A stretch of 64,000 nt of DNA, from contig JAQSCO010000057.1 in assembly GCA_029945445.1 (NCBI GenBank), positions 356,985-420,984 of the forward strand. Direction: 5' to 3'. The notes beneath the pieces were generated by a model that was not told the origin of the DNA, did no database searches, and saw only the letters and a list, made by a program, of their open reading frames with translations. The translations under genes and the position numbers were made by a program. This stretch comes from Lacunisphaera sp. (GTDB taxonomy: Bacteria > Verrucomicrobiota > Verrucomicrobiia > Opitutales > Opitutaceae). Shown piece after piece: positions 1 through 64,000 of this stretch (position 1 is the stretch's first letter; each line of letters starts with the position of its first letter).

Positions 1-625
1 CAAAGCCGAGCTCGATCCAGTGCGCAAGTTCCCCGGGTTCGAGCTCGGTCGCGCGCTGCAACTGTCGCACTCCCTCCTCGAACGAGGCCGCCGGCAGTCC
101 GCCGTAAACGAGCCGCACGAAAAACTTCGACGCCGCGCCGAGTAACGCCACCTCGTAGTTCCACCGGCCGAGCAGGTGGTGCGCCCACGCGTAGTTTGGA
201 TCCAACGCAAGGGCGCGCTCAGCTTCCTCGTGCATCAGGCGGGAATACTGCACTTTTTCCCTGGCGTCGCTGTAAAGGGCGAGTTTCCCATGGCAGACGG
301 CCACGGAGAGCACATTGACGGCATCCGTGGGATGCAAGGCCACGGCGCGCCGGGCGTATTCCAGCGCGGTCTGCGCGTAGCGCTTCTTGTCCACGACTTC
401 CGCCTGGTCGGACACCAGGTCGGAATACTGCCGGGCGATTTTTTGGAGGATAAAGGCATCGTTCGGCCGCGCGGCGTCGGCGGCCTGAAAAAGTTTCAGG
501 GCCGCCTCGCAATCCACCTTCGCTTCCGCCGCCAGCGCGGCGCGCACCAACGCATCCGCGTCCGCGGCGTGCAGGCCGGGGGCGAGAGCCAGCAGGCCCA
601 AGGCAAGCAACAGGCGGTGGCTCAT
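1..625 (-). CDS. secreted TPR-repeat protein (partial, runs off the left edge)
   Basis: This is the N-terminal ~208 residues of a protein whose 3' end lies outside the window. It opens with a Sec signal peptide (MSHRLLLALGLLALAPGLHA) and then shows TPR-like helical repeats, for example ALEYARRAVALHPTDAVN and the later AERALALDPNYAWAHHLLGRW stretch. The second part resembles bacterial relatives of the RMDN-type TPR family. Its ATG overlaps the stop codon of the upstream methyltransferase in an ATGA, so it is probably translated by coupling as the last gene I can see of the lipid operon. Its function is unknown. A periplasmic scaffold or adaptor role for the operon would be inference. Confidence 0.8.
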   Translation of the reverse strand, partial: MSHRLLLALGLLALAPGLHAADADALVRAALAAEAKVDCEAALKLFQAADAARPNDAFILQKIARQYSDLVSDQAEVVDKKRYAQTALEYARRAVALHPTDAVNVLSVAVCHGKLALYSDAREKVQYSRLMHEEAERALALDPNYAWAHHLLGRWNYEVALLGAASKFFVRLVYGGLPAASFEEGVRQLQRATELEPGELAHWIELGF

Positions 626-1641
626 GGTTTGCGGAACAGATAGTGGCTGACGTGCCACTCCCCGCCAGCGCGGAAATTCCACAGCTCGGCGCAGGCGAGA
701 TAGAACACGCGCCAGTAAGCCCACCATTTCACGGCGTCCTTGGCCCCGTAGGTTTCGGCGAAGAGCGGCATGATCTCCGCGCGGTGGGCGTCCATGTTCT
801 GCAGCCAGTGCTCCGCGGTTTGCGCATAGTGGGTGCCGTTGACCTTCCAGGACTCGACCAGCTGGAGGTCGTCCTGGAACCGCGCGAACAGGTCGTGCGC
901 GGGCATCAGGCCGCCGGTGAAGAAATATTTGCTCATCCAGTCGGTTTCATCCCGGACCACAAAGTGATAGGCGAACCGGGCGTGCACAAACACGTGGGCG
1001 AAGAACAGCCCGCCCGGTTTCAGCCCGCGGGCGATGTTCGCCATCAAGCGCGGCCAGTTCTTCATGTGCTCGAACATCTCGACCGACACGACGCGGTCGA
1101 AGCGGCTGGCGTCGATCGTGAAGTCGTTCATGTCACAGGTGATGACGTGCACGTTGGCCAGGCCGCGTTTTTTCGCCTCACCCATGATGTGTTCGCGTTG
1201 CGTGCGGGAGTGCGAGACACCGGTGATGCGGGACGCCGGATATTTCTCTGCCATCCACAGGGTGAGCGAGCCCCAGCCGCAGCCGAGCTCGAGGATCTCG
1301 AGTCGCTCCGTCAGTCGTGCCCGCTCGCAGGTGGCCGCGAGCATTTTCTCCTCGGCCTGCGCCAGCGTCTCGTCGCCGCGCTCGTAGAGGCCGCTGGAAT
1401 ATTTCAGGCGCGGACCGAGGCACTTCTGGTAGAACCGCGTCGGCACCTCGTAGTGCTGCTCCTTCGACTCGGCCGTGTTCACGGCGATCGGCATCGTCCG
1501 CAGCTCCCCGGCGAATTTCGCGACCTGCAACTCCGGGGAAGGGTGGTCGATCTCGCGCAGCCGCTGGCGCAGCAGGCGGCGGATGCCGACGCGGATGAGC
1601 CAGTCGGGCAGCAGGTCTTTTTCGAGCAAGGTGTCGATCAT
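622..1641 (-). CDS. SAM-dependent methyltransferase, CFA synthase / coclaurine N-methyltransferase-like
   Basis: A 339-residue class I methyltransferase. The SAM-binding motif ILELGCGWG is at about residues 116-124, preceded by the family signature PTRFYQKCLGPRLKYSSG (67-84) and followed by SVEMFEHM. The N-terminal part is short compared with true cyclopropane synthases, and overall it looks like the plant/bacterial coclaurine-N-methyltransferase-like branch, whose bacterial substrates are not defined. I take the start at the ATG giving MIDTLLEKDLL. A longer upstream frame exists but overlaps the DUF1295 gene. Its ATG overlaps the DUF1295 stop (ATGA) and its own stop overlaps the TPR gene start. 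Context (CFA synthase, desaturase, flavoprotein) suggests it acts on a lipid, but this is inferred. Confidence 0.9.
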   Translation of the reverse strand: MIDTLLEKDLLPDWLIRVGIRRLLRQRLREIDHPSPELQVAKFAGELRTMPIAVNTAESKEQHYEVPTRFYQKCLGPRLKYSSGLYERGDETLAQAEEKMLAATCERARLTERLEILELGCGWGSLTLWMAEKYPASRITGVSHSRTQREHIMGEAKKRGLANVHVITCDMNDFTIDASRFDRVVSVEMFEHMKNWPRLMANIARGLKPGGLFFAHVFVHARFAYHFVVRDETDWMSKYFFTGGLMPAHDLFARFQDDLQLVESWKVNGTHYAQTAEHWLQNMDAHRAEIMPLFAETYGAKDAVKWWAYWRVFYLACAELWNFRAGGEWHVSHYLFRKP

Positions 1642-2429
1642 GGAAGTTTTCGGGGAAGCCACGGCACAAAGGCACTCGTCGTCTGCTGGTAGCGGCGGTA
1701 GGCCTCGCCCTTCGAGCGGATGGACTGTTCCTCGGTGAGCGGGATGCCAGTCACCCGCAGGAGCAGGAAAAGGATGCTGGCCGGCCCGATGACCGCGACC
1801 CAGCCCCAGGGCGACGCCAGGGCGAAGACGAAATACGCCACCCAGATGAGCCATTCAAAAAAGTAATTCGGATGACGGCTGTAACGCCACAGGCCGGCAT
1901 CGCAGACGCGGCCCTGGCTGGCCGGGTCGCGCTTGAAGGCCGCGAGCTGGGCGTCGGCCAGGGATTCACCACCCAGGGCCAGTAACCATAGCACGGCGGC
2001 GGTGATTTCAAGTGGATGAAGCCGTGGGGCCGGGTTCAGGCAGACGATGAAAAACGCGAGACCGAGCAGCACGACCGACGCGGCCTGCAGTTGGAAGAAG
2101 CCAAACATCTTCGGGGCGAAGTTGCCGGCCCAGTCCTGGCGCAGCTGCACGTAGCGGCCGTCCTCGACGGGATGGTGGCCCATGACGCGCCGGTAGAGAT
2201 GCGTGCCGAGGCGCAGGCTCCAGAGTGCGGCCATGGTGGCGATGAGCGTTTTGCGCCCAGGCCAGCCGGGAGCGAAGCCCGCGTAGAAAAGGGCGAGCAG
2301 CGCGAAGGCATACGACCACACAATGTCCACGATGCCGTAGTTGTTGATGTGCCGGGCGAGCATGTAGCAGCCGGCGAAGACCACGCACAGTCCCACCAGC
2401 GCCGAAAGAATTAGCAGCAGGGCGCTCAT
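1638..2429 (-). CDS. DUF1295 family integral membrane protein (steroid 5-alpha-reductase-like fold)
   Basis: A 263-residue polytopic membrane protein with about six hydrophobic segments and the C-terminal signature LWRYSRHPNYFFEW found in DUF1295, isoprenylcysteine methyltransferase and sterol reductase relatives. This family is believed to bind NADPH or SAM near the membrane face, but the reaction of DUF1295 proteins is mostly unproven. The start is set at MSALLLILSALVG because the preceding stretch of the frame reads like out-of-frame sequence of the upstream gene. It lies four bases after the DUF1475 stop and overlaps the following methyltransferase by an ATGA. A lipid-chain reductase role is plausible from context. 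Confidence 0.88.
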   Translation of the reverse strand: MSALLLILSALVGLCVVFAGCYMLARHINNYGIVDIVWSYAFALLALFYAGFAPGWPGRKTLIATMAALWSLRLGTHLYRRVMGHHPVEDGRYVQLRQDWAGNFAPKMFGFFQLQAASVVLLGLAFFIVCLNPAPRLHPLEITAAVLWLLALGGESLADAQLAAFKRDPASQGRVCDAGLWRYSRHPNYFFEWLIWVAYFVFALASPWGWVAVIGPASILFLLLRVTGIPLTEEQSIRSKGEAYRRYQQTTSAFVPWLPRKLP

Positions 2430-2433
2430 GAAC

Positions 2434-2829
2434 TCAGGCCAGCGCCACGACCGTGAGGCCCGCCAGGGCGAGGCCCAGGCCCAACCAGCCCGGGCCGTCG
2501 CGGCGCGCGACCAACAGGTCGGCGAGCTTGCCGCCGGCGGGCACGGAGAAGAGCTCACTCAGGCAGTAGGCCGACATGGCGATGTTGCCGAGCAGCATGA
2601 TGGCGAGGAACCACGCGATCCGCGCCAGCCATGAGGTCTGCTTGAAGCAGGTCCAGACAAAGAACGTCGTGAAGCCCCAGTAGGCGTCGAACATCGTGGC
2701 GATAAACCAGGGATGCGCATAGACGTCGCGGGGCACGGCGAAGAGCGGGCACTGGAGGCTCGCCCAGCTGGTGACCCAGAGCATCGAGGCGAGGACCAAC
2801 CCGAAGAGGAGGCGAAGAAACCAGAGCAT
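2434..2829 (-). CDS. DUF1475-like small membrane protein
   Basis: A 131-residue protein with four predicted membrane helices. The stretch AHPWFIATMFDAYWGFTT followed by a second helix pair resembles the DUF1475 family known from plants and scattered bacteria. No catalytic residues can be named. The start is the ATG giving MLWFLRLLFGLV, eight bases downstream of the CFA synthase gene. The gene sits between CFA synthase and DUF1295 in an operon without gaps, so it is probably a membrane partner of the lipid enzymes. The family assignment is from memory of motif spacing, so confidence in the family is moderate while confidence in the gene is high. Confidence 0.75.
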   Translation of the reverse strand: MLWFLRLLFGLVLASMLWVTSWASLQCPLFAVPRDVYAHPWFIATMFDAYWGFTTFFVWTCFKQTSWLARIAWFLAIMLLGNIAMSAYCLSELFSVPAGGKLADLLVARRDGPGWLGLGLALAGLTVVALA

Positions 2830-2837
2830 GGCGCGGT

Positions 2838-4130
2838 TCAGAACGACAGGTTGTTGGGCCGCGTGTGCACGGTCTGCACGACGGAGATGTTGCGCAGGGC
2901 GAACGCCGCCTCGCAGTAGCACAGATAGTAGTCCCACTTGCGGATGAAGCGGTCGTCGAAGCCCAGCGCGCGCACACGGTCGAGGCGGCCGTGAAACGAT
3001 TTGCGCCATTCCTGCAAGGTGCGCGCGTAGTCGCGGCCCAGGTCCTCGAGGCCGTGCAGCACGAAGCCGCCGCGCTCCGCGAAGAGCTGGTTCAACCGGT
3101 TGACCGACAGCAGGAGCGAGCCGGGGAAGATGTGCTTCTGGATGAAATCCACGCCATGCCGCAGCTGGTCGTAGCGCGAATCCGGGTAGGTGATGAACTG
3201 CAGCGCGATCAACCCGTCGCGCTTGAGCACGCGGTCGCAGACCGCGGCGTATTCGCCAAGGTAGCGATGGCCGACGGCCTCCAGCATCTCGATGGAGACG
3301 ATCTTGTCGAACTGGCCGGTGAGTTCGCGATAATCCTGCAGCCGGACCTCGATGCGGTCGCCGAGGCCGGCCGCGGCGACGCGCCGGCGGGCGAGGTCGT
3401 ATTGTTCCCGCGAGATGGTGAGCGTCGTGACGCGGCAGCCGTAATTTTTGGCGGCATGCAGGCTCCAGCCGCCCCAGCCGGTGCCGATCTCCAGGACGTG
3501 GTCGGTCGGCCGGAGGTGCAGCTTGCGGCAGAGCGCGTCATTCTTGGCAACCTGCGCCTGCTCGAGCGTGGCGGCCCCGGCCCAGCGGGCGCCGGAATAC
3601 ATCATCGTCGGGTCGAGCCAAAGCGCGAAGAAGTCGTTCGAGAGATCGTAATGGGCGCTGATGTTGCGGCGGGCGTTGGCGCGGGTGTTGGGCCGGAGCA
3701 GGTGCCCGAGGCGGTTGCCCAGGCGGAGCAGGTTCAGCGCGAGGGACTTGGCCTGCTGCGAGCCGGTCAGGGTCGGCGCGTTTTCGACATTCAGCACGAA
3801 CCAGCCCAGCAGCGAGGTGAGGTCGGGCGTCTCCCAGTCGCCGTCGATGTAGGACTCGGCGAAACCGATGTCACCGTAAAGCCCGCTCTTGGTGAAAAAG
3901 GCCGCGTGGCGCACGCGGAGGAAGGCGGTGTTGCTGACATCGGGGGCCACCGGTTGCGCGACGACGCCCGGCTCGCCAAATTCGCGGATGCTGCCGTCCG
4001 GCAATTCGAGGCGCAGGCGGCCGAGTTTCATTTCGTCGAACGCGTGCAGCACGGCACTCTGGAAAAAGGAGGACGCTGGGGCGCGGTCGGAAGCCGCGGA
4101 CGGGGCGGTGGTGGCGAGATCGTGGCTCAT
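2838..4130 (-). CDS. cfa: cyclopropane-fatty-acyl-phospholipid synthase
   Basis: A 430-residue protein of the CFA synthase/mycolic acid methyltransferase family, which adds a SAM-derived methylene or methyl group across the double bond of an unsaturated phospholipid acyl chain. Visible features are the N-terminal alpha-helical lipid-binding part, the ISAHYDLSNDFFALWLD signature (about 157-173), the SAM motif VLEIGTGWGG (212-221) and SIEMLEAVGH. The length is slightly greater than the 382 residues of the E. coli enzyme. It overlaps the DUF1365 stop by an ATGA and is followed closely by DUF1475. Whether it makes cyclopropanes or methyl-branched precursors cannot be told from sequence, and the flanking flavoprotein leaves both open. 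Confidence 0.93.
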   Translation of the reverse strand: MSHDLATTAPSAASDRAPASSFFQSAVLHAFDEMKLGRLRLELPDGSIREFGEPGVVAQPVAPDVSNTAFLRVRHAAFFTKSGLYGDIGFAESYIDGDWETPDLTSLLGWFVLNVENAPTLTGSQQAKSLALNLLRLGNRLGHLLRPNTRANARRNISAHYDLSNDFFALWLDPTMMYSGARWAGAATLEQAQVAKNDALCRKLHLRPTDHVLEIGTGWGGWSLHAAKNYGCRVTTLTISREQYDLARRRVAAAGLGDRIEVRLQDYRELTGQFDKIVSIEMLEAVGHRYLGEYAAVCDRVLKRDGLIALQFITYPDSRYDQLRHGVDFIQKHIFPGSLLLSVNRLNQLFAERGGFVLHGLEDLGRDYARTLQEWRKSFHGRLDRVRALGFDDRFIRKWDYYLCYCEAAFALRNISVVQTVHTRPNNLSF

Positions 4131-5002
4131 GCTTTCGAGGCGGAGGGGACGTTGGGCTTGATGCGGGGAGAAGCGGGCGCGAGACTGGCGTGCGGCCGGT
4201 AGAGGTCACGCTGGGCTTCGGGCCGGGCGGCCTTGGCGAACCACGGCACGTCTTTCAGGTAGAGCTTCAGGGCGTGCCAGTGGATAAGCGAAATGACCCT
4301 CAGGGTGATGAGCGGGTATTTCAGGGAGAACCAAGCCAGGTGCCGGTCGGTCAGCGGCGAGCGCACACCGGTGAGCGTGCTGGTCAGCGTGCGCTGGCCG
4401 GCATCGTAGTCGTCGATTTGGACGGACAATTTTTCGCCGGGCGCGCGCAGCGTGAAGTCGAACGCCACGTCCATGTCGGTGAACGGGGACACGTAGAAAT
4501 ATTTCGGCAGCCGCAGGGAGAAGGTTCCGCCAGTGTGTGTCTCCGGCCCGAGCACGAACGGCTTCATTTCCTTGAACGTGTTGGTGACCTCCGCGATGGA
4601 GGCGACAGGGCGCCCGGTGCGGTCGTAGCAGAAATAAAATGAGACCGGGTTGAAGAGATAGCCGAAGACCCGCGGCAGGGTGACCAGCATGACGCGCCCG
4701 CCGGCGAGATCGATGTCACGTGCGGCCAGGTAGGCGACGAGGCGCGCCTTAAGGCTGGCCGGCGCGGTGGCGCGGGCGGCCGGCGGCGTGGCGTTGTGCA
4801 ACGGTTCGTCGGTCGGGAGGAAGTCGCGCTCGCGGAAGCTGTAGGCGTTGGGGCGGTTGAAGGAAAAGAGCCGGAGCCGGCGGTGCAGGGCATCGAGCTC
4901 GTCCAAGTCGATCGCGAACATGAAGATGCGATACACAAACCGGTGGGTTTTGGGCGAAAACCGGTGGTGCAGCACATGGCACTCGTAGAGGCAGGAATTC
5001 AC
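4127..5002 (-). CDS. DUF1365 domain-containing protein
   Basis: A 291-residue cytosolic protein of the DUF1365 family, recognisable from the N-terminal CLYECHVLHHRFSPKTHRF, the FNPVSFYFCY motif and the MDVAFDF region. The biochemical role of DUF1365 is not established, but the family is repeatedly found next to a flavin amine-oxidase-like protein and a CFA synthase, sometimes under an RpoE/ChrR-type regulator; no such regulator is visible here. It starts at an ATG 77 bases after the flavoprotein gene and overlaps the CFA synthase start by an ATGA. Confidence 0.93.
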   Translation of the reverse strand: MNSCLYECHVLHHRFSPKTHRFVYRIFMFAIDLDELDALHRRLRLFSFNRPNAYSFRERDFLPTDEPLHNATPPAARATAPASLKARLVAYLAARDIDLAGGRVMLVTLPRVFGYLFNPVSFYFCYDRTGRPVASIAEVTNTFKEMKPFVLGPETHTGGTFSLRLPKYFYVSPFTDMDVAFDFTLRAPGEKLSVQIDDYDAGQRTLTSTLTGVRSPLTDRHLAWFSLKYPLITLRVISLIHWHALKLYLKDVPWFAKAARPEAQRDLYRPHASLAPASPRIKPNVPSASKA

Positions 5003-5079
5003 TGGGAGTTGTTACGCCCCGGAACCGAAGCGGGATGCACGCCAGCAAGGTTATTTTCTTCGGGGCCGGACGTAAACGG

Positions 5080-6384
5080 CTAAACCGTCCACGGGTCGCG
5101 CCCGAGCAACTGCTGGCTGAGCCGTTCGGCGGAGAAAAGTCCGTCCTCGTGAAAACCATAGCGCTGCCAGGCCCCGGCGAAGTAGGTCTCGGTGGCGCCA
5201 CGGGCGGCGGCGTTAAGGGCGGGTATTGCCGCCTGCGCCTGCACGGCGCCGAGGCTGAAGAGCGGGTGCTCGTAGCGGATCGTTTTGAGGATTTTTGCCG
5301 GTGCGATACGTTCCGCCCCGTTGATGGAAACAAAATAATCCTGCCGGTCGGAAACGCCCTGCAGGCAGTTCATCCAGTAGTGCGTGGCCGGCGAAAGGCG
5401 GCCGGCGGGGTCGCGGGCGATGGAGTAGTTCCACGCGGACCACGCCAGCCGGGTGCGGGGCATCACGGCGGCGTCGGTGTGCAGCGTGGCGACGTTGGGT
5501 TGGAAGTGAAATTCGCGCAGCAGCCGTGTTTCATCCGCAGTCGGATCCGCGAGCAACTGCAGGGCCTGGTCGCCGTGGCAGGCGAGGATGACCCGGTCGA
5601 AGCGCGCTGATTCACCCGCGGCGGTGGTCACGGTGACCCCGCCCGGTTCCCGGCGGACGCGAACAACCTGCGCGTTGTGCCGGATGCAGTCGCGCCAGGG
5701 CTGGGTGAGGCGCTTCACGTATTCCTGGGCGCCGCCGTCGACGGTCCACCATTGGTGCTGGGTGTGCAGGCCGAGGAAACCGTGGTTGTGGAAGAAACGC
5801 AGCAGGGTCGTCGCGGGGAAAGCCAGCATTTGCTCCGGCGGCGTGGACCACACGGCCGAGCTCATGGGCACGAGGTAGAGGTTGAAGAAATCGTCACCGT
5901 AGCGGCGGGCCTTCACGTAGTCGCCGAGGGTGACGTTCTGCCAGAGCGGGTCGTTGAGCGCACTGAGCGCCTCGCGGTTGAAACGGTCGACGGCGAACAG
6001 CATCCGATAAAAACGCGGGCGGAGAAGATTCCGGCGCTGGGCGAAAAGGTGGTTGAGCGAGGAGCCGGCGAACTCGAGCCCGGAATCCTCGTGCCGCACG
6101 CTGAAGGACATCGCGGTCTTCTTCACCGGCACATTGAGCTGGCCGAAGAGCCGCGTGAGCCGCGGGTAGGTCTCGTAGTTGAAGACCATGAAGCCCGTGT
6201 CGATGGGTACCCTTCGACGCGGCTCAGGGCTGGGCGGGCCGGCCGGCTCTTCGACGGTCACCGTGTTGGTGTGGCCGCCGGTGTAGGCGTGTTGCTCGAA
6301 GAGCGTGACGGCAAAATGGCGGTGCAGGAAATGGGCGCAGCCCATGCCGGCAATGCCGGTGCCGATGATCGCGACTGAAGCCAT
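5080..6384 (-). CDS. FAD-dependent amine-oxidase-like oxidoreductase
   Basis: A 434-residue flavoprotein. The Rossmann dinucleotide motif SVAIIGTGIAGMGCAHFL lies at residues 3-20, followed by an acidic end of beta-2 (LFEQ) and GGHTNTV. It belongs to the NAD(P)-binding/amine oxidoreductase family that accompanies DUF1365 and CFA synthase, where members are suspected acyl-chain desaturases or dehydrogenases. I use the ATG (MASVAIIG); a GTG 15 bases upstream is possible. Residues about 48-60 (PPSPEPRRRVP) are an unusual loop encoded by a short palindromic repeat. The gene begins 40 bases after the desaturase stop, so the two are probably cotranscribed. Confidence 0.9.
   Translation of the reverse strand: MASVAIIGTGIAGMGCAHFLHRHFAVTLFEQHAYTGGHTNTVTVEEPAGPPSPEPRRRVPIDTGFMVFNYETYPRLTRLFGQLNVPVKKTAMSFSVRHEDSGLEFAGSSLNHLFAQRRNLLRPRFYRMLFAVDRFNREALSALNDPLWQNVTLGDYVKARRYGDDFFNLYLVPMSSAVWSTPPEQMLAFPATTLLRFFHNHGFLGLHTQHQWWTVDGGAQEYVKRLTQPWRDCIRHNAQVVRVRREPGGVTVTTAAGESARFDRVILACHGDQALQLLADPTADETRLLREFHFQPNVATLHTDAAVMPRTRLAWSAWNYSIARDPAGRLSPATHYWMNCLQGVSDRQDYFVSINGAERIAPAKILKTIRYEHPLFSLGAVQAQAAIPALNAAARGATETYFAGAWQRYGFHEDGLFSAERLSQQLLGRDPWTV
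6209..6231. repeat. short palindromic repeat lying in frame inside the flavoprotein gene
   Basis: Imperfect palindrome with core CCCTTCGACGCGGCTCAGGG. Read in the coding sense it gives PSPEPRRRVP. It shares its core (CCTGAGC..GTCGA) with repeats at 12936-12958 and 39406-39432. It replaces what is normally a short loop just after the GGHTNTV motif. Confidence 0.6.
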
Positions 6385-6424
6385 GAAAGGGGGGAACACC
6401 CGGGTGCCGGGCGGTCAGACTTTC

Positions 6425-7600
6425 TTACGCCTCAGACTTGGGGGCGGATGCCGGGGGCTGATCGCCCACGACAAGGCCGGCGACATTCCTGTGGATCGCG
6501 GGACCGTCGGCTTTCTTCTGCGCGACTACTTCGGCGGAATTCACCGTGGCAAGAGCAATGGCGGCGGCGGTGGGCACGACGCGGCGAAGGGTGTCGATCT
6601 CGTGCTGCACCGACGACATCGAGAAGCGCGCGATGGTGTCCTGATGGTGGCGCTGGGCGGCTTCCTGATAGATGGATTCAGGGACGGCCTTGAGATTCCA
6701 GATGAAACCGGTCAACGAAAGTCCCTTGAGGAGGTAGTAGGTGATGTCGATCTCCCACCAATAGAAACCCTGCCGCGTGGCGGACATGTAGCGGTGGTGG
6801 TTGTTGTGCCAGCCCTCGCCGAGGGTGATCAGGGAAAGGATGAAGCTGTTGCGCGAATCGTCGCTCGTCTCGAAGCGGCGGCCGCCCATGAGGTGCGCGA
6901 GCGAGTTGATGCAGGAGGTGCCGTGGAAGAGCGCGGTGGTGCTGATGAAGAAACCCCACGTGAGCAGTTGCGCGCCGCTGGTGTGCAGCGCGGGGAAGGC
7001 GTGCCCGAGGTAGTTGCCGCCGGCGAAGAGCGCGATCGCGAACAGGACGGGCACCAGGATGTCGAAGCGGTTCAGGAAAACGAGTTCGGGGTATTTCGCG
7101 AGGTCGCGGATCTTGGAATAATCGGTGGGAAAATTCCGGCGGCTCGTGATCCAGCCGATGTGCGACCACCAGAAGCCGTGGACGTGCGGCGAGTGGGCGT
7201 CCTCGGGCTCGTCGGAATGCTGGTGATGGTGGCGGTGGTGGTAGGCCCACCAGAGCGCGCCGCGCTGCACGCAGGTGGCGCCGAGCAGGGCTAGCAGGAA
7301 CTGACCGAAGCGCGACGTGCTGTAGGTCTTGTGGGAGAAGTAGCGATGGTAGATGCCCGTGACCGCGAACATGCGGATGAAATACAGCGCGATCGCCACC
7401 CACACCGCGAACCAACTCCAGCCGGCCCAGATCACGCCCAGGCAGCCGGCGTGCAGGATGACGAACGGGATGCAGCGCACCCAGTTCACGCCGTCGGGCA
7501 GGGCCCGAACGACTTCCGGCGGCTCGACCGAGTAGTCCGTGTCAATCCACTGGACGAGGGAACCGAGCAGGCTGCGGGCTGATTTCTTGGGGGAAGGCAC
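6425..7600 (-). CDS. acyl-CoA (delta-9 type) fatty acid desaturase
   Basis: A 391-residue membrane di-iron desaturase. The three histidine boxes are HRYFSH (85-90), HHRHHHQH (121-128) and HNNHH (265-269), with two pairs of hydrophobic segments between them. Such enzymes introduce a cis double bond into saturated acyl-CoA or acyl-lipid using O2 and an electron donor. The start is uncertain: the GTG giving VPSPKKSARSLLGS is chosen, and the frame stays open upstream to a TTG. The C-terminal ~60 residues form a polar extension beyond the usual catalytic core. It is the first large gene of the lipid operon and could supply the unsaturated chain that the downstream methyltransferases modify. Confidence 0.93.
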   Translation of the reverse strand: MPSPKKSARSLLGSLVQWIDTDYSVEPPEVVRALPDGVNWVRCIPFVILHAGCLGVIWAGWSWFAVWVAIALYFIRMFAVTGIYHRYFSHKTYSTSRFGQFLLALLGATCVQRGALWWAYHHRHHHQHSDEPEDAHSPHVHGFWWSHIGWITSRRNFPTDYSKIRDLAKYPELVFLNRFDILVPVLFAIALFAGGNYLGHAFPALHTSGAQLLTWGFFISTTALFHGTSCINSLAHLMGGRRFETSDDSRNSFILSLITLGEGWHNNHHRYMSATRQGFYWWEIDITYYLLKGLSLTGFIWNLKAVPESIYQEAAQRHHQDTIARFSMSSVQHEIDTLRRVVPTAAAIALATVNSAEVVAQKKADGPAIHRNVAGLVVGDQPPASAPKSEA

Positions 7601-7732
7601 GATGATAGTCTTGGAAAGGGAGCGGGGAGGGAAGCCCGCCGGTTGCCGCAGAGCAAGCCGGCGATCTCTGTCATACAAAGATAACCAAGTATTCTACGCT
7701 CGGTTCCCTGCCGTGGATGCGGAAGAGCGCCG

Positions 7733-7900
7733 TCAAGCCGCGATCTGCTCGGACTGCGGGCGGTTCTCCTTGGCGAGGGACGGTTTGCGCACCGGCCGCA
7801 AGGGCGGCTCGGGGGAAGGCGGAAGCGACGGCCCCGCTGGCTCGGGGTCAGTGGCCACGAGCAGCGAGAGAAGACTGAGGATTATTGCGGAAAAGATCAT
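7733..7900 (-). CDS. possible small single-pass membrane protein
   Basis: A 55-residue frame with an N-terminal hydrophobic helix (MIFSAIILSLLSLLVAT) and a proline-rich, then basic tail (PPSPEPPLRPVRKPSLAKE). No family is recognised and no ribosome binding site is visible. It lies upstream of the desaturase on the same strand. Composition is compatible with a real small protein, but chance cannot be excluded. Confidence 0.35.
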   Translation of the reverse strand: MIFSAIILSLLSLLVATDPEPAGPSLPPSPEPPLRPVRKPSLAKENRPQSEQIAA

Positions 7901-8409
7901 ACTTGGTGTTGGACCGCCGCTGGTCAGTGCGGCGGGGACCGGTTTTGTTCCCCGGCAAAAGAGCATACGCCCGAAGGCGGTGCGAAGTTGCCGGAGACTC
8001 CCGGTGATCGAGCAATGTGGTCAGCACCCCCGATGACGGACTGCAACACATGCAAATCCTGCGCCAGTGCAAGCCGGCGCAATAAAAAAGCGGCTGTAGC
8101 ACTGCGCTGCAGCCACGGGATTAGAGAAACTACCAGTTAGCCGGAGCGGCTGACTGGCGAGGGATCAACCGGTTGCGGGGGTGATCGTGTCCTGGGGAGA
8201 GGCCGAAGATGGCTGACAAACAAGGTGACGATGAGCGCCCCAATCGCACCGGTTTGTGGAATTCCCGGATATTTCATCGCCAAATTCCTCCGCCAGTATC
8301 CGGTCATGGATAATGGGCGGGGCCGATTTTTCCTGCCGCGATACCTTGCGGGCCGCGAAGCACCCCGGCGAATGATGCCTTGGTTGACACAGACAAAGGG
8401 CCGAAACCG
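7901..8409. other. 509-base stretch without a convincing gene
   Basis: Several open frames cross this stretch on both strands, but none has a recognisable domain or credible start. The only structured element I see is the hairpin with an A-run at 8081-8114, which would act as a terminator on the minus strand, about 300 bases beyond the TetR stop codon. Confidence 0.5.
8081..8114 (-). terminator. intrinsic terminator-like hairpin, minus strand
   Basis: On the minus strand a 9-bp stem (GGCTGCAGC paired with GCTACAGCC, one G-U pair) with a 5-base loop is followed by CGC and TTTTTT. It lies about 300 bases past the TetR gene and could end that transcript. The stem also resembles REP-type palindromes. 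Confidence 0.55.
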
Positions 8410-9078
8410 TCAGGCCCCCGGGGATTTCAAGTTTGCTGTTGCAGGAGCGGTCAGGGCCAGGGCGGCGAACTCGACGAAAAGGGTGAGAGCTTTGCCATGA
8501 TCGTCATTGCGGCAGATGCCACGGGTCAGGTCTTGCATGCAGTGCAGGGTGGCGAGGGTGTGATGCATGGCCCCGATCACGAAGCTGAGCCGCCACAGGA
8601 ATTCCTCGGGAGAAAGATTGGGCGCGTGGCGGCGCAACGCCTGGGCGAAACGGGCCATGGCCGGCTGAAATTGCCGGGCAAGCAGCCCATCCATGAAAGG
8701 GAGTGGATCCGTCAGACTGCGGCCGAGAATACGCGCGAAATAACGGCCGCTTCCGCGCGCATCGGCGCAGAGTTCGAAAAGGGGACGGGCCATGATGTCC
8801 AGCGCGAGGGGCAGGGGCACCGGCCGGCCGGCCGCCGCCAGTTCCGCTTGCTGGAGCCGGGCCAGGCGGGCCTCATTGACGGGTTGCAGGCGACGCGTGA
8901 AGACCAACGCGTAGAGCGATTCCTTATCGCCAAGGTGATAGTGGGAGGCCGCCAGGTTCACTCCGGCCTTCCTCGTGATATTTCGCATGGATGTGCCGTC
9001 ATAACCATGCTGGGCAAAGAGCATCTCCGCGGCATTAAGGATCCGCGCAGGAGTTTTGCTGGGGAAGGGCTGGTTCAT
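8410..9078 (-). CDS. TetR family transcriptional regulator
   Basis: A 222-residue repressor. The N-terminal helix-turn-helix covers about residues 10-55 (ARILNAAEMLFAQHGYDGTS, then MRNITRKAGVNLAASHYHLG), followed by an all-helical ligand/dimerisation domain with LFELCADARGSGRYFARILG. Its C-terminal domain resembles the CecR/Psr-type groups. It is divergent from a DUF3016 gene, and a perfect 12-bp palindrome lies just upstream of its start codon, so it probably represses itself and possibly the divergent gene. The ligand is unknown. Confidence 0.92.
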   Translation of the reverse strand: MNQPFPSKTPARILNAAEMLFAQHGYDGTSMRNITRKAGVNLAASHYHLGDKESLYALVFTRRLQPVNEARLARLQQAELAAAGRPVPLPLALDIMARPLFELCADARGSGRYFARILGRSLTDPLPFMDGLLARQFQPAMARFAQALRRHAPNLSPEEFLWRLSFVIGAMHHTLATLHCMQDLTRGICRNDDHGKALTLFVEFAALALTAPATANLKSPGA

Positions 9079-9084
9079 TCTCTA

Positions 9085-9096
9085 ATACGATCGTAT
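9085..9096. promoter_or_regulatory. palindromic operator-like site for the TetR regulator
   Basis: The sequence ATACGATCGTAT is a perfect 12-bp palindrome seven bases upstream of the tetR-type ATG, in the divergent intergenic region. Spacing and symmetry are typical of TetR operators. A second CGTT-rich stretch follows at about 9097-9108. Confidence 0.6.
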
Positions 9097-9208
9097 AAAA
9101 CGTTCGTTTGACTACATCAAGCCGCCTTTGGGGTATCGCGCCAAGCATGAATGCCGGTTAGGTCGGTTGCTATTGAAACAAACCGCCGTAATTTGGTTCT
9201 CAACAGCC

Positions 9209-9730
9209 ATGAAAACAAAACTATTGCTCGTTTTCGCCTGCGGTTTGGCCGCAGTCTGCGCCGCCCAGGCGGCGGATGCGGCAAAGCCGGCGGCTCAAGT
9301 GAAGGTCACTTTTGTCACGCCGGACAAGTTCACCGATATCAAGGACGGCTTCATGGATTCGGAGCGCGACCACGAGTATCTGCTGGGCGAGCTCAAAGCA
9401 CAGATGGTGACGCTCGCCGCCAAATACCTTGGCGCCGGGCAATCCCTCGAGATCAAGGTGACCGATGTGGACCTGGCCGGGGATTTCGAGCCGTGGCGCG
9501 GCATCGATTTTGATCACGTCCGCATCGTGAAGGATATTTATCCGCCACGGATGAACCTGGAATTCCGTCTCCTCGACGCGAACGGCACGGTCGTGAGCGA
9601 GGGCAAGCGCAGACTCCAGAATCTCGGTTTCCTGATGACGCTCGGCATGCCGCCCAACGACCCGCTGCGCTACGACAAGGAAATGATCCGGGACTGGATG
9701 CGGCAGGAGTTCTACCAGCGCGCTTCCTGA
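9209..9730 (+). CDS. DUF3016 family exported protein
   Basis: A 173-residue protein with a Sec signal peptide (MKTKLLLVFACGLAAVCAAQA) and a DUF3016-type domain beginning VKVTFVTPDKFTDIKDGFMD. Members of the family are periplasmic or secreted proteins of unknown function. The ATG used gives a canonical signal peptide; an upstream TTG in frame would add an unlikely 27-residue leader. It is divergent from the TetR gene across 130 bases holding the operator-like palindrome, and is followed by a strong terminator. Confidence 0.85.
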   Translation: MKTKLLLVFACGLAAVCAAQAADAAKPAAQVKVTFVTPDKFTDIKDGFMDSERDHEYLLGELKAQMVTLAAKYLGAGQSLEIKVTDVDLAGDFEPWRGIDFDHVRIVKDIYPPRMNLEFRLLDANGTVVSEGKRRLQNLGFLMTLGMPPNDPLRYDKEMIRDWMRQEFYQRAS

Positions 9731-9752
9731 AGGGGCCACCCAGGCACTATTC

Positions 9753-9783
9753 GGCGCCGGCCTTGGCCGGCGCCTTTTCTTTT
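9753..9783 (+). terminator. strong intrinsic terminator
   Basis: A perfect 10-bp G+C stem (GGCGCCGGCC / GGCCGGCGCC) with a TT loop is followed by TTTTCTTTT. It ends the DUF3016 transcript 22 bases after the stop codon. Confidence 0.9.
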
Positions 9784-9818
9784 GACCACCGCCTGTGGCC
9801 GGCGGCACCCTTCCGCTC

Positions 9819-10280
9819 GTGAACAATCCGGCGTCCAACCCCTCCGACCCGGCCGCCGTGGATCCGTCGCTGGTCTATTCGAAGTTCGAAACCGAGTTGC
9901 AGGTGCGGCCCGACGACATCGACATGTATCAGCATGTCCACAGCAGCCGCTATATGGATTATGTGCTCGCGGCCCGCTTCGACCAGATGGATCGCTGCTA
10001 CAAGATGCCGATGGCGGAGTTTCAGAAGCGCGGCTTCGGCTGGTTCATGGCCGCGACGCAGATGAACTTCAAACGCCCGCTCGGGCTGGGCGACCGCTTT
10101 GTGGTGCGCACCTGGATCGAGAAATTCACCCTCATCGGCGTGAAGGTGCAGTTCCAAATTGTGCGTTCAGCGGACCAGAAACTCAGCTGCGACGGCTGGT
10201 TTGACTACGTCATGGTCTCGACCGAGACCGCCCGCGCGGTGCGGTTGCCCGAGGATATTCGCGCAAAATACACGATTTGA
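9819..10280 (+). CDS. hotdog-fold acyl-CoA thioesterase (4-hydroxybenzoyl-CoA thioesterase/FadM type)
   Basis: A 153-residue single-domain hotdog protein. The motif VRPDDIDMYQHVHSSRYMDY carries the Asp and His-Val pattern of the YbgC/FadM/4HBT group that hydrolyses acyl-CoA thioesters. I choose the GTG giving VNNPASNPSDP; a GTG 24 bases upstream is equally open, and the first ~25 residues are probably disordered. The preceding terminator isolates it from the DUF3016 gene. The substrate cannot be assigned. Confidence 0.85.
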   Translation: MNNPASNPSDPAAVDPSLVYSKFETELQVRPDDIDMYQHVHSSRYMDYVLAARFDQMDRCYKMPMAEFQKRGFGWFMAATQMNFKRPLGLGDRFVVRTWIEKFTLIGVKVQFQIVRSADQKLSCDGWFDYVMVSTETARAVRLPEDIRAKYTI

Positions 10281-10510
10281 GGCGCGCGCCGGCCGCAGGC
10301 AACTGCCTGCCCTGGGACGGGTTGCCCGGGCCGTGAATAAAATACCCTTGCGTTGCCCGGCATCCTGGGCGTCCTTAGCCGCCTCGTTAGAGATAGCGTT
10401 TTGATGACAGCATCTGGTGAGTCGTTGGCTGAGCGTTTGGCTTAAGTGATGATTTCGAAACCCATAGTGGGAACGGACTGGCAGATGGCGAAGGATCTAC
10501 GAATTATCAC

Positions 10511-10918
10511 ATGAGTAATTCCAAACTATACGTTGGAAATCTATCGTTCAACACCACCGAGGCCGAGCTCCGCTCGCACTTCGAGCAGTTCGGTGCCGTC
10601 ACCGACACCTATGTCGCCATGGACAAGATGACCGGCCGCCCCCGCGGTTTCGCGTTCGTCACCATGGGCACGGCCGATGAGGCCAAGATGGCCATCGAGA
10701 AGACCAATGGCGTCGAGCTCGGCGGTCGCGCCCTGCAGGTCAATGAGGCCCGTCCCAAGGAAGAGCGCCCGGGTGGCGGCTTCGGCGGCGGCGGCGGTCG
10801 CGGCGGCTTCGGCGGCGGCGGCGGCGGCCGTGGCGGTCGCGGCGGTTACGGTGGCGGCGGCGGCGGTGGCCGCGGCGGCTACGGTGGCGGCGGTGGTGGT
10901 GGCGGCGGTCGCTACTAA
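10511..10918 (+). CDS. RRM-domain glycine-rich RNA-binding protein
   Basis: A 135-residue protein with one RNA recognition motif (residues ~3-82: RNP2 LYVGNLSF at 5-12, RNP1 RGFAFVTM at about 46-53) and a 45-residue Gly/Arg/Tyr tail of GGYGG and RGG repeats. It matches the bacterial and cyanobacterial Rbp family, often cold-induced and RNA-chaperone-like. It is monocistronic, with a 230-base upstream region that is less G+C-rich near the start and contains a small GCAGGCA/TGCCTGC hairpin at 10295-10310. A clean terminator follows. A long leader could mean post-transcriptional or cold control, which is inference. Confidence 0.95.
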
Positions 10919-10951
10919 TCCCCCGTTCGCACCTGCGAACCAAACTTTCGA

Positions 10952-10985
10952 GGCGGAGCCTTTGTGGCTCCGCCTTTTTCTTTTT
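10952..10985 (+). terminator. intrinsic terminator of the RRM gene
   Basis: A 9-bp stem GGCGGAGCC / GGCTCCGCC with a five-base loop is followed by TTTTTCTTTTT, 33 bases after the stop codon. Confidence 0.9.
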
Positions 10986-11025
10986 CCGATTCCCATTGGT
11001 GGCGGCACGGCCAACCTCGCAGCGC

Positions 11026-11631
11026 ATGAGCCCTTCCGTCACGGCCGTCAAAAAGCATCTGAGCCAGCTCTCGGCCTGCACGCTCTGTCCGCACATGCAC
11101 CCGCCAGTGGTCGTCGGCCGGCCGGTCGGCAGCCGCATCCTCCTTGTGGGCCAGGCGCCGGGCGACAAGGAGCCCAAGCTCGGCCGGCCCTTCGCGTGGA
11201 CCGCCGGCAAGACGCTGTTCAAGTGGTTCAACGAGGCACTCGGCTGGACCGAAGACGAGACGCGCGACCGCGTTTACTTCGCCGCGGTCTGCCGCTGCTT
11301 TCCGGGGAAAAAGGCGACAGGCGGCGACCGCGTGCCGGCCGAGGACGAGATTGCGAACTGCTCCCGCTGGCTGGCCGCGGAGTTTGCATTGCTCCGGCCG
11401 CAGCTCGTGCTGCCCGTCGGCAAGCTCGCCATCACGCAGTTCCTGCCGCCGGCGCCGTTGAACGACATCATCGGGAAAAAATTCGCGATCAACTACCGCG
11501 ACCATGCGGTCGACTGCATCCCACTGCCGCATCCCTCCGGCGCCTCACCGTGGCATCGCATGGAGCCGGGCAAGACGCTCCTGTGCCAGGCCCTCCGCCT
11601 GGTCGCGAAACATCCGGCGATCCGAGGGTAG
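11026..11631 (+). CDS. uracil-DNA glycosylase superfamily protein (family 4/5-like, probable Fe-S)
   Basis: A 201-residue protein of the UDG superfamily. Motif 1 is GQAPGDKEPKLGRPF, motif 2 is the C-terminal HPSGAS. Four cysteines (ACTLC pair near the N-terminus, one in VCRCF and one in IANCSRW) have the approximate spacing of the 4Fe-4S ligands in thermostable-type family 4 enzymes. These enzymes excise uracil or deaminated bases from DNA. The Q in GQAPG where family 4 usually has GEAPG is notable and could shift activity. The start is the ATG giving MSPSVTAVKKHLS. It stands alone after the RRM terminator. Confidence 0.85.
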   Translation: MSPSVTAVKKHLSQLSACTLCPHMHPPVVVGRPVGSRILLVGQAPGDKEPKLGRPFAWTAGKTLFKWFNEALGWTEDETRDRVYFAAVCRCFPGKKATGGDRVPAEDEIANCSRWLAAEFALLRPQLVLPVGKLAITQFLPPAPLNDIIGKKFAINYRDHAVDCIPLPHPSGASPWHRMEPGKTLLCQALRLVAKHPAIRG

Positions 11632-11944
11632 GGCGCGGTATTTCTAACGCGCCGTAGGCCGAACGGCGGCTTAGGGATAAGCCACCCAACCTCAATTGGC
11701 CCGGTTCCACCCCGGCTCGCCGCGAACGCCCGCGAGCGCCTCCACCGGCTGTGGGCCGTCGAAATTCAGGGCGCGAGTCCGCCCCTCCGCCGCGCCGGCG
11801 AAAATAAATTCCTTCGGACACAGGATGACGACCAGGGGGGCAGGGCAATAAACAGCTAAGAGGTGTGAATTTGCTCCCGCAAGCTGGCGCGACGGGAAAT
11901 TTGGTTGCACGGTCCGGCGCAGGCCGCTGGCGTGGCGCTTTCCC
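11632..11944. other. 313-base intergenic region upstream of the D,D-carboxypeptidase gene
   Basis: It starts with a small GGCGCG/CGCGCC hairpin (11632-11653) just after the glycosylase stop. A 40-codon minus-strand frame here reads IFAGAAEGRTRALNFDG and could be a gene remnant, but nothing is recognisable. The A+T-richer patches around 11800-11880 could hold the promoter of the next gene; no confident -35/-10 pair is seen. Confidence 0.4.
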
Positions 11945-13027
11945 ATGAGCAATTTCCGCCGGCTGTTTGCCGCTGCCACCTTCTCCCTCGCCTGCGTGGC
12001 CGCCTGCGCGGCCGACAAGAGCGCCCGCTCGGCCTATGCCGGCTTCATTGTCACCGACGCCGCGACCGGCCGCGTGCTCCTGGAGGAAAACGCCGACGTG
12101 TCCAACCCGCCCGCCAGCATGACCAAGCTGATGACCTTCGCCGTGCTGCACGACAAGCTGGCCAGCGGCGCGCTCACGCTGCAAACCCCAGTGCGGATCA
12201 CGGCGGAGGACGCGCGCATGGGCGGCACGCAGGTTTTCCTTGATCCGCGCGAAACCTTTTCCGTCGAGGAATTGACCTATGCCATGATGATCCAATCGGC
12301 CAACGACGCGGCGCACGCACTGGCCCGCGCGGCCGGCGGATCGGTCGAGGCCTTCGTCGAACTCATGAACGCCAAGGCCGGCGAACTCGGCCTGACCCAC
12401 ACTGTATTCCGCAGTCCCCATGGCCTGCCGCCCAAGGGGCGCCGCATCGCCGACGGCGATCTCAGCACGCCCCGGGATTTTGCCGTGCTGTGCCGGCACT
12501 TGATTGAGCACACCGACGTGCTGAAATACACGGCGATCCGCAGCCGCGATTTCGGCGCCGGGCGGAAGAACGGGCCGCAGCACATGATCAATCACAACAA
12601 CCTCCTCGGCAAGGTGGCGGGCGTCGACGGCTTGAAGACGGGTTACACCGAGGGCGCCGGCTACTGCCTGAGTGCGACGGCCGAGCGCAACGGCCGCCGC
12701 GTCATCGCGGTCATCATGGGCTCGTTCGGCCCGGGCGGCGAGATCGACAAGGGCAAGGCCCGCGACTTGAAGTCGCTCGAGCTGATCGAACGCGGCTTCG
12801 CGGCGCAGCCCGCGGTCACGGCGGCCCGCCCGGCCCCGCCGGCGGCCGCGATCGTGAAGGCCGCCGCGGCCGCTGCGCCCGGGCCGGCCGGGGACATGCC
12901 GACGGTGAAGACCGACAAGACCGCATCGCCCGCCCGCCCTGAGCCTGTCGAGCGGGCCGAACAAACCTCGACGGCGGCGGACCCCGCCTTTACTTTCCGC
13001 CTTCCTCCGCCCCCGAAAAAGCCATGA
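11945..13027 (+). CDS. dacA: D-alanyl-D-alanine carboxypeptidase (penicillin-binding protein, peptidase S11)
   Basis: A 360-residue exported PBP5/6-type enzyme that removes the terminal D-Ala from peptidoglycan pentapeptides. There is a signal peptide (MSNFRRLFAAATFSLACVAACA) and all three active-site motifs: SMTK (S58-K61), SAN in MIQSANDAA, and KTG in VDGLKTGYTEGAGY. After the catalytic domain comes an Ala/Pro-rich tail of ~85 residues rather than the usual beta-rich domain and amphipathic anchor. Part of the tail (RPEPVERAE) is encoded by a palindromic repeat. The stop overlaps the FKBP start (ATGA). Confidence 0.93.
   Translation: MSNFRRLFAAATFSLACVAACAADKSARSAYAGFIVTDAATGRVLLEENADVSNPPASMTKLMTFAVLHDKLASGALTLQTPVRITAEDARMGGTQVFLDPRETFSVEELTYAMMIQSANDAAHALARAAGGSVEAFVELMNAKAGELGLTHTVFRSPHGLPPKGRRIADGDLSTPRDFAVLCRHLIEHTDVLKYTAIRSRDFGAGRKNGPQHMINHNNLLGKVAGVDGLKTGYTEGAGYCLSATAERNGRRVIAVIMGSFGPGGEIDKGKARDLKSLELIERGFAAQPAVTAARPAPPAAAIVKAAAAAAPGPAGDMPTVKTDKTASPARPEPVERAEQTSTAADPAFTFRLPPPPKKP
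12936..12958. repeat. short palindromic repeat in frame in the carboxypeptidase tail
   Basis: Core CCCTGAGCCTGTCGAGCGGG, flanked by GCC/GCC that complete an imperfect palindrome. It encodes PEPVER. It belongs to the same family as 6209-6231 and 39406-39432. Confidence 0.6.
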
Positions 13028-13512
13028 CCCCTGCCGCCCTCCGCCGCCTCGCCTTCCTGACGTTCGCCCTGCTCGCCCTCGGCGCCGCCCCGCTGCACGC
13101 GCAGCGCGAGAAGCTGCCCATGGAGGACCTGGAGATCGTCGAAAAGAAATGGCCCAACACCAAGCGCACCTACACCGGCCTGCGCTACATCGTGCTCAAG
13201 CCGGCGACCGACCCCAAGAGCGCGCCGGCCGGCGACGGGGCGATGTGCAGTGTCGTCTACAAGGGCATGCTGCTTGACGGAACCGTCTTTGATGAAACCG
13301 CCGACCCCAAGGCTCCGCTCCGCGCCCGCATCGGTCGCGGCGAGTTGATCCAGGGCTGGGATGAGGCGCTGCAGTTGATGCGGCGCGGCGAGAAATGGCT
13401 GCTGATCGTGCCGCCGGAAATGGCCTACGGCTCCCGCGGCCGGCCCCCGGCGATCAAGCGCAACGCCACCCTGGTCTTCGAGATGGAGCTGGTGGACTTC
13501 GAGAAGAAGTAG
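13024..13512 (+). CDS. FKBP-type peptidyl-prolyl cis-trans isomerase, exported
   Basis: A 162-residue protein with a signal peptide (ending PLHAQ) and one FKBP domain: YKGMLLDGTVFDET, GELIQGWDEALQLM, PPEMAYGSRG and ATLVFEMELVDF are the canonical blocks. It should catalyse proline isomerisation in the periplasm. Translation is coupled to the carboxypeptidase by an ATGA overlap, suggesting a role in folding envelope proteins, possibly that enzyme itself. Confidence 0.93.
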   Translation: MTPAALRRLAFLTFALLALGAAPLHAQREKLPMEDLEIVEKKWPNTKRTYTGLRYIVLKPATDPKSAPAGDGAMCSVVYKGMLLDGTVFDETADPKAPLRARIGRGELIQGWDEALQLMRRGEKWLLIVPPEMAYGSRGRPPAIKRNATLVFEMELVDFEKK

Positions 13513-13527
13513 GCCGCGGCGCCGCCC

Positions 13528-14325
13528 TTACTTCATCAGCTCGGCCAGAGGCTTCTCGAGCGCCTCGGCCCAGAGCTGGTAGCCGGCGGCGGTCGGATGC
13601 AGTTGGTCGGGCATGATGGTCCACGGGATCCGTCCATCCCGGCCGAGGAAGATGGCGTTGGTGTTGAGGAAGTGCACGTTCACGCCATCATCGAGCTTGG
13701 CGAGCAGGGCATTGGCGCGGTCGTTCGCGGCCACGCGCTTGGCGGCATCAGCGATCGCCGCCTCGGTGATGAGGCCGTCCGGGTTGGGGCGCGCATCGCG
13801 CGGGAGGATGGCGAGCAAGAGCACCTTCACCCCGGGAATCTTGGCGCGGATCATCTCGATGATCTTCTTGTTGGCGTCGGCGATCTGCTCGCCGGTGTGC
13901 GCGCCGGAGTTGTTCGTGCCGATCATGAGGACGACGACCTTGGGGCTGATGCCGGCGAGCTCGCCGTTTTCGATGCGCCAGATCACGTGCTGGGTCTGGT
14001 CGCCGCTGATGCCGAAATTGGCCGGCTGGTAGGCGCCGAAATATTTTTCCCAGATGTGCGGCGCCTTCACCCAGCCCTCGGTGATCGAGTCGCCGAGGAA
14101 CAGCACGCCGATAGGGCCGGCCTTGGTGCGGGCGAGGAATTTCTCATGCAGCTCGAAGAAGCGCGTGTTGCCGGTCTTCGGGATGGGGGCGGAGGCGTCG
14201 ACCAGCGCGGCGGGCGCAGGCATAGCCGGGGCCGCGGCGACCGGGACGGGGGCCGGCGTTTGGGCGAGGGTGACGGACACAAGCCCGGCGAAGGCGGGCA
14301 CGAGGAAGCGCAGCAGTTTTTTCAT
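13528..14325 (-). CDS. SGNH/GDSL hydrolase (PAF-acetylhydrolase beta-like), exported
   Basis: A 265-residue secreted esterase-fold protein. The signal peptide is MKKLLRFLVPAFAGLVSVTLA, followed by a Pro/Ala-rich linker. The SGNH blocks are visible: LFLGDSITEGW (nucleophile S80), FGISGDQTQH (Gly block), MIGTNNSG (Asn block) and DQLHPTAAGYQLW (Asp-His). The closest described type is the platelet-activating-factor acetylhydrolase/sialate O-acetylesterase-like group. It converges with the FKBP gene with 15 bases between them. The substrate (lipid, glycan acetyl group) is unknown. Confidence 0.9.
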   Translation of the reverse strand: MKKLLRFLVPAFAGLVSVTLAQTPAPVPVAAAPAMPAPAALVDASAPIPKTGNTRFFELHEKFLARTKAGPIGVLFLGDSITEGWVKAPHIWEKYFGAYQPANFGISGDQTQHVIWRIENGELAGISPKVVVLMIGTNNSGAHTGEQIADANKKIIEMIRAKIPGVKVLLLAILPRDARPNPDGLITEAAIADAAKRVAANDRANALLAKLDDGVNVHFLNTNAIFLGRDGRIPWTIMPDQLHPTAAGYQLWAEALEKPLAELMK

Positions 14326-14424
14326 GGGGTAAGACGGAAAGACGTCTGCTCCTATGGCAAGGTATCAACCGGCGGGCAAGATATCAAAGCTCCGCCGTCG
14401 CATCAGGTGGTGGCGGCGGCCGGC

Positions 14425-15444
14425 TCAGGTCGCACCGGCGGCCCGGAGCAGGCTGTGCCGCTGCACCCAGAAGCCGTCGGCGCTGTAGATCGCCAACCCG
14501 CACCAGATCACGGCGAAAGCCTGCAGGCGCACGGCGTCGAACGGCTCATGGTAGAAAAAATAACCGATCAGGAACTGCACGCTGGGCGCGAGGTATTGCA
14601 GCAGCCCGAGCGTGGTCAGCCGGACGCGCTGCGCGCCGTAGGCGAACATCAGCAGCGGCAGGGCGGTGATGACGCCGACGCTGAGCACGTAGACATGCAG
14701 GCGCACGTCCACGCGGCCCAGCGCGCCCTCCCCGGTGTGGTGCCACCAGAGCAGCGCCGCCGCCGCGAGCGGGAAGAGGAGCAGCGTCTCGACGGTCAGG
14801 CCCGTGATGGCGCCGAGCGCGGATTTCTTCTTGAGCAGGCCGTAGCCGGCCCACGTGACCGCGATGGTCAGCGCGATCCACGGGGCGTGGCCGAGTCGCA
14901 CGAGCAGCAGGCCGACGCCGGCGGCGGCGCAGCCGATGGCGACCCATTGCAGCGGACGCAGCCGTTCATGAAACAGCAGCGAGCCGAAGGTGACGTTGGC
15001 CAGCGGCACCAGGAAATAGCCGAGGCTGGACTCGATCACATGCCCGCTGTTGACCGCCCACACATAGATCGTCCAGTTGGCCGTCAGCAACGCGCTGCTC
15101 AGCAGGTTGAGCCCGACCAGGCGCTTGCTCCGGAACGCATCGCGCAGAGCGGGAAAGTTGCCCTGCCACGCGATCACCCCGAGCAGGAACACCAGCGACC
15201 ACACCATGCGGTGCGCGATGAGCTCGAACGCCGGGATCGACTGCATCTGTTTCCAGTAGACCGGCACGAGGCCCCAGAAAAGAAATCCACTGGTGGCGGC
15301 GAGGGCGCCGCGGGCGGCATCGGGATGGGAGGGAAGCTTGGGCACGGGGCGATCAAGCTGGGCCGGGCCGTCGGTGGCGTCAACCGACGCCGGCGGCACC
15401 TCGGGAAAAACCGGCCGGCCCAGGAGCCGGGGCGCCGTAGTCAC
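14425..15444 (-). CDS. rarD: RarD family EamA transporter
   Basis: A 339-residue drug/metabolite transporter with ten hydrophobic segments. The RarD signature GFLFWGLVPVYWKQM and AHRMVWSL is near the N-terminus and WAVNSGHVIESSLGYF in the middle. Close homologues include E. coli RarD; the physiological substrate is not known. The N-terminal ~45 residues before the first helix are polar and may not all be translated. It overlaps the upstream NTF2-like gene by an ATGA. Confidence 0.88.
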   Translation of the reverse strand: MTTAPRLLGRPVFPEVPPASVDATDGPAQLDRPVPKLPSHPDAARGALAATSGFLFWGLVPVYWKQMQSIPAFELIAHRMVWSLVFLLGVIAWQGNFPALRDAFRSKRLVGLNLLSSALLTANWTIYVWAVNSGHVIESSLGYFLVPLANVTFGSLLFHERLRPLQWVAIGCAAAGVGLLLVRLGHAPWIALTIAVTWAGYGLLKKKSALGAITGLTVETLLLFPLAAAALLWWHHTGEGALGRVDVRLHVYVLSVGVITALPLLMFAYGAQRVRLTTLGLLQYLAPSVQFLIGYFFYHEPFDAVRLQAFAVIWCGLAIYSADGFWVQRHSLLRAAGAT

Positions 15445-15962
15445 TTGCCCGGCGCGGGAGCCGGCGGCGGGTTCTTGCAGGACTGCCAGGCGAGGAAACG
15501 CCAGTGGCCGTTCTCCTCCCGCCAGACCGCGAGGAAGTTCAGGTCGTTGACGACCGCCTGGCCGTCATTGCTGGCGTGGATGACAACGCGGCCGCTCATG
15601 AGGACGATCCCCGGGCCGGCGACCTTGAAGTTGCGCTCCTGGTATTCGAAGGACTCGTAGACGGTGCGGTGGCTGACCAGCGACTGCAAGTAGCTGGCCT
15701 TGGTGTCGACCTTGCCGCTGGAGTGGGCGTAGCGCAGTTCGTCGGAGAAGATCGCGTCAAGCCGCGCCGGGTCGCCGGCCTTGGTGGCGGCGAGGCGCTC
15801 GTCATCGGCCGCCCGCGCGTTGGCGGTCATCTGCTCGAGGCCGGCGGGCGCGATCAGCGCATTGCCAACCGGTGCGCGGGGGGCTTGGGAAACCGGATTC
15901 TGGGCGTGCAGCGCCGCGGTGGCGACGGCGGCGAAGAAAGGCAGCCGGAGGAATATTTTCAT
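15441..15962 (-). CDS. exported NTF2-like / DUF4440 protein
   Basis: A 173-residue protein with a signal peptide (MKIFLRLPFFAAVATAALHA) and a SnoaL/DUF4440-type NTF2 fold (LAATKAGDPARLDAIFSDEL, YAHSSGKVDTKASYLQSL, FLAVWREENGHWRFLAWQSC). Such proteins are small cone-shaped domains with varied or no enzymatic function. The start is the ATG giving the signal peptide; the frame remains open far upstream but only as a shadow of the thioesterase gene. Coupled to rarD by an ATGA. Confidence 0.85.
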   Translation of the reverse strand: MKIFLRLPFFAAVATAALHAQNPVSQAPRAPVGNALIAPAGLEQMTANARAADDERLAATKAGDPARLDAIFSDELRYAHSSGKVDTKASYLQSLVSHRTVYESFEYQERNFKVAGPGIVLMSGRVVIHASNDGQAVVNDLNFLAVWREENGHWRFLAWQSCKNPPPAPAPGK

Positions 15963-15985
15963 GGGGGGAAGGCCAACTTGGCGGA

Positions 15986-16381
15986 TCAGATGCGATGCAC
16001 GGGATGCGGCCGGCCAGCGTCGTCGATGGCCACGTAGGTGAAAATGCCCTCGGTCACGCGCACGAGTTCGCCGCTCTTGACGCGCTGGGCCCAGGCCTCG
16101 ACGTCGATGCGCATGGAAGTGCGGCCGACCTTCACCAGCGAGGCGTGGCAGCTCACGATGTCGCCGACGTAGACGGGATTGATGAACGACATGGCGTCGA
16201 TGGCCACGGTGGTCACGCGGGAGCGGGCGAGATTGCGGGCGTAGATGGCGCCGCCGATATCCATCTGTCCCAGGAGCCAGCCGCCGAAGATGTCGCCGTT
16301 GGCGTTGGTGTCGGCCGGCATCGCGATGGTGCGGATGACGAGTTCGCCGTGCGGCTCGAGGGGAGGGACGGGATCGCTCAT
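15986..16381 (-). CDS. yciA: YciA-type acyl-CoA thioesterase
   Basis: A 131-residue hotdog acyl-CoA thioesterase. TNANGDIFGGWLLGQMDIGG is the catalytic signature (Asn and Asp) of YciA/BACH enzymes, followed by SFINPVYVGDIV. It hydrolyses medium to long acyl-CoAs in the cytosol. It is 23 bases upstream of the NTF2-like gene on the same strand and divergent from deoC. Confidence 0.93.
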   Translation of the reverse strand: MSDPVPPLEPHGELVIRTIAMPADTNANGDIFGGWLLGQMDIGGAIYARNLARSRVTTVAIDAMSFINPVYVGDIVSCHASLVKVGRTSMRIDVEAWAQRVKSGELVRVTEGIFTYVAIDDAGRPHPVHRI

Positions 16382-16472
16382 CCGGCCAGCCTAGCGGGGC
16401 GGCCGGGGCTGGCAAGCGCGGGCCGACTTTGGCGTTGTTTTCAGGAGGCTGAGACGGGATAGTGAGCAAACC

Positions 16473-17411
16473 ATGACAGGCACAGCGCACGCCGCGTTCC
16501 GGCGGTTGTTTAATGAAATCGGCCCGGTCGACCACGTGGGCATCGAGGAGCGCGTCGCCAAATACACCACCCGCAGCATCAAGAAGGGTTCAAAGCTCTT
16601 CGGCCTCAAGCTGGCCGCCTCGATGGTCGATCTCACCACTCTCGAGGGCAAGGATACGCCCGGCAAAGTCGAGTCGCTCTGCCAGAAGGCCCTGAGCCCG
16701 GCCGAGGACCCGGCGGTCCCGATGGTTGCGGCCGTCTGCGTCTACCCCGCGATGGTCAAATACGCCCGCCGCGCGCTCGGCGAGGACACGCCCGTCCGCA
16801 TCGCCTCGGTCGCCACCGCGTTTCCGTCCGGCCAGGCTCCGCTCAAGACCCGCCTCGCCGAGGTGAGGAGCGCCGTCGCCGACGGCGCCGACGAGATCGA
16901 CATGGTCATCAACCGCGGCGCGTTTCTTTCCGGGGAATTCCAGCTCGTGCAGGACGAGATCGCCGCCGTGTTGCAGGCCTGCGGTCCGGCCACGCTCAAG
17001 GTCATCCTCGAGGTCAGCGAGCTCGAGACCTACGACAACATCCGCGCCGCGTCCTTCCTCGCCATGCGCGTGCTGCGGCCGAACGACTTCATCAAGACCA
17101 GCACCGGGAAGACCACGCTCAACGCCACGCTCGGCAACAACCAGGTGATGCTCGAGGCCATCCGCGACTTCTACCTCGACACCGGCACACCGATCGCGAT
17201 GAAGCCCGCCGGCGGCATCCGCACCGCGAAGCAGGCGCTGCAGTTCCTCATCGCCGTCAAGGAGACGCTCGGCGACGAGTGGCTCAACAACACGCGTTAC
17301 CGCTTCGGCGCCTCCTCGCTCCTCAACGACCTGCTCCGCCAGATCGAGAAGGAGCGCACCGGCGCCTACCAGGCCCCGTATTACTTCAGCGAAGCCGCCG
17401 AATCCTACTGA
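16473..17411 (+). CDS. deoC: deoxyribose-phosphate aldolase
   Basis: A 312-residue DeoC that splits 2-deoxyribose-5-phosphate into glyceraldehyde-3-phosphate and acetaldehyde. The Schiff-base lysine is K208 in NDFIKTSTGKTTLNAT, and the second conserved lysine is in AMKPAGGIRTA. It has the longer form found in many non-enteric bacteria and eukaryotes. An aldehyde dehydrogenase starts 7 bases downstream, which would oxidise the acetaldehyde released, so the pair forms a coherent deoxyribose catabolic unit. Confidence 0.96.
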   Translation: MTGTAHAAFRRLFNEIGPVDHVGIEERVAKYTTRSIKKGSKLFGLKLAASMVDLTTLEGKDTPGKVESLCQKALSPAEDPAVPMVAAVCVYPAMVKYARRALGEDTPVRIASVATAFPSGQAPLKTRLAEVRSAVADGADEIDMVINRGAFLSGEFQLVQDEIAAVLQACGPATLKVILEVSELETYDNIRAASFLAMRVLRPNDFIKTSTGKTTLNATLGNNQVMLEAIRDFYLDTGTPIAMKPAGGIRTAKQALQFLIAVKETLGDEWLNNTRYRFGASSLLNDLLRQIEKERTGAYQAPYYFSEAAESY

Positions 17412-17418
17412 TTTTCCC

Positions 17419-18936
17419 ATGCCCACGTTGACCTCCGCCAAAAAATTTCCGCGCCCCGCGTTCCGCGCCCACGGCCGCCCGGCGCCCGAGCTCATCTTCG
17501 GCGACCTCTGGGAATTCGATCCCGCACCCGAGACCGCCGACCCGAAGCTCAAGCCGCGCTACGAGCTCTTCATCGGCGGCAAGTTTGTCGCCCCGGCCTC
17601 GGGCAAGTATTTCGACTCCATCAACCCGGCCAACGAGTCGAAGCTCGCCGAGATCGCGCACGGCAGCGCGGCCGACGTCGACGCCGCCTACCAGGCCGCG
17701 AAGAAGGCCTACGACACCGTCTGGGGCAAAATGCCCGGCAAGGAGCGCGCCAAATACATCTACCGCATCGCCCGACTGCTGCAGGACCGCGCCCGCGAGT
17801 TCGCCGTCGCCGAGACGATGGACGGCGGCAAGCCGATCAAGGAATCGCGCGACTTCGACATTCCGATGGCCGCGGCGCATTTCTTCTACCACGCCGGCTG
17901 GGCCGACAAGCTCGACTACGTCGCCCCGGGCCGGAAGGTCGCGCCGCTCGGCGTCGTCGGCCAGGTCATCCCGTGGAATTTCCCGCTGTTGATGATGGCC
18001 TGGAAGCTCGCCCCCGCGCTCGCGATGGGCAACTGCGTCGTCATCAAGCCGGCCGAGACGACCAGCATCACCGCGCTCAAGCTTGCCGAGATATTCCAGG
18101 ACGCCGGCCTGCCCGCGGGCGTCGTCAACATCGTCACCGGTTTCGGCGACACCGGCGCGGCCGTCATGGGCCACCCGATCGCGGCGAAGGTGGCGTTCAC
18201 CGGCTCGACCGAGGTGGGCAAGATCATCATGCGCTCGCTCGCGGGCACCGACAAGAAGATGACCATGGAACTCGGCGGCAAGGCGGCGAACATCGTGTTC
18301 GACGACGCGCCGATCGACCAGGCCGTCGAGGGCATCGTCAACGGCATCTTCTTTAACCAGGGCCACGTGTGCTGCGCCGGCTCGCGCCTGCTCGTGCAGG
18401 AGACCGTCGCCGCCGAGGTGCTCGCGAAACTGAAGAACCGCATCAAGGTCTTGCGCGTCGGCGATCCGCTCGACAAAAACACCGACCTCGGCGCCATCAA
18501 CTCGCAGGAGCAACTGGCCACCATCACGCGCCTCGTGGCCGCCGGCGTGAAGGAGGGCGCGACGATGTTCCAGTCGCCGTGCAAGCTGCCCGCGAAGGGT
18601 TATTATTTCCGCCCGACGGTCTTCTCCGGCGTATCGATGAGCCACCGCATCGCGCGCGAGGAGATCTTCGGCCCGGTGCTCAGCGTGCTCACGTTCCGCA
18701 CCGTCGACGAGGCGGTCGAGAAGGCCAACAATACCGCCTACGGCCTCAGCGCCGGCGTGTGGACCGACAAGGGCTCGCGCATCCTGAAGATGTCCAGCGA
18801 GCTCAAGGCCGGCGTCGTCTGGGCCAACACCTACAACAAGTTCGACCCCACATCGCCCTTCGGCGGCTACAAGGAGTCCGGCTTCGGCCGCGAGGGCGGC
18901 CGCCAGGGCCTGCTCGATTACTGTAAACTGGTGTGA
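17419..18936 (+). CDS. aldehyde dehydrogenase, full-length catalytic
   Basis: A 505-residue NAD(P)-dependent aldehyde dehydrogenase. The cofactor region has VIPWNFPLLM and FTGSTEVG, the catalytic Glu is in TMELGGKAANIVF, and the catalytic Cys is C318 in NQGHVCCAGSR. It follows deoC by 7 bases and most likely oxidises acetaldehyde to acetate. Its stop codon TGA is the exact left border of a GxxExxY element. A second, truncated ALDH-like gene lies 2.1 kb downstream; together they have about the size and domain order of one ALDH16 protein. Confidence 0.95.
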   Translation: MPTLTSAKKFPRPAFRAHGRPAPELIFGDLWEFDPAPETADPKLKPRYELFIGGKFVAPASGKYFDSINPANESKLAEIAHGSAADVDAAYQAAKKAYDTVWGKMPGKERAKYIYRIARLLQDRAREFAVAETMDGGKPIKESRDFDIPMAAAHFFYHAGWADKLDYVAPGRKVAPLGVVGQVIPWNFPLLMMAWKLAPALAMGNCVVIKPAETTSITALKLAEIFQDAGLPAGVVNIVTGFGDTGAAVMGHPIAAKVAFTGSTEVGKIIMRSLAGTDKKMTMELGGKAANIVFDDAPIDQAVEGIVNGIFFNQGHVCCAGSRLLVQETVAAEVLAKLKNRIKVLRVGDPLDKNTDLGAINSQEQLATITRLVAAGVKEGATMFQSPCKLPAKGYYFRPTVFSGVSMSHRIAREEIFGPVLSVLTFRTVDEAVEKANNTAYGLSAGVWTDKGSRILKMSSELKAGVVWANTYNKFDPTSPFGGYKESGFGREGGRQGLLDYCKLV

Positions 18937-19370
18937 ACCACGAATGGACACCAATGAACACGAACAGGGCCAAATATTACACAAGGAGCTGGTTTACTCG
19001 ATCATGGGCTGCGCTCTCGAAGTGCTCAACACGCTTGGACACGGATTGCACGAAAAACCGTACGAGAACGCGCTCGTGGTTGAGTTCAAACTCAAGGGTA
19101 TCGCATTTGAACAGCAGCGGAGATTCGAGGTTCTCTACAAGGATGTTCAGGTTGGAGAGTATATTCCCGATCTTATCGCGAATCAGGCGGTCGTTGTGGA
19201 TGCCAAAGTCATCGAGCGTATCACTGACATGGAACGCGGCCAAATGCTGAACTATCTCCGCATTACCAAATACCGTGTCGGTCTCATCATCAATTTCAGG
19301 AAACCGAAGCTCGAATGGGAACGGATCGTCCTCTGATTCCATTCGGGTGAATTTGTGTTCATTCGTGGTT
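18936..19370 (+). mobile_element. GxxExxY gene cassette bounded by 30-bp imperfect inverted repeats
   Basis: The left end (18936-18965) begins AACCACGAATGGACACC and the right end (19341-19370) is its inverted copy; 24 of 30 positions match by my alignment. The interior is visibly richer in A+T than the flanks. The left repeat starts on the last base of the dehydrogenase stop codon and contains the start codon of the GxxExxY gene. Similar AACCACGAATG repeats commonly flank this gene family in other genomes. No transposase is encoded. Confidence 0.65.
18944..19336 (+). CDS. GxxExxY family protein
   Basis: A 130-residue protein of the GxxExxY family; the name-giving motif is GLHEKPY, followed by an EYIPDLIANQAVVVDAKV segment that resembles a PD-(D/E)XK nuclease core (D...D/E-x-K). 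Function is not established; a nuclease or ligand-binding role has been suggested from the fold. The ATG lies inside the left inverted repeat. Codon use is clearly less G+C-biased than in neighbouring genes, consistent with acquisition by transfer. Confidence 0.9.
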   Translation: MDTNEHEQGQILHKELVYSIMGCALEVLNTLGHGLHEKPYENALVVEFKLKGIAFEQQRRFEVLYKDVQVGEYIPDLIANQAVVVDAKVIERITDMERGQMLNYLRITKYRVGLIINFRKPKLEWERIVL

Positions 19371-19378
19371 AAATTTAC

Positions 19379-19645
19379 ATGGCCCATGCTTTTTCACCCC
19401 CTGATGTCTGCCCCGTTTGCGGCGAGTCCGTGCCGCGGAACGCCCGGGCTTGTCCGGGTTGCGGCGCCGACGAGCGCTCCGGCTGGAACGAGGACGCCAC
19501 CCGCTACGACGGCCTCGACCTGCCCGACAGCGCTTTTTCCGAGGAGACTGAACAGGCCGCCCGCCGCCAGCACACGCGCGGGCTCTGGCTCGTCGTGGGC
19601 GCGGGCCTGCTGGTCCTCGGGTTCCTCGGCCTGATCTTGCGCTGA
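19379..19645 (+). CDS. zinc-ribbon protein with C-terminal membrane helix
   Basis: An 88-residue protein with two CxxC knuckles (CPVCGESVPRNARACPGCGADE, Cys at 11, 14, 25 and 28), an acidic linker and one C-terminal transmembrane helix (LWLVVGAGLLVLGFLGLIL). It should be a tail-anchored, zinc-binding small membrane protein. It sits 10 bases upstream of the POT transporter and is probably cotranscribed with it. Function unknown. Confidence 0.82.
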   Translation: MAHAFSPPDVCPVCGESVPRNARACPGCGADERSGWNEDATRYDGLDLPDSAFSEETEQAARRQHTRGLWLVVGAGLLVLGFLGLILR

Positions 19646-19655
19646 CCCTTTTCCC

Positions 19656-21035
19656 ATGCCCCAACCCTACCTCACCGCCCCGCTCAAGACGGACAAGATG
19701 CCCCCGGGCATCCCCTACATCATCGGCAACGAGGCCGCCGAGCGGTTCAACTTCTACGGGATGCGCGCCGTCCTCGTCGTGTTCATGACCCAATACCTCG
19801 TCAACCGGGAGGGCATCCGCGACACGATGAGCGAGAACGAGGCGAACCAGTGGTATCACTGGTTTGTCGCCTCGAATTATTTCTTCCCGATGCTCGGGGC
19901 CATCCTCGCCGACGCCTTCTGGGGCAAGTATCGCACGATCTTCTGGGTCTCGCTGGTCTATTGCGCCGGCAGCGTGGTCCTCGCCCTGGATCACACGCGG
20001 CTGGGCCTCGGGGTGGGACTGGGCTTGATCGCGCTCGGGGCCGGCGGCATCAAACCCTGTGTTTCCTCAAACGTCGGCGACCAGTTCGGCAAAGATAACC
20101 AGCATCTGATCTCGCGGGCCTTCGGTTGGTTCTATTTCTCGGTCAACTTCGGCTCGTTCTTCTCCATCCTGCTCATTCCTTGGCTGCTGAAGCACCACGG
20201 TCCGGGGCTGGCGTTTGGCGTGCCGGCCGGCTTGATGCTGCTCGCGACCTCGGTCTTTTGGGCGGGTCGTTACAAGTTCGCCCACATCCCGCCGGTCGGA
20301 AAGAGCTTCATCCGCGACACCTTCAACCGCGAGGGACTCTCCGCGATGGGCCGGCTCTCCATCCTGTTCATCTTCGTCGCCATCTTCTGGTCGCTGTGGG
20401 ACCAGAGCGGGGGCGAGTGGGTGCTGCAGGCCGAGAAGATGGACCTGCAGTTCGCGGGCATCAACTGGATCGCCTCCCAGATTCAGGCGCTCAACGCCAT
20501 CATGATCCTGGCGTTCATCCCGCTCTTCCAATACCTGATTTACCCGGCCATCGACAAGGTCTTCCCGCTCACCCCGCTGCGGAAGATCGGCCTCGGGCTC
20601 ATCGTGGCCGGGCTGTCGTTCTTCGTCAGCGCCTGGATCGAGACGCAGATCACGGCCGGCCTGCGGCCCAACATCGGCTGGCAGATCCCCGCCTACGCGC
20701 TGCTCTCCGCCGCCGAGGTGATGGTGTCGATCACCGCGCTGGAGTTCTCCTACACCCAGGCGCCGAAGCACATGAAGTCGATCGTCATGGCGCTCTACTT
20801 GCTGTCGGTCTCCGCGGGCAATGCCTTCACGGCCCTCGTCCACTTCTTCATCGCCAACCCCGATGGCACCACGAAGCTGCACGGCGCCTCCTACTACAAC
20901 TTCTTCGCCTGGCTCTCCATTGGCTGCGTGGCCGTCTGGATTTTTATCGCCAAGGCCTACCAGGAGAAAACCTACCTGCAGGGCGGGGGACCGACGGTCG
21001 ACGAAATCGAGGTGGAAGCTACTGAAACCCCATGA
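19656..21035 (+). CDS. POT/PTR2 family proton-dependent oligopeptide transporter
   Basis: A 459-residue major-facilitator transporter with about 12-14 hydrophobic segments. The POT signature residues GNEAAERFNFYGMRA (ExxERFxYY type) and FYFSVNFGSFFS (PTR2 signature) are present. It imports di- and tripeptides with protons. Its stop overlaps the ATG of the short ALDH-like gene (ATGA), placing it inside the aldehyde island, which is odd for a peptide carrier and could mean another substrate. Confidence 0.93.
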   Translation: MPQPYLTAPLKTDKMPPGIPYIIGNEAAERFNFYGMRAVLVVFMTQYLVNREGIRDTMSENEANQWYHWFVASNYFFPMLGAILADAFWGKYRTIFWVSLVYCAGSVVLALDHTRLGLGVGLGLIALGAGGIKPCVSSNVGDQFGKDNQHLISRAFGWFYFSVNFGSFFSILLIPWLLKHHGPGLAFGVPAGLMLLATSVFWAGRYKFAHIPPVGKSFIRDTFNREGLSAMGRLSILFIFVAIFWSLWDQSGGEWVLQAEKMDLQFAGINWIASQIQALNAIMILAFIPLFQYLIYPAIDKVFPLTPLRKIGLGLIVAGLSFFVSAWIETQITAGLRPNIGWQIPAYALLSAAEVMVSITALEFSYTQAPKHMKSIVMALYLLSVSAGNAFTALVHFFIANPDGTTKLHGASYYNFFAWLSIGCVAVWIFIAKAYQEKTYLQGGGPTVDEIEVEATETP

Positions 21036-21898
21036 ACCGTCTCCCCATCACCAAAACGCCCAAGGTCTACGTCGGCGGTGCGTTCATCCGCTCCGAGAGC
21101 GCGCGCACGTTCCCGCTGCAGGACGCCGCCGGCAATTTCTTTGCCAACATCCCGCAGTGCACCCGCAAGGACCTGCGCAACGCCGTCGAGGCCGCCGCCA
21201 AGGCCGGCCCGGGCTGGGCCAGGCGCACGGCCTACAACCGCGGCCAGATCATCTACCGGCTCGCCGAGATGATCGAGGCGCGCAAGGCCGACATGGCCGA
21301 CGCTCTCCGGGTCGGCGGCGCGTCGAAGTCCGCCGCGGCGAAGGAAATCACCGCGACGATCGACCGCCTGATCTACTACGCCGGCTGGGCCGACAAATAC
21401 GAGCAGGTGCTCGGCAACGTTAACCCCGTCGCCTCGCCGCACTTCAATTTCACCGTCACCGAGCCCATGGGCATCGTCGGTGTGCTCGCGCCCGAGGAGG
21501 CGCCGCTGCTCGCGCTGGTGTCGCTCATCGCGCCCGTCATCACGAGCGGCAACACCGTTGTCGCGCTCGCCTCCACCGCGCAGCCCTATCCGGCCATCGT
21601 GCTCGGCGAGATGCTCGCGACGAGCGATCTGCCGGGCGGCGTGGTCAACCTGCTCACGGGCTTCCGCAAGGAAATGGTCCCGACCTTCGCCACCCATACG
21701 CACCTCCGCGCCATCGCCGGTGTCGCCAACGCCGACGAGCGCAAGGCGCTCAAGCTCGGCGCCGCCGAGAGCGTGAAGCGCGTGAAGCTGCACAAGGCCG
21801 AAGAGCCCGTCGACTGGTTCTCCGACAAGGCCCAGAGCCTCTACGAGCTGCGCGACACGCTCGAGTTCAAGACGACCTGGCACCCGATCGGGGCGTGA
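21032..21898 (+). CDS. short aldehyde-dehydrogenase-like protein lacking the catalytic domain
   Basis: A 288-residue protein that aligns with the N-terminal, cofactor-binding half of aldehyde dehydrogenases (TRKDLRNAVEAAAKAGPGW; GIVGVLAPEEAPLLALVS; STAQPYPAIVLGEMLATSDL; PGGVVNLLTGF). The GxTGSTxxG motif is degenerate and there is no ELGGK glutamate or active-site cysteine, so it should be catalytically inactive. It ends with its own tail (FKTTWHPIGA) and the next gene overlaps it, so this is not simply a truncated pseudogene. It resembles the inactive second module of ALDH16 proteins and may pair with the full-length enzyme upstream. Confidence 0.88.
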   Translation: MNRLPITKTPKVYVGGAFIRSESARTFPLQDAAGNFFANIPQCTRKDLRNAVEAAAKAGPGWARRTAYNRGQIIYRLAEMIEARKADMADALRVGGASKSAAAKEITATIDRLIYYAGWADKYEQVLGNVNPVASPHFNFTVTEPMGIVGVLAPEEAPLLALVSLIAPVITSGNTVVALASTAQPYPAIVLGEMLATSDLPGGVVNLLTGFRKEMVPTFATHTHLRAIAGVANADERKALKLGAAESVKRVKLHKAEEPVDWFSDKAQSLYELRDTLEFKTTWHPIGA

Positions 21899-22320
21899 AC
21901 ATGATCCCCGGTCCCGACGCACCGCGCCTCCGTGCGCAACTGCTGATCTGGTGGATCATCTGGGCCGCGATCCTGGCCGGACAGATCCTGAGCTATTGTT
22001 TTCTCGGTCGCGGCCCGCTGGCACCGCCCGCGCCGGGCGCCAACCCGTTCCTCAACCTCGTCGGCTTCGTGCCGCTCTTCGTGAGCATCATCATCCGCTG
22101 GCTGGCGCTGCCGCGCGCCACGGACCCCAAGGCGGCCTTCGTGATGTTCATCGTCGGCCTCGCGCTGGCGGATGCCTGCGGCCTGCTCGGCATTTTCCTG
22201 GGCGGCGTTTATCGCGAGGACTTCTTCGTCCTCGGCGTGCTGGGCATCGCCCAATACGTGCCGTTCTACGCCCGGAAATTCTACGAGCCAAAGGGCTCGG
22301 GCTTCATTCCGAACAATTAG
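21895..22320 (+). CDS. four-helix integral membrane protein, unknown function
   Basis: A 141-residue protein with four hydrophobic segments (LLIWWIIWAAILAGQILSY; FLNLVGFVPLFVSIIIRW; AFVMFIVGLALADACGLLGIF; FFVLGVLGIAQYVPFYA). I recognise no family. It starts at a GTG overlapping the previous stop (GTGA) or at the ATG six bases later. It is the last gene of the deoC/ALDH run and is followed by a REP pair. Confidence 0.75.
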   Translation: MNMIPGPDAPRLRAQLLIWWIIWAAILAGQILSYCFLGRGPLAPPAPGANPFLNLVGFVPLFVSIIIRWLALPRATDPKAAFVMFIVGLALADACGLLGIFLGGVYREDFFVLGVLGIAQYVPFYARKFYEPKGSGFIPNN

Positions 22321-22354
22321 GCGGGGCTCCTTCAGGAATCAAGGGCGCCCGTAA

Positions 22355-22429
22355 CTGTAGGAGGGGCTTTACGCCCCGATCCGGCGAATGCGGCTTGCTT
22401 CCCATCGGGGCATAAAGCCCCTCCTGCAG
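22355..22429. repeat. GTAG-type REP pair in inverted orientation
   Basis: Two 26-base arms (22355-22380 and 22404-22429) are inverted copies with two mismatches, separated by 23 bases. Each arm contains its own hairpin GGGGCTTTACGCCCC headed by GTAGGA. This is the architecture of a bacterial interspersed mosaic element made of two REPs. It lies between convergent genes and could also stop transcription. Confidence 0.8.
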
Positions 22430-22452
22430 TAAGGACCGCAAGAATCACCCGA

Positions 22453-22947
22453 CTACTTGTAATCCGGGTGACTGAGCGAGCCGGTCTCGGCGAGGCGCTC
22501 GAGAAAAATCCAGCTACGCTTGGCGCGGACCTCCGCGCTTTTCGCCTGCTCGATGTAGCGGACGACCTGGCGGCGGAGGGCAACGCTGTGCGTCAGCCAC
22601 CGTTCGCGCAGCTCCGGCCGGGCCGAGAAAGCCTTGGCCATCTCCCCGGGCAACTCGGGCTCGCGCGACGCGGTGTCGGACTCGAGCGTGAACTCGATCG
22701 TGTCGCCCGCGTCGACACCCGCGGCCTTCAGCAGCTCGACCTTGAACGCGAGCTTGTAGCCGCCGCGCTTGCCGGGGAGCAGCACCACGCGGTCGAGATC
22801 CTCGTTGAAACGCAGCAGCGCGTTCCAGCCCCGACTCGCGCCCTTGGTCTCGACGCGCGTCAGCCCAAGCGGGTCGATCTTGCGCTTCGGCAGGTCGACC
22901 CAGCGGACCTGGGTGACCTTGTAGAGCTTGGCGCGCAAGCGGAGCAT
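22453..22947 (-). CDS. YdeI/OmpD-associated family protein (DUF1905 type)
   Basis: A 164-residue protein. The N-terminal part (VLLPGKRGGYKLAFKVELLKAAGV, AGDTIEFTLESD) is a DUF1905-like beta-barrel. The C-terminal part (ALRRQVVRYIEQAKSAEVRAKR) matches the YdeI/OmpD-associated helical region. Members are linked by name to peptide or bacteriocin resistance in enterobacteria, but the function is not established. It lies seven bases downstream of the M1 aminopeptidase on the same strand. Confidence 0.82.
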   Translation of the reverse strand: MLRLRAKLYKVTQVRWVDLPKRKIDPLGLTRVETKGASRGWNALLRFNEDLDRVVLLPGKRGGYKLAFKVELLKAAGVDAGDTIEFTLESDTASREPELPGEMAKAFSARPELRERWLTHSVALRRQVVRYIEQAKSAEVRAKRSWIFLERLAETGSLSHPDYK

Positions 22948-22954
22948 GACGGGC

Positions 22955-25609
22955 TCACTCCGGCAGTTTCACCCGCGCCTTGACCCAGGCGTCGATGGCC
23001 GGGAGCTCGCGCTTCTTCACCGCGGCGTTGAGCCGGATGAGGTCGGCGCCCTTGGCGGCTTCGGTCAGGGCGTCGGCGGGCAGTTTCTGGCGCACGAGCT
23101 CCATCAGCTCGTCGGCGCGCGGGGCGTCGGTAAACGCGTTCGCAATGCGGGGCAGGAAGACGTTGCGGCCGAAGAAAGTGGTGCGCTTCAACAGCTCGTC
23201 GGTGTGCGCGTGGGTGAAATCCCAGGCGAGCGCGGCGTGCTCGTTGAAGGCGACAGCCGCGACATTGCGGGCGGCCTCCGTAGTGGACATCTCGCTGCCG
23301 AGCGTGAGGGCGAGAGTTTCACGGGCCAGGACCGGGTCGAGCGCGGCCTGCATGCCGGCGTAGGCGCGGCGTTTTTCCTCGGTCGTCTTGGCGGCGCGGG
23401 CGAGCGCGTGGAGTTGGTCATAGGTCTCGCGGGTGGCGTAACGGCCCACGACGTCAAGCACGGGGCCGCGAAGGTTGCCGGTCAGGCTGGCGGGATCGGC
23501 CAGATAGGCCTGGAAGCGCCGCGTGCATTCCTCGACCGTGGCGCGATCGCCGTAGTTGCCGAGGGCGTCGATGAGCCGCGCGCGCAGAGTGGCGTCGAGG
23601 GTGGATTCGCCGGGCTTGGCGTCCCAGCCGAGCTGCGCGAGCCGGGGACCGAGGAGTTGAGCGGCCCAGGCCCGGAAAGCCCGGCTGCCGGGCTGGTCGA
23701 GCTGCAGGCGGTCGATCAGCGTCAGTTTCGCCAGCAGGTGTTCCCAGACCGGCTGACTCGGGCTGGCGCGCAGCTGCTCGGCGAGGTCGAGCCACGCGGT
23801 CGCCGGCGAGCGGCCGGCTTCGACGAGCGCCCAGGTGTCGCCGAGCAGGTTGAGCTGGTCGGCGACGGGCAGGGTGGTGATCGACCGGCGGAGTGCGTCG
23901 GTGAGTGCCTCGTCGTAGAGCACGCGATAAAAGCCGGCGTTGCCGACGTTGGCCTTGGGCGTGCCGGCGCCCGCGGGCCAGGACGCGGTGGCGGGGTGGT
24001 CCTCGAGCAGCGTCACCGACTTGGCCGCCAGATTGGCGGTGTTGGCCAACGTCAGCGGGATTTTCCAGGTAAGCGGCGCGGCGGCGGGGTCGTTGACGCT
24101 GAAGCGCGACTGCGCGAGGCGGAGTGTGCGGGCGGCGCCCTCGCCGGCGGACGAGACCAACACGATGGGAAAGCCCGGCTGCTCGGTCCAGCCGGTGGCA
24201 ACGGCGACGATGGGCTTGCCGGACGAGGTGCCGAGCGCGGCCCAGAGGTCGGCCGTGGTGCTGCTGGAATACTTGTGCTGCTCCATGTAGAGGCGCAGGC
24301 CGGCGCGGAACGTGTCCTCGCCGAGATAGGACTCGAGCATGCGGAGGAAACCCTGGCCCTTCTGGTAGGAGATGGTGTCGAAGGCGTCGTTGGCCTGGCT
24401 CTCGTTGGCGATGGGCTGGAGGATCGGGTGCGTGGTCCGGCGGGCGTCGAGGGCCATCGCGCCCTCCTTCGCCTCGCCGGCGCGGACCCAGAGCTGCCAG
24501 TCGGGGTTGAGCGCATCACTGGCCTTGGTGCCCATCCACGAGGCGAAGCCCTCGTTGAGCCAGAGGTTGTCCCACCACGCCATCGTCACGAGGTCGCCGA
24601 ACCACTGGTGCGCCATCTCGTGGGCGATGACCTCGAACACCCGCTGACGGCCGGCCGGCGAGCCGGTCGCTGGATCGTAGAGCAGCGCGGTGTCGATGTA
24701 GGTGATGCAGCCCCAGTTTTCCATCGCGCCGAAGGTCGCGAAGGCGTTGGGCACGGCGATCTGGTCGAGCTTGGGCAGCGGATAGCGGACGCCGAAATAA
24801 TTGTTGTAGTAGGCGAGGATGCGTTTCGTGGCCTCGAGCGCGTAGACGGCGCTGGCGCGCTTGCCCTCGGTCGTGATGATCCGGAGCTTCACGCCGTCCT
24901 GCTCGCCCTCGACCGTCTCGAACTCGCCGGCGTAGAGCGCGACGAGGTAGCTGGCCATCGCCGGTGTGCGCGCGAAGACCACCTCCTTGAGTCCGTGCCC
25001 GAGCGCGGCCTCGCGCTCCACGGGCATGTTGGCGACGGCCATGAGTTTTTCGGGCACGACGAGGGTGATGTCGTAAGTGGCGCGGTAGACGGGCTCGTCC
25101 CAGCAGGGGAAGACGCGGCGCGCGTCGGTCGGTTCGAATTGCGTGCCGAGCATGAGTTTGTCGCCGCTGGGCGTGGGGTATTTGTCGACGAAGAAACCCT
25201 CGGCCTGCGTGCCAATCTGGCCGCGGTAAGCGATGGTGATGGTGTGCATCCCGGGTGCGAGCGTGACGGGCAGGGTGAGGGTCTGCTTCGCCGGATCGAG
25301 CTTCGGTGCCAGCGAGCGCGGCGCGGCGGGATCGTCGGTGAGCGTCGCGGAATCGATCGCCAGCTCGTTGGCGTTGAGCACGAGCTCGGTCACGGGCGCG
25401 AGCACCTCGAGCTCGATGCGCGCGATGCCGGTCGTGGTGCGGGCCGTGAGGTCGGGCGCTATGCGCAGCGTGTAGTGGCGCGGCACGACGGTCTTCGGCA
25501 GCTGGCCGGGCGTGGTGGCGAAGGCGAACGGCTTTTCCGCGAAGAGAGCCGCGGGCAGGGCGCAGCACAGGAGGAGCACCGCCCGGGCGGTGCGCAGGGA
25601 TGTTAGCAT
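22955..25609 (-). CDS. M1 family zinc aminopeptidase, exported
   Basis: An 884-residue metallopeptidase. Signal peptide MLTSLRTARAVLLLCCALPAALFA is followed by the N-terminal beta-domain, the exopeptidase motif GAMEN (about residue 293) and the zinc motif HEMAHQ with the third ligand in NEGFASW (about residues 329-352). The C-terminal ERAP1-like helical domain is complete, so it matches the four-domain M1 architecture. It should release N-terminal amino acids in the periplasm. I use the ATG just before the signal peptide; a GTG four codons earlier is possible. Confidence 0.95.
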   Translation of the reverse strand: MLTSLRTARAVLLLCCALPAALFAEKPFAFATTPGQLPKTVVPRHYTLRIAPDLTARTTTGIARIELEVLAPVTELVLNANELAIDSATLTDDPAAPRSLAPKLDPAKQTLTLPVTLAPGMHTITIAYRGQIGTQAEGFFVDKYPTPSGDKLMLGTQFEPTDARRVFPCWDEPVYRATYDITLVVPEKLMAVANMPVEREAALGHGLKEVVFARTPAMASYLVALYAGEFETVEGEQDGVKLRIITTEGKRASAVYALEATKRILAYYNNYFGVRYPLPKLDQIAVPNAFATFGAMENWGCITYIDTALLYDPATGSPAGRQRVFEVIAHEMAHQWFGDLVTMAWWDNLWLNEGFASWMGTKASDALNPDWQLWVRAGEAKEGAMALDARRTTHPILQPIANESQANDAFDTISYQKGQGFLRMLESYLGEDTFRAGLRLYMEQHKYSSSTTADLWAALGTSSGKPIVAVATGWTEQPGFPIVLVSSAGEGAARTLRLAQSRFSVNDPAAAPLTWKIPLTLANTANLAAKSVTLLEDHPATASWPAGAGTPKANVGNAGFYRVLYDEALTDALRRSITTLPVADQLNLLGDTWALVEAGRSPATAWLDLAEQLRASPSQPVWEHLLAKLTLIDRLQLDQPGSRAFRAWAAQLLGPRLAQLGWDAKPGESTLDATLRARLIDALGNYGDRATVEECTRRFQAYLADPASLTGNLRGPVLDVVGRYATRETYDQLHALARAAKTTEEKRRAYAGMQAALDPVLARETLALTLGSEMSTTEAARNVAAVAFNEHAALAWDFTHAHTDELLKRTTFFGRNVFLPRIANAFTDAPRADELMELVRQKLPADALTEAAKGADLIRLNAAVKKRELPAIDAWVKARVKLPE

Positions 25610-25667
25610 AGGGTGGTGCACGTTGACGCGCGCCCGCCTTCCTGTCAACGGGCCGCGCGCCGGCGGC

Positions 25668-26654
25668 TCACTGGTGGTCGCGCTTCTTGAGGAAGCGCGC
25701 GATCTCCCGCGCGATTGGCATGGCCGCCGCGGTGCCCGGCTGCATGACCGCCAGCGCGGCCACGGCGCTCGCATAGTGCGCCGCCTCGAAGATGTTGTGC
25801 TTGAACTTCACCAGCCCGGCGGCGAATCCGCCGACGAAGGCGTCGCCCGCGCCGGCGGAGTCCACCACCTCGACGTCGTGCGCGCTGATCCGCAGGTAGA
25901 CGTCGGGCTGGGAGACAAAACTGCCGCGCGCGCCGAGCGTGATGATGACCACGGGCACCTGCAGGCAGCGGCACAGGCGGTGCAGCGCGTCGGAGGGCAG
26001 GGTCCGCAGGACCGCCTCGGTGAACTCGCGGGCGGCGTTGAAGGGCGTGGTGCGCAGCAGCGCCGTGCAGGTCGGGCATTTCTTCACCAGCGCGATGAAC
26101 TCGCCCTCGTTGGGGATGAGCACCTCGGTGTAGCGCAGCAGCGCGAGGTCGAAGGCCGCGCGCATCGGCGCGGGGTTGAAGACGGTGATGGCGCCGTTCC
26201 GGCGCGCGGTGCGCAGCACGTGGGCGACGGTGCTGTAGTCCGTCTCGCCCTGGCACACGACCACCTGCGCCGGCGCGAGCAGGGCCTGGGGGATGTCGCG
26301 CGGCCGCAGGCCGAGGTTGGCGCCGAGGGAGATGATGATGTGGTTCTGGCCGGCGTCGTTGATGGTGATGTTCGCCGCGCCCGTGGCGTGCTTGGGCTTC
26401 TCGATGAAGTGCGCGTGCAGGCCGGCCTCGCGCGCGAATTTCCGCGCGCGGGCCCCGAAGGCGTCGCGCCCGACGGCCCCGATGAACAGGGTGGAGACCC
26501 CGGCCCGCGAGGCCGCGACGGCCTGGTTGAAGCCCTTGCCGCCGGGCCCCGGGCGGAAGTCCCCGACGACGGAGTCGCCCGGCTGCGGAAAATTCTCCGT
26601 ATAGAACGCGAGGTCCTGGTTGAAGCTGCCGACGACGACGACGGAATGTTTCAC
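25668..26654 (-). CDS. ribokinase / PfkB family carbohydrate kinase
   Basis: A 328-residue PfkB kinase. The N-terminal GSFNQDLAF, the substrate-site GGKGFNQAVAASRAG and the C-terminal ATP-site motif VVDSAGAGDAFVGGFAAGL with the catalytic Asp are all present. Ribokinase is the best match, although an insertion (residues ~195-225, with CPTC and CRC) is not typical. It starts with GTG overlapping the hybrid sensor kinase stop (GTGA), so it is translationally coupled to it. A role in ribose or deoxyribose use, linking to deoC upstream, is inference. Confidence 0.92.
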   Translation of the reverse strand: MKHSVVVVGSFNQDLAFYTENFPQPGDSVVGDFRPGPGGKGFNQAVAASRAGVSTLFIGAVGRDAFGARARKFAREAGLHAHFIEKPKHATGAANITINDAGQNHIIISLGANLGLRPRDIPQALLAPAQVVVCQGETDYSTVAHVLRTARRNGAITVFNPAPMRAAFDLALLRYTEVLIPNEGEFIALVKKCPTCTALLRTTPFNAAREFTEAVLRTLPSDALHRLCRCLQVPVVIITLGARGSFVSQPDVYLRISAHDVEVVDSAGAGDAFVGGFAAGLVKFKHNIFEAAHYASAVAALAVMQPGTAAAMPIAREIARFLKKRDHQ

Positions 26655-29371
26655 ACGGGAACGGGGTTGTCCGGCCGGACCTGGCTGAGGATCTCGCGCA
26701 GGGCGCCGGCGCCGAAGGGTTTTTGCAGAAAGCCGTTCAGGTTCTGGCCGGCGAAGCGCGCCCGGGCGTCCTGCGCGCTGTAGCCGCTGAAGACCACGAT
26801 GCGCAGCCCGGGCCGCAACTCGCGCAGCGCAGTGAAGGTCGCGTAACCGTCCATCCCCGGCATCGTGAGGTCGAGCAGCACGAGGTCGAATGGATTCGGG
26901 CTCGTGCGCACGAGGTCGAGGGCCTGCGGCCCCGAGCCGGCCTGCTTCACCTCGAAGCCAAAGTAGGCGATCATCTGGGCGGCGGTGGCGCGCACGGCGT
27001 CCTCGTCGTCCACCACCAGCACGTGGCCGTTGCCGCGCCAGGTCCGTTCGGCGGGGCCGCGGGGTTTTTCCGCGGTGGCCGGCGGGGTGGGGGCCTGGGC
27101 CGGGAAAAACAGGGTGAAGCGCGCGCCTTGCCCCGGCTGGCTGGTGAGGCGCAGCGCCCCCTGGTGACTGCGCATGATGCCCAGCGCGGCGGCCAGGCCG
27201 AGTCCGCGGCCAGTACCCTTGGTGGAAAAAAACGGATCAAACACCCGCGCCTGCGCCGGGGGGTCGAAACCCGGGCCGTTATCGGTCACCTCGAGGCAGA
27301 CATAGTCGCCGGCCGGCAACTCCTGGTCGGGCCGGGCCGCGTCCGGCAGGGCGGCCGCGAGGGCCTGCCGCCGGGTGCTCACCTCGATCACACCATCGCG
27401 GCGGCCGATGGACTCGGCGGCGTTGAGCACGAGGTTGAGCAGGACCTGCCGGATCTGCGCCGGGTCGGCGTGGATGGCGGGGAGCACCGGGGCGAGGTTG
27501 AACTGCAGGCGGGCCTGGTTGCCGACAGAGACCCGGAGCAGGTCGGTGGTATCGCGGACGAGGGTGCTGAGGTCGGCCGGTTGCGTGGCGACCGGGCCCC
27601 GGCCGGCATAGGCGAGGAGTTGCTGGCAAAGACCGGCGGCCGTCTGTGAGGCCTGTTCGATCTGCCCGACGTTGCCCAGCACCGGCGAAGTTTCCCCGAG
27701 CGCGAGCCGCACGAGGCTGGTGTTGCCGAGGATGGAGGTAAGCAGGTTGTTGAAATCATGGGCGATGCCGCCCGCGAGCACGCCCAGGCTCTCGAGCTTC
27801 TGCACCTCGAGCAGCTTGCGCTCCATTTTCTCGCGCTCGCGCGCCGCCGTGGCGCGCACGGTGACGTCCAGCGCGATGCCGAGCACGCCGCCGACGCGCC
27901 CGTCGGCCTCGCGCAACGGCGTGCCGTGCAGCTCGAAAACGGCGCCATTGTATTCCCGCTGGCTGGTGAAGGTCTCGCCGGCGAGCCCGCGCTTGAAGTC
28001 GGCGATGATATCGGGCCGCGCCGCGTAGAGGTCGAAGGCGGACTGGCCGACCGCCTCGCCGGGGCGGCGGCCCAGCGCGCCAAGCCCGGCCCCCTCGCAC
28101 AGCGTGTAGGTGCCCTTGGCATCAAGGGAGAAAAGGACGACCGGCGTGTGCGCGAGGACGGTCGCCAGTTGCTGCTGGTGGGCGACCAGCGCGGCTTCCG
28201 CCCGCCGGCGCTCCGTGATGTCGGTGATCTGGCCGACCAAATACTTCGGCGCGCCGCGCTCGTCGCGGATCAGGCCCACTTCCAGGCTGACGTGCAGCAC
28301 CGAGCCGTCCTTGCGGATGTAGCGCTTCTCGACCTGCGTGGGCCCGGGCTGCCCCGCGACGAGCCCGTCGTTGAGGCGGTAGGTTTTGGGCACATCGTCG
28401 GCATGCGTGATCTGCACGAAGGTCAGGCGGAGCAACTCGGCGCGGGTGTAGCCGAGCATGCGGCAGAGGGCCTCGTTGACCTCGACCAGCCGGTAGCGCA
28501 GGTCGGCCAGCGCGACACCGCCCGGGGCCTGGTCGAAGATGGACCGCCGCAATTCGTCCTGCTCGCGGAGGTGGCGCTCGGCCGAGCGGCGCGCGGCGAG
28601 TTCGTGCCGCAGCACGGCGATGACGACGGCCGGCCCGCTGATGAGCAGGACCACGCCGCCCAGCACCCACAGCCACAGGCGCCGGGCCTGCGCCCGTTGC
28701 GCCAGCCATTCCGCCGCTTCAAGATCCACGCCGAGGACGGCCTCGACCCGGCCGTCGGCAGCGCGCAACGGCGCATAGGCGCTGACCCACGTGCCCCGGC
28801 GGTCCGTGCTGATGGCATCGGCAAACTCAGGCGTGCCACGGAAAGCCTGCTCAAGCGCCGGGGTGATGTTGGTGTAGACCTCACCGGGCGGGGTGCGCTG
28901 CTCGCGGTCACCCTCGTAGCGGCCATTGTGGTCGTAATCGGTCTCCGAATCCACCAGCAGGATGACGGTGCCATCGGCGCGGCGGCGGAAGGTGCAGATG
29001 TCGGCGATCGCGGGGTTGAGCTTGAGCCAGCGGATTTCCGTCTGGATCAGTTCCAGATAGTGCGGGTCGTCGCCGGCGACATTTTCCGGCAGGCGCGCAT
29101 GGCCGAGCCGCTGGAATTCCTGCACGTAGTAAGGGAGGAGCAGTTCCATCTGCTGCCGGAGGTTCCTTTGCGCGTTGCGGCCGGCGTCGTCCACGATGAA
29201 CCAGCCGCCGGCCAGCACCGCGGCCAGCAGCAGCCAGGTGAGCCCGGGCAGGGGGCCAAGCCGGCCGGTGCGTTGCAGCCAGAAGCCCAGCCCGGTCCAC
29301 AGCAGCCCGACCAACGCAAGGAAGGCGCAGTAGTCGAGGTTTGTGGGGAACCAACCGGTCATGACAGCCAT
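26651..29371 (-). CDS. hybrid sensor histidine kinase with PAS domains and receiver
   Basis: A ~906-residue membrane kinase. Order: two N-terminal helices, a periplasmic Cache-like sensor (about 62-235, including a DYDHNGRYEGDRE segment), a third helix (LWLWVLGGVVLLISGPAVVIA), PAS 1 (~280-390), PAS 2 (~400-510), HisKA with GGIAHDFNNLLTSILGN (~530), HATPase with NAAESI and GTGRGLGLAAALGI, then a receiver domain (VLVVDDEDAVRA, phospho-Asp in LVLLDLTMPGMDG). The HDFNN phosphoacceptor type is typical of cell-fate and stress hybrids. It overlaps the ribokinase GTG. The start is ATG MAVMTGWF or the MTGWF three codons later. Confidence 0.94.
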   Translation of the reverse strand: MAVMTGWFPTNLDYCAFLALVGLLWTGLGFWLQRTGRLGPLPGLTWLLLAAVLAGGWFIVDDAGRNAQRNLRQQMELLLPYYVQEFQRLGHARLPENVAGDDPHYLELIQTEIRWLKLNPAIADICTFRRRADGTVILLVDSETDYDHNGRYEGDREQRTPPGEVYTNITPALEQAFRGTPEFADAISTDRRGTWVSAYAPLRAADGRVEAVLGVDLEAAEWLAQRAQARRLWLWVLGGVVLLISGPAVVIAVLRHELAARRSAERHLREQDELRRSIFDQAPGGVALADLRYRLVEVNEALCRMLGYTRAELLRLTFVQITHADDVPKTYRLNDGLVAGQPGPTQVEKRYIRKDGSVLHVSLEVGLIRDERGAPKYLVGQITDITERRRAEAALVAHQQQLATVLAHTPVVLFSLDAKGTYTLCEGAGLGALGRRPGEAVGQSAFDLYAARPDIIADFKRGLAGETFTSQREYNGAVFELHGTPLREADGRVGGVLGIALDVTVRATAAREREKMERKLLEVQKLESLGVLAGGIAHDFNNLLTSILGNTSLVRLALGETSPVLGNVGQIEQASQTAAGLCQQLLAYAGRGPVATQPADLSTLVRDTTDLLRVSVGNQARLQFNLAPVLPAIHADPAQIRQVLLNLVLNAAESIGRRDGVIEVSTRRQALAAALPDAARPDQELPAGDYVCLEVTDNGPGFDPPAQARVFDPFFSTKGTGRGLGLAAALGIMRSHQGALRLTSQPGQGARFTLFFPAQAPTPPATAEKPRGPAERTWRGNGHVLVVDDEDAVRATAAQMIAYFGFEVKQAGSGPQALDLVRTSPNPFDLVLLDLTMPGMDGYATFTALRELRPGLRIVVFSGYSAQDARARFAGQNLNGFLQKPFGAGALREILSQVRPDNPVPV

Positions 29372-29578
29372 GCATGAAGAGGCATTGCCCAAGTCAACGC
29401 AACCCCCGGGGTGCGCCCGTTCATCCTGCCGCCGGGCCGTTCGTCCCGTTCCGGGCTGTGGCGGCGGGAGATTTACCTCTTATTCCAACGGATGTCAGTT
29501 GAACAGGTCACCTCCGTGTCCGGACTGCGCCCGCTGGACGGGCTTGCGGAGGTGCGGGCCGGGTTGTTTCGTCTGGCC

Positions 29579-30706
29579 ATGACGAAGAACCCGCCGATCG
29601 ACGCCGTAGCCAAGCTGCGGCGCGCGAAGGAGCGACTCTACGTGCTCTGTCAGGTCGCGGGCTGGTCGCTGTTCATGGTCTCGCAACTCGCCTTCCTGCC
29701 CTTTACCGACAAAAAGGACGCGCCCCACGACAAATTGGTGTCTGTCGCCATCATTGTGATGGTGGGCCTCATGGGGCTTTTGCTTTCGCACTATGTGCGG
29801 CCCTTCATGACCCGCCGAGGCTGGAAGGAACTGGGCTGGCGGCCCTTGATCCCGCGGGTGCTGGCGACCTCCGCGGTGCTTTCCGCCCTCTGGTCGGGAG
29901 TGGGGTATGGCTACATTTACGGCGTGGTCTGCCTGGCGTGGACCACGAAATACAGCGTGGCCCTGATCCTCACCCTGAGCTGGCTGAACGGCTTCACCCT
30001 GTTCATCGGCTGGCTGTGCATTTATTTCTTCTACCACCTCTTCGAGCGGCTGAACCGCCTGCAGTTGGAGCAGCTGCGCCTCGCGGCCAACGTCAAGGAG
30101 GCCGAATTGCGCGCCCTGAAGTCGCAGCTCAACCCGCACTTCCTCTTCAACTCGCTCAACAGCCTGCGCGCCCTCATCGATGAGGACGCGCCGCGCGCCC
30201 GCGAGGCCGTCACCCGCCTCGCCAACATGCTTCGCTACTCGCTGCAGTCCGGCCAGCAGGAGACCGTGCCGTTCGAGGAGGAGCTGCGCATCGTCGAGGA
30301 CTACCTCGCGCTGGAACAAATCCGCCACGAGAACCGCCTGAGCGTCCGCTGGGACATCGCGGCGGAGGTGCGCGCACTCAGCGTGCCGCCGATGTTGCTG
30401 CAGACCCTCGTCGAGAACGCGGTCAAATACGGCATCGGCCCCCGCCGCGAAGGCGGCGAAATCGCCATCTCCGCGCGACTCGACACCGCGGTGCTCCACA
30501 TTTGCGTCACCAACCCGGGCGACCTGGCCGAACCGGTCAGCCCCGCCGTCGCCCGCGCCGGCTCCTCCACCGGCGTCGGCCTGCGCAACGCCTCGGAGCG
30601 GCTGCGCCTGCTGTTCGGCGACCAGGCCACGCTCACGCTGCTCGCCGAGCCGCCCGGCTGCGTCACCGTCGACGTGCTGATTCCCGTGCCTCCCGCTGCT
30701 TCATGA
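29579..30706 (+). CDS. LytS/YehU-type sensor histidine kinase
   Basis: A ~375-residue kinase with four hydrophobic segments, a short coiled coil (LFERLNRLQLEQLRLAANVKEAEL), the His_kinase signature LKSQLNPHFLFNSLNSLRAL carrying the phospho-His, and a C-terminal HATPase (ENAVKYGI, GVGLRNASERL). It autophosphorylates and passes phosphate to the LytTR regulator, whose ATG overlaps its stop. The start is uncertain: I choose MTKNPPIDAV; the frame is open to 29411 and MSVEQV at 29492 is an alternative. It is divergent from the hybrid kinase. Confidence 0.92.
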   Translation: MTKNPPIDAVAKLRRAKERLYVLCQVAGWSLFMVSQLAFLPFTDKKDAPHDKLVSVAIIVMVGLMGLLLSHYVRPFMTRRGWKELGWRPLIPRVLATSAVLSALWSGVGYGYIYGVVCLAWTTKYSVALILTLSWLNGFTLFIGWLCIYFFYHLFERLNRLQLEQLRLAANVKEAELRALKSQLNPHFLFNSLNSLRALIDEDAPRAREAVTRLANMLRYSLQSGQQETVPFEEELRIVEDYLALEQIRHENRLSVRWDIAAEVRALSVPPMLLQTLVENAVKYGIGPRREGGEIAISARLDTAVLHICVTNPGDLAEPVSPAVARAGSSTGVGLRNASERLRLLFGDQATLTLLAEPPGCVTVDVLIPVPPAAS

Positions 30707-31422
30707 AAGCCCTGCTGATCGACGACGAGCGCCTCGCGCGCAACGAGCTCCGCCGCCTGCTCGCGGCGCATGCCGATATCGAGATCGTCGGCGAGGCCGT
30801 GGACGCCGTGGATGCGGCGGCCAAGGTGGCGGCGCTCAAGCCCGACCTCCTGTTCCTCGACGTGCAGATGCCCGGGGCCGACGGCTTCAGCCTGCTCGAG
30901 CAGCTCGAACCGCCACTGCCGCTCGTCGTCTTCACCACCGCCTACGACGAGTTTGCGGTGAAGGCCTTCGAGTTCAACGCGCTCGACTACCTGCTCAAGC
31001 CCGTCGATCCCAACCGCCTCGTCGCCGCACTGGAGAAGGTCCGGCCCCACGGTTCCGCCGCGCCGTTCGCCGGCGCGCGCGACCGCCTCGGCCTCGACGA
31101 CAAGGTCTTCGTGCGCGAGGGCGACCGCTGCTGGTTCGTGCCGGTGAAGAACATCCGCCTGCTCGAGTCCGAGGGCAACTACACGCGCCTGCATTTCGAC
31201 GACCAGAAGCCGCAGCTCTTCCGCTCGCTGTCCGCGATGGAGGAGCGGCTCGACGCCAAGCATTTCTTCCGCGCCAACCGCAAGCAGGTCATCAACCTGG
31301 CCTGGGTCGAAGGCATCGAGCCCTGGTTCAGCGGCGGATTGCTGGTCAAGCTGAAGGGCGGCCTCAAGGTTGAGCTTTCCCGCCGCCAGGCCCAGGATTT
31401 CCGCGATCGCATGAGCCTGTGA
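30703..31422 (+). CDS. LytTR-family response regulator
   Basis: A 239-residue regulator: receiver domain (LLIDDERLARNELRRLL, phospho-Asp in LLFLDVQMPGADG, VFTTAYDEFAVKAFE, DYLLKPV) followed by a LytTR DNA-binding domain (VKNIRLLESEGNYTRLHF; FFRANRKQVINLAWV). It is translationally coupled to the sensor kinase by an ATGA. The ABC exporter downstream is a probable target, as in many HPK/LytTR/NatAB loci. Confidence 0.95.
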   Translation: MKALLIDDERLARNELRRLLAAHADIEIVGEAVDAVDAAAKVAALKPDLLFLDVQMPGADGFSLLEQLEPPLPLVVFTTAYDEFAVKAFEFNALDYLLKPVDPNRLVAALEKVRPHGSAAPFAGARDRLGLDDKVFVREGDRCWFVPVKNIRLLESEGNYTRLHFDDQKPQLFRSLSAMEERLDAKHFFRANRKQVINLAWVEGIEPWFSGGLLVKLKGGLKVELSRRQAQDFRDRMSL

Positions 31423-31439
31423 GGCGCAAAAACCAGTTT

Positions 31440-31616
31440 ATGAAAACCTACACGTCAAAATGGCTGCAATATTTCTGCCGCGCACGCTTCGGCCTGGCCG
31501 TCGCCGTGGGTCTCGGCGTTGGCTGGGCGATGAGCAAGTCCCTTGGCGCCGCGGTGGCGTTCGCCGTCGGCGGCAGCATCACCGTGGCTCTGCTCGCGCG
31601 CTCGAACGACACCTGA
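31440..31616 (+). CDS. small glycine-rich membrane protein
   Basis: A 58-residue protein with two short hydrophobic segments (FGLAVAVGLGVGWAMS and LGAAVAFAVGGSITVALLA). No family recognised. It lies 17 bases after the response regulator and 34 bases before the ABC ATPase on the same strand, so it is probably part of the same operon. Confidence 0.7.
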   Translation: MKTYTSKWLQYFCRARFGLAVAVGLGVGWAMSKSLGAAVAFAVGGSITVALLARSNDT

Positions 31617-31650
31617 TTGGCCGGTTCCCCGGCCCAACCCCGCTGTAAAC

Positions 31651-32412
31651 ATGATCGAAGCCCGCCACCTGACGAAGACCTTCAAGGACAAGAAGCGCGG
31701 CACCATCACGGCTGTGGCCGACGTGTCCTTCACCTGCCGGCCCGGGCAGATCTACGGCCTGCTCGGCGCCAACGGCGCGGGCAAGACCACCACGCTGCGC
31801 CTGCTCGCCACGCTGCTCCAGCCGACCAGCGGCGACGCCACGCTGGCGGGTTTCGATGTCACCAGGGACGCGGACAAGGTGCGGGCCAACGTCGGCTTCC
31901 TTGCCGCGAGCACCGCGCTCTACGGGCGCCTCACGGCGCGCGAGCTGGTCTATTATTTCGGCCGGCTCAACGGCATGGCCGACACCGCGATCAGGGGCCG
32001 CATCAAGGTGCTCGCGGACGAGCTCGACATGCACGAGTTCCTCGACCGCCGCTGTGACAAGTTTTCCACCGGCATGAAGCAGAAGACCTCCATCGCCCGC
32101 ACGCTCATCCACGACCCGGCGATCATGATCTTCGACGAGCCGACCCTCGGCCTCGACGTCATGACGGCGCGCGCGATCGTCAAGTTTGTCCGCGACTGCC
32201 GCAACCGCGGCAAGACCGTCATCTACTCCACGCACATCATGAGCGAGGTCGACAAGCTGTGCGATATCGTCGGCATCATCCATAACGGCCGGCTGGTGGC
32301 CGAGGGCACGCCCGCCGCGCTTCGCGCCCGCTTCGGCGAGCAGGACCTCGAGGAGGTCTTCGTCAAGGCCGTCGGCGGCGAGGCCGAGCTGGCCGCCACC
32401 CTGAAAATCTGA
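31651..32412 (+). CDS. natA: ABC transporter ATP-binding protein, NatA type
   Basis: A 253-residue ABC ATPase: Walker A GANGAGKTTT, signature FSTGMKQKTSIAR, Walker B IMIFDEPTLGLD and H-loop STHIM. The sequence is of the NatA/CcmA class that pairs with a single multi-span permease. It is nine bases upstream of the matching permease. The system may export sodium ions or an antibiotic-like molecule; the gene symbol is by similarity to B. subtilis NatA. Confidence 0.92.
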   Translation: MIEARHLTKTFKDKKRGTITAVADVSFTCRPGQIYGLLGANGAGKTTTLRLLATLLQPTSGDATLAGFDVTRDADKVRANVGFLAASTALYGRLTARELVYYFGRLNGMADTAIRGRIKVLADELDMHEFLDRRCDKFSTGMKQKTSIARTLIHDPAIMIFDEPTLGLDVMTARAIVKFVRDCRNRGKTVIYSTHIMSEVDKLCDIVGIIHNGRLVAEGTPAALRARFGEQDLEEVFVKAVGGEAELAATLKI

Positions 32413-32421
32413 GCCCCGCCC

Positions 32422-33660
32422 ATGAACTGGAAAAACATCCTGACCGTCTACCTCAAGGAGCTGCGCGATTCGCTCCGCGACCGCCGCACGCTGCTCTCGA
32501 CCATCATCATCCCGACGTTCCTGATGCCCGCGCTCTTCTTTGGGGTGGGCAAGATCGCCTCGGGCATCTTCTCCAAGGCCCGGGAGGAAATCCCCGCCAT
32601 CATGGTGCTGGGCGGCGAGGATTCGCCCGGGATCGTGGCCGAGCTGAAGCAGGCGAAGAAACTCCGCGTGATTACCGCCGCCGCGGATTGGAAGCAGCAG
32701 ATCTCGGACAAGCGGATCCGCGCGGCCGTGCAGCTCCCCGCCGGGTTCGAGGCCGGGCTGAAGGCCGGGTCGGCCGAGCCGGTGATCATCTACAATTACG
32801 AGGGCGAGCTGAAGTCGGGCTTCGGCGTGACCGAGCTGGAGCGCTTCTTCCGCGACCTGCGCGACCGCACGGTCGCGGCGCGCCTGGCCGAGCGGTCGCT
32901 GCCGGCGACCCTGGTGAAACCGTTCGAGTTCAAGCGCGAGAACGTCGCGCCGCCCGAGAAGGTCGGCGGCAATATGCTCGGCGGCTTCGTGCCTTACCTG
33001 ATCATCATCCTCTGCTTCACCGGCGCGATGTATCCCGCGATGGATCTGACGGCGGGCGAGAAGGAGCGCGGCACGATGGAGACCCTGCTGTGCAGCCCGG
33101 TCCCGCGCGTCGACATTGTGCTCGGCAAGTTCCTCATGGTGCTGACCGGGTCGCTCTCGGCGATGATGTTTTCCCTCCTCTCGATGGGCATCAGCGCCTT
33201 CCTCGGCGGCATGCTCTTCACCGGCGGCGGCACTGCGCGCCTCGCGGCGGCGACCAACACCGCACAGGGCGGGGCCGCCGTCATGCCGATGATCGATCCA
33301 CTGGGGCTTTTCGGCGTGGTGGCGATGGTGCTGCCGGTGGCGGTGCTTTTCTCCGCGGTCATCTTCACGGTCGCGCTCTTTGCCAAGAGCTACAAGGAGG
33401 CGCAGAGCTACGTCGCGCCGATGATCTTCGTGGTCATCATGCCAGCCGTCGTCGGCATGCTCCCGGGCATCGACCTCAATCTCCGGCTCGCCCTGGTGCC
33501 GATCCTGAACCTGTCGCTCGTGTGCAAGGAGATGCTTTCGGGCGTCTGGCACTGGCAATACATTGCGATCATCTTCGGCTCCTCGAGCCTCTACGCGGCC
33601 CTCGCGCTCGCCCTCGCGGTGCGGATGTTCAACCGCGAGGACGTGATGTTCCGGGCGTGA
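32422..33660 (+). CDS. natB: ABC transporter permease, NatB type
   Basis: A 412-residue ABC-2 permease. An N-terminal helix (LLSTIIIPTFLMPALFFGVG) is followed by a ~150-residue extracytoplasmic domain (residues ~45-190), then five or six helices. It carries the class signature DLTAGEKERGTMETLLCSPV. It belongs with the ATPase immediately upstream; the LytS/LytR-type pair before it probably controls expression. Confidence 0.92.
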   Translation: MNWKNILTVYLKELRDSLRDRRTLLSTIIIPTFLMPALFFGVGKIASGIFSKAREEIPAIMVLGGEDSPGIVAELKQAKKLRVITAAADWKQQISDKRIRAAVQLPAGFEAGLKAGSAEPVIIYNYEGELKSGFGVTELERFFRDLRDRTVAARLAERSLPATLVKPFEFKRENVAPPEKVGGNMLGGFVPYLIIILCFTGAMYPAMDLTAGEKERGTMETLLCSPVPRVDIVLGKFLMVLTGSLSAMMFSLLSMGISAFLGGMLFTGGGTARLAAATNTAQGGAAVMPMIDPLGLFGVVAMVLPVAVLFSAVIFTVALFAKSYKEAQSYVAPMIFVVIMPAVVGMLPGIDLNLRLALVPILNLSLVCKEMLSGVWHWQYIAIIFGSSSLYAALALALAVRMFNREDVMFRA

Positions 33661-33670
33661 ATTTTTCCAG

Positions 33671-33748
33671 TGTGGGCGGGGTGCCCCCACCCCGTGGGAT
33701 ATGGCCTGCGTGAGCCGTGCCTCGGGGGATGAGGGCATCCCGCCCACA
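33671..33748. repeat. G+C-rich inverted-repeat element, intergenic
   Basis: Outer arms TGTGGGCGGGGTGCCC (33671-33686) and its inverted copy at 33733-33748 differ at one of 16 positions. Each arm continues into a smaller hairpin (CGGGGTG/CACCCCG on the left, GGGATG/CATCCC on the right). The right arm recurs almost unchanged inside a coding sequence at 42898-42919. Confidence 0.7.
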
Positions 33749-33868
33749 AATTCAGAATCGATTTCATATTTGAGTAAAAGCCGGGCTCCCGGGGTAAAGG
33801 CCGGGTAAAGACCCCGGGCGCCTCTAGGCGCGGGGCAACAAGAGTGATAAGGTCGAGTCGCACCACTT

Positions 33869-34363
33869 ATGAACCCGATCACCTCCACTGACAGCCAAGA
33901 GGCCGCGCACCTCGCCAAACTGCGCTCGCAGATCTCCAGCGACATTGAATCCATGCACGAGAAGGAGGCCAGCCTTCGCGAGTATGAACAACGTCTCCGT
34001 CTGCTCGTCGACCACGCCCACCACAACCAGCCGGCCCAGCCGACGTCGCAGTATTACGTCACCCCGGCCGCGCAACAGGACAAGGCCGCGCTCGACTCCG
34101 AGTGGGAAAAATACGCCCGTTCCCACGCGTTGCTCGAGGCCGCCCGCCGCGGCCTGACGGACGACCGCCTCGCGCTCAAGGACCGCGAGGAGAAGCTCGC
34201 GCAGCGCGAGACCGAGGTCGGCCGCCGCGAAGCGTGGGTGAAGCTACGCGAGCAGGAACTCGCCGCGGAAGCGGCGGCCAAGGCGGCCGTGCCGGCGCCG
34301 AAGCCCTCGTTCACCACGGCGCCGTTCCTCGCCGCGCGCAATCTCTTCACGCACCGCGGCTGA
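33869..34363 (+). CDS. coiled-coil protein of unknown function
   Basis: A 164-residue, highly charged, mostly alpha-helical protein. Two coiled-coil stretches are apparent (about 14-50, KLRSQISSDIESMHEKEASL; and 76-135, rich in R/E heptads such as DREEKLAQRETEVGRREAWV), followed by an Ala/Pro-rich tail. No signal peptide or membrane helix. No family recognised. It stands alone between the ABC exporter and a convergent ABC-F gene. Confidence 0.75.
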   Translation: MNPITSTDSQEAAHLAKLRSQISSDIESMHEKEASLREYEQRLRLLVDHAHHNQPAQPTSQYYVTPAAQQDKAALDSEWEKYARSHALLEAARRGLTDDRLALKDREEKLAQRETEVGRREAWVKLREQELAAEAAAKAAVPAPKPSFTTAPFLAARNLFTHRG

Positions 34364-34376
34364 ACCAAAAGTCTTT

Positions 34377-34396
34377 GCCGGTCAGGGGTGACCGGC
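34377..34396. terminator. hairpin between convergent genes
   Basis: An 8-bp perfect stem (GCCGGTCA / TGACCGGC) with a GGGG loop lies 13 bases after the coiled-coil gene and before the ABC-F gene end. No T-run follows on the plus strand; on the minus strand a short AAAGACTTTT follows, so termination there would be weak. Confidence 0.4.
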
Positions 34397-34453
34397 CGTG
34401 ATCAAGGGGCGGGATCAGCCGGAGGGTCAGGGTGTGACCGGCGCGGTCCCGCC

Positions 34454-36319
<1,866 letters not shown>

Positions 36320-36368
36320 GGCGAACCCGCGAGCAAGCCGCGCCACGCCGTTCTCGTCAAGGACGGCC

Positions 36369-37340
36369 TTAGGCCAGCGTAAGTGCCACGGCGCCAGCGA
36401 CCGCGATAGCCCCGCCAAGCAGCGAGCGCTTTGAGGGCCGCTCGCCTTCCAGCAAATACGTGATTGGGATGGCAATAAGGGGAGTGGTCGCGGCGATCGG
36501 CAGCACGATGCCGCTGGGCGTGGTGGCCAGCGCCCACTGGTAGCAGCCGACGCCGAGGACCGGGCCGACGAGACCGTTCGCCATCAGCCAGAACCAGGCG
36601 CGGCGCTTTGTCGCCGGGTCGGCGGCGGCGGCGGGCCGGGCGGGCCGCCGGCCGAGCAGATGGAGCGCGAGGAACCAGAGGGCGGTGAAGACGAGACCGG
36701 CCAGGATGCGGTGGTAGGCCGCGTTGAGGCCGAAGCTGGCGTTGTGCGCCGCTTCGCCCGCGGCGGTGGCGGCCTCGACGCCCTTGCGGCTGACGAGCGC
36801 GCCGAAGCCCTGGCCGGCGGCCGCGAGCAGACCGAAAAGAAAACCAAGGGGGCGCACCCGCACGCGCGGCGGACTGGACTTGCTCGGCATCAGCGCCAGC
36901 ACGACGCCGCCGATGATCACGGTGCCCCACAGGGCCTGCGCCGCAGTGAGCCGCGTGCCGAGCCAGAGCCATTCGCCCAGCGCCGCGATCGGTGCAGCGA
37001 GGCACTGGGTCATGAGCACCGTCAGCCGCGAACCCAGCAGGGGCAGCGCCGCATAGACGCCCAGGTCGCCCAGGCCCATGCCGACGACGCCGCTCAGGAG
37101 GAACCATCCGGTGCTCGCGCTGCCGAAGCCGTGACCGAGCGTGTGGGCGAACAGCCCGAGCAGGCAGACCGCCACCATGAGCCGCCCGAGGTTGGCGAAC
37201 ATCGGGCCCGAGGCCTGCACGCTGCGGCTGGCGCAGGTGGCGTTGAGGGCGAAGAAGCAGGCGGCGAGACAGGAGGCGAGCACGGCGGGCGCGCACTCTC
37301 GCCGCCGCCCCGCCGGGGAGGCAACTCTCGTTTCGGCCAC
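36369..37340 (-). CDS. EamA/DMT family transporter
   Basis: A 323-residue drug/metabolite transporter with about ten hydrophobic segments in two EamA repeats ([19 protein letters not shown]...; [17 protein letters not shown] at the C-terminus). It starts with GTG. A non-canonical hydrophilic segment around residue 225 ([16 protein letters not shown]) separates the two halves. Substrate unknown. It is divergent from the YyaL-like gene with 44 bases between starts. Confidence 0.88.
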
Positions 37341-37384
37341 GATTTTTTTTGCGTCTCCCGGACTTTGGCCGAGTTTGGCGGCGC

Positions 37385-39571
<2,187 letters not shown>

Positions 39572-39583
<12 letters not shown>

Positions 39584-40816
39584 CGCGGCCCGCACCAACC
39601 GGTCGTCGCCGTCATTGGGCGCGGGCTTGAGGCCGAGCGCGGCGCAAAGCAGGTTGTAGAGGTGGATGTTTTCCACGTCGGGGATCTCCACACCGCGCCG
39701 GAAGGACGGGCCGCTGGCGAGGAAGAGCGCGCCCATGTTTGGGGTCGCCGGGTCCCAGCCGTGGTTGCCCTTGCTGTAGGTGAGCATGCGATTCGGCCAG
39801 CCGACTTTGCTCTCGATGTTCCAGTGGTCGTCGGCCAGCAACACGACGTCCGGGATGCGCGGATTGCCCCGGTAGTGATAGCGCGCGGGGCTCTCGTCGC
39901 GCAACCAGACGTGCAACTGTGGCGGCGCCTTGGTGCGGATCTGCTCGGCGAGCTCCGCGGCGGTGATGGTGCCGGGTTTCGGGCGCACGCCGCCGACCGG
40001 ACCGCTGGAGTCCACCTGCACCTCGGAGACTTTCATCAGGTCCTCGAGGAAGATGACGCGGTCGGGGCCTTGCTCCGACATGCCGTGGTCCGAGACTATC
40101 ACCAAGTCCGTGCGGTCGCGGAGGCCGAGCCGCGTCAGGCCGGCGAGCAAGCGGGCCACGTTGTGGTCCACCTCCTTCACGGCGGCGCCGGTCTCGGGGG
40201 CGACCGGGCCGTATTTGTGCCCGATGGTGTCGACGAGGTCAAAGTAGAGGGTGCAGAAGCGCGGGCGTTCGGCGGCGGGCCCCGCGAGCCAGCCCAGCAA
40301 CTCATCCACCCGCTGCGGGGCCGGCACCTTGTTGTCGAACGGCTTGTAGCGGCTCGGCCGCGCACCGTGGTTCTCCGTCTCGGAGCCGGGCCAGAAATAA
40401 CAGAAACTGCGCACGCCCTGCTTCTCCGCGGTGATCCAGACCGGCTCGCCGGCGGCCCACCAGCGCTCCTCGCGATTGCTCGCGGGCTTGCTCATGCCGA
40501 AGGTGTCGCCGCTGGCCGGGTCGTAGAACCAATTGCTGACGATGCCGTGGTGCGCGGGATAGAGGCCCGTGACGAGCGTGTAGTGGTTGGGAAAAGTCTT
40601 CGAGGGAAACGACGGCGTCAGGCGCGTCGCGTGCACGCCGCCGGCGGCGAGCGCCTTGAGGGTCGGCGCATCGTATTTTTGCAGGTAGTCCCAGCGGAAC
40701 CCGTCGATCGAGATCAGGACGAGCAGCTCGGCCCGCGTGGGCTGGACTGGCGTGGTGCACGACACCAGTGCGAAGGCGGTGGCGAGCAGCACCAGACTGG
40801 CGCGAAGTCGTTTCAT
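39572..40816 (-). CDS. alkaline-phosphatase-superfamily phosphodiesterase lipoprotein (ENPP type), copy 1
   Basis: A 414-residue nucleotide pyrophosphatase/phosphodiesterase-like enzyme. It has a lipobox (FALVSC, Cys20), the metal Asp38 in [12 protein letters not shown], the nucleophile Thr74 in PSKTFPNH, and metal ligands in [10 protein letters not shown] and GNHGWD. Such enzymes hydrolyse phosphodiester bonds of nucleotides or phospholipids; the PTFPSKT-like form is of the ENPP group. It is the downstream member of a tandem duplicated pair and its 3' end overlaps the convergent YyaL-like gene by 12 bases. Confidence 0.93.
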
Positions 40817-40862
40817 CAGGAAACAAGGCTTGGGCCCGTCGGCCCAAGCCTGCAACGCGCTT

Positions 40863-42119
40863 TTAGCGCGCCAACACCTCGCGCGCGAGGCGGTCGTCGC
40901 CGTCGTTGGGCGCCGGTTGCAGGCCGAGCACGCGGCAAAGCAGGTTGTAGAGATGGATATTGTCCACGTCGGCCAACTCGTGGCCGCGGCGGAACGCCGG
41001 GCCGCTGGCGAGGAAGAGCGCGCCCATGTTCGGGGTCGCCGGGTCCCAGCCGTGGTTGCCGCGGTTGTAGGAGTTGGCGAATTTCGTCCAGCCCAGCCGG
41101 CTCTCGATGTTCCAGTGGTCGTCGGCCACGAGCACGACGGGCGGAATGCGGGGATTGTCGCGGTAGTGGAACTGCGCCGGCACTTCCTCGCGGAGATAAA
41201 CCTTGAGCGCCGGCGGCGCCTTGGCGCGGATCGAGGCGGCGAGCTCGGCCGGCGTGACCGTGCCGGGTCTGGGGCGCACGCCGCCGTTTGGCCCGGTCGA
41301 CTCGACCTGCACTTGGGAAACGTTCATCAGGTCCTCGACAAAGATCACGCGGTCGGCGCTCTGTTCTGACATGCCGTGGTCCGACACGATGACGAGGTTG
41401 GTCTGGTCGCGCAGGCCGCGGCTGCTGAGGCCGGCCAGCAGGCGGGCCATGGCGTCGTCCGCCTCCTTGACCGCGGCCGCCGTCTCGGGGGAGTCGGGCC
41501 CGGCCCGGTGACCGACCACGTCGACCACCTCGAGGTAGAGCACGCCGAAGCGCGGGCGCTGGGCCGCCGGCAGGTCGAACCACGCGAGCAGTCCGTCCAC
41601 GCGCTGGTTGGAGGTCTGCTTGCCGTCGTAGGTCAGGTGAAAGCTCGGGCGCGTGCCGTGGATCTCGGCCTCGCTGCCCGGCCAGAAGTAGCAGGCGCTG
41701 CGCACGCCCTGTTTTTCCGCGGTGATCCAGATCGGTTCGCCCTGCTGCCACCAGCGCGGGTCGGCGTTATCGGCGGGTGAGTTCTTGTTGAAGGAGGCGT
41801 TGAACGCCGGATCGAAGAAATAATTCGAGACAATGCCGTGGTGCTCGGGCCGCAGGCCGGTGGCCAGGGTGAAATGGTTGGGGAAGGTCTTCGAGGGAAA
41901 CGAGGGCGTCAGGCGCTGCGCATGCACGCCGCCGGCCGCGAGGGCCTTGAGGGTCGGGGCGTCGTATTTCTGCAGGTAATCCCAGCGGAAGCCGTCGATC
42001 GAGACGAGGATCAGCGGTGCGAGCGGGCGGGCGGGCGGCGTCGTGCAGGACGAGACGGCCAAGAGGATCAGCAGCAGGTGAACGAAGGACCCGAATCGTT
42101 GCATGAAGGCGCATTTCAT
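40863..42119 (-). CDS. alkaline-phosphatase-superfamily phosphodiesterase lipoprotein (ENPP type), copy 2
   Basis: A 418-residue paralogue of the preceding enzyme, closely similar along the whole length (shared [65 protein letters not shown]). Lipobox ends at Cys25, metal Asp42, nucleophile Thr78. The start at MKCAFMQRFG has a GGGAGG sequence nine bases upstream, one of the few clear ribosome binding sites in the window. It lies 46 bases upstream of copy 1 and is probably cotranscribed with it. Confidence 0.93.
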   Translation of the reverse strand: MKCAFMQRFGSFVHLLLILLAVSSCTTPPARPLAPLILVSIDGFRWDYLQKYDAPTLKALAAGGVHAQRLTPSFPSKTFPNHFTLATGLRPEHHGIVSNYFFDPAFNASFNKNSPADNADPRWWQQGEPIWITAEKQGVRSACYFWPGSEAEIHGTRPSFHLTYDGKQTSNQRVDGLLAWFDLPAAQRPRFGVLYLEVVDVVGHRAGPDSPETAAAVKEADDAMARLLAGLSSRGLRDQTNLVIVSDHGMSEQSADRVIFVEDLMNVSQVQVESTGPNGGVRPRPGTVTPAELAASIRAKAPPALKVYLREEVPAQFHYRDNPRIPPVVLVADDHWNIESRLGWTKFANSYNRGNHGWDPATPNMGALFLASGPAFRRGHELADVDNIHLYNLLCRVLGLQPAPNDGDDRLAREVLAR

Positions 42120-42160
42120 GGCGGGTTGCCTCCCTGCGCGCAATCTGCATTCTGCGGCCG

Positions 42161-42361
42161 ATGAACGACGCCGAGCGACTGACCAAACTGGAGGAGCGCT
42201 ATGCGCACCTGCAGCGCCACACCGTCGAGCAGGACAAGGCGATGCTCGCGCTGGCCGACGAGGTGGCGAAGCTGCGCAAGGCAATCACCAAGCTGCGCGG
42301 GCAGGTGGCGTCGAGCCGCGCCGCGGACGACGGCGCGGACGAGCGTCCGCCGCATTACTGA
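42161..42361 (+). CDS. slyX: SlyX family protein
   Basis: A 66-residue, fully helical coiled-coil protein (LTKLEERYAHLQRHTVEQDK...LADEVAKLRKAITKLRGQV) with the C-terminal PPHY typical of SlyX. Function is unknown. It is divergent from the phosphodiesterase pair and directly abuts the convergent coiled-coil membrane gene without a base between the stop codons. Confidence 0.88.
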   Translation: MNDAERLTKLEERYAHLQRHTVEQDKAMLALADEVAKLRKAITKLRGQVASSRAADDGADERPPHY

Positions 42362-43558
42362 TCAGAAAATCGCCGTGAGCTCGACGTGCTTGCCCGGCTC
42401 GAGGAAGATCTCGCCGGAGAGCGCCGCGGTCTCGTCGTTCTTGTAGAGCTTGACGGCGATGGGCCCGGTGGCGTCGTCGGTGGCCCAGCCCCATTTGCCG
42501 ATGGAGACAAACTGCATGGGTACGCCCTTGTCCCAGCTCAGGCCCGGGCCGTCGCCACGGATGAAGAGCTTGTTGCCGATGCCGATGTAGGCGGTGGCGA
42601 GCAGGCGCGTCGCCCCATCGGAGGAAACGGCGGCCTCGGCTGGCGCGGCGGACGCCGGTTCCGCGGGGGCGTCGGGGAAGGGGGATTCGCCGGAGTGGCC
42701 GTTTCCGGCGGCGGGTTCGGCCGACATGGCGGCGAGGGTGTCCTCGGGCTTGGGCTTGCGCGGCGCGCGGGGTTTCCTGGGCTTTGAGTCGTCGACGACA
42801 GAGGGCCCGGTGGCTGCGGTGTCAACCACGGCAACGGATTCCACGATGGGTGAGGGGGCGGGCTCGGCAACGGGCTCCGGCTTGGCTTCAACGCGGGGTG
42901 AGGGCACCCCGCCCACAGGGGGGGCCACGACCGTCACGCTGACCTCGGCGATCTTGGCGAGGGTGGCCTTGAGTTTGTCGTCGAGCTTGGCGGCGGCGTC
43001 CTGCAGCGCGGCGAGCTGCGCGCGCGTGGTCTTCTCGAGCGCGGAAAGTTCGGCGGCGGACTTGTGGATTTTTTCCGCGATGCCCGACAGGCGCTCGCTC
43101 TCGCCCTGGCGGAGCGTGGCAAGCTCCTCGGTCAGGCGCTCCTTCTCCTCGTCCTCGGTCTGCGCGAGCTGCGCGTTGAACTCGGCGAGTTTCTCCTGCA
43201 TGCGGTAGGGCAGGTTCTCGGCGGCGTGGGCGGTCTTGTGGACGGCCTCCTCGACCGCCTTGATCTGCGCGGCGGCGCGGGCGAGGCTCTCGCTGGCGGC
43301 GTTGAGGCGCTGGACCTGGTCGGTGACGCGGGCGCGCTCCGCCTGGACGTATTCCGCGGAGTCGGCGGCGTAATCGATGAGGAAGGGGACGAGCCCCACG
43401 ACGCCGGCGGCGCCGACGAAGAGCACCGCGCTGATGAAGGGCAGCGGGGCGTAGGGATTCTTGGCGAAGTAGGCGATGATGAACGCGGTGAGCAACAGGC
43501 CGGCGTCGATCAGCAAAAACACCGTCTTGGAGAGGCGGGGGGCAGGTTCTAGATTCAT
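42362..43558 (-). CDS. membrane-anchored coiled-coil protein with C-terminal beta-domain
   Basis: A 398-residue protein of no family I can name. Two N-terminal membrane helices (TVFLLIDAGLLLTAFIIAYF; FISAVLFVGAAGVVGLVPFLI) are followed by a long coiled coil (~70-215, ending AAAKLDDKLKATLAKIAEV), a Pro/Ala/Lys-rich linker (~220-315) and a C-terminal domain of ~80 residues (YIGIGNKLFIRGDGPGLSW; FVSIGKWGWATDD; IFLEPGKHVELTAIF) that looks like a beta-sandwich, comparable to carbohydrate-binding modules. Part of the linker (VGGVPSPR) is encoded by a copy of the 33671 repeat. The start is ATG MNLEPAPRL; the frame is open further upstream. Confidence 0.82.
   Translation of the reverse strand: MNLEPAPRLSKTVFLLIDAGLLLTAFIIAYFAKNPYAPLPFISAVLFVGAAGVVGLVPFLIDYAADSAEYVQAERARVTDQVQRLNAASESLARAAAQIKAVEEAVHKTAHAAENLPYRMQEKLAEFNAQLAQTEDEEKERLTEELATLRQGESERLSGIAEKIHKSAAELSALEKTTRAQLAALQDAAAKLDDKLKATLAKIAEVSVTVVAPPVGGVPSPRVEAKPEPVAEPAPSPIVESVAVVDTAATGPSVVDDSKPRKPRAPRKPKPEDTLAAMSAEPAAGNGHSGESPFPDAPAEPASAAPAEAAVSSDGATRLLATAYIGIGNKLFIRGDGPGLSWDKGVPMQFVSIGKWGWATDDATGPIAVKLYKNDETAALSGEIFLEPGKHVELTAIF
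42898..42919. repeat. copy of the G+C-rich palindrome inside a coding sequence
   Basis: Sequence beginning GGGTGAGGGCACCCCGCCC, nearly identical to the right arm of the intergenic element at 33671-33748. In the coding sense it gives PVGGVPSPR within the low-complexity linker of the membrane coiled-coil protein. Confidence 0.6.
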
Positions 43559-43656
43559 AGGCGGTTCGCGCGCACGCTGGTTTTCCCCCGGGACGGGCGG
43601 TTTCTCAAGGCTAAAGGAGCCTTGCGCGGCCGGGGGCGGCTGGCAAAGTCGCGGGC

Positions 43657-43929
43657 GTGCCGGAGCCATTTCCCCATTTCGTGCGCATCGACCGCGACGG
43701 GCGGCGGAACGGCGCGCACTATGTGGTGCACACGCACGACCCGAAGTTCACGCTGGAACTGACGCCCGACCGCGCGGCGCCCGACCGGGTCGGGCACGGG
43801 ATCATCAAGCGCATCTGCGTGCCCAATTCGTGGGCCGGGGACTACGGCCGCTACAGCCAGCTGCTGACGAAGGCGCAGGAATTCTTCGCGCAGTCCAATC
43901 CCGCCGGCTCGCAGCCCTCGCGACTGTAG
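43657..43929 (+). CDS. small conserved-looking protein of unknown function
   Basis: A 90-residue soluble protein starting with GTG (VPEPFPHFVRIDRDGRRNG). It has good codon bias and internal motifs (HYVVHTHDPKFTLELTPD; IKRICVPNSWAGDYGRYSQL) but no family I recognise. It is divergent from the coiled-coil membrane gene by 98 bases and convergent with the next membrane gene. Confidence 0.65.
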   Translation: MPEPFPHFVRIDRDGRRNGAHYVVHTHDPKFTLELTPDRAAPDRVGHGIIKRICVPNSWAGDYGRYSQLLTKAQEFFAQSNPAGSQPSRL

Positions 43930-43954
43930 CCGGAGAACGCGCGGGCCCCATGCC

Positions 43955-44329
43955 CTACCGCAGCAGCGCGCGCCACGACATGCCCAGGAGCGAGATGAGC
44001 ATGCCGACCCGGATGGAGCCCTCGAAAGTGAGCACGACGAGCACCCATTGCAGCCCGCAGGTCGTGCGGATGGCGTAGCCAAGGCCGGTCACGATCAGCA
44101 GCACGATGCCCTGCGCGCGGCCCACGGGGTGGAGCAGCAGCGTGGTCATCCAGAGGAAATAGATGAGCAGCCCGCCCGCCCAGGTGGCCGCCATCCAGTT
44201 GGCCATCGGCAGCTCACGCGGGTCGGCGTTCACCCGGATCTGCTTGATGCCCATGAAGCGCTCGCTCACGACCAGCTGCCAGAGCTCGAAGGCGAGGAAA
44301 ACCGGGGCGAGCAGGGCGAACGGATTCAC
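43955..44329 (-). CDS. four-helix membrane protein of unknown function
   Basis: A ~124-residue protein with hydrophobic segments at the N-terminus (FALLAPVFLAFELWQLVV), middle (MAATWAGGLLIYFLWMTTLLL and GIVLLIVTGLGYAI) and C-terminus (VGMLISLLGMSWRALL). A loop FMGIKQIRVNADPRELPM separates the first two. The start is a GTG (VNPFALL); a TTG four codons earlier is possible. No family recognised. Confidence 0.65.
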   Translation of the reverse strand: MNPFALLAPVFLAFELWQLVVSERFMGIKQIRVNADPRELPMANWMAATWAGGLLIYFLWMTTLLLHPVGRAQGIVLLIVTGLGYAIRTTCGLQWVLVVLTFEGSIRVGMLISLLGMSWRALLR

Positions 44330-44389
44330 GCCTGCCAGCAAATCCGCCGCCGCGGGCGACGCCAGAATTTATTGCGGGTAAAGTGTCGC

Positions 44390-44425
44390 CGGCTTCCAGC
44401 TGGTGCAGACTGCGGCTGGAAGCCG
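44390..44425. repeat. palindromic REP-like hairpin
   Basis: A perfect 11-bp stem CGGCTTCCAGC / GCTGGAAGCCG with a 14-base loop lies in the 220-base divergent intergenic region. It carries no T-run, so it is more likely a repeat than a terminator. Confidence 0.6.
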
Positions 44426-44550
44426 CGGCCACGGGAAAGGCGCGCCGAGAAACGGATGGAGTTTTCCCGCGCAAGGCGCACACTGGCGGCAGGGCCAACC
44501 GTGACGCGCTTTCGCCCCGGTCCCGAAACCCCCACAACCCCGGAGTCCAC

Positions 44551-45015
44551 ATGTCCACGACCATGTTTCTGGTTAAATATCTCGGCACCTCGCTGGTGGC
44601 CGGTGTGCTCGGCGGCCTCGCGATGGAGCTGGCGATGTGGCTGATCAGCCGCGCGGGCCTGGCCAAGGGCGACATGATCCTCGCGCTCGGCAGCCTGCTG
44701 ACCAAGGAGCGCGCCAACGCCTACCGCGTCGGCCTCGTGGTGCACGCGACGGCGGCGATCGGGTTCGCGCTGGTCTATGCGCTGCTGATGGTGACGCTCG
44801 GTTACACGCACATGCCGCTGTCGTTCATGCTCGGGCTGGGCGTCGGCGTGCTGCACGGCCTGCTCGTCAGCCTCATGCTGGTGTGGGTGGTGGCGGACAA
44901 GCATCCGCTGGAGGAATTCAAGGAAGCCGACCTGCTCGTGGGCCTGAGCCACCTGGCCGGCCACGTGGCGTTTGGCGCGGTGGTCGGGCTGGTGGTGGGG
45001 TTGTCACCGCTCTGA
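44551..45015 (+). CDS. integral membrane protein of unknown function
   Basis: A 154-residue protein with four to five hydrophobic segments (SLVAGVLGGLAMELAMWLI; VGLVVHATAAIGFALVYALLM; LSFMLGLGVGVLHGLLVSLMLVWVV; HLAGHVAFGAVVGLVVGL). The histidines in the helices (VHATAA, VLHGLL, SHLAGHVAFG) are unusual and could bind a cofactor or metal. No family is confidently recognised. Confidence 0.75.
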   Translation: MSTTMFLVKYLGTSLVAGVLGGLAMELAMWLISRAGLAKGDMILALGSLLTKERANAYRVGLVVHATAAIGFALVYALLMVTLGYTHMPLSFMLGLGVGVLHGLLVSLMLVWVVADKHPLEEFKEADLLVGLSHLAGHVAFGAVVGLVVGLSPL

Positions 45016-45076
45016 GGGTGTTTCCTGCAACTTCCGGGCGGGGCGGCGGGTTCTTGGGGCACACCCCTCCACGCCG

Positions 45077-47500
45077 ATGCTGTCCGACCTCCGCCTTACC
45101 CTCCGGTCTCTCGCCAAGAGTCCTGCGTTCGTCATTATCGCGGTGCTCACGCTCGGCCTCGGCCTCGGGGTGAACACCGCGATGTTTTCCATCGTCAACG
45201 GCATCGCCCTGCGCGGGCTGCCCGTGCCCGAGCAGCAGCGGGTGCTCTTCGTCGTCACGCAAAAATCAGACGACCCGACCGACCGCTCCGGGCTCTCCTG
45301 GGCCGAGTTCGAGGAATATCGGGCGCAACAGCAGGCCTGCGCCGAGTTCGGGGCCTACACCAGCAACACGGCGACCGTCAGCGGCCCCGGCGGCGACCCC
45401 GAGCGCGTCGACGGCACCGGTTTCACCGCCGCCATGCCCGTGATCCTGCAGGCCCCGATCGAGCACGGTCGCTGGTTCACGGCCGACGACGACCGGCCCG
45501 GCGCGGCGCCGACGGTCGTGCTCGCCCACCAGCTGTGGCAAAACCGCTTCAAATCCGATCCCGCGGTCATCGGCACGCAGCTCAAGGTCAACGGCACCTG
45601 GTCCACCGTGATCGGCGTCGCCCCGGCGGACTTCCGCTTTCCTGAGCAGGCGGCGCTCTTCTTTCCGCTGCGCGACCTGCACCGCACCGACAAGCGCGAC
45701 AACCGCGGCCTCCTCGTGATCGGCCGGCTGAAGCCCGGCGCCACGCTCGCGCAGGCGCAGGCCGAGCTGACGGCGGCCGCCCAGCGGTTCAGCGCCGAGC
45801 ACGCCGCGGACACCAAGGGCGTGACGTTCCAGCTGCAGAAGATCCGTGATGCGTTCGTCGATCCGGAGACAAAATTACTGCTGGGCGTGATGCTCGCCGC
45901 CGTGTTCTTCGTGCTCCTGATCGCCTGCGCCAACGTCGCCAACCTGCTGCTCACCCGCGCCGCCCTGCGCGAGAAGGAGATCGCCGTCCGCAGCGCGCTC
46001 GGCGCCGCGCGCGGCCGCATCGTCCGCCTGCTGCTCACCGAGACGCTCGCGCTCACCCTCGGCGGCATGCTGCTCGGTCTCGGGCTCGCGCAGGTGGGGG
46101 TGGTGCTGTTCCGCAACAACATCGCCGATCTTCATCCGCCTTACTGGATGACATTCTCGATTGATGGTCCGGCGCTGCTCTACACGGTCGGCCTCACGCT
46201 GGTCACGTGCCTGCTCGCGGGCCTTTATCCGGCGCTGCGCACCTCGCGCACCGACCTCAACACGGTGCTGAAGGACAGCGGCCGCGGTTCGACGGGATTC
46301 AGCCTCGGCCGCTTTACGCGCCTGATGGTCATCGGCGAGGTCGCCATGTCCTGTCTGCTGCTCGTGCTCTCCGGCCTGATGGTCCGCACCGTCCTCAAGG
46401 TGCAGGCGGCGCCGCTCGGCTTCGAGACCGCCGGCATTTTCCACGGCCGTGTGGCGCTGCTCGACGAGGAATCCATGGGCATCGACAAGCGCCGCGCCTT
46501 TTTCCGCCAGCTCGAGGAGCGGCTGCGCACGCGGCCGGAGATCGCCAGCTTTGGGCTGGTGGATTCGCAGCCGACCTTCGGCGGTAACGAGCCGGTGATC
46601 ATCGACGGCCGCGCGCCCGACCCGACCGGGGCCCGCGGCCCCGTGGCGACCGTCAAGGCGGTCTCGCCAGGCTATCTGCCGACGCTCGGCATCACGTTGC
46701 TCTCGGGCCGCCAGCTCACGGACGCCGACAACACCGACGCGCCCGCCGTGGCCGTCATCAGCACGGTCTTCGCGGAGAAATACTGGCCCGGCCGGAGTCC
46801 GCTGGGCCAGCGCTTCCGCCGCGGCTCGGGCAAGCCCGGCGAAAAGGTGGAGTGGATCACCATCGTCGGCGTGATCCGCCAGACCATGCAGGGGCGTTTC
46901 AACAATGACGTCACGCCCCAGGCCTACGTCCCTTATGTACAGGCCGACCAGGAGCTCGACCGCATGAGCGTGTTCCTCAAGGCGCGCGGCAGCGACGCGG
47001 CCCTGCTCGCGCCGGTGCTGCGCGGCGCGGTGCGCGAGGTGCGCGACGACCTGCCGATCTATTTTGCACAGACGATGCAGCAGATGCTCGACGAGGCCGC
47101 CGCCTCGAAAAAACTCATTGCCTGGATCTTCGGGGTGTTCGGCCTCGTGGCCTTCGGCCTCGCGGCCATCGGCCTCTACGGCGTGATGAGCTACTCCGTC
47201 AGCCACCGCACGCAGGAAATCGGCGTGCGGGTCGCGCTCGGTGCCTCGCCGCGCAACATCCTCGGGCTGATCTTCCGGCAGGGCGGCTGGCAGCTGGGCC
47301 TCGGGTTGGTGATCGGGCTTGGACTCGCCTTCTTCGCCGGCCAGGTGCTCGCCACGTTCCTCTACGGCGTGAGCCCGCACGACGGGGTGACCTTCACGGG
47401 CACGCTGCTCGCGCTCGGGGTGGCGGGCCTGCTCGCCATGCTGGTGCCCGCACTCCGCGCGTTGCGCGTCAACCCGGTGGTCGCGCTGCGCAACGAGTAA
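45077..47500 (+). CDS. MacB/FtsX-type permease of the duplicated-orphan class
   Basis: An 807-residue permease with two FtsX modules and two MacB periplasmic core domains: helix 1 (FVIIAVLTLGLGLGVNTAMFSIV), periplasmic core 1 (~50-260), three helices (~275-400, including EIAVRSALGAARGRIVRLLL), a connecting helix (LMVIGEVAMSCLLLVLSGL), core 2 (~450-680), and three final helices (QEIGVRVALGASPRNILGLI). No ATPase gene is adjacent. This matches the ADOP type described from Acidobacteria and relatives. The substrate is unknown; export or signalling is possible. Confidence 0.93.
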   Translation: MLSDLRLTLRSLAKSPAFVIIAVLTLGLGLGVNTAMFSIVNGIALRGLPVPEQQRVLFVVTQKSDDPTDRSGLSWAEFEEYRAQQQACAEFGAYTSNTATVSGPGGDPERVDGTGFTAAMPVILQAPIEHGRWFTADDDRPGAAPTVVLAHQLWQNRFKSDPAVIGTQLKVNGTWSTVIGVAPADFRFPEQAALFFPLRDLHRTDKRDNRGLLVIGRLKPGATLAQAQAELTAAAQRFSAEHAADTKGVTFQLQKIRDAFVDPETKLLLGVMLAAVFFVLLIACANVANLLLTRAALREKEIAVRSALGAARGRIVRLLLTETLALTLGGMLLGLGLAQVGVVLFRNNIADLHPPYWMTFSIDGPALLYTVGLTLVTCLLAGLYPALRTSRTDLNTVLKDSGRGSTGFSLGRFTRLMVIGEVAMSCLLLVLSGLMVRTVLKVQAAPLGFETAGIFHGRVALLDEESMGIDKRRAFFRQLEERLRTRPEIASFGLVDSQPTFGGNEPVIIDGRAPDPTGARGPVATVKAVSPGYLPTLGITLLSGRQLTDADNTDAPAVAVISTVFAEKYWPGRSPLGQRFRRGSGKPGEKVEWITIVGVIRQTMQGRFNNDVTPQAYVPYVQADQELDRMSVFLKARGSDAALLAPVLRGAVREVRDDLPIYFAQTMQQMLDEAAASKKLIAWIFGVFGLVAFGLAAIGLYGVMSYSVSHRTQEIGVRVALGASPRNILGLIFRQGGWQLGLGLVIGLGLAFFAGQVLATFLYGVSPHDGVTFTGTLLALGVAGLLAMLVPALRALRVNPVVALRNE

Positions 47501-47577
47501 ATTGGCGGAGGATCAGGGGAGGGGCTGAGCGCGCCGGCCAAAACGCTCACGTTCCGCGCGCAGCCTGCCGCGCCCGT

Positions 47578-49326
47578 TCAGTAGCCCGCGGCCTTCGCAT
47601 CCGGCCGGCGCGGGTCGGGGGCGCCGTAGCGCAGGCCGGTCTTCAGCTCGATGGCGATGGTTTCGCCGTCGCCCTGCGACCAGCCTTCGTAGGAAGCGCG
47701 TTCGCGGATGTTTTGTCCCTTGGCCTTGAGGAGCGAAATGGTGTCGGGGCTGATGTTATAGCGCTCGAAGGTGATGCTGTCGGGCATCCACTGCTGGTGC
47801 ATGCGGGGCGCGGCGACGGCCTGATCCGCCGGCATGTTGAAATCAATCACGTTGGAGATGATCTGGAAGACGGTGTTGATGATCGTGGGGCCGCCGGGCG
47901 AACCGGTGACGAGCACGATCTTGCCATCCTTGAGCACGAAGCTCGGCGTCATGGAGGAGAGCGGGCGCTTGCCGGGGACGATGGCATTGGCCTCGCCCTG
48001 GATGAGGCCGAACATGTTGGGCGCGCCGACCAGCGAGGTGAAGTCGTCCATTTCATTGTTCATGAGAAGGCCGGCGCCCGGGATGGTGACGCCGGAGCCG
48101 TAGGCGCCGTTGAGCGTGTAGGTATTGCTGACGGCGTTGCCGGCGGCGTCGACGACGGAGAAGTGCGTCGTCTCGGTGGACTCGTGCGGCGCGGCGGCGA
48201 CGAACTTGCCGAGGCCGGGCTGCACCGCGGCGGCGGGCGTGGCGTGGTCGGGCGAGTAGTCGGCCATGCGGCCCTTGATGTAGGCCGGGTCGAGCAGCTT
48301 GGCGGCGGGCACCTGCACGAAGTCGGGGTCGCCGAGGTATTCGGCGCGGTCGCGGAAGGCGCGCTTCATCACCTCGGCGAAGAGGTGATACTTGGCGGCG
48401 GAATTGTAGCCCAGCGCGGCGACGTCGAACGGCTCGAGCATGCCGAACATCTGGAGCAGCGCGATGCCACCGGAGGACGGCGGCGGCATGGTCACGATCT
48501 CGTAGCCGCGGTATTGGCCGCGGAGAACCGCGCGCTCGGCGACCTTGTAGTTCTTGAGGTCGGCGAGCGTGATGTTGCCGCCGTGCTTCGCCATCGCATC
48601 GGCGATCAGCCGGGCGGTCTCGCCCTCGTAGAATTCCCGCGGCCCGTTTTTCTGCAGGCGGGCGAGGGTCGTGGCGAGGTCGGGCTGCACCCAGTTTTCG
48701 CCCGCGGCATGAAAAGCGCCGTCCTTCAGGTAGATTTTCTTCGACTCGTCGAACTGGCCAAGGAGCTTGGCCCACTGCTTGAGGTTGGCGGCGGTCCACG
48801 GCGAAACGAGGTGGCCCTCGGCGGCCAACCGGCGTGCCGGCTCGACCACGTCGGCCCAGGTGACCTTGCCCGAGCCGTATTTCTGCTGCGCGAGCGCGAA
48901 GCCGGCGACCGAGCCCGGGACACCGCTGGCCTTCCAGCCCTCAGTGGAGGAGCCGGTGCCCTTGATGAGCTTGCCGTCGGGTCCGACATACATGTCCTTC
49001 GACGCCGCGGCGGGCGCGGTCTCGCGGTAGTCGATGACCAGGTCGCGGCCGTCGGCGAGGTGGATCAGCATGAAGCCGCCGCCGCCGATGTTGCCGGCAA
49101 AGGGGAAGGTGACGGTCAGCGCGAGACCGGTGGCGACGGCGGCGTCGACGGCGTTGCCGCCCTTGCGCAGGATCTCGAGGCCGGCGTCGGAGGCGTAGTT
49201 GTTGCAGGAAACGACCACGCCGTGCTCGGCCTCGGTAGCAGCGCGCTGGGCGTGGACGGCCGGCGAGGCGGCGAAAACCAGGGCGACCATCAGCAGGCAG
49301 GAAACCAGGCGGGGGGGGTGTTGCAT
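47578..49326 (-). CDS. ggt: gamma-glutamyltransferase
   Basis: A 582-residue periplasmic Ntn-hydrolase precursor that cleaves itself and transfers or hydrolyses the gamma-glutamyl group of glutathione. There is a signal peptide (LVSCLLMVALVFAASPAVHA), the large-subunit blocks (EILRKGGNAVDAAVATGLAL; NIGGGGFMLIH; DYRETAP) and the autoprocessing site in ESTETTHFSVVDAAGNAVS, where Thr386 should be the nucleophile. SSMTPSFVLKDG and GSPGGPTIINTV are the small-subunit substrate sites. The start is ATG MQHPPRL or seven codons earlier. It is divergent from the TonB receptor. Confidence 0.95.
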   Translation of the reverse strand: MQHPPRLVSCLLMVALVFAASPAVHAQRAATEAEHGVVVSCNNYASDAGLEILRKGGNAVDAAVATGLALTVTFPFAGNIGGGGFMLIHLADGRDLVIDYRETAPAAASKDMYVGPDGKLIKGTGSSTEGWKASGVPGSVAGFALAQQKYGSGKVTWADVVEPARRLAAEGHLVSPWTAANLKQWAKLLGQFDESKKIYLKDGAFHAAGENWVQPDLATTLARLQKNGPREFYEGETARLIADAMAKHGGNITLADLKNYKVAERAVLRGQYRGYEIVTMPPPSSGGIALLQMFGMLEPFDVAALGYNSAAKYHLFAEVMKRAFRDRAEYLGDPDFVQVPAAKLLDPAYIKGRMADYSPDHATPAAAVQPGLGKFVAAAPHESTETTHFSVVDAAGNAVSNTYTLNGAYGSGVTIPGAGLLMNNEMDDFTSLVGAPNMFGLIQGEANAIVPGKRPLSSMTPSFVLKDGKIVLVTGSPGGPTIINTVFQIISNVIDFNMPADQAVAAPRMHQQWMPDSITFERYNISPDTISLLKAKGQNIRERASYEGWSQGDGETIAIELKTGLRYGAPDPRRPDAKAAGY

Positions 49327-49522
49327 GATAAAATGAAGCCGTCGCATCGCCGGTGCGACAAGGCGCAAATCGACCGCCCGGTCCGCCCTGAACCCCGGGA
49401 CCGCGGCTGGGTCATTGGGTTAAGTGGCTGCGCGGGAAAGATACGCAGACGTGGGTCATAAACCCGGTTCTGCGGCTTGTTTTTCCACCTAACCCGCATA
49501 CCCTTCGGGCACTAACCCAAGC

Positions 49523-49540
49523 CAGCCTGTCGTCAGGCTG
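49523..49540. promoter_or_regulatory. hairpin in the leader of the TonB receptor gene
   Basis: A 7-bp stem CAGCCTG / CAGGCTG with a TCGT loop ends 19 bases before the receptor ATG, inside the 233-base divergent intergenic region. It could be a leader structure or a dyad operator; nothing more can be said. Confidence 0.35.
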
Positions 49541-49559
49541 AGTTGTTTGCACCTACCGT

Positions 49560-52235
49560 ATGAACACACCTATGTCTGATTCCCTGACTGCGTTCCACCG
49601 CAGCCAGCCGCGGAGCCGCGTTTACGCGGCTCTCGCCTTGTTCACCCTCGCCAGCATCACCGGGCTTTTCGCTCAGGAAGCCTCCCCGGCCAAGACGATC
49701 GAACTGGAAAAGTTCGTCGCCACTGGCTCCCGCTTCAATGACCGCACCGTGACCCAGTCACCGGTCCCGATCGACGTGGTCAGCGGCACCGAGCTGAAAC
49801 AGGGCGGTTACAACGAGACCAGCCAGATGCTCCAGGCGAACATTCCCTCGTTCAACTTCCCGCGCCCGTCGCTCACCGACGGCACGGACCACATCCGTCC
49901 CGCCACCCTGCGCGGCCTCGCGCCCGACGAGACGCTCGTCCTGATCAACGGCAAGCGCCGCCACACCAGCGCGCTCGTCAACCTCAACGGCTCCATCGGC
50001 CGTGGCTCCGTGTCGACCGACTTCAACGCCATCCCGGCCGCGATGATCGAGCGCATCGAGGTCCTGCGCGACGGCGCCTCCGCCCAATACGGCTCCGACG
50101 CCATCGCGGGCGTCATCAACGTCATCCTCCGCAAGGACCTCGGCTGGGGCCTGACCCTCGGCTACGGCCAGACGGGCGAGGGCGACGGCGAGGACTACAA
50201 ACTCGACGCCTTCGCCGGCGCGAAGTTTGGCGAGAAGGGCTCGATCTTCGTCGACGTCTACCTCCGCGACCACGGCGCGACCAACCGCAGCCTGCCGGAT
50301 ACGCGTCAGCAGTATTTCGGCACCAGCACGACCACCGGCCTGCCCACGACCATCTCGGCCAACTACGGCTCGGGCACCGGCCTCAGCCCGTCCAACGGCA
50401 CGCTCGATCCGCGTGAAGTGACGGTCCGCCGCCTCAATCACCGCTTTGGCGATCCGAAGACGAAGGACAAGGGCTTTTGGCTCAACGCGAGCTATCCGCT
50501 CGAGGACGGCAGCGAGCTGTATTTCTTCGGCGGCAACAGCATCCGCCACGCGAATGGCGCCGGCTTCTACCGCCGTGCCGGCCAGGACAACAACGTCCGC
50601 GCCATCTACGGGGACGGTTTCCTGCCGTTCATCGACACCAAGGTCAACGATCTCTCCGGCGGCATCGGCATCAAGGCCCAGACCGGCGAGTGGAACTACG
50701 ACCTGAGCACCAACTACGGCACCAACGCCCTCGACTATCGCACCTCGAACTCCGTCAACGTCTCGCTCGGCGCGGCGAGCGGCAAGGCCTTCTATGACGG
50801 CCAGCTGAAGTTCAACCAGTGGACCACCAACCTGGATCTCACCACGCACTTCCGCACCGCGCTGGCCACCCCGCTGAAGTTCGCGACCGGCGCGGAATAC
50901 CGCACCGAGAAATACACCATCAAGGCCGGCGATCCCGACTCTTACCGCAACGGCGGCATCACGATCCTCGACGGCCCCAACGCTGGCGGCCTCGCCGCCC
51001 TCGGCGCGCAGGTGTTCCCTGGCTTCAAGCCCACGGATGCCGGCAGCCACACGCGCAACGCTAAGTCCGTCTACGTCGACTTCGAGCAGAACCTCACCGA
51101 CAAGTGGCTCGTCGATCTCGCGGGCCGCTTCGAGGACTACAGCGACTTCGGCCGCGACAGCACCGTGAAGTTCGCCACCCGCGTCGAGTTGCCGGCCGAC
51201 TTCGCGTTGCGCGGCTCGGTCAGCACCGGTTTCCGGTCCCCGCACCTTGCGCAGGAGTGGTTCAGCTCCACCGCCACCAACTTCATCGGCGGCATTCCGT
51301 TCGACATCCTGACCTTCCCGGTCAACGCGCCCGCGGCCGTCGCCTTCGGTGCCAAGCCGCTCAAGCCCGAGAAATCGACCAGCTACAGCGGCGGCTTCAC
51401 CTGGAACCCGAAGTCGTCCGGCTTCTCCGGCTCGGTGGACTTCTACAATATCAAGATCAAGGACCGCATCGTGCTTTCCTCGAACTTCATCAACAACAAC
51501 GGCACCAACGTCACGACCTTCCTCGCGTCGCAGGGCATCACGGGCATCGGTGGCGGTCGTTACTTCACCAACGCCGTTGACACCACCACCACGGGCGTCG
51601 ACGTCAGCGGCCGCTATGTGTGGAAGACGAGCGCCGCGGGCAAGTGGACCTTCACGGCCGGCTACAACCACAACACGACGAAGGCCGACCGCGTCTCCAC
51701 CCCGCCGGCCGCCCTCGCCGCCATCACCACCACGCCGCTGCTCGACCTCACGGAGGTCACGCGCCTGGTCAAGGGCCAGCCGCGCGACAACGTCAACCTC
51801 TCCGCCGGCTGGGAAATCGGCAAGTTCTCGATCCTCGCCCGCGAGGTGCGGTATGGTGAGGTCTCGCTCGTCGCGTTCAGCAGCGCCACGCAGGCGCAGA
51901 TCGATGCACTGACGCCGGGCTACAACGTGTCCTTCGCCCCCGCCGTGCCTGGCGCGGTCGGTGGCACGACCGCGAACCGGCAGATCATCCAGACCTTCAG
52001 CGCCAAGTTCCTGACCGACCTCGATGTGACCTACCACTACAACAAGAATATTATGCTCTCCGTCGGCGCGAACAACCTGTTCGACGTCTATCCCGACGAG
52101 AACATCCGCTCGAAGGTGGTCAACGGCGCGGCCTTCAATGGCAGCGACAACGCCGGCATCTTCCCCTACAACAGCGTCTCGCCCTTCGGCTTCAACGGCG
52201 TGTTCTACTACACCAAGCTGAGCCTCAAGTTCTAA
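49560..52235 (+). CDS. TonB-dependent outer-membrane receptor
   Basis: An 891-residue receptor. A signal sequence (LALFTLASITGLFAQ) is followed by the TonB-box region (KTIELEKFVATGSRF), the plug domain (~55-170: SQMLQANIPSFNFPRPS; LINGKRRHTSALVN; AMIERIEVLRDGASAQYGSDAIAGVINVI) and a long 22-strand beta-barrel ending with the C-terminal aromatic FNGVFYYTKLSLKF. The plug has the LRDGASAQYGSDAIAGVINV signature of the siderophore/vitamin type, but the barrel is of the size used for larger substrates. No partner genes point to a substrate. A strong terminator follows. Confidence 0.96.
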   Translation: MNTPMSDSLTAFHRSQPRSRVYAALALFTLASITGLFAQEASPAKTIELEKFVATGSRFNDRTVTQSPVPIDVVSGTELKQGGYNETSQMLQANIPSFNFPRPSLTDGTDHIRPATLRGLAPDETLVLINGKRRHTSALVNLNGSIGRGSVSTDFNAIPAAMIERIEVLRDGASAQYGSDAIAGVINVILRKDLGWGLTLGYGQTGEGDGEDYKLDAFAGAKFGEKGSIFVDVYLRDHGATNRSLPDTRQQYFGTSTTTGLPTTISANYGSGTGLSPSNGTLDPREVTVRRLNHRFGDPKTKDKGFWLNASYPLEDGSELYFFGGNSIRHANGAGFYRRAGQDNNVRAIYGDGFLPFIDTKVNDLSGGIGIKAQTGEWNYDLSTNYGTNALDYRTSNSVNVSLGAASGKAFYDGQLKFNQWTTNLDLTTHFRTALATPLKFATGAEYRTEKYTIKAGDPDSYRNGGITILDGPNAGGLAALGAQVFPGFKPTDAGSHTRNAKSVYVDFEQNLTDKWLVDLAGRFEDYSDFGRDSTVKFATRVELPADFALRGSVSTGFRSPHLAQEWFSSTATNFIGGIPFDILTFPVNAPAAVAFGAKPLKPEKSTSYSGGFTWNPKSSGFSGSVDFYNIKIKDRIVLSSNFINNNGTNVTTFLASQGITGIGGGRYFTNAVDTTTTGVDVSGRYVWKTSAAGKWTFTAGYNHNTTKADRVSTPPAALAAITTTPLLDLTEVTRLVKGQPRDNVNLSAGWEIGKFSILAREVRYGEVSLVAFSSATQAQIDALTPGYNVSFAPAVPGAVGGTTANRQIIQTFSAKFLTDLDVTYHYNKNIMLSVGANNLFDVYPDENIRSKVVNGAAFNGSDNAGIFPYNSVSPFGFNGVFYYTKLSLKF

Positions 52236-52260
52236 GGCCGGTTTATTGTTATATCTCTCA

Positions 52261-52289
52261 GGCGCGGACCGCAGGGTCCGCGCCTTTTT
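52261..52289 (+). terminator. intrinsic terminator of the TonB receptor gene
   Basis: A perfect 10-bp stem GGCGCGGACC / GGTCCGCGCC with a GCAG loop is followed by TTTTTCTTT, 25 bases after the stop codon. Confidence 0.92.
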
Positions 52290-52388
52290 CTTTGGGCGCA
52301 GTGGCAGTCGCTGGAACCGGGCCCCGGACCGGTTTCTTCACGGTGCCCCAATCAACCCGTCCGGAGGCCGGGTTCCACCTTTCCATCC

Positions 52389-53204
52389 TCACTGCGGCCA
52401 CGGCGAACCCGGCGGGCCGAAGCGGGTGCCGGCGGGGAAGTGGAGCCCGAAGTGCTCGGCCAGCACCGCGAGCAACTCCTCCGGCGAGGTGAGCTCGCGC
52501 TGCTCCAGGACCTCCGCGCCGCGGCGCCGCGTGAACTCGCGGTTGAGGATCGCGCAGCGCGTGCCGTCCCGGTGGGAGCGCGCGGCCATCAGGTTCTGGC
52601 GGAACTTCGACTCGGGATTGGTGCTCGTCCACCAGTTGGCCAGCTCGCGGTCGATCAGCGGCATCTCCTCGCCGGTGAACTCGCACACGTCAGACCATTC
52701 GCCGTTCAGCCTGATCTGGTGGAAATAACTACCGCCTTCGCGCACGATGCGGCGGGTGTCGTGCGGGGTCGCCTGCTCAGGGTTTTCCACAAAGCGGATC
52801 GCCGTGGTGAGCGAGGCCGCGCCGACGCCCGCGTCCACGATCCAGGGACCGTCGGCGAGTTCGACCCGCAGGAACAAGTGCGTGCGCGGCGGGACGAAGT
52901 CGCGCGGCCGCTGGATGCGCACGCGGGCCGACAACGGCCGGACGGCAAAACCGAGCGCGCCCAGCACGTGGAGCAACAGGCCGTTTTGCTGGAAGCAGTA
53001 GCCGCCGCGCTGCGCGTGCACAAGTTGCTCCATCAGCGCCGCGGGATCGAGGCGCGGCGGCCGGTTGAGCAGCACGTCGAGGTTTTCAAACGGGATCGCC
53101 GCCACATGGTGGCCCGCGATCGCCTGCAGGGTGGCGAGCGTGGGTGCGCGCGGACCGCTGTAGTCGATGCGGGCAAAGTAGGCGTCGAGATCGGGAGCGG
53201 ACAC
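52389..53204 (-). CDS. nat: arylamine N-acetyltransferase
   Basis: A 271-residue NAT that transfers acetyl from acetyl-CoA to arylamines or related amines. The catalytic triad is visible: C70 in RGGYCFQQN, H109 in RTHLFLRV and D124 in WIVDAGVG, with the IPFENLDVLL block before them. It starts with GTG. The C-terminal ~70 residues are longer than the core needs but within family range. It converges with the TonB receptor. Confidence 0.94.
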   Translation of the reverse strand: MSAPDLDAYFARIDYSGPRAPTLATLQAIAGHHVAAIPFENLDVLLNRPPRLDPAALMEQLVHAQRGGYCFQQNGLLLHVLGALGFAVRPLSARVRIQRPRDFVPPRTHLFLRVELADGPWIVDAGVGAASLTTAIRFVENPEQATPHDTRRIVREGGSYFHQIRLNGEWSDVCEFTGEEMPLIDRELANWWTSTNPESKFRQNLMAARSHRDGTRCAILNREFTRRRGAEVLEQRELTSPEELLAVLAEHFGLHFPAGTRFGPPGSPWPQ

Positions 53205-53281
53205 GGGAGTATCTCCGCACCGGCCGGCCGGCCGTGCAAGCCTGCGGCCGGGAAACAGTCGGGCGGTTTTTTACGCCGCGA

Positions 53282-55030
53282 CTACTTGGTCGTCGCGAGC
53301 CAGTTGTCCACCGCCTGCCCGAGCACCGCGAGCGGCACGTTGCCGGTCTGGAGCACGAGGTTGTGGAATTTCTTGATCTCGAACTTCGGCCCGAGGGCCT
53401 GTTGGGCCTTGGCGCGGAGTTCGAGGATCTTCAGCATGCCGATCTTGTAGGCGCAGGCCTGGCCGGGGTTCACCACGTAGCGCTCCACCTCCGAGGCCTT
53501 GATGCCGAAGTCGATCGCCTGCTGGCGCGTCCACTTCATGGCGTGCAGGCCGGTGTCGACCACGAGCCGGCGGGCGCGGAAGAGTTCGTCGTAGAGCTGG
53601 CCGAGGTGGCCGACGATGTCGCCGTCATACCAGCCGCTCTCGGCGGCGATCTGCTCGGCGTAGAGCGCCCAGCCCTCGGCGAAGGCCGAGCCGCCGCCGA
53701 AGACGCCGTCGCGCCGGTAGCGCGGCAGGCTGTCGGTCTCGCGCTGCAGTGCGATCTGGAAGTGGTGGCCCGGGACGCCCTCATGGTAGACGAGCGTGCG
53801 CATCGTCGCGATCTCGAACGGGCCGGGCAGCGGCGCCCAGAAGATGCCGGGGCGCGAGCCATCCTTGGCCGGCCCGGTGTAGTGGGCGGCGGCGGTCTTC
53901 TCAGTGAACGGCGGCTCGCGTTTCACGACGACGGGCGCCTTGGGCGTGATGTCGAACACGAGCTTGGAGCGCTCCTGGGCGTCGCGCAGGATGGACTCAA
54001 AGCGCGCGAGCATTGCCGGGCGCGGGTCGGTCTCCTTCGGCTGCTGGTCGAGCTCGAGCTTCTGGAAACGCTGCTCAATGGTGCCCGTGGGGTAGCCGAG
54101 CTGGCGGAAGTAGCCGTCCATTTCCTTCTCGATGCGCGCGACTTCCTGCAGGCCGAGTTCGTGGATCTGGGCGGCGGTCAGGTCGGTCGTGGTGTTGCGG
54201 CGCAGGGCGTTGGCATAGGCCGCGTCGCCGCCCGGCAGCCAGCACAGGCCGGCGTGGTCGGTGGTCTTCGGCAGCTGCGCCTGCAGCATCGCCTGCGCGC
54301 GCTGGAAGGCGGGGATGATCTGTGCGGTCGTGATCTGCTCGGCCTCGGCGACGAACTTGGCCCGCTCCTCGGCGGTGACGTCCTTGAGCTTGGCCGCGCG
54401 CTCGTCGAGCGAAGCGACGAAGCGGTTCTGCGCCGGGGCGTCGGCGAGGAAGCGTTCGAACTGTCCGAGGGTCGACTGGGTGATGAAGTCCGGCATCAGG
54501 AACCCGCGCGTCGCGGCGTCCGTCGCCTGCTTCACGCCCTCGTCGATCTGGCCGGCCACGAGCGCGAGGCGCGCGAGGTAATTCTCGACGTCGCGCTTGT
54601 TCCGGATCGGGTGCGACTGGCTCAGGTAGTTCACGATGTTCACGTGCAGGCCCTGAAACTGGTTGAAAATAAAACTGTAGTCGGAGAACGGCTCGCTGGC
54701 GACGACCCCATTGAGCGACCACTCGATCGTCGCCGCGGAGATGCACTGCGTCGCGTCGAACTGGCTGCGGTCAAACTTCGCGAGCGCGGCAAGCGCGGCC
54801 TTGGCCAGGGCGACACGCTTGGCCCGGGATTCCTTGGTGATGGGCGTGAGCTGGCGGTCGAGCGCGTCCTGCTCGCGGGCGGGCAGGTATTGCTGCAGGG
54901 TGGAGAACGTGGGATTGCTGCGCACCCAGTCGGCCGAAAAGTTCTCGGCCCAGGCGTCGAAGTTCTTGTCGGCGGCCAGCGCGGAGACCGTGCCGGCGGC
55001 GAGGAGGAGGAACAGGCGGAATGATTTCAT
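53282..55030 (-). CDS. DUF885 family exported peptidase-like protein
   Basis: A 582-residue protein with a signal peptide (MKSFRLFLLLAAGTVSALA) and the DUF885 fold. The zinc motif-like YHEGVPGHHFQ (HExxxxHH variant), GSAFAEGWALYAEQ and YKIGMLKILELR match the family, which is related to M3/M32-type thimet peptidases. Substrate unknown, probably periplasmic peptides. The start is ATG at the signal peptide. It is 66 bases upstream of aas but on the same strand downstream of it, so cotranscription with aas is possible. Confidence 0.92.
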   Translation of the reverse strand: MKSFRLFLLLAAGTVSALAADKNFDAWAENFSADWVRSNPTFSTLQQYLPAREQDALDRQLTPITKESRAKRVALAKAALAALAKFDRSQFDATQCISAATIEWSLNGVVASEPFSDYSFIFNQFQGLHVNIVNYLSQSHPIRNKRDVENYLARLALVAGQIDEGVKQATDAATRGFLMPDFITQSTLGQFERFLADAPAQNRFVASLDERAAKLKDVTAEERAKFVAEAEQITTAQIIPAFQRAQAMLQAQLPKTTDHAGLCWLPGGDAAYANALRRNTTTDLTAAQIHELGLQEVARIEKEMDGYFRQLGYPTGTIEQRFQKLELDQQPKETDPRPAMLARFESILRDAQERSKLVFDITPKAPVVVKREPPFTEKTAAAHYTGPAKDGSRPGIFWAPLPGPFEIATMRTLVYHEGVPGHHFQIALQRETDSLPRYRRDGVFGGGSAFAEGWALYAEQIAAESGWYDGDIVGHLGQLYDELFRARRLVVDTGLHAMKWTRQQAIDFGIKASEVERYVVNPGQACAYKIGMLKILELRAKAQQALGPKFEIKKFHNLVLQTGNVPLAVLGQAVDNWLATTK

Positions 55031-55096
55031 GGGGATGAACCGGCAGGCTGCCGGGCCGCCCGCCCCGAGTCCAGTTTTCAAAAACAGGCCCGGCCG

Positions 55097-57250
55097 TCAG
55101 GGCGGCGCGGCCGGCGCCGCGATCAACTTTTCCAATTCGCGATGGTTGGTCTTACCGGTGCCGAGCTTGGGAATGCTGGTAACGACGACGATCTCACGCG
55201 GCGCGCAGAGATTGCTGAGGCCCTTCGCCTTGACGGCGGCGCGCAGGTCGGCGAGCTGCAGCTTGGGCTCGTTGGTGACGGCGACGAGCTTCTCGCCCTT
55301 GTCCTCGTCGGGCCGGGCGATGACGGCCACGGCGCAGCGCAGGCCGAACTGCGGGAAGGCGCCGGCGAGCGCATCCTCGACCGCCGTGAGGCTGACCATC
55401 TCGCCGCTGACCTTGGCGAAGCGTTTCAGGCGGCCGCGGATGTGCAGGTAGCCGTCGGCATCGACGTGGACGATGTCGCCGGTGTCATACCAGCCGCCGA
55501 GGGCCTGGAATTTTTCGTTGGGCTCGGCGTTGAGGTAGCCCTTCATGACGTTCGGGCCGCGGACGAAGAGCCGGCCGCCCTCCGCGACGCCCTCGACGGG
55601 TTCGAGCCGGTACTCGAGGCCGGGCACAAGCCGGCCGGCAGAGCCCAGACTGGGCTCCATGCGGGTGTTACAGCTGATCATCGGGCTGCACTCGGTGGCG
55701 CCGTAGCCCTCGAGGATGCGCACCCCGAATTTGTGGGCCCAGAGATTGAGGGTCGCGCTCTGCACCTTCTCGGCGCCGGCGATGAGGTAGCGCAGCGAGT
55801 TGAAGTCGTAGGGGTGGGCCTTGCGCGCATAGCCGTTGAGAAAAGTGTTCGTGCCCAGCAGCACGGTGCAGGCGAGTTCGTAGACCAGGGTGGGCACGAC
55901 GCGATAGTGCAGGGGTGACGGGTAGAGGAAAGTGTAGCAACCGCGCACGAGGGGAAAGAGCGTGCCCCCGAGCAGGCCGAAGCTGTGGAACATCGGCAGC
56001 GCGTTGAAGAACCGGTCGTCGTCCGTCAGGTCGATGACCGCGGTCGCCTGGCGGATGTTCGCGAGCAGGTTGCGGTGGGACAGCGCCACGCCCTTCGGCA
56101 CGCCCTCGGAGCCGCTCGTGAAGAGGATCACGGCCGTGTCCTCCGTCGCGAGCGGCGTGTCGCGCAGGCCCGCGCCGCAGTCAAAGGTGTGCCGGGCGAG
56201 CGCGGCGAATTTCGCGAAACTGGAAAGCTGTGGCCGGATATCCTCGAGGTAATGGAAAGTGAGGCCGGCCTCCGCGAGCAGGGTGATGTTCAGCCGCGCT
56301 TTTTCCAGGAATTGTCGCGAGGTGACGAGGTGCTTCAGCCCGGCGAGCTGGGCGCATTGGAGCATGACCGGCAGGCCGGTGGAGAAATTCAGCATCGCCG
56401 GCACCTTTTGCGCGGCCCAGAGGCTGAGCAGCGTGACGGGCTGGGCATTCACGTTCGGCAGCAGCACGCCGACCGGCTCGCCGGCCGCGGGGCCGAGGCG
56501 CCGGCGCCACTCGCCGGCCAGCACCTCCGCGCCGACCAGCAGGCGCCGGTAGGTGAGCTCCTGAAAGGTCACATCCTCGAGGGCGATGCGGCCGGGGATG
56601 TTGGCGGCGGTCTCGCAGACGGCAGCGAGCACATTTTGCGGCCCGTGCGCCATCTCGACCTCGAACTGTTGGAGCACCATCCGGTCGCGCAGCCACGTGG
56701 TGACCTTCTGGCGGGCGACCGCGTTGGAAACATGCTCCAGAACCGGGGCGGCCAGCGCCGGGCTGAAGTGGGCCGAGACGCGCGGGAACCACCGGCGCCA
56801 GCCCTTGTGCCGCACGAAACGCACCCGGCTCGCGCCGCGCAGGTAGCAGGTGATGACCTTGGCGTTGGTCTGGCGGATGAGGAAACCGGTCCCGTCGTAG
56901 ACCTTCATGAGGCTGCCGCTGAGGGTGATCCGCCCCTCGGCGAACAGCACGAGCCGGCCGCCCGCCTTGAGGTGATCCGCCATGTCGCGCACCGCGTAGG
57001 GCGAGGAGTTGTCCACGGGGAACGTGCGGCGGTTGATCATCATCTTCCGGTGCACCCAACTCGCCTGCGCCGTCGTGCGGGAGGTGACGAACTTCCAGTC
57101 GTCATCGAGCACGGAGGTGAGGAACAGCCAGTCGAGCCACGACACATGGTTTGGCACGAGCAGCACCGGGCCGGGGGTGTTCAGCACCTCCACATTAAAA
57201 GCGCGGAACCGGAAGCACAGGCGAGCGATGAAGTGCAGCAAGGTTTTCAT
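55097..57250 (-). CDS. aas: bifunctional acyl-ACP synthetase / 2-acyl-glycerophosphoethanolamine acyltransferase
   Basis: A 717-residue fusion, the same length as E. coli Aas (719). An N-terminal PlsC-type acyltransferase has the HxxxxD motif NHVSWLDWLF (H35, D40) and an FVEG-like FAEGRITLSGSLM. The C-terminal AMP-binding synthetase has ILFTSGSEGVPKGVALSHRNL, EGYGATECSPM and YDTGDIVHVDADGYLHIRGR. It re-acylates lysophosphatidylethanolamine at the inner membrane using ACP-activated fatty acid. It overlaps lplT by an ATGA, the conserved LplT-Aas arrangement. Confidence 0.95.
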   Translation of the reverse strand: MKTLLHFIARLCFRFRAFNVEVLNTPGPVLLVPNHVSWLDWLFLTSVLDDDWKFVTSRTTAQASWVHRKMMINRRTFPVDNSSPYAVRDMADHLKAGGRLVLFAEGRITLSGSLMKVYDGTGFLIRQTNAKVITCYLRGASRVRFVRHKGWRRWFPRVSAHFSPALAAPVLEHVSNAVARQKVTTWLRDRMVLQQFEVEMAHGPQNVLAAVCETAANIPGRIALEDVTFQELTYRRLLVGAEVLAGEWRRRLGPAAGEPVGVLLPNVNAQPVTLLSLWAAQKVPAMLNFSTGLPVMLQCAQLAGLKHLVTSRQFLEKARLNITLLAEAGLTFHYLEDIRPQLSSFAKFAALARHTFDCGAGLRDTPLATEDTAVILFTSGSEGVPKGVALSHRNLLANIRQATAVIDLTDDDRFFNALPMFHSFGLLGGTLFPLVRGCYTFLYPSPLHYRVVPTLVYELACTVLLGTNTFLNGYARKAHPYDFNSLRYLIAGAEKVQSATLNLWAHKFGVRILEGYGATECSPMISCNTRMEPSLGSAGRLVPGLEYRLEPVEGVAEGGRLFVRGPNVMKGYLNAEPNEKFQALGGWYDTGDIVHVDADGYLHIRGRLKRFAKVSGEMVSLTAVEDALAGAFPQFGLRCAVAVIARPDEDKGEKLVAVTNEPKLQLADLRAAVKAKGLSNLCAPREIVVVTSIPKLGTGKTNHRELEKLIAAPAAPP

Positions 57251-58503
57251 GAGGCGGCGGGCTTGGCGGCGAACTTCATCCAGGCCACGACGACGGCCAC
57301 GCCGAGGGCAAGCCCGAGGAACACGCCGCTGGAGCTGAGACCGAGCTTGACGCTGACAAACACATAGGTGCCGGCGGTCAGCATGCCGATGTTGTCGAAA
57401 AGATTCTGCACAGCGATCGTCTTGCCCAGCTTGTCCGGGTGCGACTCAGCTTGCAGCGCGGCGTTGAGCGGGATCAGGAAGAGCCCGGCGGTCACGCCGG
57501 CCGCGATGAGCAGCAACACGACCGGCACCACCAGATGCAGCGGCCCGAGTTGCACCGTGGGCAGGCGCCAAAAGCCGAAGGAGTCGACGGTGTAGAGCAG
57601 GGCGAGCAGCGCGGCCAGCGCCAGGCCGTAGGCCTTGGTGCGGCGCAGATCTCCGACGGCGTGCAACTGCCCGGCGAGGATGCTGCCAGCCATCACGCCG
57701 ACGCTGAGCCAGAGCCCGAGGAGGGCAATCTGGGTGTTGTCCGGCAGGTGCAGCACCTCGAGGCCCCAGGGTTGGAAGTTAATCTTCATCGCCGCGCCGC
57801 AGACCCAGAAGAGGGCCGTGCCGATCAGGATGCGGGAGAGCCGCGGCGCGGTCATCAGGTCGCGCAGGTGACTGGTGAATTCACCCACGCTGTCCCCGAG
57901 CCGGATGTGGGCCTTGTGCGGCGTGGGCGTCATCAGGAAATTCAGCACCAGCGCCGCGCCGAAGATGCCGCCGAGCACGGCGTAGGAGACGAGCACGCGG
58001 TCCTTGAATACGTCGGCCAGGACCGAGCCGGCGATGGCGCCGCCGAGGATGGCGACGAGGGTGAGCAGCTCGACCATGCCGTTGGCCTTCACCAGACGCT
58101 CGCGCGGGAGGATCTCGGGAAGGATGCCGTATTTGGCCGGGCCGTAGAAGCACGCGCCGATGCCGACGACGAGGTAGCCGGCACCCTGCCAGGTCGGGCC
58201 GAACCAGACGCTCAGAGCGCAGAGGCCGGTGCCGAGGAGCTTGAGGGCGTTGCCGCCGACGAGCCACGAGGTCTTCGCATAGCGGTCGTTGAGGTAGCCC
58301 GCGAGCGGCGCGAGCAGCACGTAAGGCACGAAGAGCAGGCTGGTGTAGATCGTGTTGCTCGTGCGCAGCTCGGTGGCGGTGATGGCGCCGGCCTTCTGCA
58401 GGTAGGTGAGCTGGCCGACGATGACGGCGAGAATGGCGTTGTCGCCGAAGGCGCCGAGGAACTGGCCGGACAGCAACAGCGGGTAATTGCGGTTTGATTT
58501 CAT
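57247..58503 (-). CDS. lplT: LplT-type lysophospholipid flippase (MFS)
   Basis: A 418-residue major-facilitator protein with 12 hydrophobic segments. The N-terminal MKSNRNYPLLLSGQFLGAFGDNAILAVIVGQ, PYVLLAPLAGYLNDRY and the gene order with aas identify LplT, which flips lysophospholipids inward for re-acylation. The start is the ATG before MKSNRNY; a longer frame exists but is unlikely. Translation of aas is coupled to it. Confidence 0.93.
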   Translation of the reverse strand: MKSNRNYPLLLSGQFLGAFGDNAILAVIVGQLTYLQKAGAITATELRTSNTIYTSLLFVPYVLLAPLAGYLNDRYAKTSWLVGGNALKLLGTGLCALSVWFGPTWQGAGYLVVGIGACFYGPAKYGILPEILPRERLVKANGMVELLTLVAILGGAIAGSVLADVFKDRVLVSYAVLGGIFGAALVLNFLMTPTPHKAHIRLGDSVGEFTSHLRDLMTAPRLSRILIGTALFWVCGAAMKINFQPWGLEVLHLPDNTQIALLGLWLSVGVMAGSILAGQLHAVGDLRRTKAYGLALAALLALLYTVDSFGFWRLPTVQLGPLHLVVPVVLLLIAAGVTAGLFLIPLNAALQAESHPDKLGKTIAVQNLFDNIGMLTAGTYVFVSVKLGLSSSGVFLGLALGVAVVVAWMKFAAKPAAS

Positions 58504-58590
58504 CGACAGGCCAACGGAGCATCCTGAGGAACGGCCCGGCCGCAAGACTGCGTGCAGGAAGGCTTGGCGGGTGTAAGGCAAAGACAGATT

Positions 58591-58669
58591 AGCCACAAAA
58601 AGCGCAAAAACTGCATAAGCTCTTATGGGCCCGAAGGTATTTTTTGCGTCTTCTGTGCTTTTTGTGGCC
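58591..58669. repeat. A+T-rich inverted-repeat element
   Basis: Left arm begins GCCACAAAAAGC (58592-58603) then GCAAAAA; the right arm (58641-58669) is its inverted copy with a few extra bases between the two blocks. It lies in the 196-base divergent region between lplT and the DUF5069 gene, and is clearly A+T-richer than the surroundings. The sequence type (CCACAAAAAGCAC) is a common dispersed repeat in some bacterial phyla. Confidence 0.65.
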
Positions 58670-58699
58670 AAAAGATTTCTGCTCGTTTGACTGATTGCC

Positions 58700-59146
58700 A
58701 TGCCCGCTGTGGAAGGACTCCGCTCACCCTACGACAAGACGCTTGGCGGCCTGCACCACCTCGGCCGGATGCTCGACAAGATCCGCCTGATGCAGGCGGG
58801 AAAATTGCCGGAGGACTTCCACCGCAACTACGGCCTCTCGGTCGGCCTCGACGGCCAGCTGTGCGGCTTCCTCAACGTGAAGTTCGAGGACCTCACGGCC
58901 CGCGTCCAGCAGGGCGGGGCGGACGAGGAGATCACCGAGTGGATCTTCGCGCACGGGTTCCGGCCCAACCGCACGCAGGCGATGGTGTGGAATGAGCACA
59001 TTCGCAAACTCGGCTGGAATGACCGGACGGCGGGGTTCGTCGCCAAGGTGAAAGCTGAGGCCGGCCTGACGCAGCACCCGGCGTGCACGGCGTTCGAGCT
59101 CATCGAGCTGGGCGAAGAGCGCGAGCCGCCGGCGAGGCGGAGCTGA
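58700..59146 (+). CDS. DUF5069 domain-containing protein
   Basis: A 148-residue soluble protein of the DUF5069 family (SPYDKTLGGLHHLGRMLDKIRL; NYGLSVGLDGQLCGFLNVKFEDL; EWIFAHGFRPN). The family is abundant in Verrucomicrobiota and Planctomycetota and has no known function. The start codon lies just after an A+T-rich inverted-repeat element. It ends five bases before the convergent DUF1328-like gene. Confidence 0.9.
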   Translation: MPAVEGLRSPYDKTLGGLHHLGRMLDKIRLMQAGKLPEDFHRNYGLSVGLDGQLCGFLNVKFEDLTARVQQGGADEEITEWIFAHGFRPNRTQAMVWNEHIRKLGWNDRTAGFVAKVKAEAGLTQHPACTAFELIELGEEREPPARRS

Positions 59147-59151
59147 CCTGG

Positions 59152-59328
59152 CTATTTGCTGGGTTTGCCCCCGACCGAGAGACCGATGAGCAGGAGCACC
59201 AGGAACAGGGCGAGGAAGAGGTAGAACAGGATCTTGGCGATGCCGATGGCCGCGCCGGCCAGGGTGGTGAAGCCGAACAGGGCGGCGATGAGACCGAAAA
59301 GCAGGAAGATAAAAGCCCAGCGGAGCAT
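59152..59328 (-). CDS. DUF1328-like small membrane protein
   Basis: A 58-residue protein with two membrane helices ([40 protein letters not shown]) joined by [11 protein letters not shown], matching the YtjA/DUF1328 family in length and layout. Members are found across bacteria and sometimes induced by stress, but function is unknown. Confidence 0.85.
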
Positions 59329-59440
59329 GACAGGAGGAGGATTGAGGTTGAATGAGCCAGAGCAGGGGCGGGGAAACCCGGCCCTCACCAGAATAAGTAT
59401 CCAACGCGGCCCCCGGGTTCCCGCTTTCCGGACTTGAGGC

Positions 59441-59926
59441 TCAGTTCTTCCGGCGCGCAGAGCGGTTGAAAACGAGCACTTCGTTCAGCAGCGACGGGTT
59501 CCGGAGGTTCTCCTGAAGCGCTTTCTGCAGGGCGGCCTGGCCCTTGTTTTTGCCGGTGACGATCTTGTCACTCACGGTCCGCAGCTTGAGCTGGCGGCCG
59601 TCGGCGGAAACTTCCCACGCCATGTAGAGATACAGGCGGTCCGAAGAGTTGAGGTCTTGGACGGTAAGGAAAGCCATGTCGGCGAAGTCCGAGTGAAAGG
59701 CCCGGTAAATGTCATGGTCGAAGGCGGCGACGTAGTTGGAGTCGTCAAGCTGGCGCACATGCATGAGCTCCTCCTTCTGGCTGTCCTTATCCACGGCGAC
59801 CCAGTCGCCGAGCAGTCGCTCGTCAACCCGGCGGGTGGGCTTGGTCGTAAGGGGTGAATCGTAATTGCAGGCGGTGAACGCGAGGCAGGCGGCAAACAGC
59901 GGGAGCAGGAGGAATTTGGGTTTCAT
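59441..59926 (-). CDS. lipoprotein of unknown function
   Basis: A 161-residue protein with a lipoprotein signal peptide ([20 protein letters not shown], lipidation at Cys20). The mature part has a strand-rich segment ([58 protein letters not shown]) suggesting a small beta-barrel or lipocalin-like domain, then helices. No family recognised. The start is the ATG at the signal peptide. Confidence 0.75.
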
Positions 59927-60088
59927 GGAAATTGGGCGGGATGGGCGTGAAGCACGCCAGCACCAGCGTGACGAAGTGCCGGCGCCCCGCCGGCGCACAC
60001 GCCAATGATCAGGAGCGGGTCGGACATGTCGAACCGTTAACCGGCCGGCCCCGGGCCGCCAAGACGGGAGTTCGCCCGGACAGACGCA

Positions 60089-61501
60089 TCACCCGCGCAG
60101 ATAGCGGATGACATCCTCCGCGCGATAGCTCTCGGCGCCGGCCGGGACCAAGCGCGCGAGATCGACGACCTCGTCGCCCGCGGTGACCAGCGGCTGCTCC
60201 GGCGCGCCGTCGCGTCGCTGGCCGAACCCCACGGTGGCGGCGAGCCCGTTGCAGAGGCACTTGCGGCCGGTGGTGTCGGCGGCGTTGCCGCCCTTGCGCA
60301 CGTAGGCCTCGACCGGCTCGGCCGGACACCGGTAGCCGACGCTGCCGTCTTCCTTGCGGTAAACCTCCCGCAGGCCGCCGAGGTCGCAGACGCGGGTGCG
60401 CGCCGCGTAGACCTCCGGCTCGGAAAGCGTGGCCCGCATCTGCAGCACCTTGAAGGGAAAACCCGTCGGCGACGCAGCCGGATCGGTGAACACCCGCGAC
60501 CGGCCGGCGCGGCTCGCGCGGATGGCCTCAAGCTTCAACTCCGGCAGGATGCCCGACTCCTCGCAGAACGCGAACGCCGTGCCGACCTGGATGCCGGTCG
60601 CCCCGACGCTGAGCGCCGCCGCGAGCTTTTCCGGCCGGGCATAGGAACCGGCGAGCCAGAAGGGGAGACCGAGTTCGCGGATTTTCGCGAAATCCGGCAC
60701 GTCGCGCGGACCGTAGACGGGCTCGCCAGCGGGGCTGAGCTGCAGGGGGCCGCGCGGCGGGGCGTTGTGTCCGCCGGCGACCTCGCCCTCGACCACGAAG
60801 CCGTCGACGCGGCCGTTGGATTTCTTTGCCAGCGTCAGCGCCAACGTGGCCGACGAGACGATCGCGAGGAACTTCGGGCGGGGCAGGCTCGGCGCCGCGT
60901 GGTGCCAGAGGGCCGCCGGGGCGAACTTCGTGTAGAATTCCTCGCCGGTCTGCGCGCCCGTGACGTCGATCCGGAGCTCGGCCGCGGCGCCGGCGGCGAA
61001 ATGGTCGAGCACGCCCGGGATCGAGCGCGGGATGCCCGCGCCCATCAGCACGTAGTCGACGTTGGCCAGCATGGCGCCGTAAAGGGAGGGCAGGGTCGCG
61101 AGCTGGATTTTTTCCATGAGGTTGATGCCGACAACGCCGGGGTGCGCCTCCTTCGCGAGGAAGACCTCGACGAAGTTCGCCGCCACCGTCAGCTCGGTCA
61201 GCGCCGGGCCGGGTTGCAGGGAGGTCATCGGCGTCAGCATGAACGGCAGGGCGGTCTTCGTCCGCTCCGGCAGGTAGTGGTCGGCGAGCACGCGCTCGGC
61301 CACGCCCGGGATGGGAAAGTGCGCGAGCGCGCGGCGCATGTCGCCGCCGGGGTCGCCCGCCTGCAGACGGCGCGCGAGGATGACCGCGAGCATGGTGCCG
61401 GAGACGACGCCGAGCTCGCCCAGCAGGGAAACGGCGCGGGCCAGCCGCCAGTTGGAGACGGCGACGCCCATGCCGCCTTGGATGATGGTGGGGAATTGCA
61501 T
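60089..61501 (-). CDS. nitronate monooxygenase / 2-nitropropane dioxygenase family flavoprotein
   Basis: A 470-residue FMN enzyme of the NMO/FabK/PfaD group. The N-terminal IIQGGMGVAVSNWRLARAV, the active-site EGEVAGGHNAPPRG and the phosphate-binding GIQVGTAFAFCEESG are family marks. It is longer than typical NMOs (~320-350) by a C-terminal extension with cysteines (CDLGGLREVY, YRCPAEP, KCLCNG), closer to PfaD-type length. Function could be enoyl reduction or nitronate oxidation. A palindromic-repeat-like stretch encodes AEPVEA near residue 395. Confidence 0.85.
   Translation of the reverse strand: MQFPTIIQGGMGVAVSNWRLARAVSLLGELGVVSGTMLAVILARRLQAGDPGGDMRRALAHFPIPGVAERVLADHYLPERTKTALPFMLTPMTSLQPGPALTELTVAANFVEVFLAKEAHPGVVGINLMEKIQLATLPSLYGAMLANVDYVLMGAGIPRSIPGVLDHFAAGAAAELRIDVTGAQTGEEFYTKFAPAALWHHAAPSLPRPKFLAIVSSATLALTLAKKSNGRVDGFVVEGEVAGGHNAPPRGPLQLSPAGEPVYGPRDVPDFAKIRELGLPFWLAGSYARPEKLAAALSVGATGIQVGTAFAFCEESGILPELKLEAIRASRAGRSRVFTDPAASPTGFPFKVLQMRATLSEPEVYAARTRVCDLGGLREVYRKEDGSVGYRCPAEPVEAYVRKGGNAADTTGRKCLCNGLAATVGFGQRRDGAPEQPLVTAGDEVVDLARLVPAGAESYRAEDVIRYLRG
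60305..60323. repeat. possible fourth copy of the in-frame palindrome
   Basis: GGCCTCGACCGGCTCGGCC shares 12 of the 14 core positions (GAGCC.GTCGA, reverse strand) with the 12936 repeat and encodes AEPVEA in the same sense. Coincidence is possible because the core is G+C-rich. Confidence 0.35.
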
Positions 61502-61612
61502 GAGAGGGGAGGCGGCGGGCGACGGGAGGCCGGCGTGCAAGGGGCAAGGTGGCAGGCCGCGCGGCGAGGAGGAAGAGCGATGCACGTCACCGCGCGCGGT
61601 ATTAGGCCCGCT

Positions 61613-61641
61613 GGCCGGTCGCACAAGATATGCGGCATGGG
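61613..61641. repeat. 29-bp direct repeat, copy 1
   Basis: Identical to copy 2 (61874-61902) except for one base. It contains the small hairpin GTCGCACAAGATATGCGGC (stem GCCGCA/TGCGGC in copy 2). It lies between the NMO gene and a minus-strand terminator. Confidence 0.75.
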
Positions 61642-61650
61642 TTCGGGCAG

Positions 61651-61684
61651 GAAAACGAAAAGGCCGCGGGGGAACCGCGGCCTT
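61651..61684 (-). terminator. intrinsic terminator, minus strand
   Basis: Stem GGCCGCGG / CCGCGGCC with loop GGGAA, extended by A-T pairs, followed on the minus strand by TTTTCGTTTT. It ends any transcript coming from the 671-residue protein gene or the remnants upstream. Confidence 0.85.
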
Positions 61685-61709
61685 GGAAGAAGCGAAGGGA
61701 AAGCCGGGC

Positions 61710-61808
61710 TCAGATGCCCGCGCTGTTCTCGTCGGGGATGCGCATGTGGTAGAAACTGCGATACACGAACACGAGCGCGACCCCAAAGAAGAAGCAGCCA
61801 ATACCGGC
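61710..61808 (-). pseudogene. orphan C-terminal membrane peptide (gene remnant)
   Basis: A 32-codon frame without a usable start begins immediately after an in-frame stop and reads as one membrane helix plus a tail (GCFFFGVALVFVYRSFYH, then MRIPDENSAGI). It ends 26 bases before the terminator. The composition is that of a real coding sequence, so I read it as the 3' end of a membrane-protein gene whose front part was lost. Which protein is unknown. Confidence 0.45.
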
Positions 61809-61813
61809 CTAGG

Positions 61814-61873
61814 CTAAGGTGGCGGGGCCAGCCGCTCGATCTGGATGTAGAGGGTGTAGGCGCCGTCCAGCTT
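61814..61873 (-). pseudogene. 3'-end fragment of a paralogue of the 671-residue exported protein
   Basis: Reads AKLDGAYTLYIQIERLAPPP and stop. The C-terminus of the intact gene 51 bases away reads AALEGEYYLHIQIERLPSPQ and stop, so 12 of 20 residues match, in the same strand and phase of ending. No upstream body exists. It is separated from the intact gene by copy 2 of the direct repeat. Confidence 0.65.
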
Positions 61874-61902
61874 GGCCGGCCGCACAAGATATGCGGCATG
61901 GG
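61874..61902. repeat. 29-bp direct repeat, copy 2
   Basis: Same as copy 1 (61613-61641) with one difference; here the internal hairpin GCCGCA-CAAGATA-TGCGGC is perfect. It marks the 5' boundary of the paralogue fragment. Confidence 0.75.
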
Positions 61903-61924
61903 CCGCCTCCAATCCCGATCCTCG

Positions 61925-63940
61925 TCATTGCGGCGAGGGGAGCCGTTCGATCTGGATGTGGAGGTAGTATTCGCCTTCGAGCGCCGCGTTCGTGTTGCCG
62001 CTGCTTTCATCAATGAAAGCCCAAGAATACACCACCGCAACCTTGCCGCCCAGCTTGGCCTCGAGGTTGGTGCGCGTCAGCACGAGGCCGCGCGGAGCCC
62101 AGACAAGATCGGGGACGTTCAGCACACCGCTGCCATGCTGATCCTCCAGGCCGATCGGCCGGTCAGCCTTCAGATCGAAACCCGGCCCGTAACGGCGCTT
62201 CCGATCGGGGTCGAGGAAGTCAAAGGAACCGGCAAGGGGGTCTATGTAACCTCCCGCCCATTTGTCCCGTTGCCATTCCCCGGAGAGAGTAACCCCGAGC
62301 TTGTCGGGTTTCACCCCTTGGCGCGCCGAATCGCGCAGCTGGGCCGAGCCGTTGGGCGACGACCACCAGCCGGTCCAGTTGCTCCACGGACCATCGTCGT
62401 CCTTGTTCCAAGAAAATAACACCGGCGCAATGACCAGCAGATCACTCGAGTCGCGCAGTTCTCCCTCCCAGACGAGCAGCGGGAAGCGGTCGCTGGCCGT
62501 GACCACTCCCGGTTTCGGCGTGGTGATCGTCGCGTCGGGCACGAAGTCGTTGGTCTGGATGCCGCCCTTGTCGCTCGCCGTGCCGGCCTGCAGGCGGTAG
62601 GGAAAACCATTGGTGTCGCCCATGACCTTAGTGCGGGCAAAGCTCCCGGAAGCCGGGGTCACGTTACTGCTATAGCGCGCCACTCTCACAGTGTAAGCGC
62701 CGGCGTAGACCTCGTCGCGTTTGCCGTCGAGTTGGAGCGGGTCGTCCTTCGACTCGTGCCAGCACTGCAGGCCCAGAAAGACAATGCGATAGCGGCCGCG
62801 GTCAGGCAGCACGTCGAAATTGACCGTGGCAACCTTGGGAGCGGGCACCCACTGGGGCGGGTCACCATAACCATACAATAAGGCGACCCGCACCGATTGG
62901 TTGCCGACGGGCACATCGGTGAGTTCGATCGAATTGGTGCTGACCCCCAACCCTTCTGCCGGCAAGGTCGGGCCGTAAACCTGGTAGATATTCGGAGGAT
63001 TGGTCTTCGGCTGCCAGTAGACCTCATAATAGCTCGTCTGTTTCCAGGTGAGCTTGTGCTTGCCCGGCCCGGACAGGACTGCCTGCAGGTCGGTTACAAC
63101 CAGGGGCTGGGGTGGATTGACATAGGTGTATTCCAGATTTCCCTCGCGGCCATCCGCATAATGCACGACCAGACGATAGAGAGTGTTGGGTTCCAGGAAG
63201 GCCCGGTCGGAAAATTTCTTCGCCGTGATATGGTTGGCCACCTGGGTCCCCCCGCTCGAATCCACCCGGTAGATGTCGCATGTCGCCGAACCGGCGTCGG
63301 ACCACGACAGATTGTGCTCGTAGGCGTTATCGGATTGGATCTTGAAGCCGGTCGGCGGCGGCCCCAGCGGTGCCGCGCCCAGCGCCTTGGACTTGGCCGC
63401 GGCGTTGCTCGCGGCGGCCTGCGCCGGAGTGGCGGTGGCGGGTGCAATGTCCGCGGCGGTGGGCCGGGTCGTCTTGAAGGTGAAGATGCGCACCCGCAGG
63501 TCGGAGCCGCCGCCTTTGGCGGCATAGAACCGGACCTCGGCCTCCTTAGCGGGCGTATGCCACTCGATCATCCGGAGCCGGTTCATATCGGAACCGCTGA
63601 CGGAGTCGGACACCTTCTTCCAACCGGCCGTCTGCAGTTGTTCAAGGTAGTAGGCCGCGACCGTATCCATCGCGGCCTGCGCGTGGTAGGTGGCGATTTC
63701 CGTGTCGTAGAGTCGGCCCGGATCCTGGCTGTAGGATTTGCGCACGAGGCCCGACGCCCGGGGAAAATCCGCCGGGTCCTTCGCGCCGGCGTCGGTCTCC
63801 GGGGGAGAGGCCTTGGGCGAAGCAACCGGACTGCCCTTGGTGGCCGGAGCCGCCGCCTTGGTGGCGGCAACGACCGTGGCCGGCGCCAGCAGCGCCAGAC
63901 CGAGGTTCAGCGTGGCCAGCCAGAAGGGGAGGCGTCTCAT
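61925..63940 (-). CDS. large exported protein of unknown function, possible fibronectin-III-like segment
   Basis: A 671-residue protein with a signal peptide (MRRLPFWLATLNLGLALLAPATVVA), a low-complexity Ala/Pro/Lys stretch (26-60), a segment (~65-150) that resembles DUF-type proteins with YYLEQLQTAGWKKVSDSV, a second linker, a fibronectin-III-like beta-segment (~195-280: PPTGFKIQSDNAYEHNLSWSDAGSATCDIYRVDSSGG; FLEPNTLYRLVVHYADG) and a ~380-residue C-terminal part with carbohydrate-like or adhesin-like beta-strands (WEGELRDSSDLLVIAPVLFSW; SWAFIDESSGNTNAALEGEY). No family named. The last strand block is duplicated as a fragment downstream. Confidence 0.8.
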   Translation of the reverse strand: MRRLPFWLATLNLGLALLAPATVVAATKAAAPATKGSPVASPKASPPETDAGAKDPADFPRASGLVRKSYSQDPGRLYDTEIATYHAQAAMDTVAAYYLEQLQTAGWKKVSDSVSGSDMNRLRMIEWHTPAKEAEVRFYAAKGGGSDLRVRIFTFKTTRPTAADIAPATATPAQAAASNAAAKSKALGAAPLGPPPTGFKIQSDNAYEHNLSWSDAGSATCDIYRVDSSGGTQVANHITAKKFSDRAFLEPNTLYRLVVHYADGREGNLEYTYVNPPQPLVVTDLQAVLSGPGKHKLTWKQTSYYEVYWQPKTNPPNIYQVYGPTLPAEGLGVSTNSIELTDVPVGNQSVRVALLYGYGDPPQWVPAPKVATVNFDVLPDRGRYRIVFLGLQCWHESKDDPLQLDGKRDEVYAGAYTVRVARYSSNVTPASGSFARTKVMGDTNGFPYRLQAGTASDKGGIQTNDFVPDATITTPKPGVVTASDRFPLLVWEGELRDSSDLLVIAPVLFSWNKDDDGPWSNWTGWWSSPNGSAQLRDSARQGVKPDKLGVTLSGEWQRDKWAGGYIDPLAGSFDFLDPDRKRRYGPGFDLKADRPIGLEDQHGSGVLNVPDLVWAPRGLVLTRTNLEAKLGGKVAVVYSWAFIDESSGNTNAALEGEYYLHIQIERLPSPQ

Positions 63941-64000
63941 GGGAATTGGCGACTGGGTCGTGGCGGTTGATTCGGTCGGGCGGGGGTCGGGCAGCTCGCG

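Follow-up and report, generated by a model that had tools for sequence, protein, structure and literature searches.

Towards the end of a 64,000-nucleotide stretch of Lacunisphaera sp. DNA (the window), two short open frames lie side by side between the copies of a direct repeat, which raises the question of what event left them there. An interpretation made from the letters alone (the sequence-only reading) had called the place a rearrangement scar, and had attributed it to a deletion or gene-conversion event among what were once tandem copies of the gene next to it, which encodes a large exported protein. Here, we describe the source of the two fragments, the recurrence of the same arrangement in related genomes and the explanations that compete for it. 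The probable origin, in our view, is a DNA insertion at the 3' end of the membrane pyrophosphatase gene hppA, with the scar as its far junction.

Layout of the locus

The features of the locus are listed below. Coordinates refer to the window, with the exception of those given for L007, the next 11 kb of the contig; the window stops 60 bases past the start codon of the 671-residue gene.

60089-61501, minus strand: NMO-family gene with a nitronate monooxygenase domain (PF03060), on the far side of the scar; a homologue lies downstream of hppA in the relative G017
61612-61641, no strand: copy A of the 30-nt repeat, between the terminator of the displaced hppA end and the NMO gene
61656-61685, minus strand: terminator-like hairpin 3' of the displaced hppA end, recognised by its fold and by a 161-bp alignment to G017 (79.5%)
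61710-61808, minus strand: displaced hppA 3' end, 32 codons and a stop, no start; 61710-61781 is identical to the intact hppA end
61814-61876, minus strand: tail of a second 671-type gene, 20 codons and a stop; its start overlaps repeat copy B
61873-61902, no strand: copy B of the 30-nt repeat, 22 nt past the stop of the 671-residue gene on the minus strand
61925-63940, minus strand: gene of a 671-residue exported-type protein, putative cargo of the insertion; weak fn3 match, below the cut-off
L007 5002-5487, minus strand: lipoprotein-like gene, past the window end; weak LptM_cons match, below the cut-off
L007 5795-8272, minus strand: intact hppA, past the window end (PF03030, NF001950)

Read along the minus strand, the order is intact hppA, a terminator, the lipoprotein-like gene, the 671-residue gene, repeat copy B, the 20-codon tail of the second 671-type gene, the displaced hppA end, its terminator, repeat copy A and the NMO gene. 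The repeat brackets the terminator and the two remnants as had been described, with one mismatch and a length of 30 nt (61612-61641 and 61873-61902) rather than 29. The 20-codon frame reads AKLDGAYTLYIQIERLAPPP on the minus strand and stops at 61814-61816, its first codon falling within the overlap with the repeat. Five bases (61809-61813) separate it from the 32-codon frame, which ends with MRIPDENSAGI and a stop codon at 61710-61712 on the same strand; this frame does lack a start, its sole methionine being internal. The hairpin at about 61656-61685 is G+C-rich and followed by a run of T on the minus strand (z -2.9 over 61600-61730). An Rfam match to STnc380 at the terminator reached 28.6 bits against a cut-off of 60 and was taken as chance.

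A displaced hppA 3' end

The sequence-only reading had proposed identifying the source of the MRIPDENSAGI peptide in the genome, and that source was found on the same contig. A genome search with the DNA of the 32-codon frame matched the 3' end of the intact hppA, about 3.1 kb away, at an E-value of 3.9e-33 with 90% identity across 101 bp, more than chance would give. An identical tract of 72 bp takes in the stop codon, and the homology continues for about 20 nt further at lower conservation. The hppA homology of the window fragment stops about 45 nt before the SFY codons. With the scar DNA as query, the genome yielded a single other strong match, to the hppA 3' end, and a weak match to where the 671-residue gene ends. 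The 32-codon ‘membrane peptide’ is a displaced hppA 3' end, and with 32 codons only it is incapable of making the HppA enzyme. The term rearrangement scar stands.

The intact gene, two genes upstream of the fragment and just past the window edge, encodes an 825-residue membrane pyrophosphatase that scores 596.9 bits against PF03030 (cut-off 29.7) and 1335.6 bits against NCBIfam NF001950 (cut-off 826). A search of this genome for HppA at E<=1e-20 gave one match only. The target is arranged with a complete hppA on one side and a displaced 3' end on the other, on the same strand.

The displaced end lies in native-looking surroundings with a native-type terminator behind it. Fragment and terminator together match the native hppA end of G017 at 79.5% over 161 bp (77.9% over 113 nt from the conserved core on) and that of G009 at 77.2% over 101 nt. 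The 46 nt adjoining repeat copy A resemble the region upstream of NMO in G017 (76%), a genome that likewise has NMO downstream of hppA. At the attached end, the flank aligns with G017 and G011 in short pieces and with G019 in a long, weak match (64.5% over 155 nt).

Two further observations concern the sequence behind hppA. Between the stop codon of hppA and its terminator, a segment of the spacer (L007 5720-5789) partially matches six further genomic sites (28-69 bp, 87-100%) and is probably a small dispersed repeat. In G017, two adjacent zinc-dehydrogenase-type genes occupy the space between the hppA terminator and NMO (L046 3072-5091), and the content of this gap varies among relatives.

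Recurrence in related genomes

The hppA end was searched in 252 genomes of the family at a threshold of E<=0.05. It was matched in 128 of them, and three of these 128 have two ends: this genome, G010, which belongs to the same genus, and G060, which belongs to another. A profile scan of the sequence downstream of hppA began with 89 loci, from which three without a recognisable hppA end were dropped to leave 86 (84 distinct). The same three genomes stood out at 58.4, 57.6 and 38.1 bits, the next forward match reaching 10.7 and the best reverse-strand match 2.9. The scan covered 852,427 bases, at 68 bases to 14.3 kb per locus, a range in which some absences are uninformative. A search for the core sequence in 18 genomes gave 18 matches in 15 of them, and each match belonged to an hppA end or to one of the three displaced ends.

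As a control, the other ORFs of at least 150 codons at the 84 loci were searched for a same-strand, downstream, intergenic copy of their own tail. None of these 562 ORFs had one at E<1e-5 (one did at 7e-5) vs 3 of 84 for hppA, a comparison in which less downstream sequence was available for the other ORFs than for hppA, not all of these ORFs are real genes and, this locus having been pre-selected, the fairer count for hppA is 2 of 83.

The inserts between the hppA ends measure about 0.7 to 3 kb in the three genomes, the one described here being 3 kb. In G010, two adjacent genes encode a RelE-family protein (PF06296, 30.0 bits, cut-off 27) and an HTH_3 protein (33.6 bits, cut-off 23); by these domain matches the cargo is likely a type II toxin-antitoxin pair, and its comparison with NadS gave 55.4, below the cut-off of 60. 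The G060 insert holds two RlaP-family genes. Beyond the displaced end of G060, directly behind it, a PIN-domain gene follows a short ORF (L091 5174-5806), and the two are possibly a VapBC-like pair. Neither relative has traces of the lipoprotein-like gene or of the 671-residue gene beside its hppA end copies.

Counted back from the SFY codons, the displaced fragments start at 21 nt in G010, 33 nt in G060 and 45 nt in this genome, all within 24 nt of one another. By manual count, the frame that precedes each fragment has its stop codon 10 nt (G010), 14 nt (G060) and 11 nt (here) ahead of the start of the hppA homology. The target site has been used repeatedly, in three genomes, at nearly the same position of hppA and with different cargo. 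As the two relatives combine displaced hppA ends with unrelated cargo, what unites the cases is insertion at the hppA 3' end. The G010 contig stops about 130 bp past the displaced end, and the G060 fragment has decayed. Sites without an insert are represented by G009 and G017, which are not strains of the same species; their hppA is followed directly by a terminator and other genes, without a displaced end.

Origin of the two ends

In G010, the attached and displaced ends have 22 of 39 nt in common after the core and differ at 17. Among 15 genomes compared, the displaced end is nearest to G019 (36/39) and the attached end to G100, a member of another genus (33/39); the body of the G010 hppA is near both G100 (93/100) and the congeners (92/100). 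Judged by nearest match, the two ends appear to stem from different lineages, which argues against a plain duplication within that genome. The native end there may be the attached one, in which case the displaced end would be foreign.

The copies of the hppA end are divergent in G010 and G060 and identical over 72 nt here. This identity suggests a recent exchange or gene conversion and does not indicate its direction. Since the attached and displaced ends are the same in this genome, nothing marks either of them as foreign.

The second 671-type tail and the direct repeat

The 20-codon tail had been described as nearly matching the end of the neighbouring gene; a match exists, but with 42 of 60 nt in common the wording was generous. 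The tail points to a second 671-type gene at this place at some time, and a search for a second full 671-residue protein in this genome found a single match, the known one. The start of the tail matches a site inside the intact gene at 15 of 16 nt, which may reflect an internal deletion or chance.

Six-frame searches found relatives of the 671-residue protein beyond this genome only in G019, G024 (weak) and G047 (3/38 and 3/150 genomes, each count including this genome). None were found in phages, one partial match was found among plasmids (a Microvirga plasmid), and none in a scan of genome contigs that may omit the source genome. In G019, hppA is followed by a terminator, a lipoprotein-like gene, a shortened 671-type gene and then the end of the contig, so related cargo is present and the far junction is not visible. 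The G019 cargo is decaying (L042 3460-5038): its 671-type gene matches residues 1-328 with a gap, and its lipoprotein-like gene has in-frame stops.

No further copy of 20 nt of the direct repeat occurs in the 4.17-Mb genome with up to 3 mismatches allowed. In the 252 family genomes, all 19 other matches have 3 mismatches, and a reversed-pattern control gave 12. A mobile or dispersed element was rejected on these grounds, the repeat being unique to the locus. Twelve nucleotides of the repeat (CGCATATCTTGT) were also seen by eye upstream of NMO in G017, where the alignment did not pair them; that copy A is older than copy B is only a guess. The two repeat copies differ at 1 of 30 positions and the two 671-type tails agree at 42 of 60, so repeats and tails do not look equally old.

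Two other repeated regions were observed elsewhere in the window. At 39591-41382, a gene or domain has been duplicated in tandem: stretches of 190 and 300 nt recur 1291 nt apart, at 84% and 77%. At 10766-10917, glycine-rich GGC/GGT codon repeats proceed mostly in 9-nt steps.

Proposed insertion and its alternatives

What is observed lends good support to insertion at the hppA end: two hppA ends that share an identical tract, a native-type terminator, two further cases and clustered left boundaries. In the proposed course of events, the incoming DNA would have carried an hppA 3' end, a terminator and the cargo, here the lipoprotein-like gene and the gene of the 671-residue exported protein. A crossover with the resident hppA in the conserved stretch near its end, at about CTCGTGTTCGTGTATCGCAGYTTCTAC, would have kept hppA whole with one end from the incoming DNA, and stranded the other end beyond the cargo, as a start-less fragment that retains its own terminator. 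The arrival of the block as foreign DNA, the choice of the native end and the enzyme are the parts of this account that we infer. At least one additional event is required for the 30-nt repeat and the second 671-type tail. Our guess is a later local exchange in which most of an older 671-type gene would have been lost or replaced, leaving the 20-codon tail and the second copy of the 30 nt. This need for a further event counts against the insertion, as do the lack of a recombinase in the inserts, the possibly native attached end of G010, the identity of the two ends here, the contig end in G010, the decayed fragment in G060 and the weak alignment of the attached flank to G019.

A tandem duplication of the block of hppA, lipoprotein-like gene and 671-residue gene within the genome, with later deletions sparing only the ends of the second copies, would account for the fact that both fragments are 3' ends of neighbouring genes. 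It would also suit the 72 identical bp of the hppA copies and an 11-nt stretch common to the sequences after both terminators, within a 75% alignment of 53 nt. We nevertheless regard it as unlikely: the fragments run from the 671-type tail to the hppA end, an order that requires more than one deletion; the seemingly unequal ages of tails and repeats do not suit it; and the hppA end copies of G010 and G060 have no trace of these genes. The former array of 671-residue genes favoured by the sequence-only reading, with the membrane peptide as a bystander, is more doubtful still. The 20-codon tail does fit a second 671-type copy, and gene conversion is one route to the 72-bp tract. The array, however, leaves an hppA end with a native-type terminator unaccounted for, as well as the two cases with other cargo; the hppA end is not part of any array of exported-protein genes, and an event in such an array is at most a secondary step.

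We give very little weight to an assembly or binning artefact. The assembly is in 66 contigs, and in the fragmented genomes of G010 and G060 the junction is close to where a contig stops, but the junction described here lies inside a 613-kb contig and the displaced end differs from the intact one beyond the identical tract. It is hardly credible that the short frames are functional small genes: both are open and have stop codons, but they offer no start except the internal methionine. The conserved, intact small genes with start codons that would have refuted the sequence-only reading were not seen in the relatives examined, where the codons belong to hppA ends or to a second displaced end.

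How the inserted DNA may have moved

For the preferred reading, an insertion at the hppA 3' end, two routes are conceivable: a site-specific recombinase acting in trans, or a single RecA-type crossover with circular DNA. Pfam searches of the cargo proteins of the three inserts found no recombinase, nor did a strict motif scan downstream of hppA, run without a positive control; the motif is that of the tyrosine recombinases. A defence-library search with six proteins returned weak helix-turn-helix matches only, for one protein. The clustered boundaries lean towards a recombinase in trans, and the lack of a recombinase gene in the inserts towards a RecA-type crossover with a circle. The divergent ends of G010, together with the missing recombinase gene, would also be expected from a single homologous crossover with a circle that carries an hppA end.

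A tentative extension, which we would not yet back, is that the hppA 3' end serves in this family as an attachment site for very small cassettes without a recombinase, mobilised in trans by an enzyme whose recognition site would be about 27 nt of hppA. On the same tentative footing, the cargo of such cassettes would be addiction-type, nucleotidyltransferase or surface-protein genes. If this were true, repeated passage of cassettes would also explain the variable C-terminus of HppA after the conserved core.

Relation to known systems

The analysis turns a set of gene scraps into a mapped insertion junction in a conserved gene of energy metabolism, which two other genomes match almost to the nucleotide with different cargo. 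If a recombinase in trans is involved, this would be an integrase-free chromosomal entry route for toxin-antitoxin and other small modules, with a well-defined target sequence; if only homologous recombination is involved, it would be a clean example of short conserved gene ends seeding gene gain. A literature search found nothing on hppA in the role of an insertion site, and only an ADP-ribose pyrophosphatase gene as the target of streptococcal elements.

Integrative elements at the ends of protein-coding genes are described in PMC8409611, among them SGI1 at the trmE 3' end and the yicC-specific and dusA-specific islands, the last with a 21 bp imperfect direct repeat at their junctions. The hppA cases are like these elements in that the end of a conserved gene is hit, its frame is kept by sequence that the element supplies and a short imperfect direct repeat lies at the two junctions. 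They are unlike them in size and equipment: those islands carry an integrase and are far larger, whereas the hppA inserts, at about 0.7 to 3 kb, yielded no recombinase.

The second comparison is with the insertion of restriction-modification genes with long target duplication (Nobusato et al. 2000 and Furuta et al. 2010, as described in PMC3031569). The hppA case differs from what is described there in concerning one gene end in three genomes, and no restriction-modification genes were found among the insert cargo. It differs also in that the G010 copies disagree at 17 of 39 nt after the core, and so are not a simple duplication. What the two have in common are small modules of a selfish or accessory type, direct repeats of the target flanking them and the absence of an integrase.
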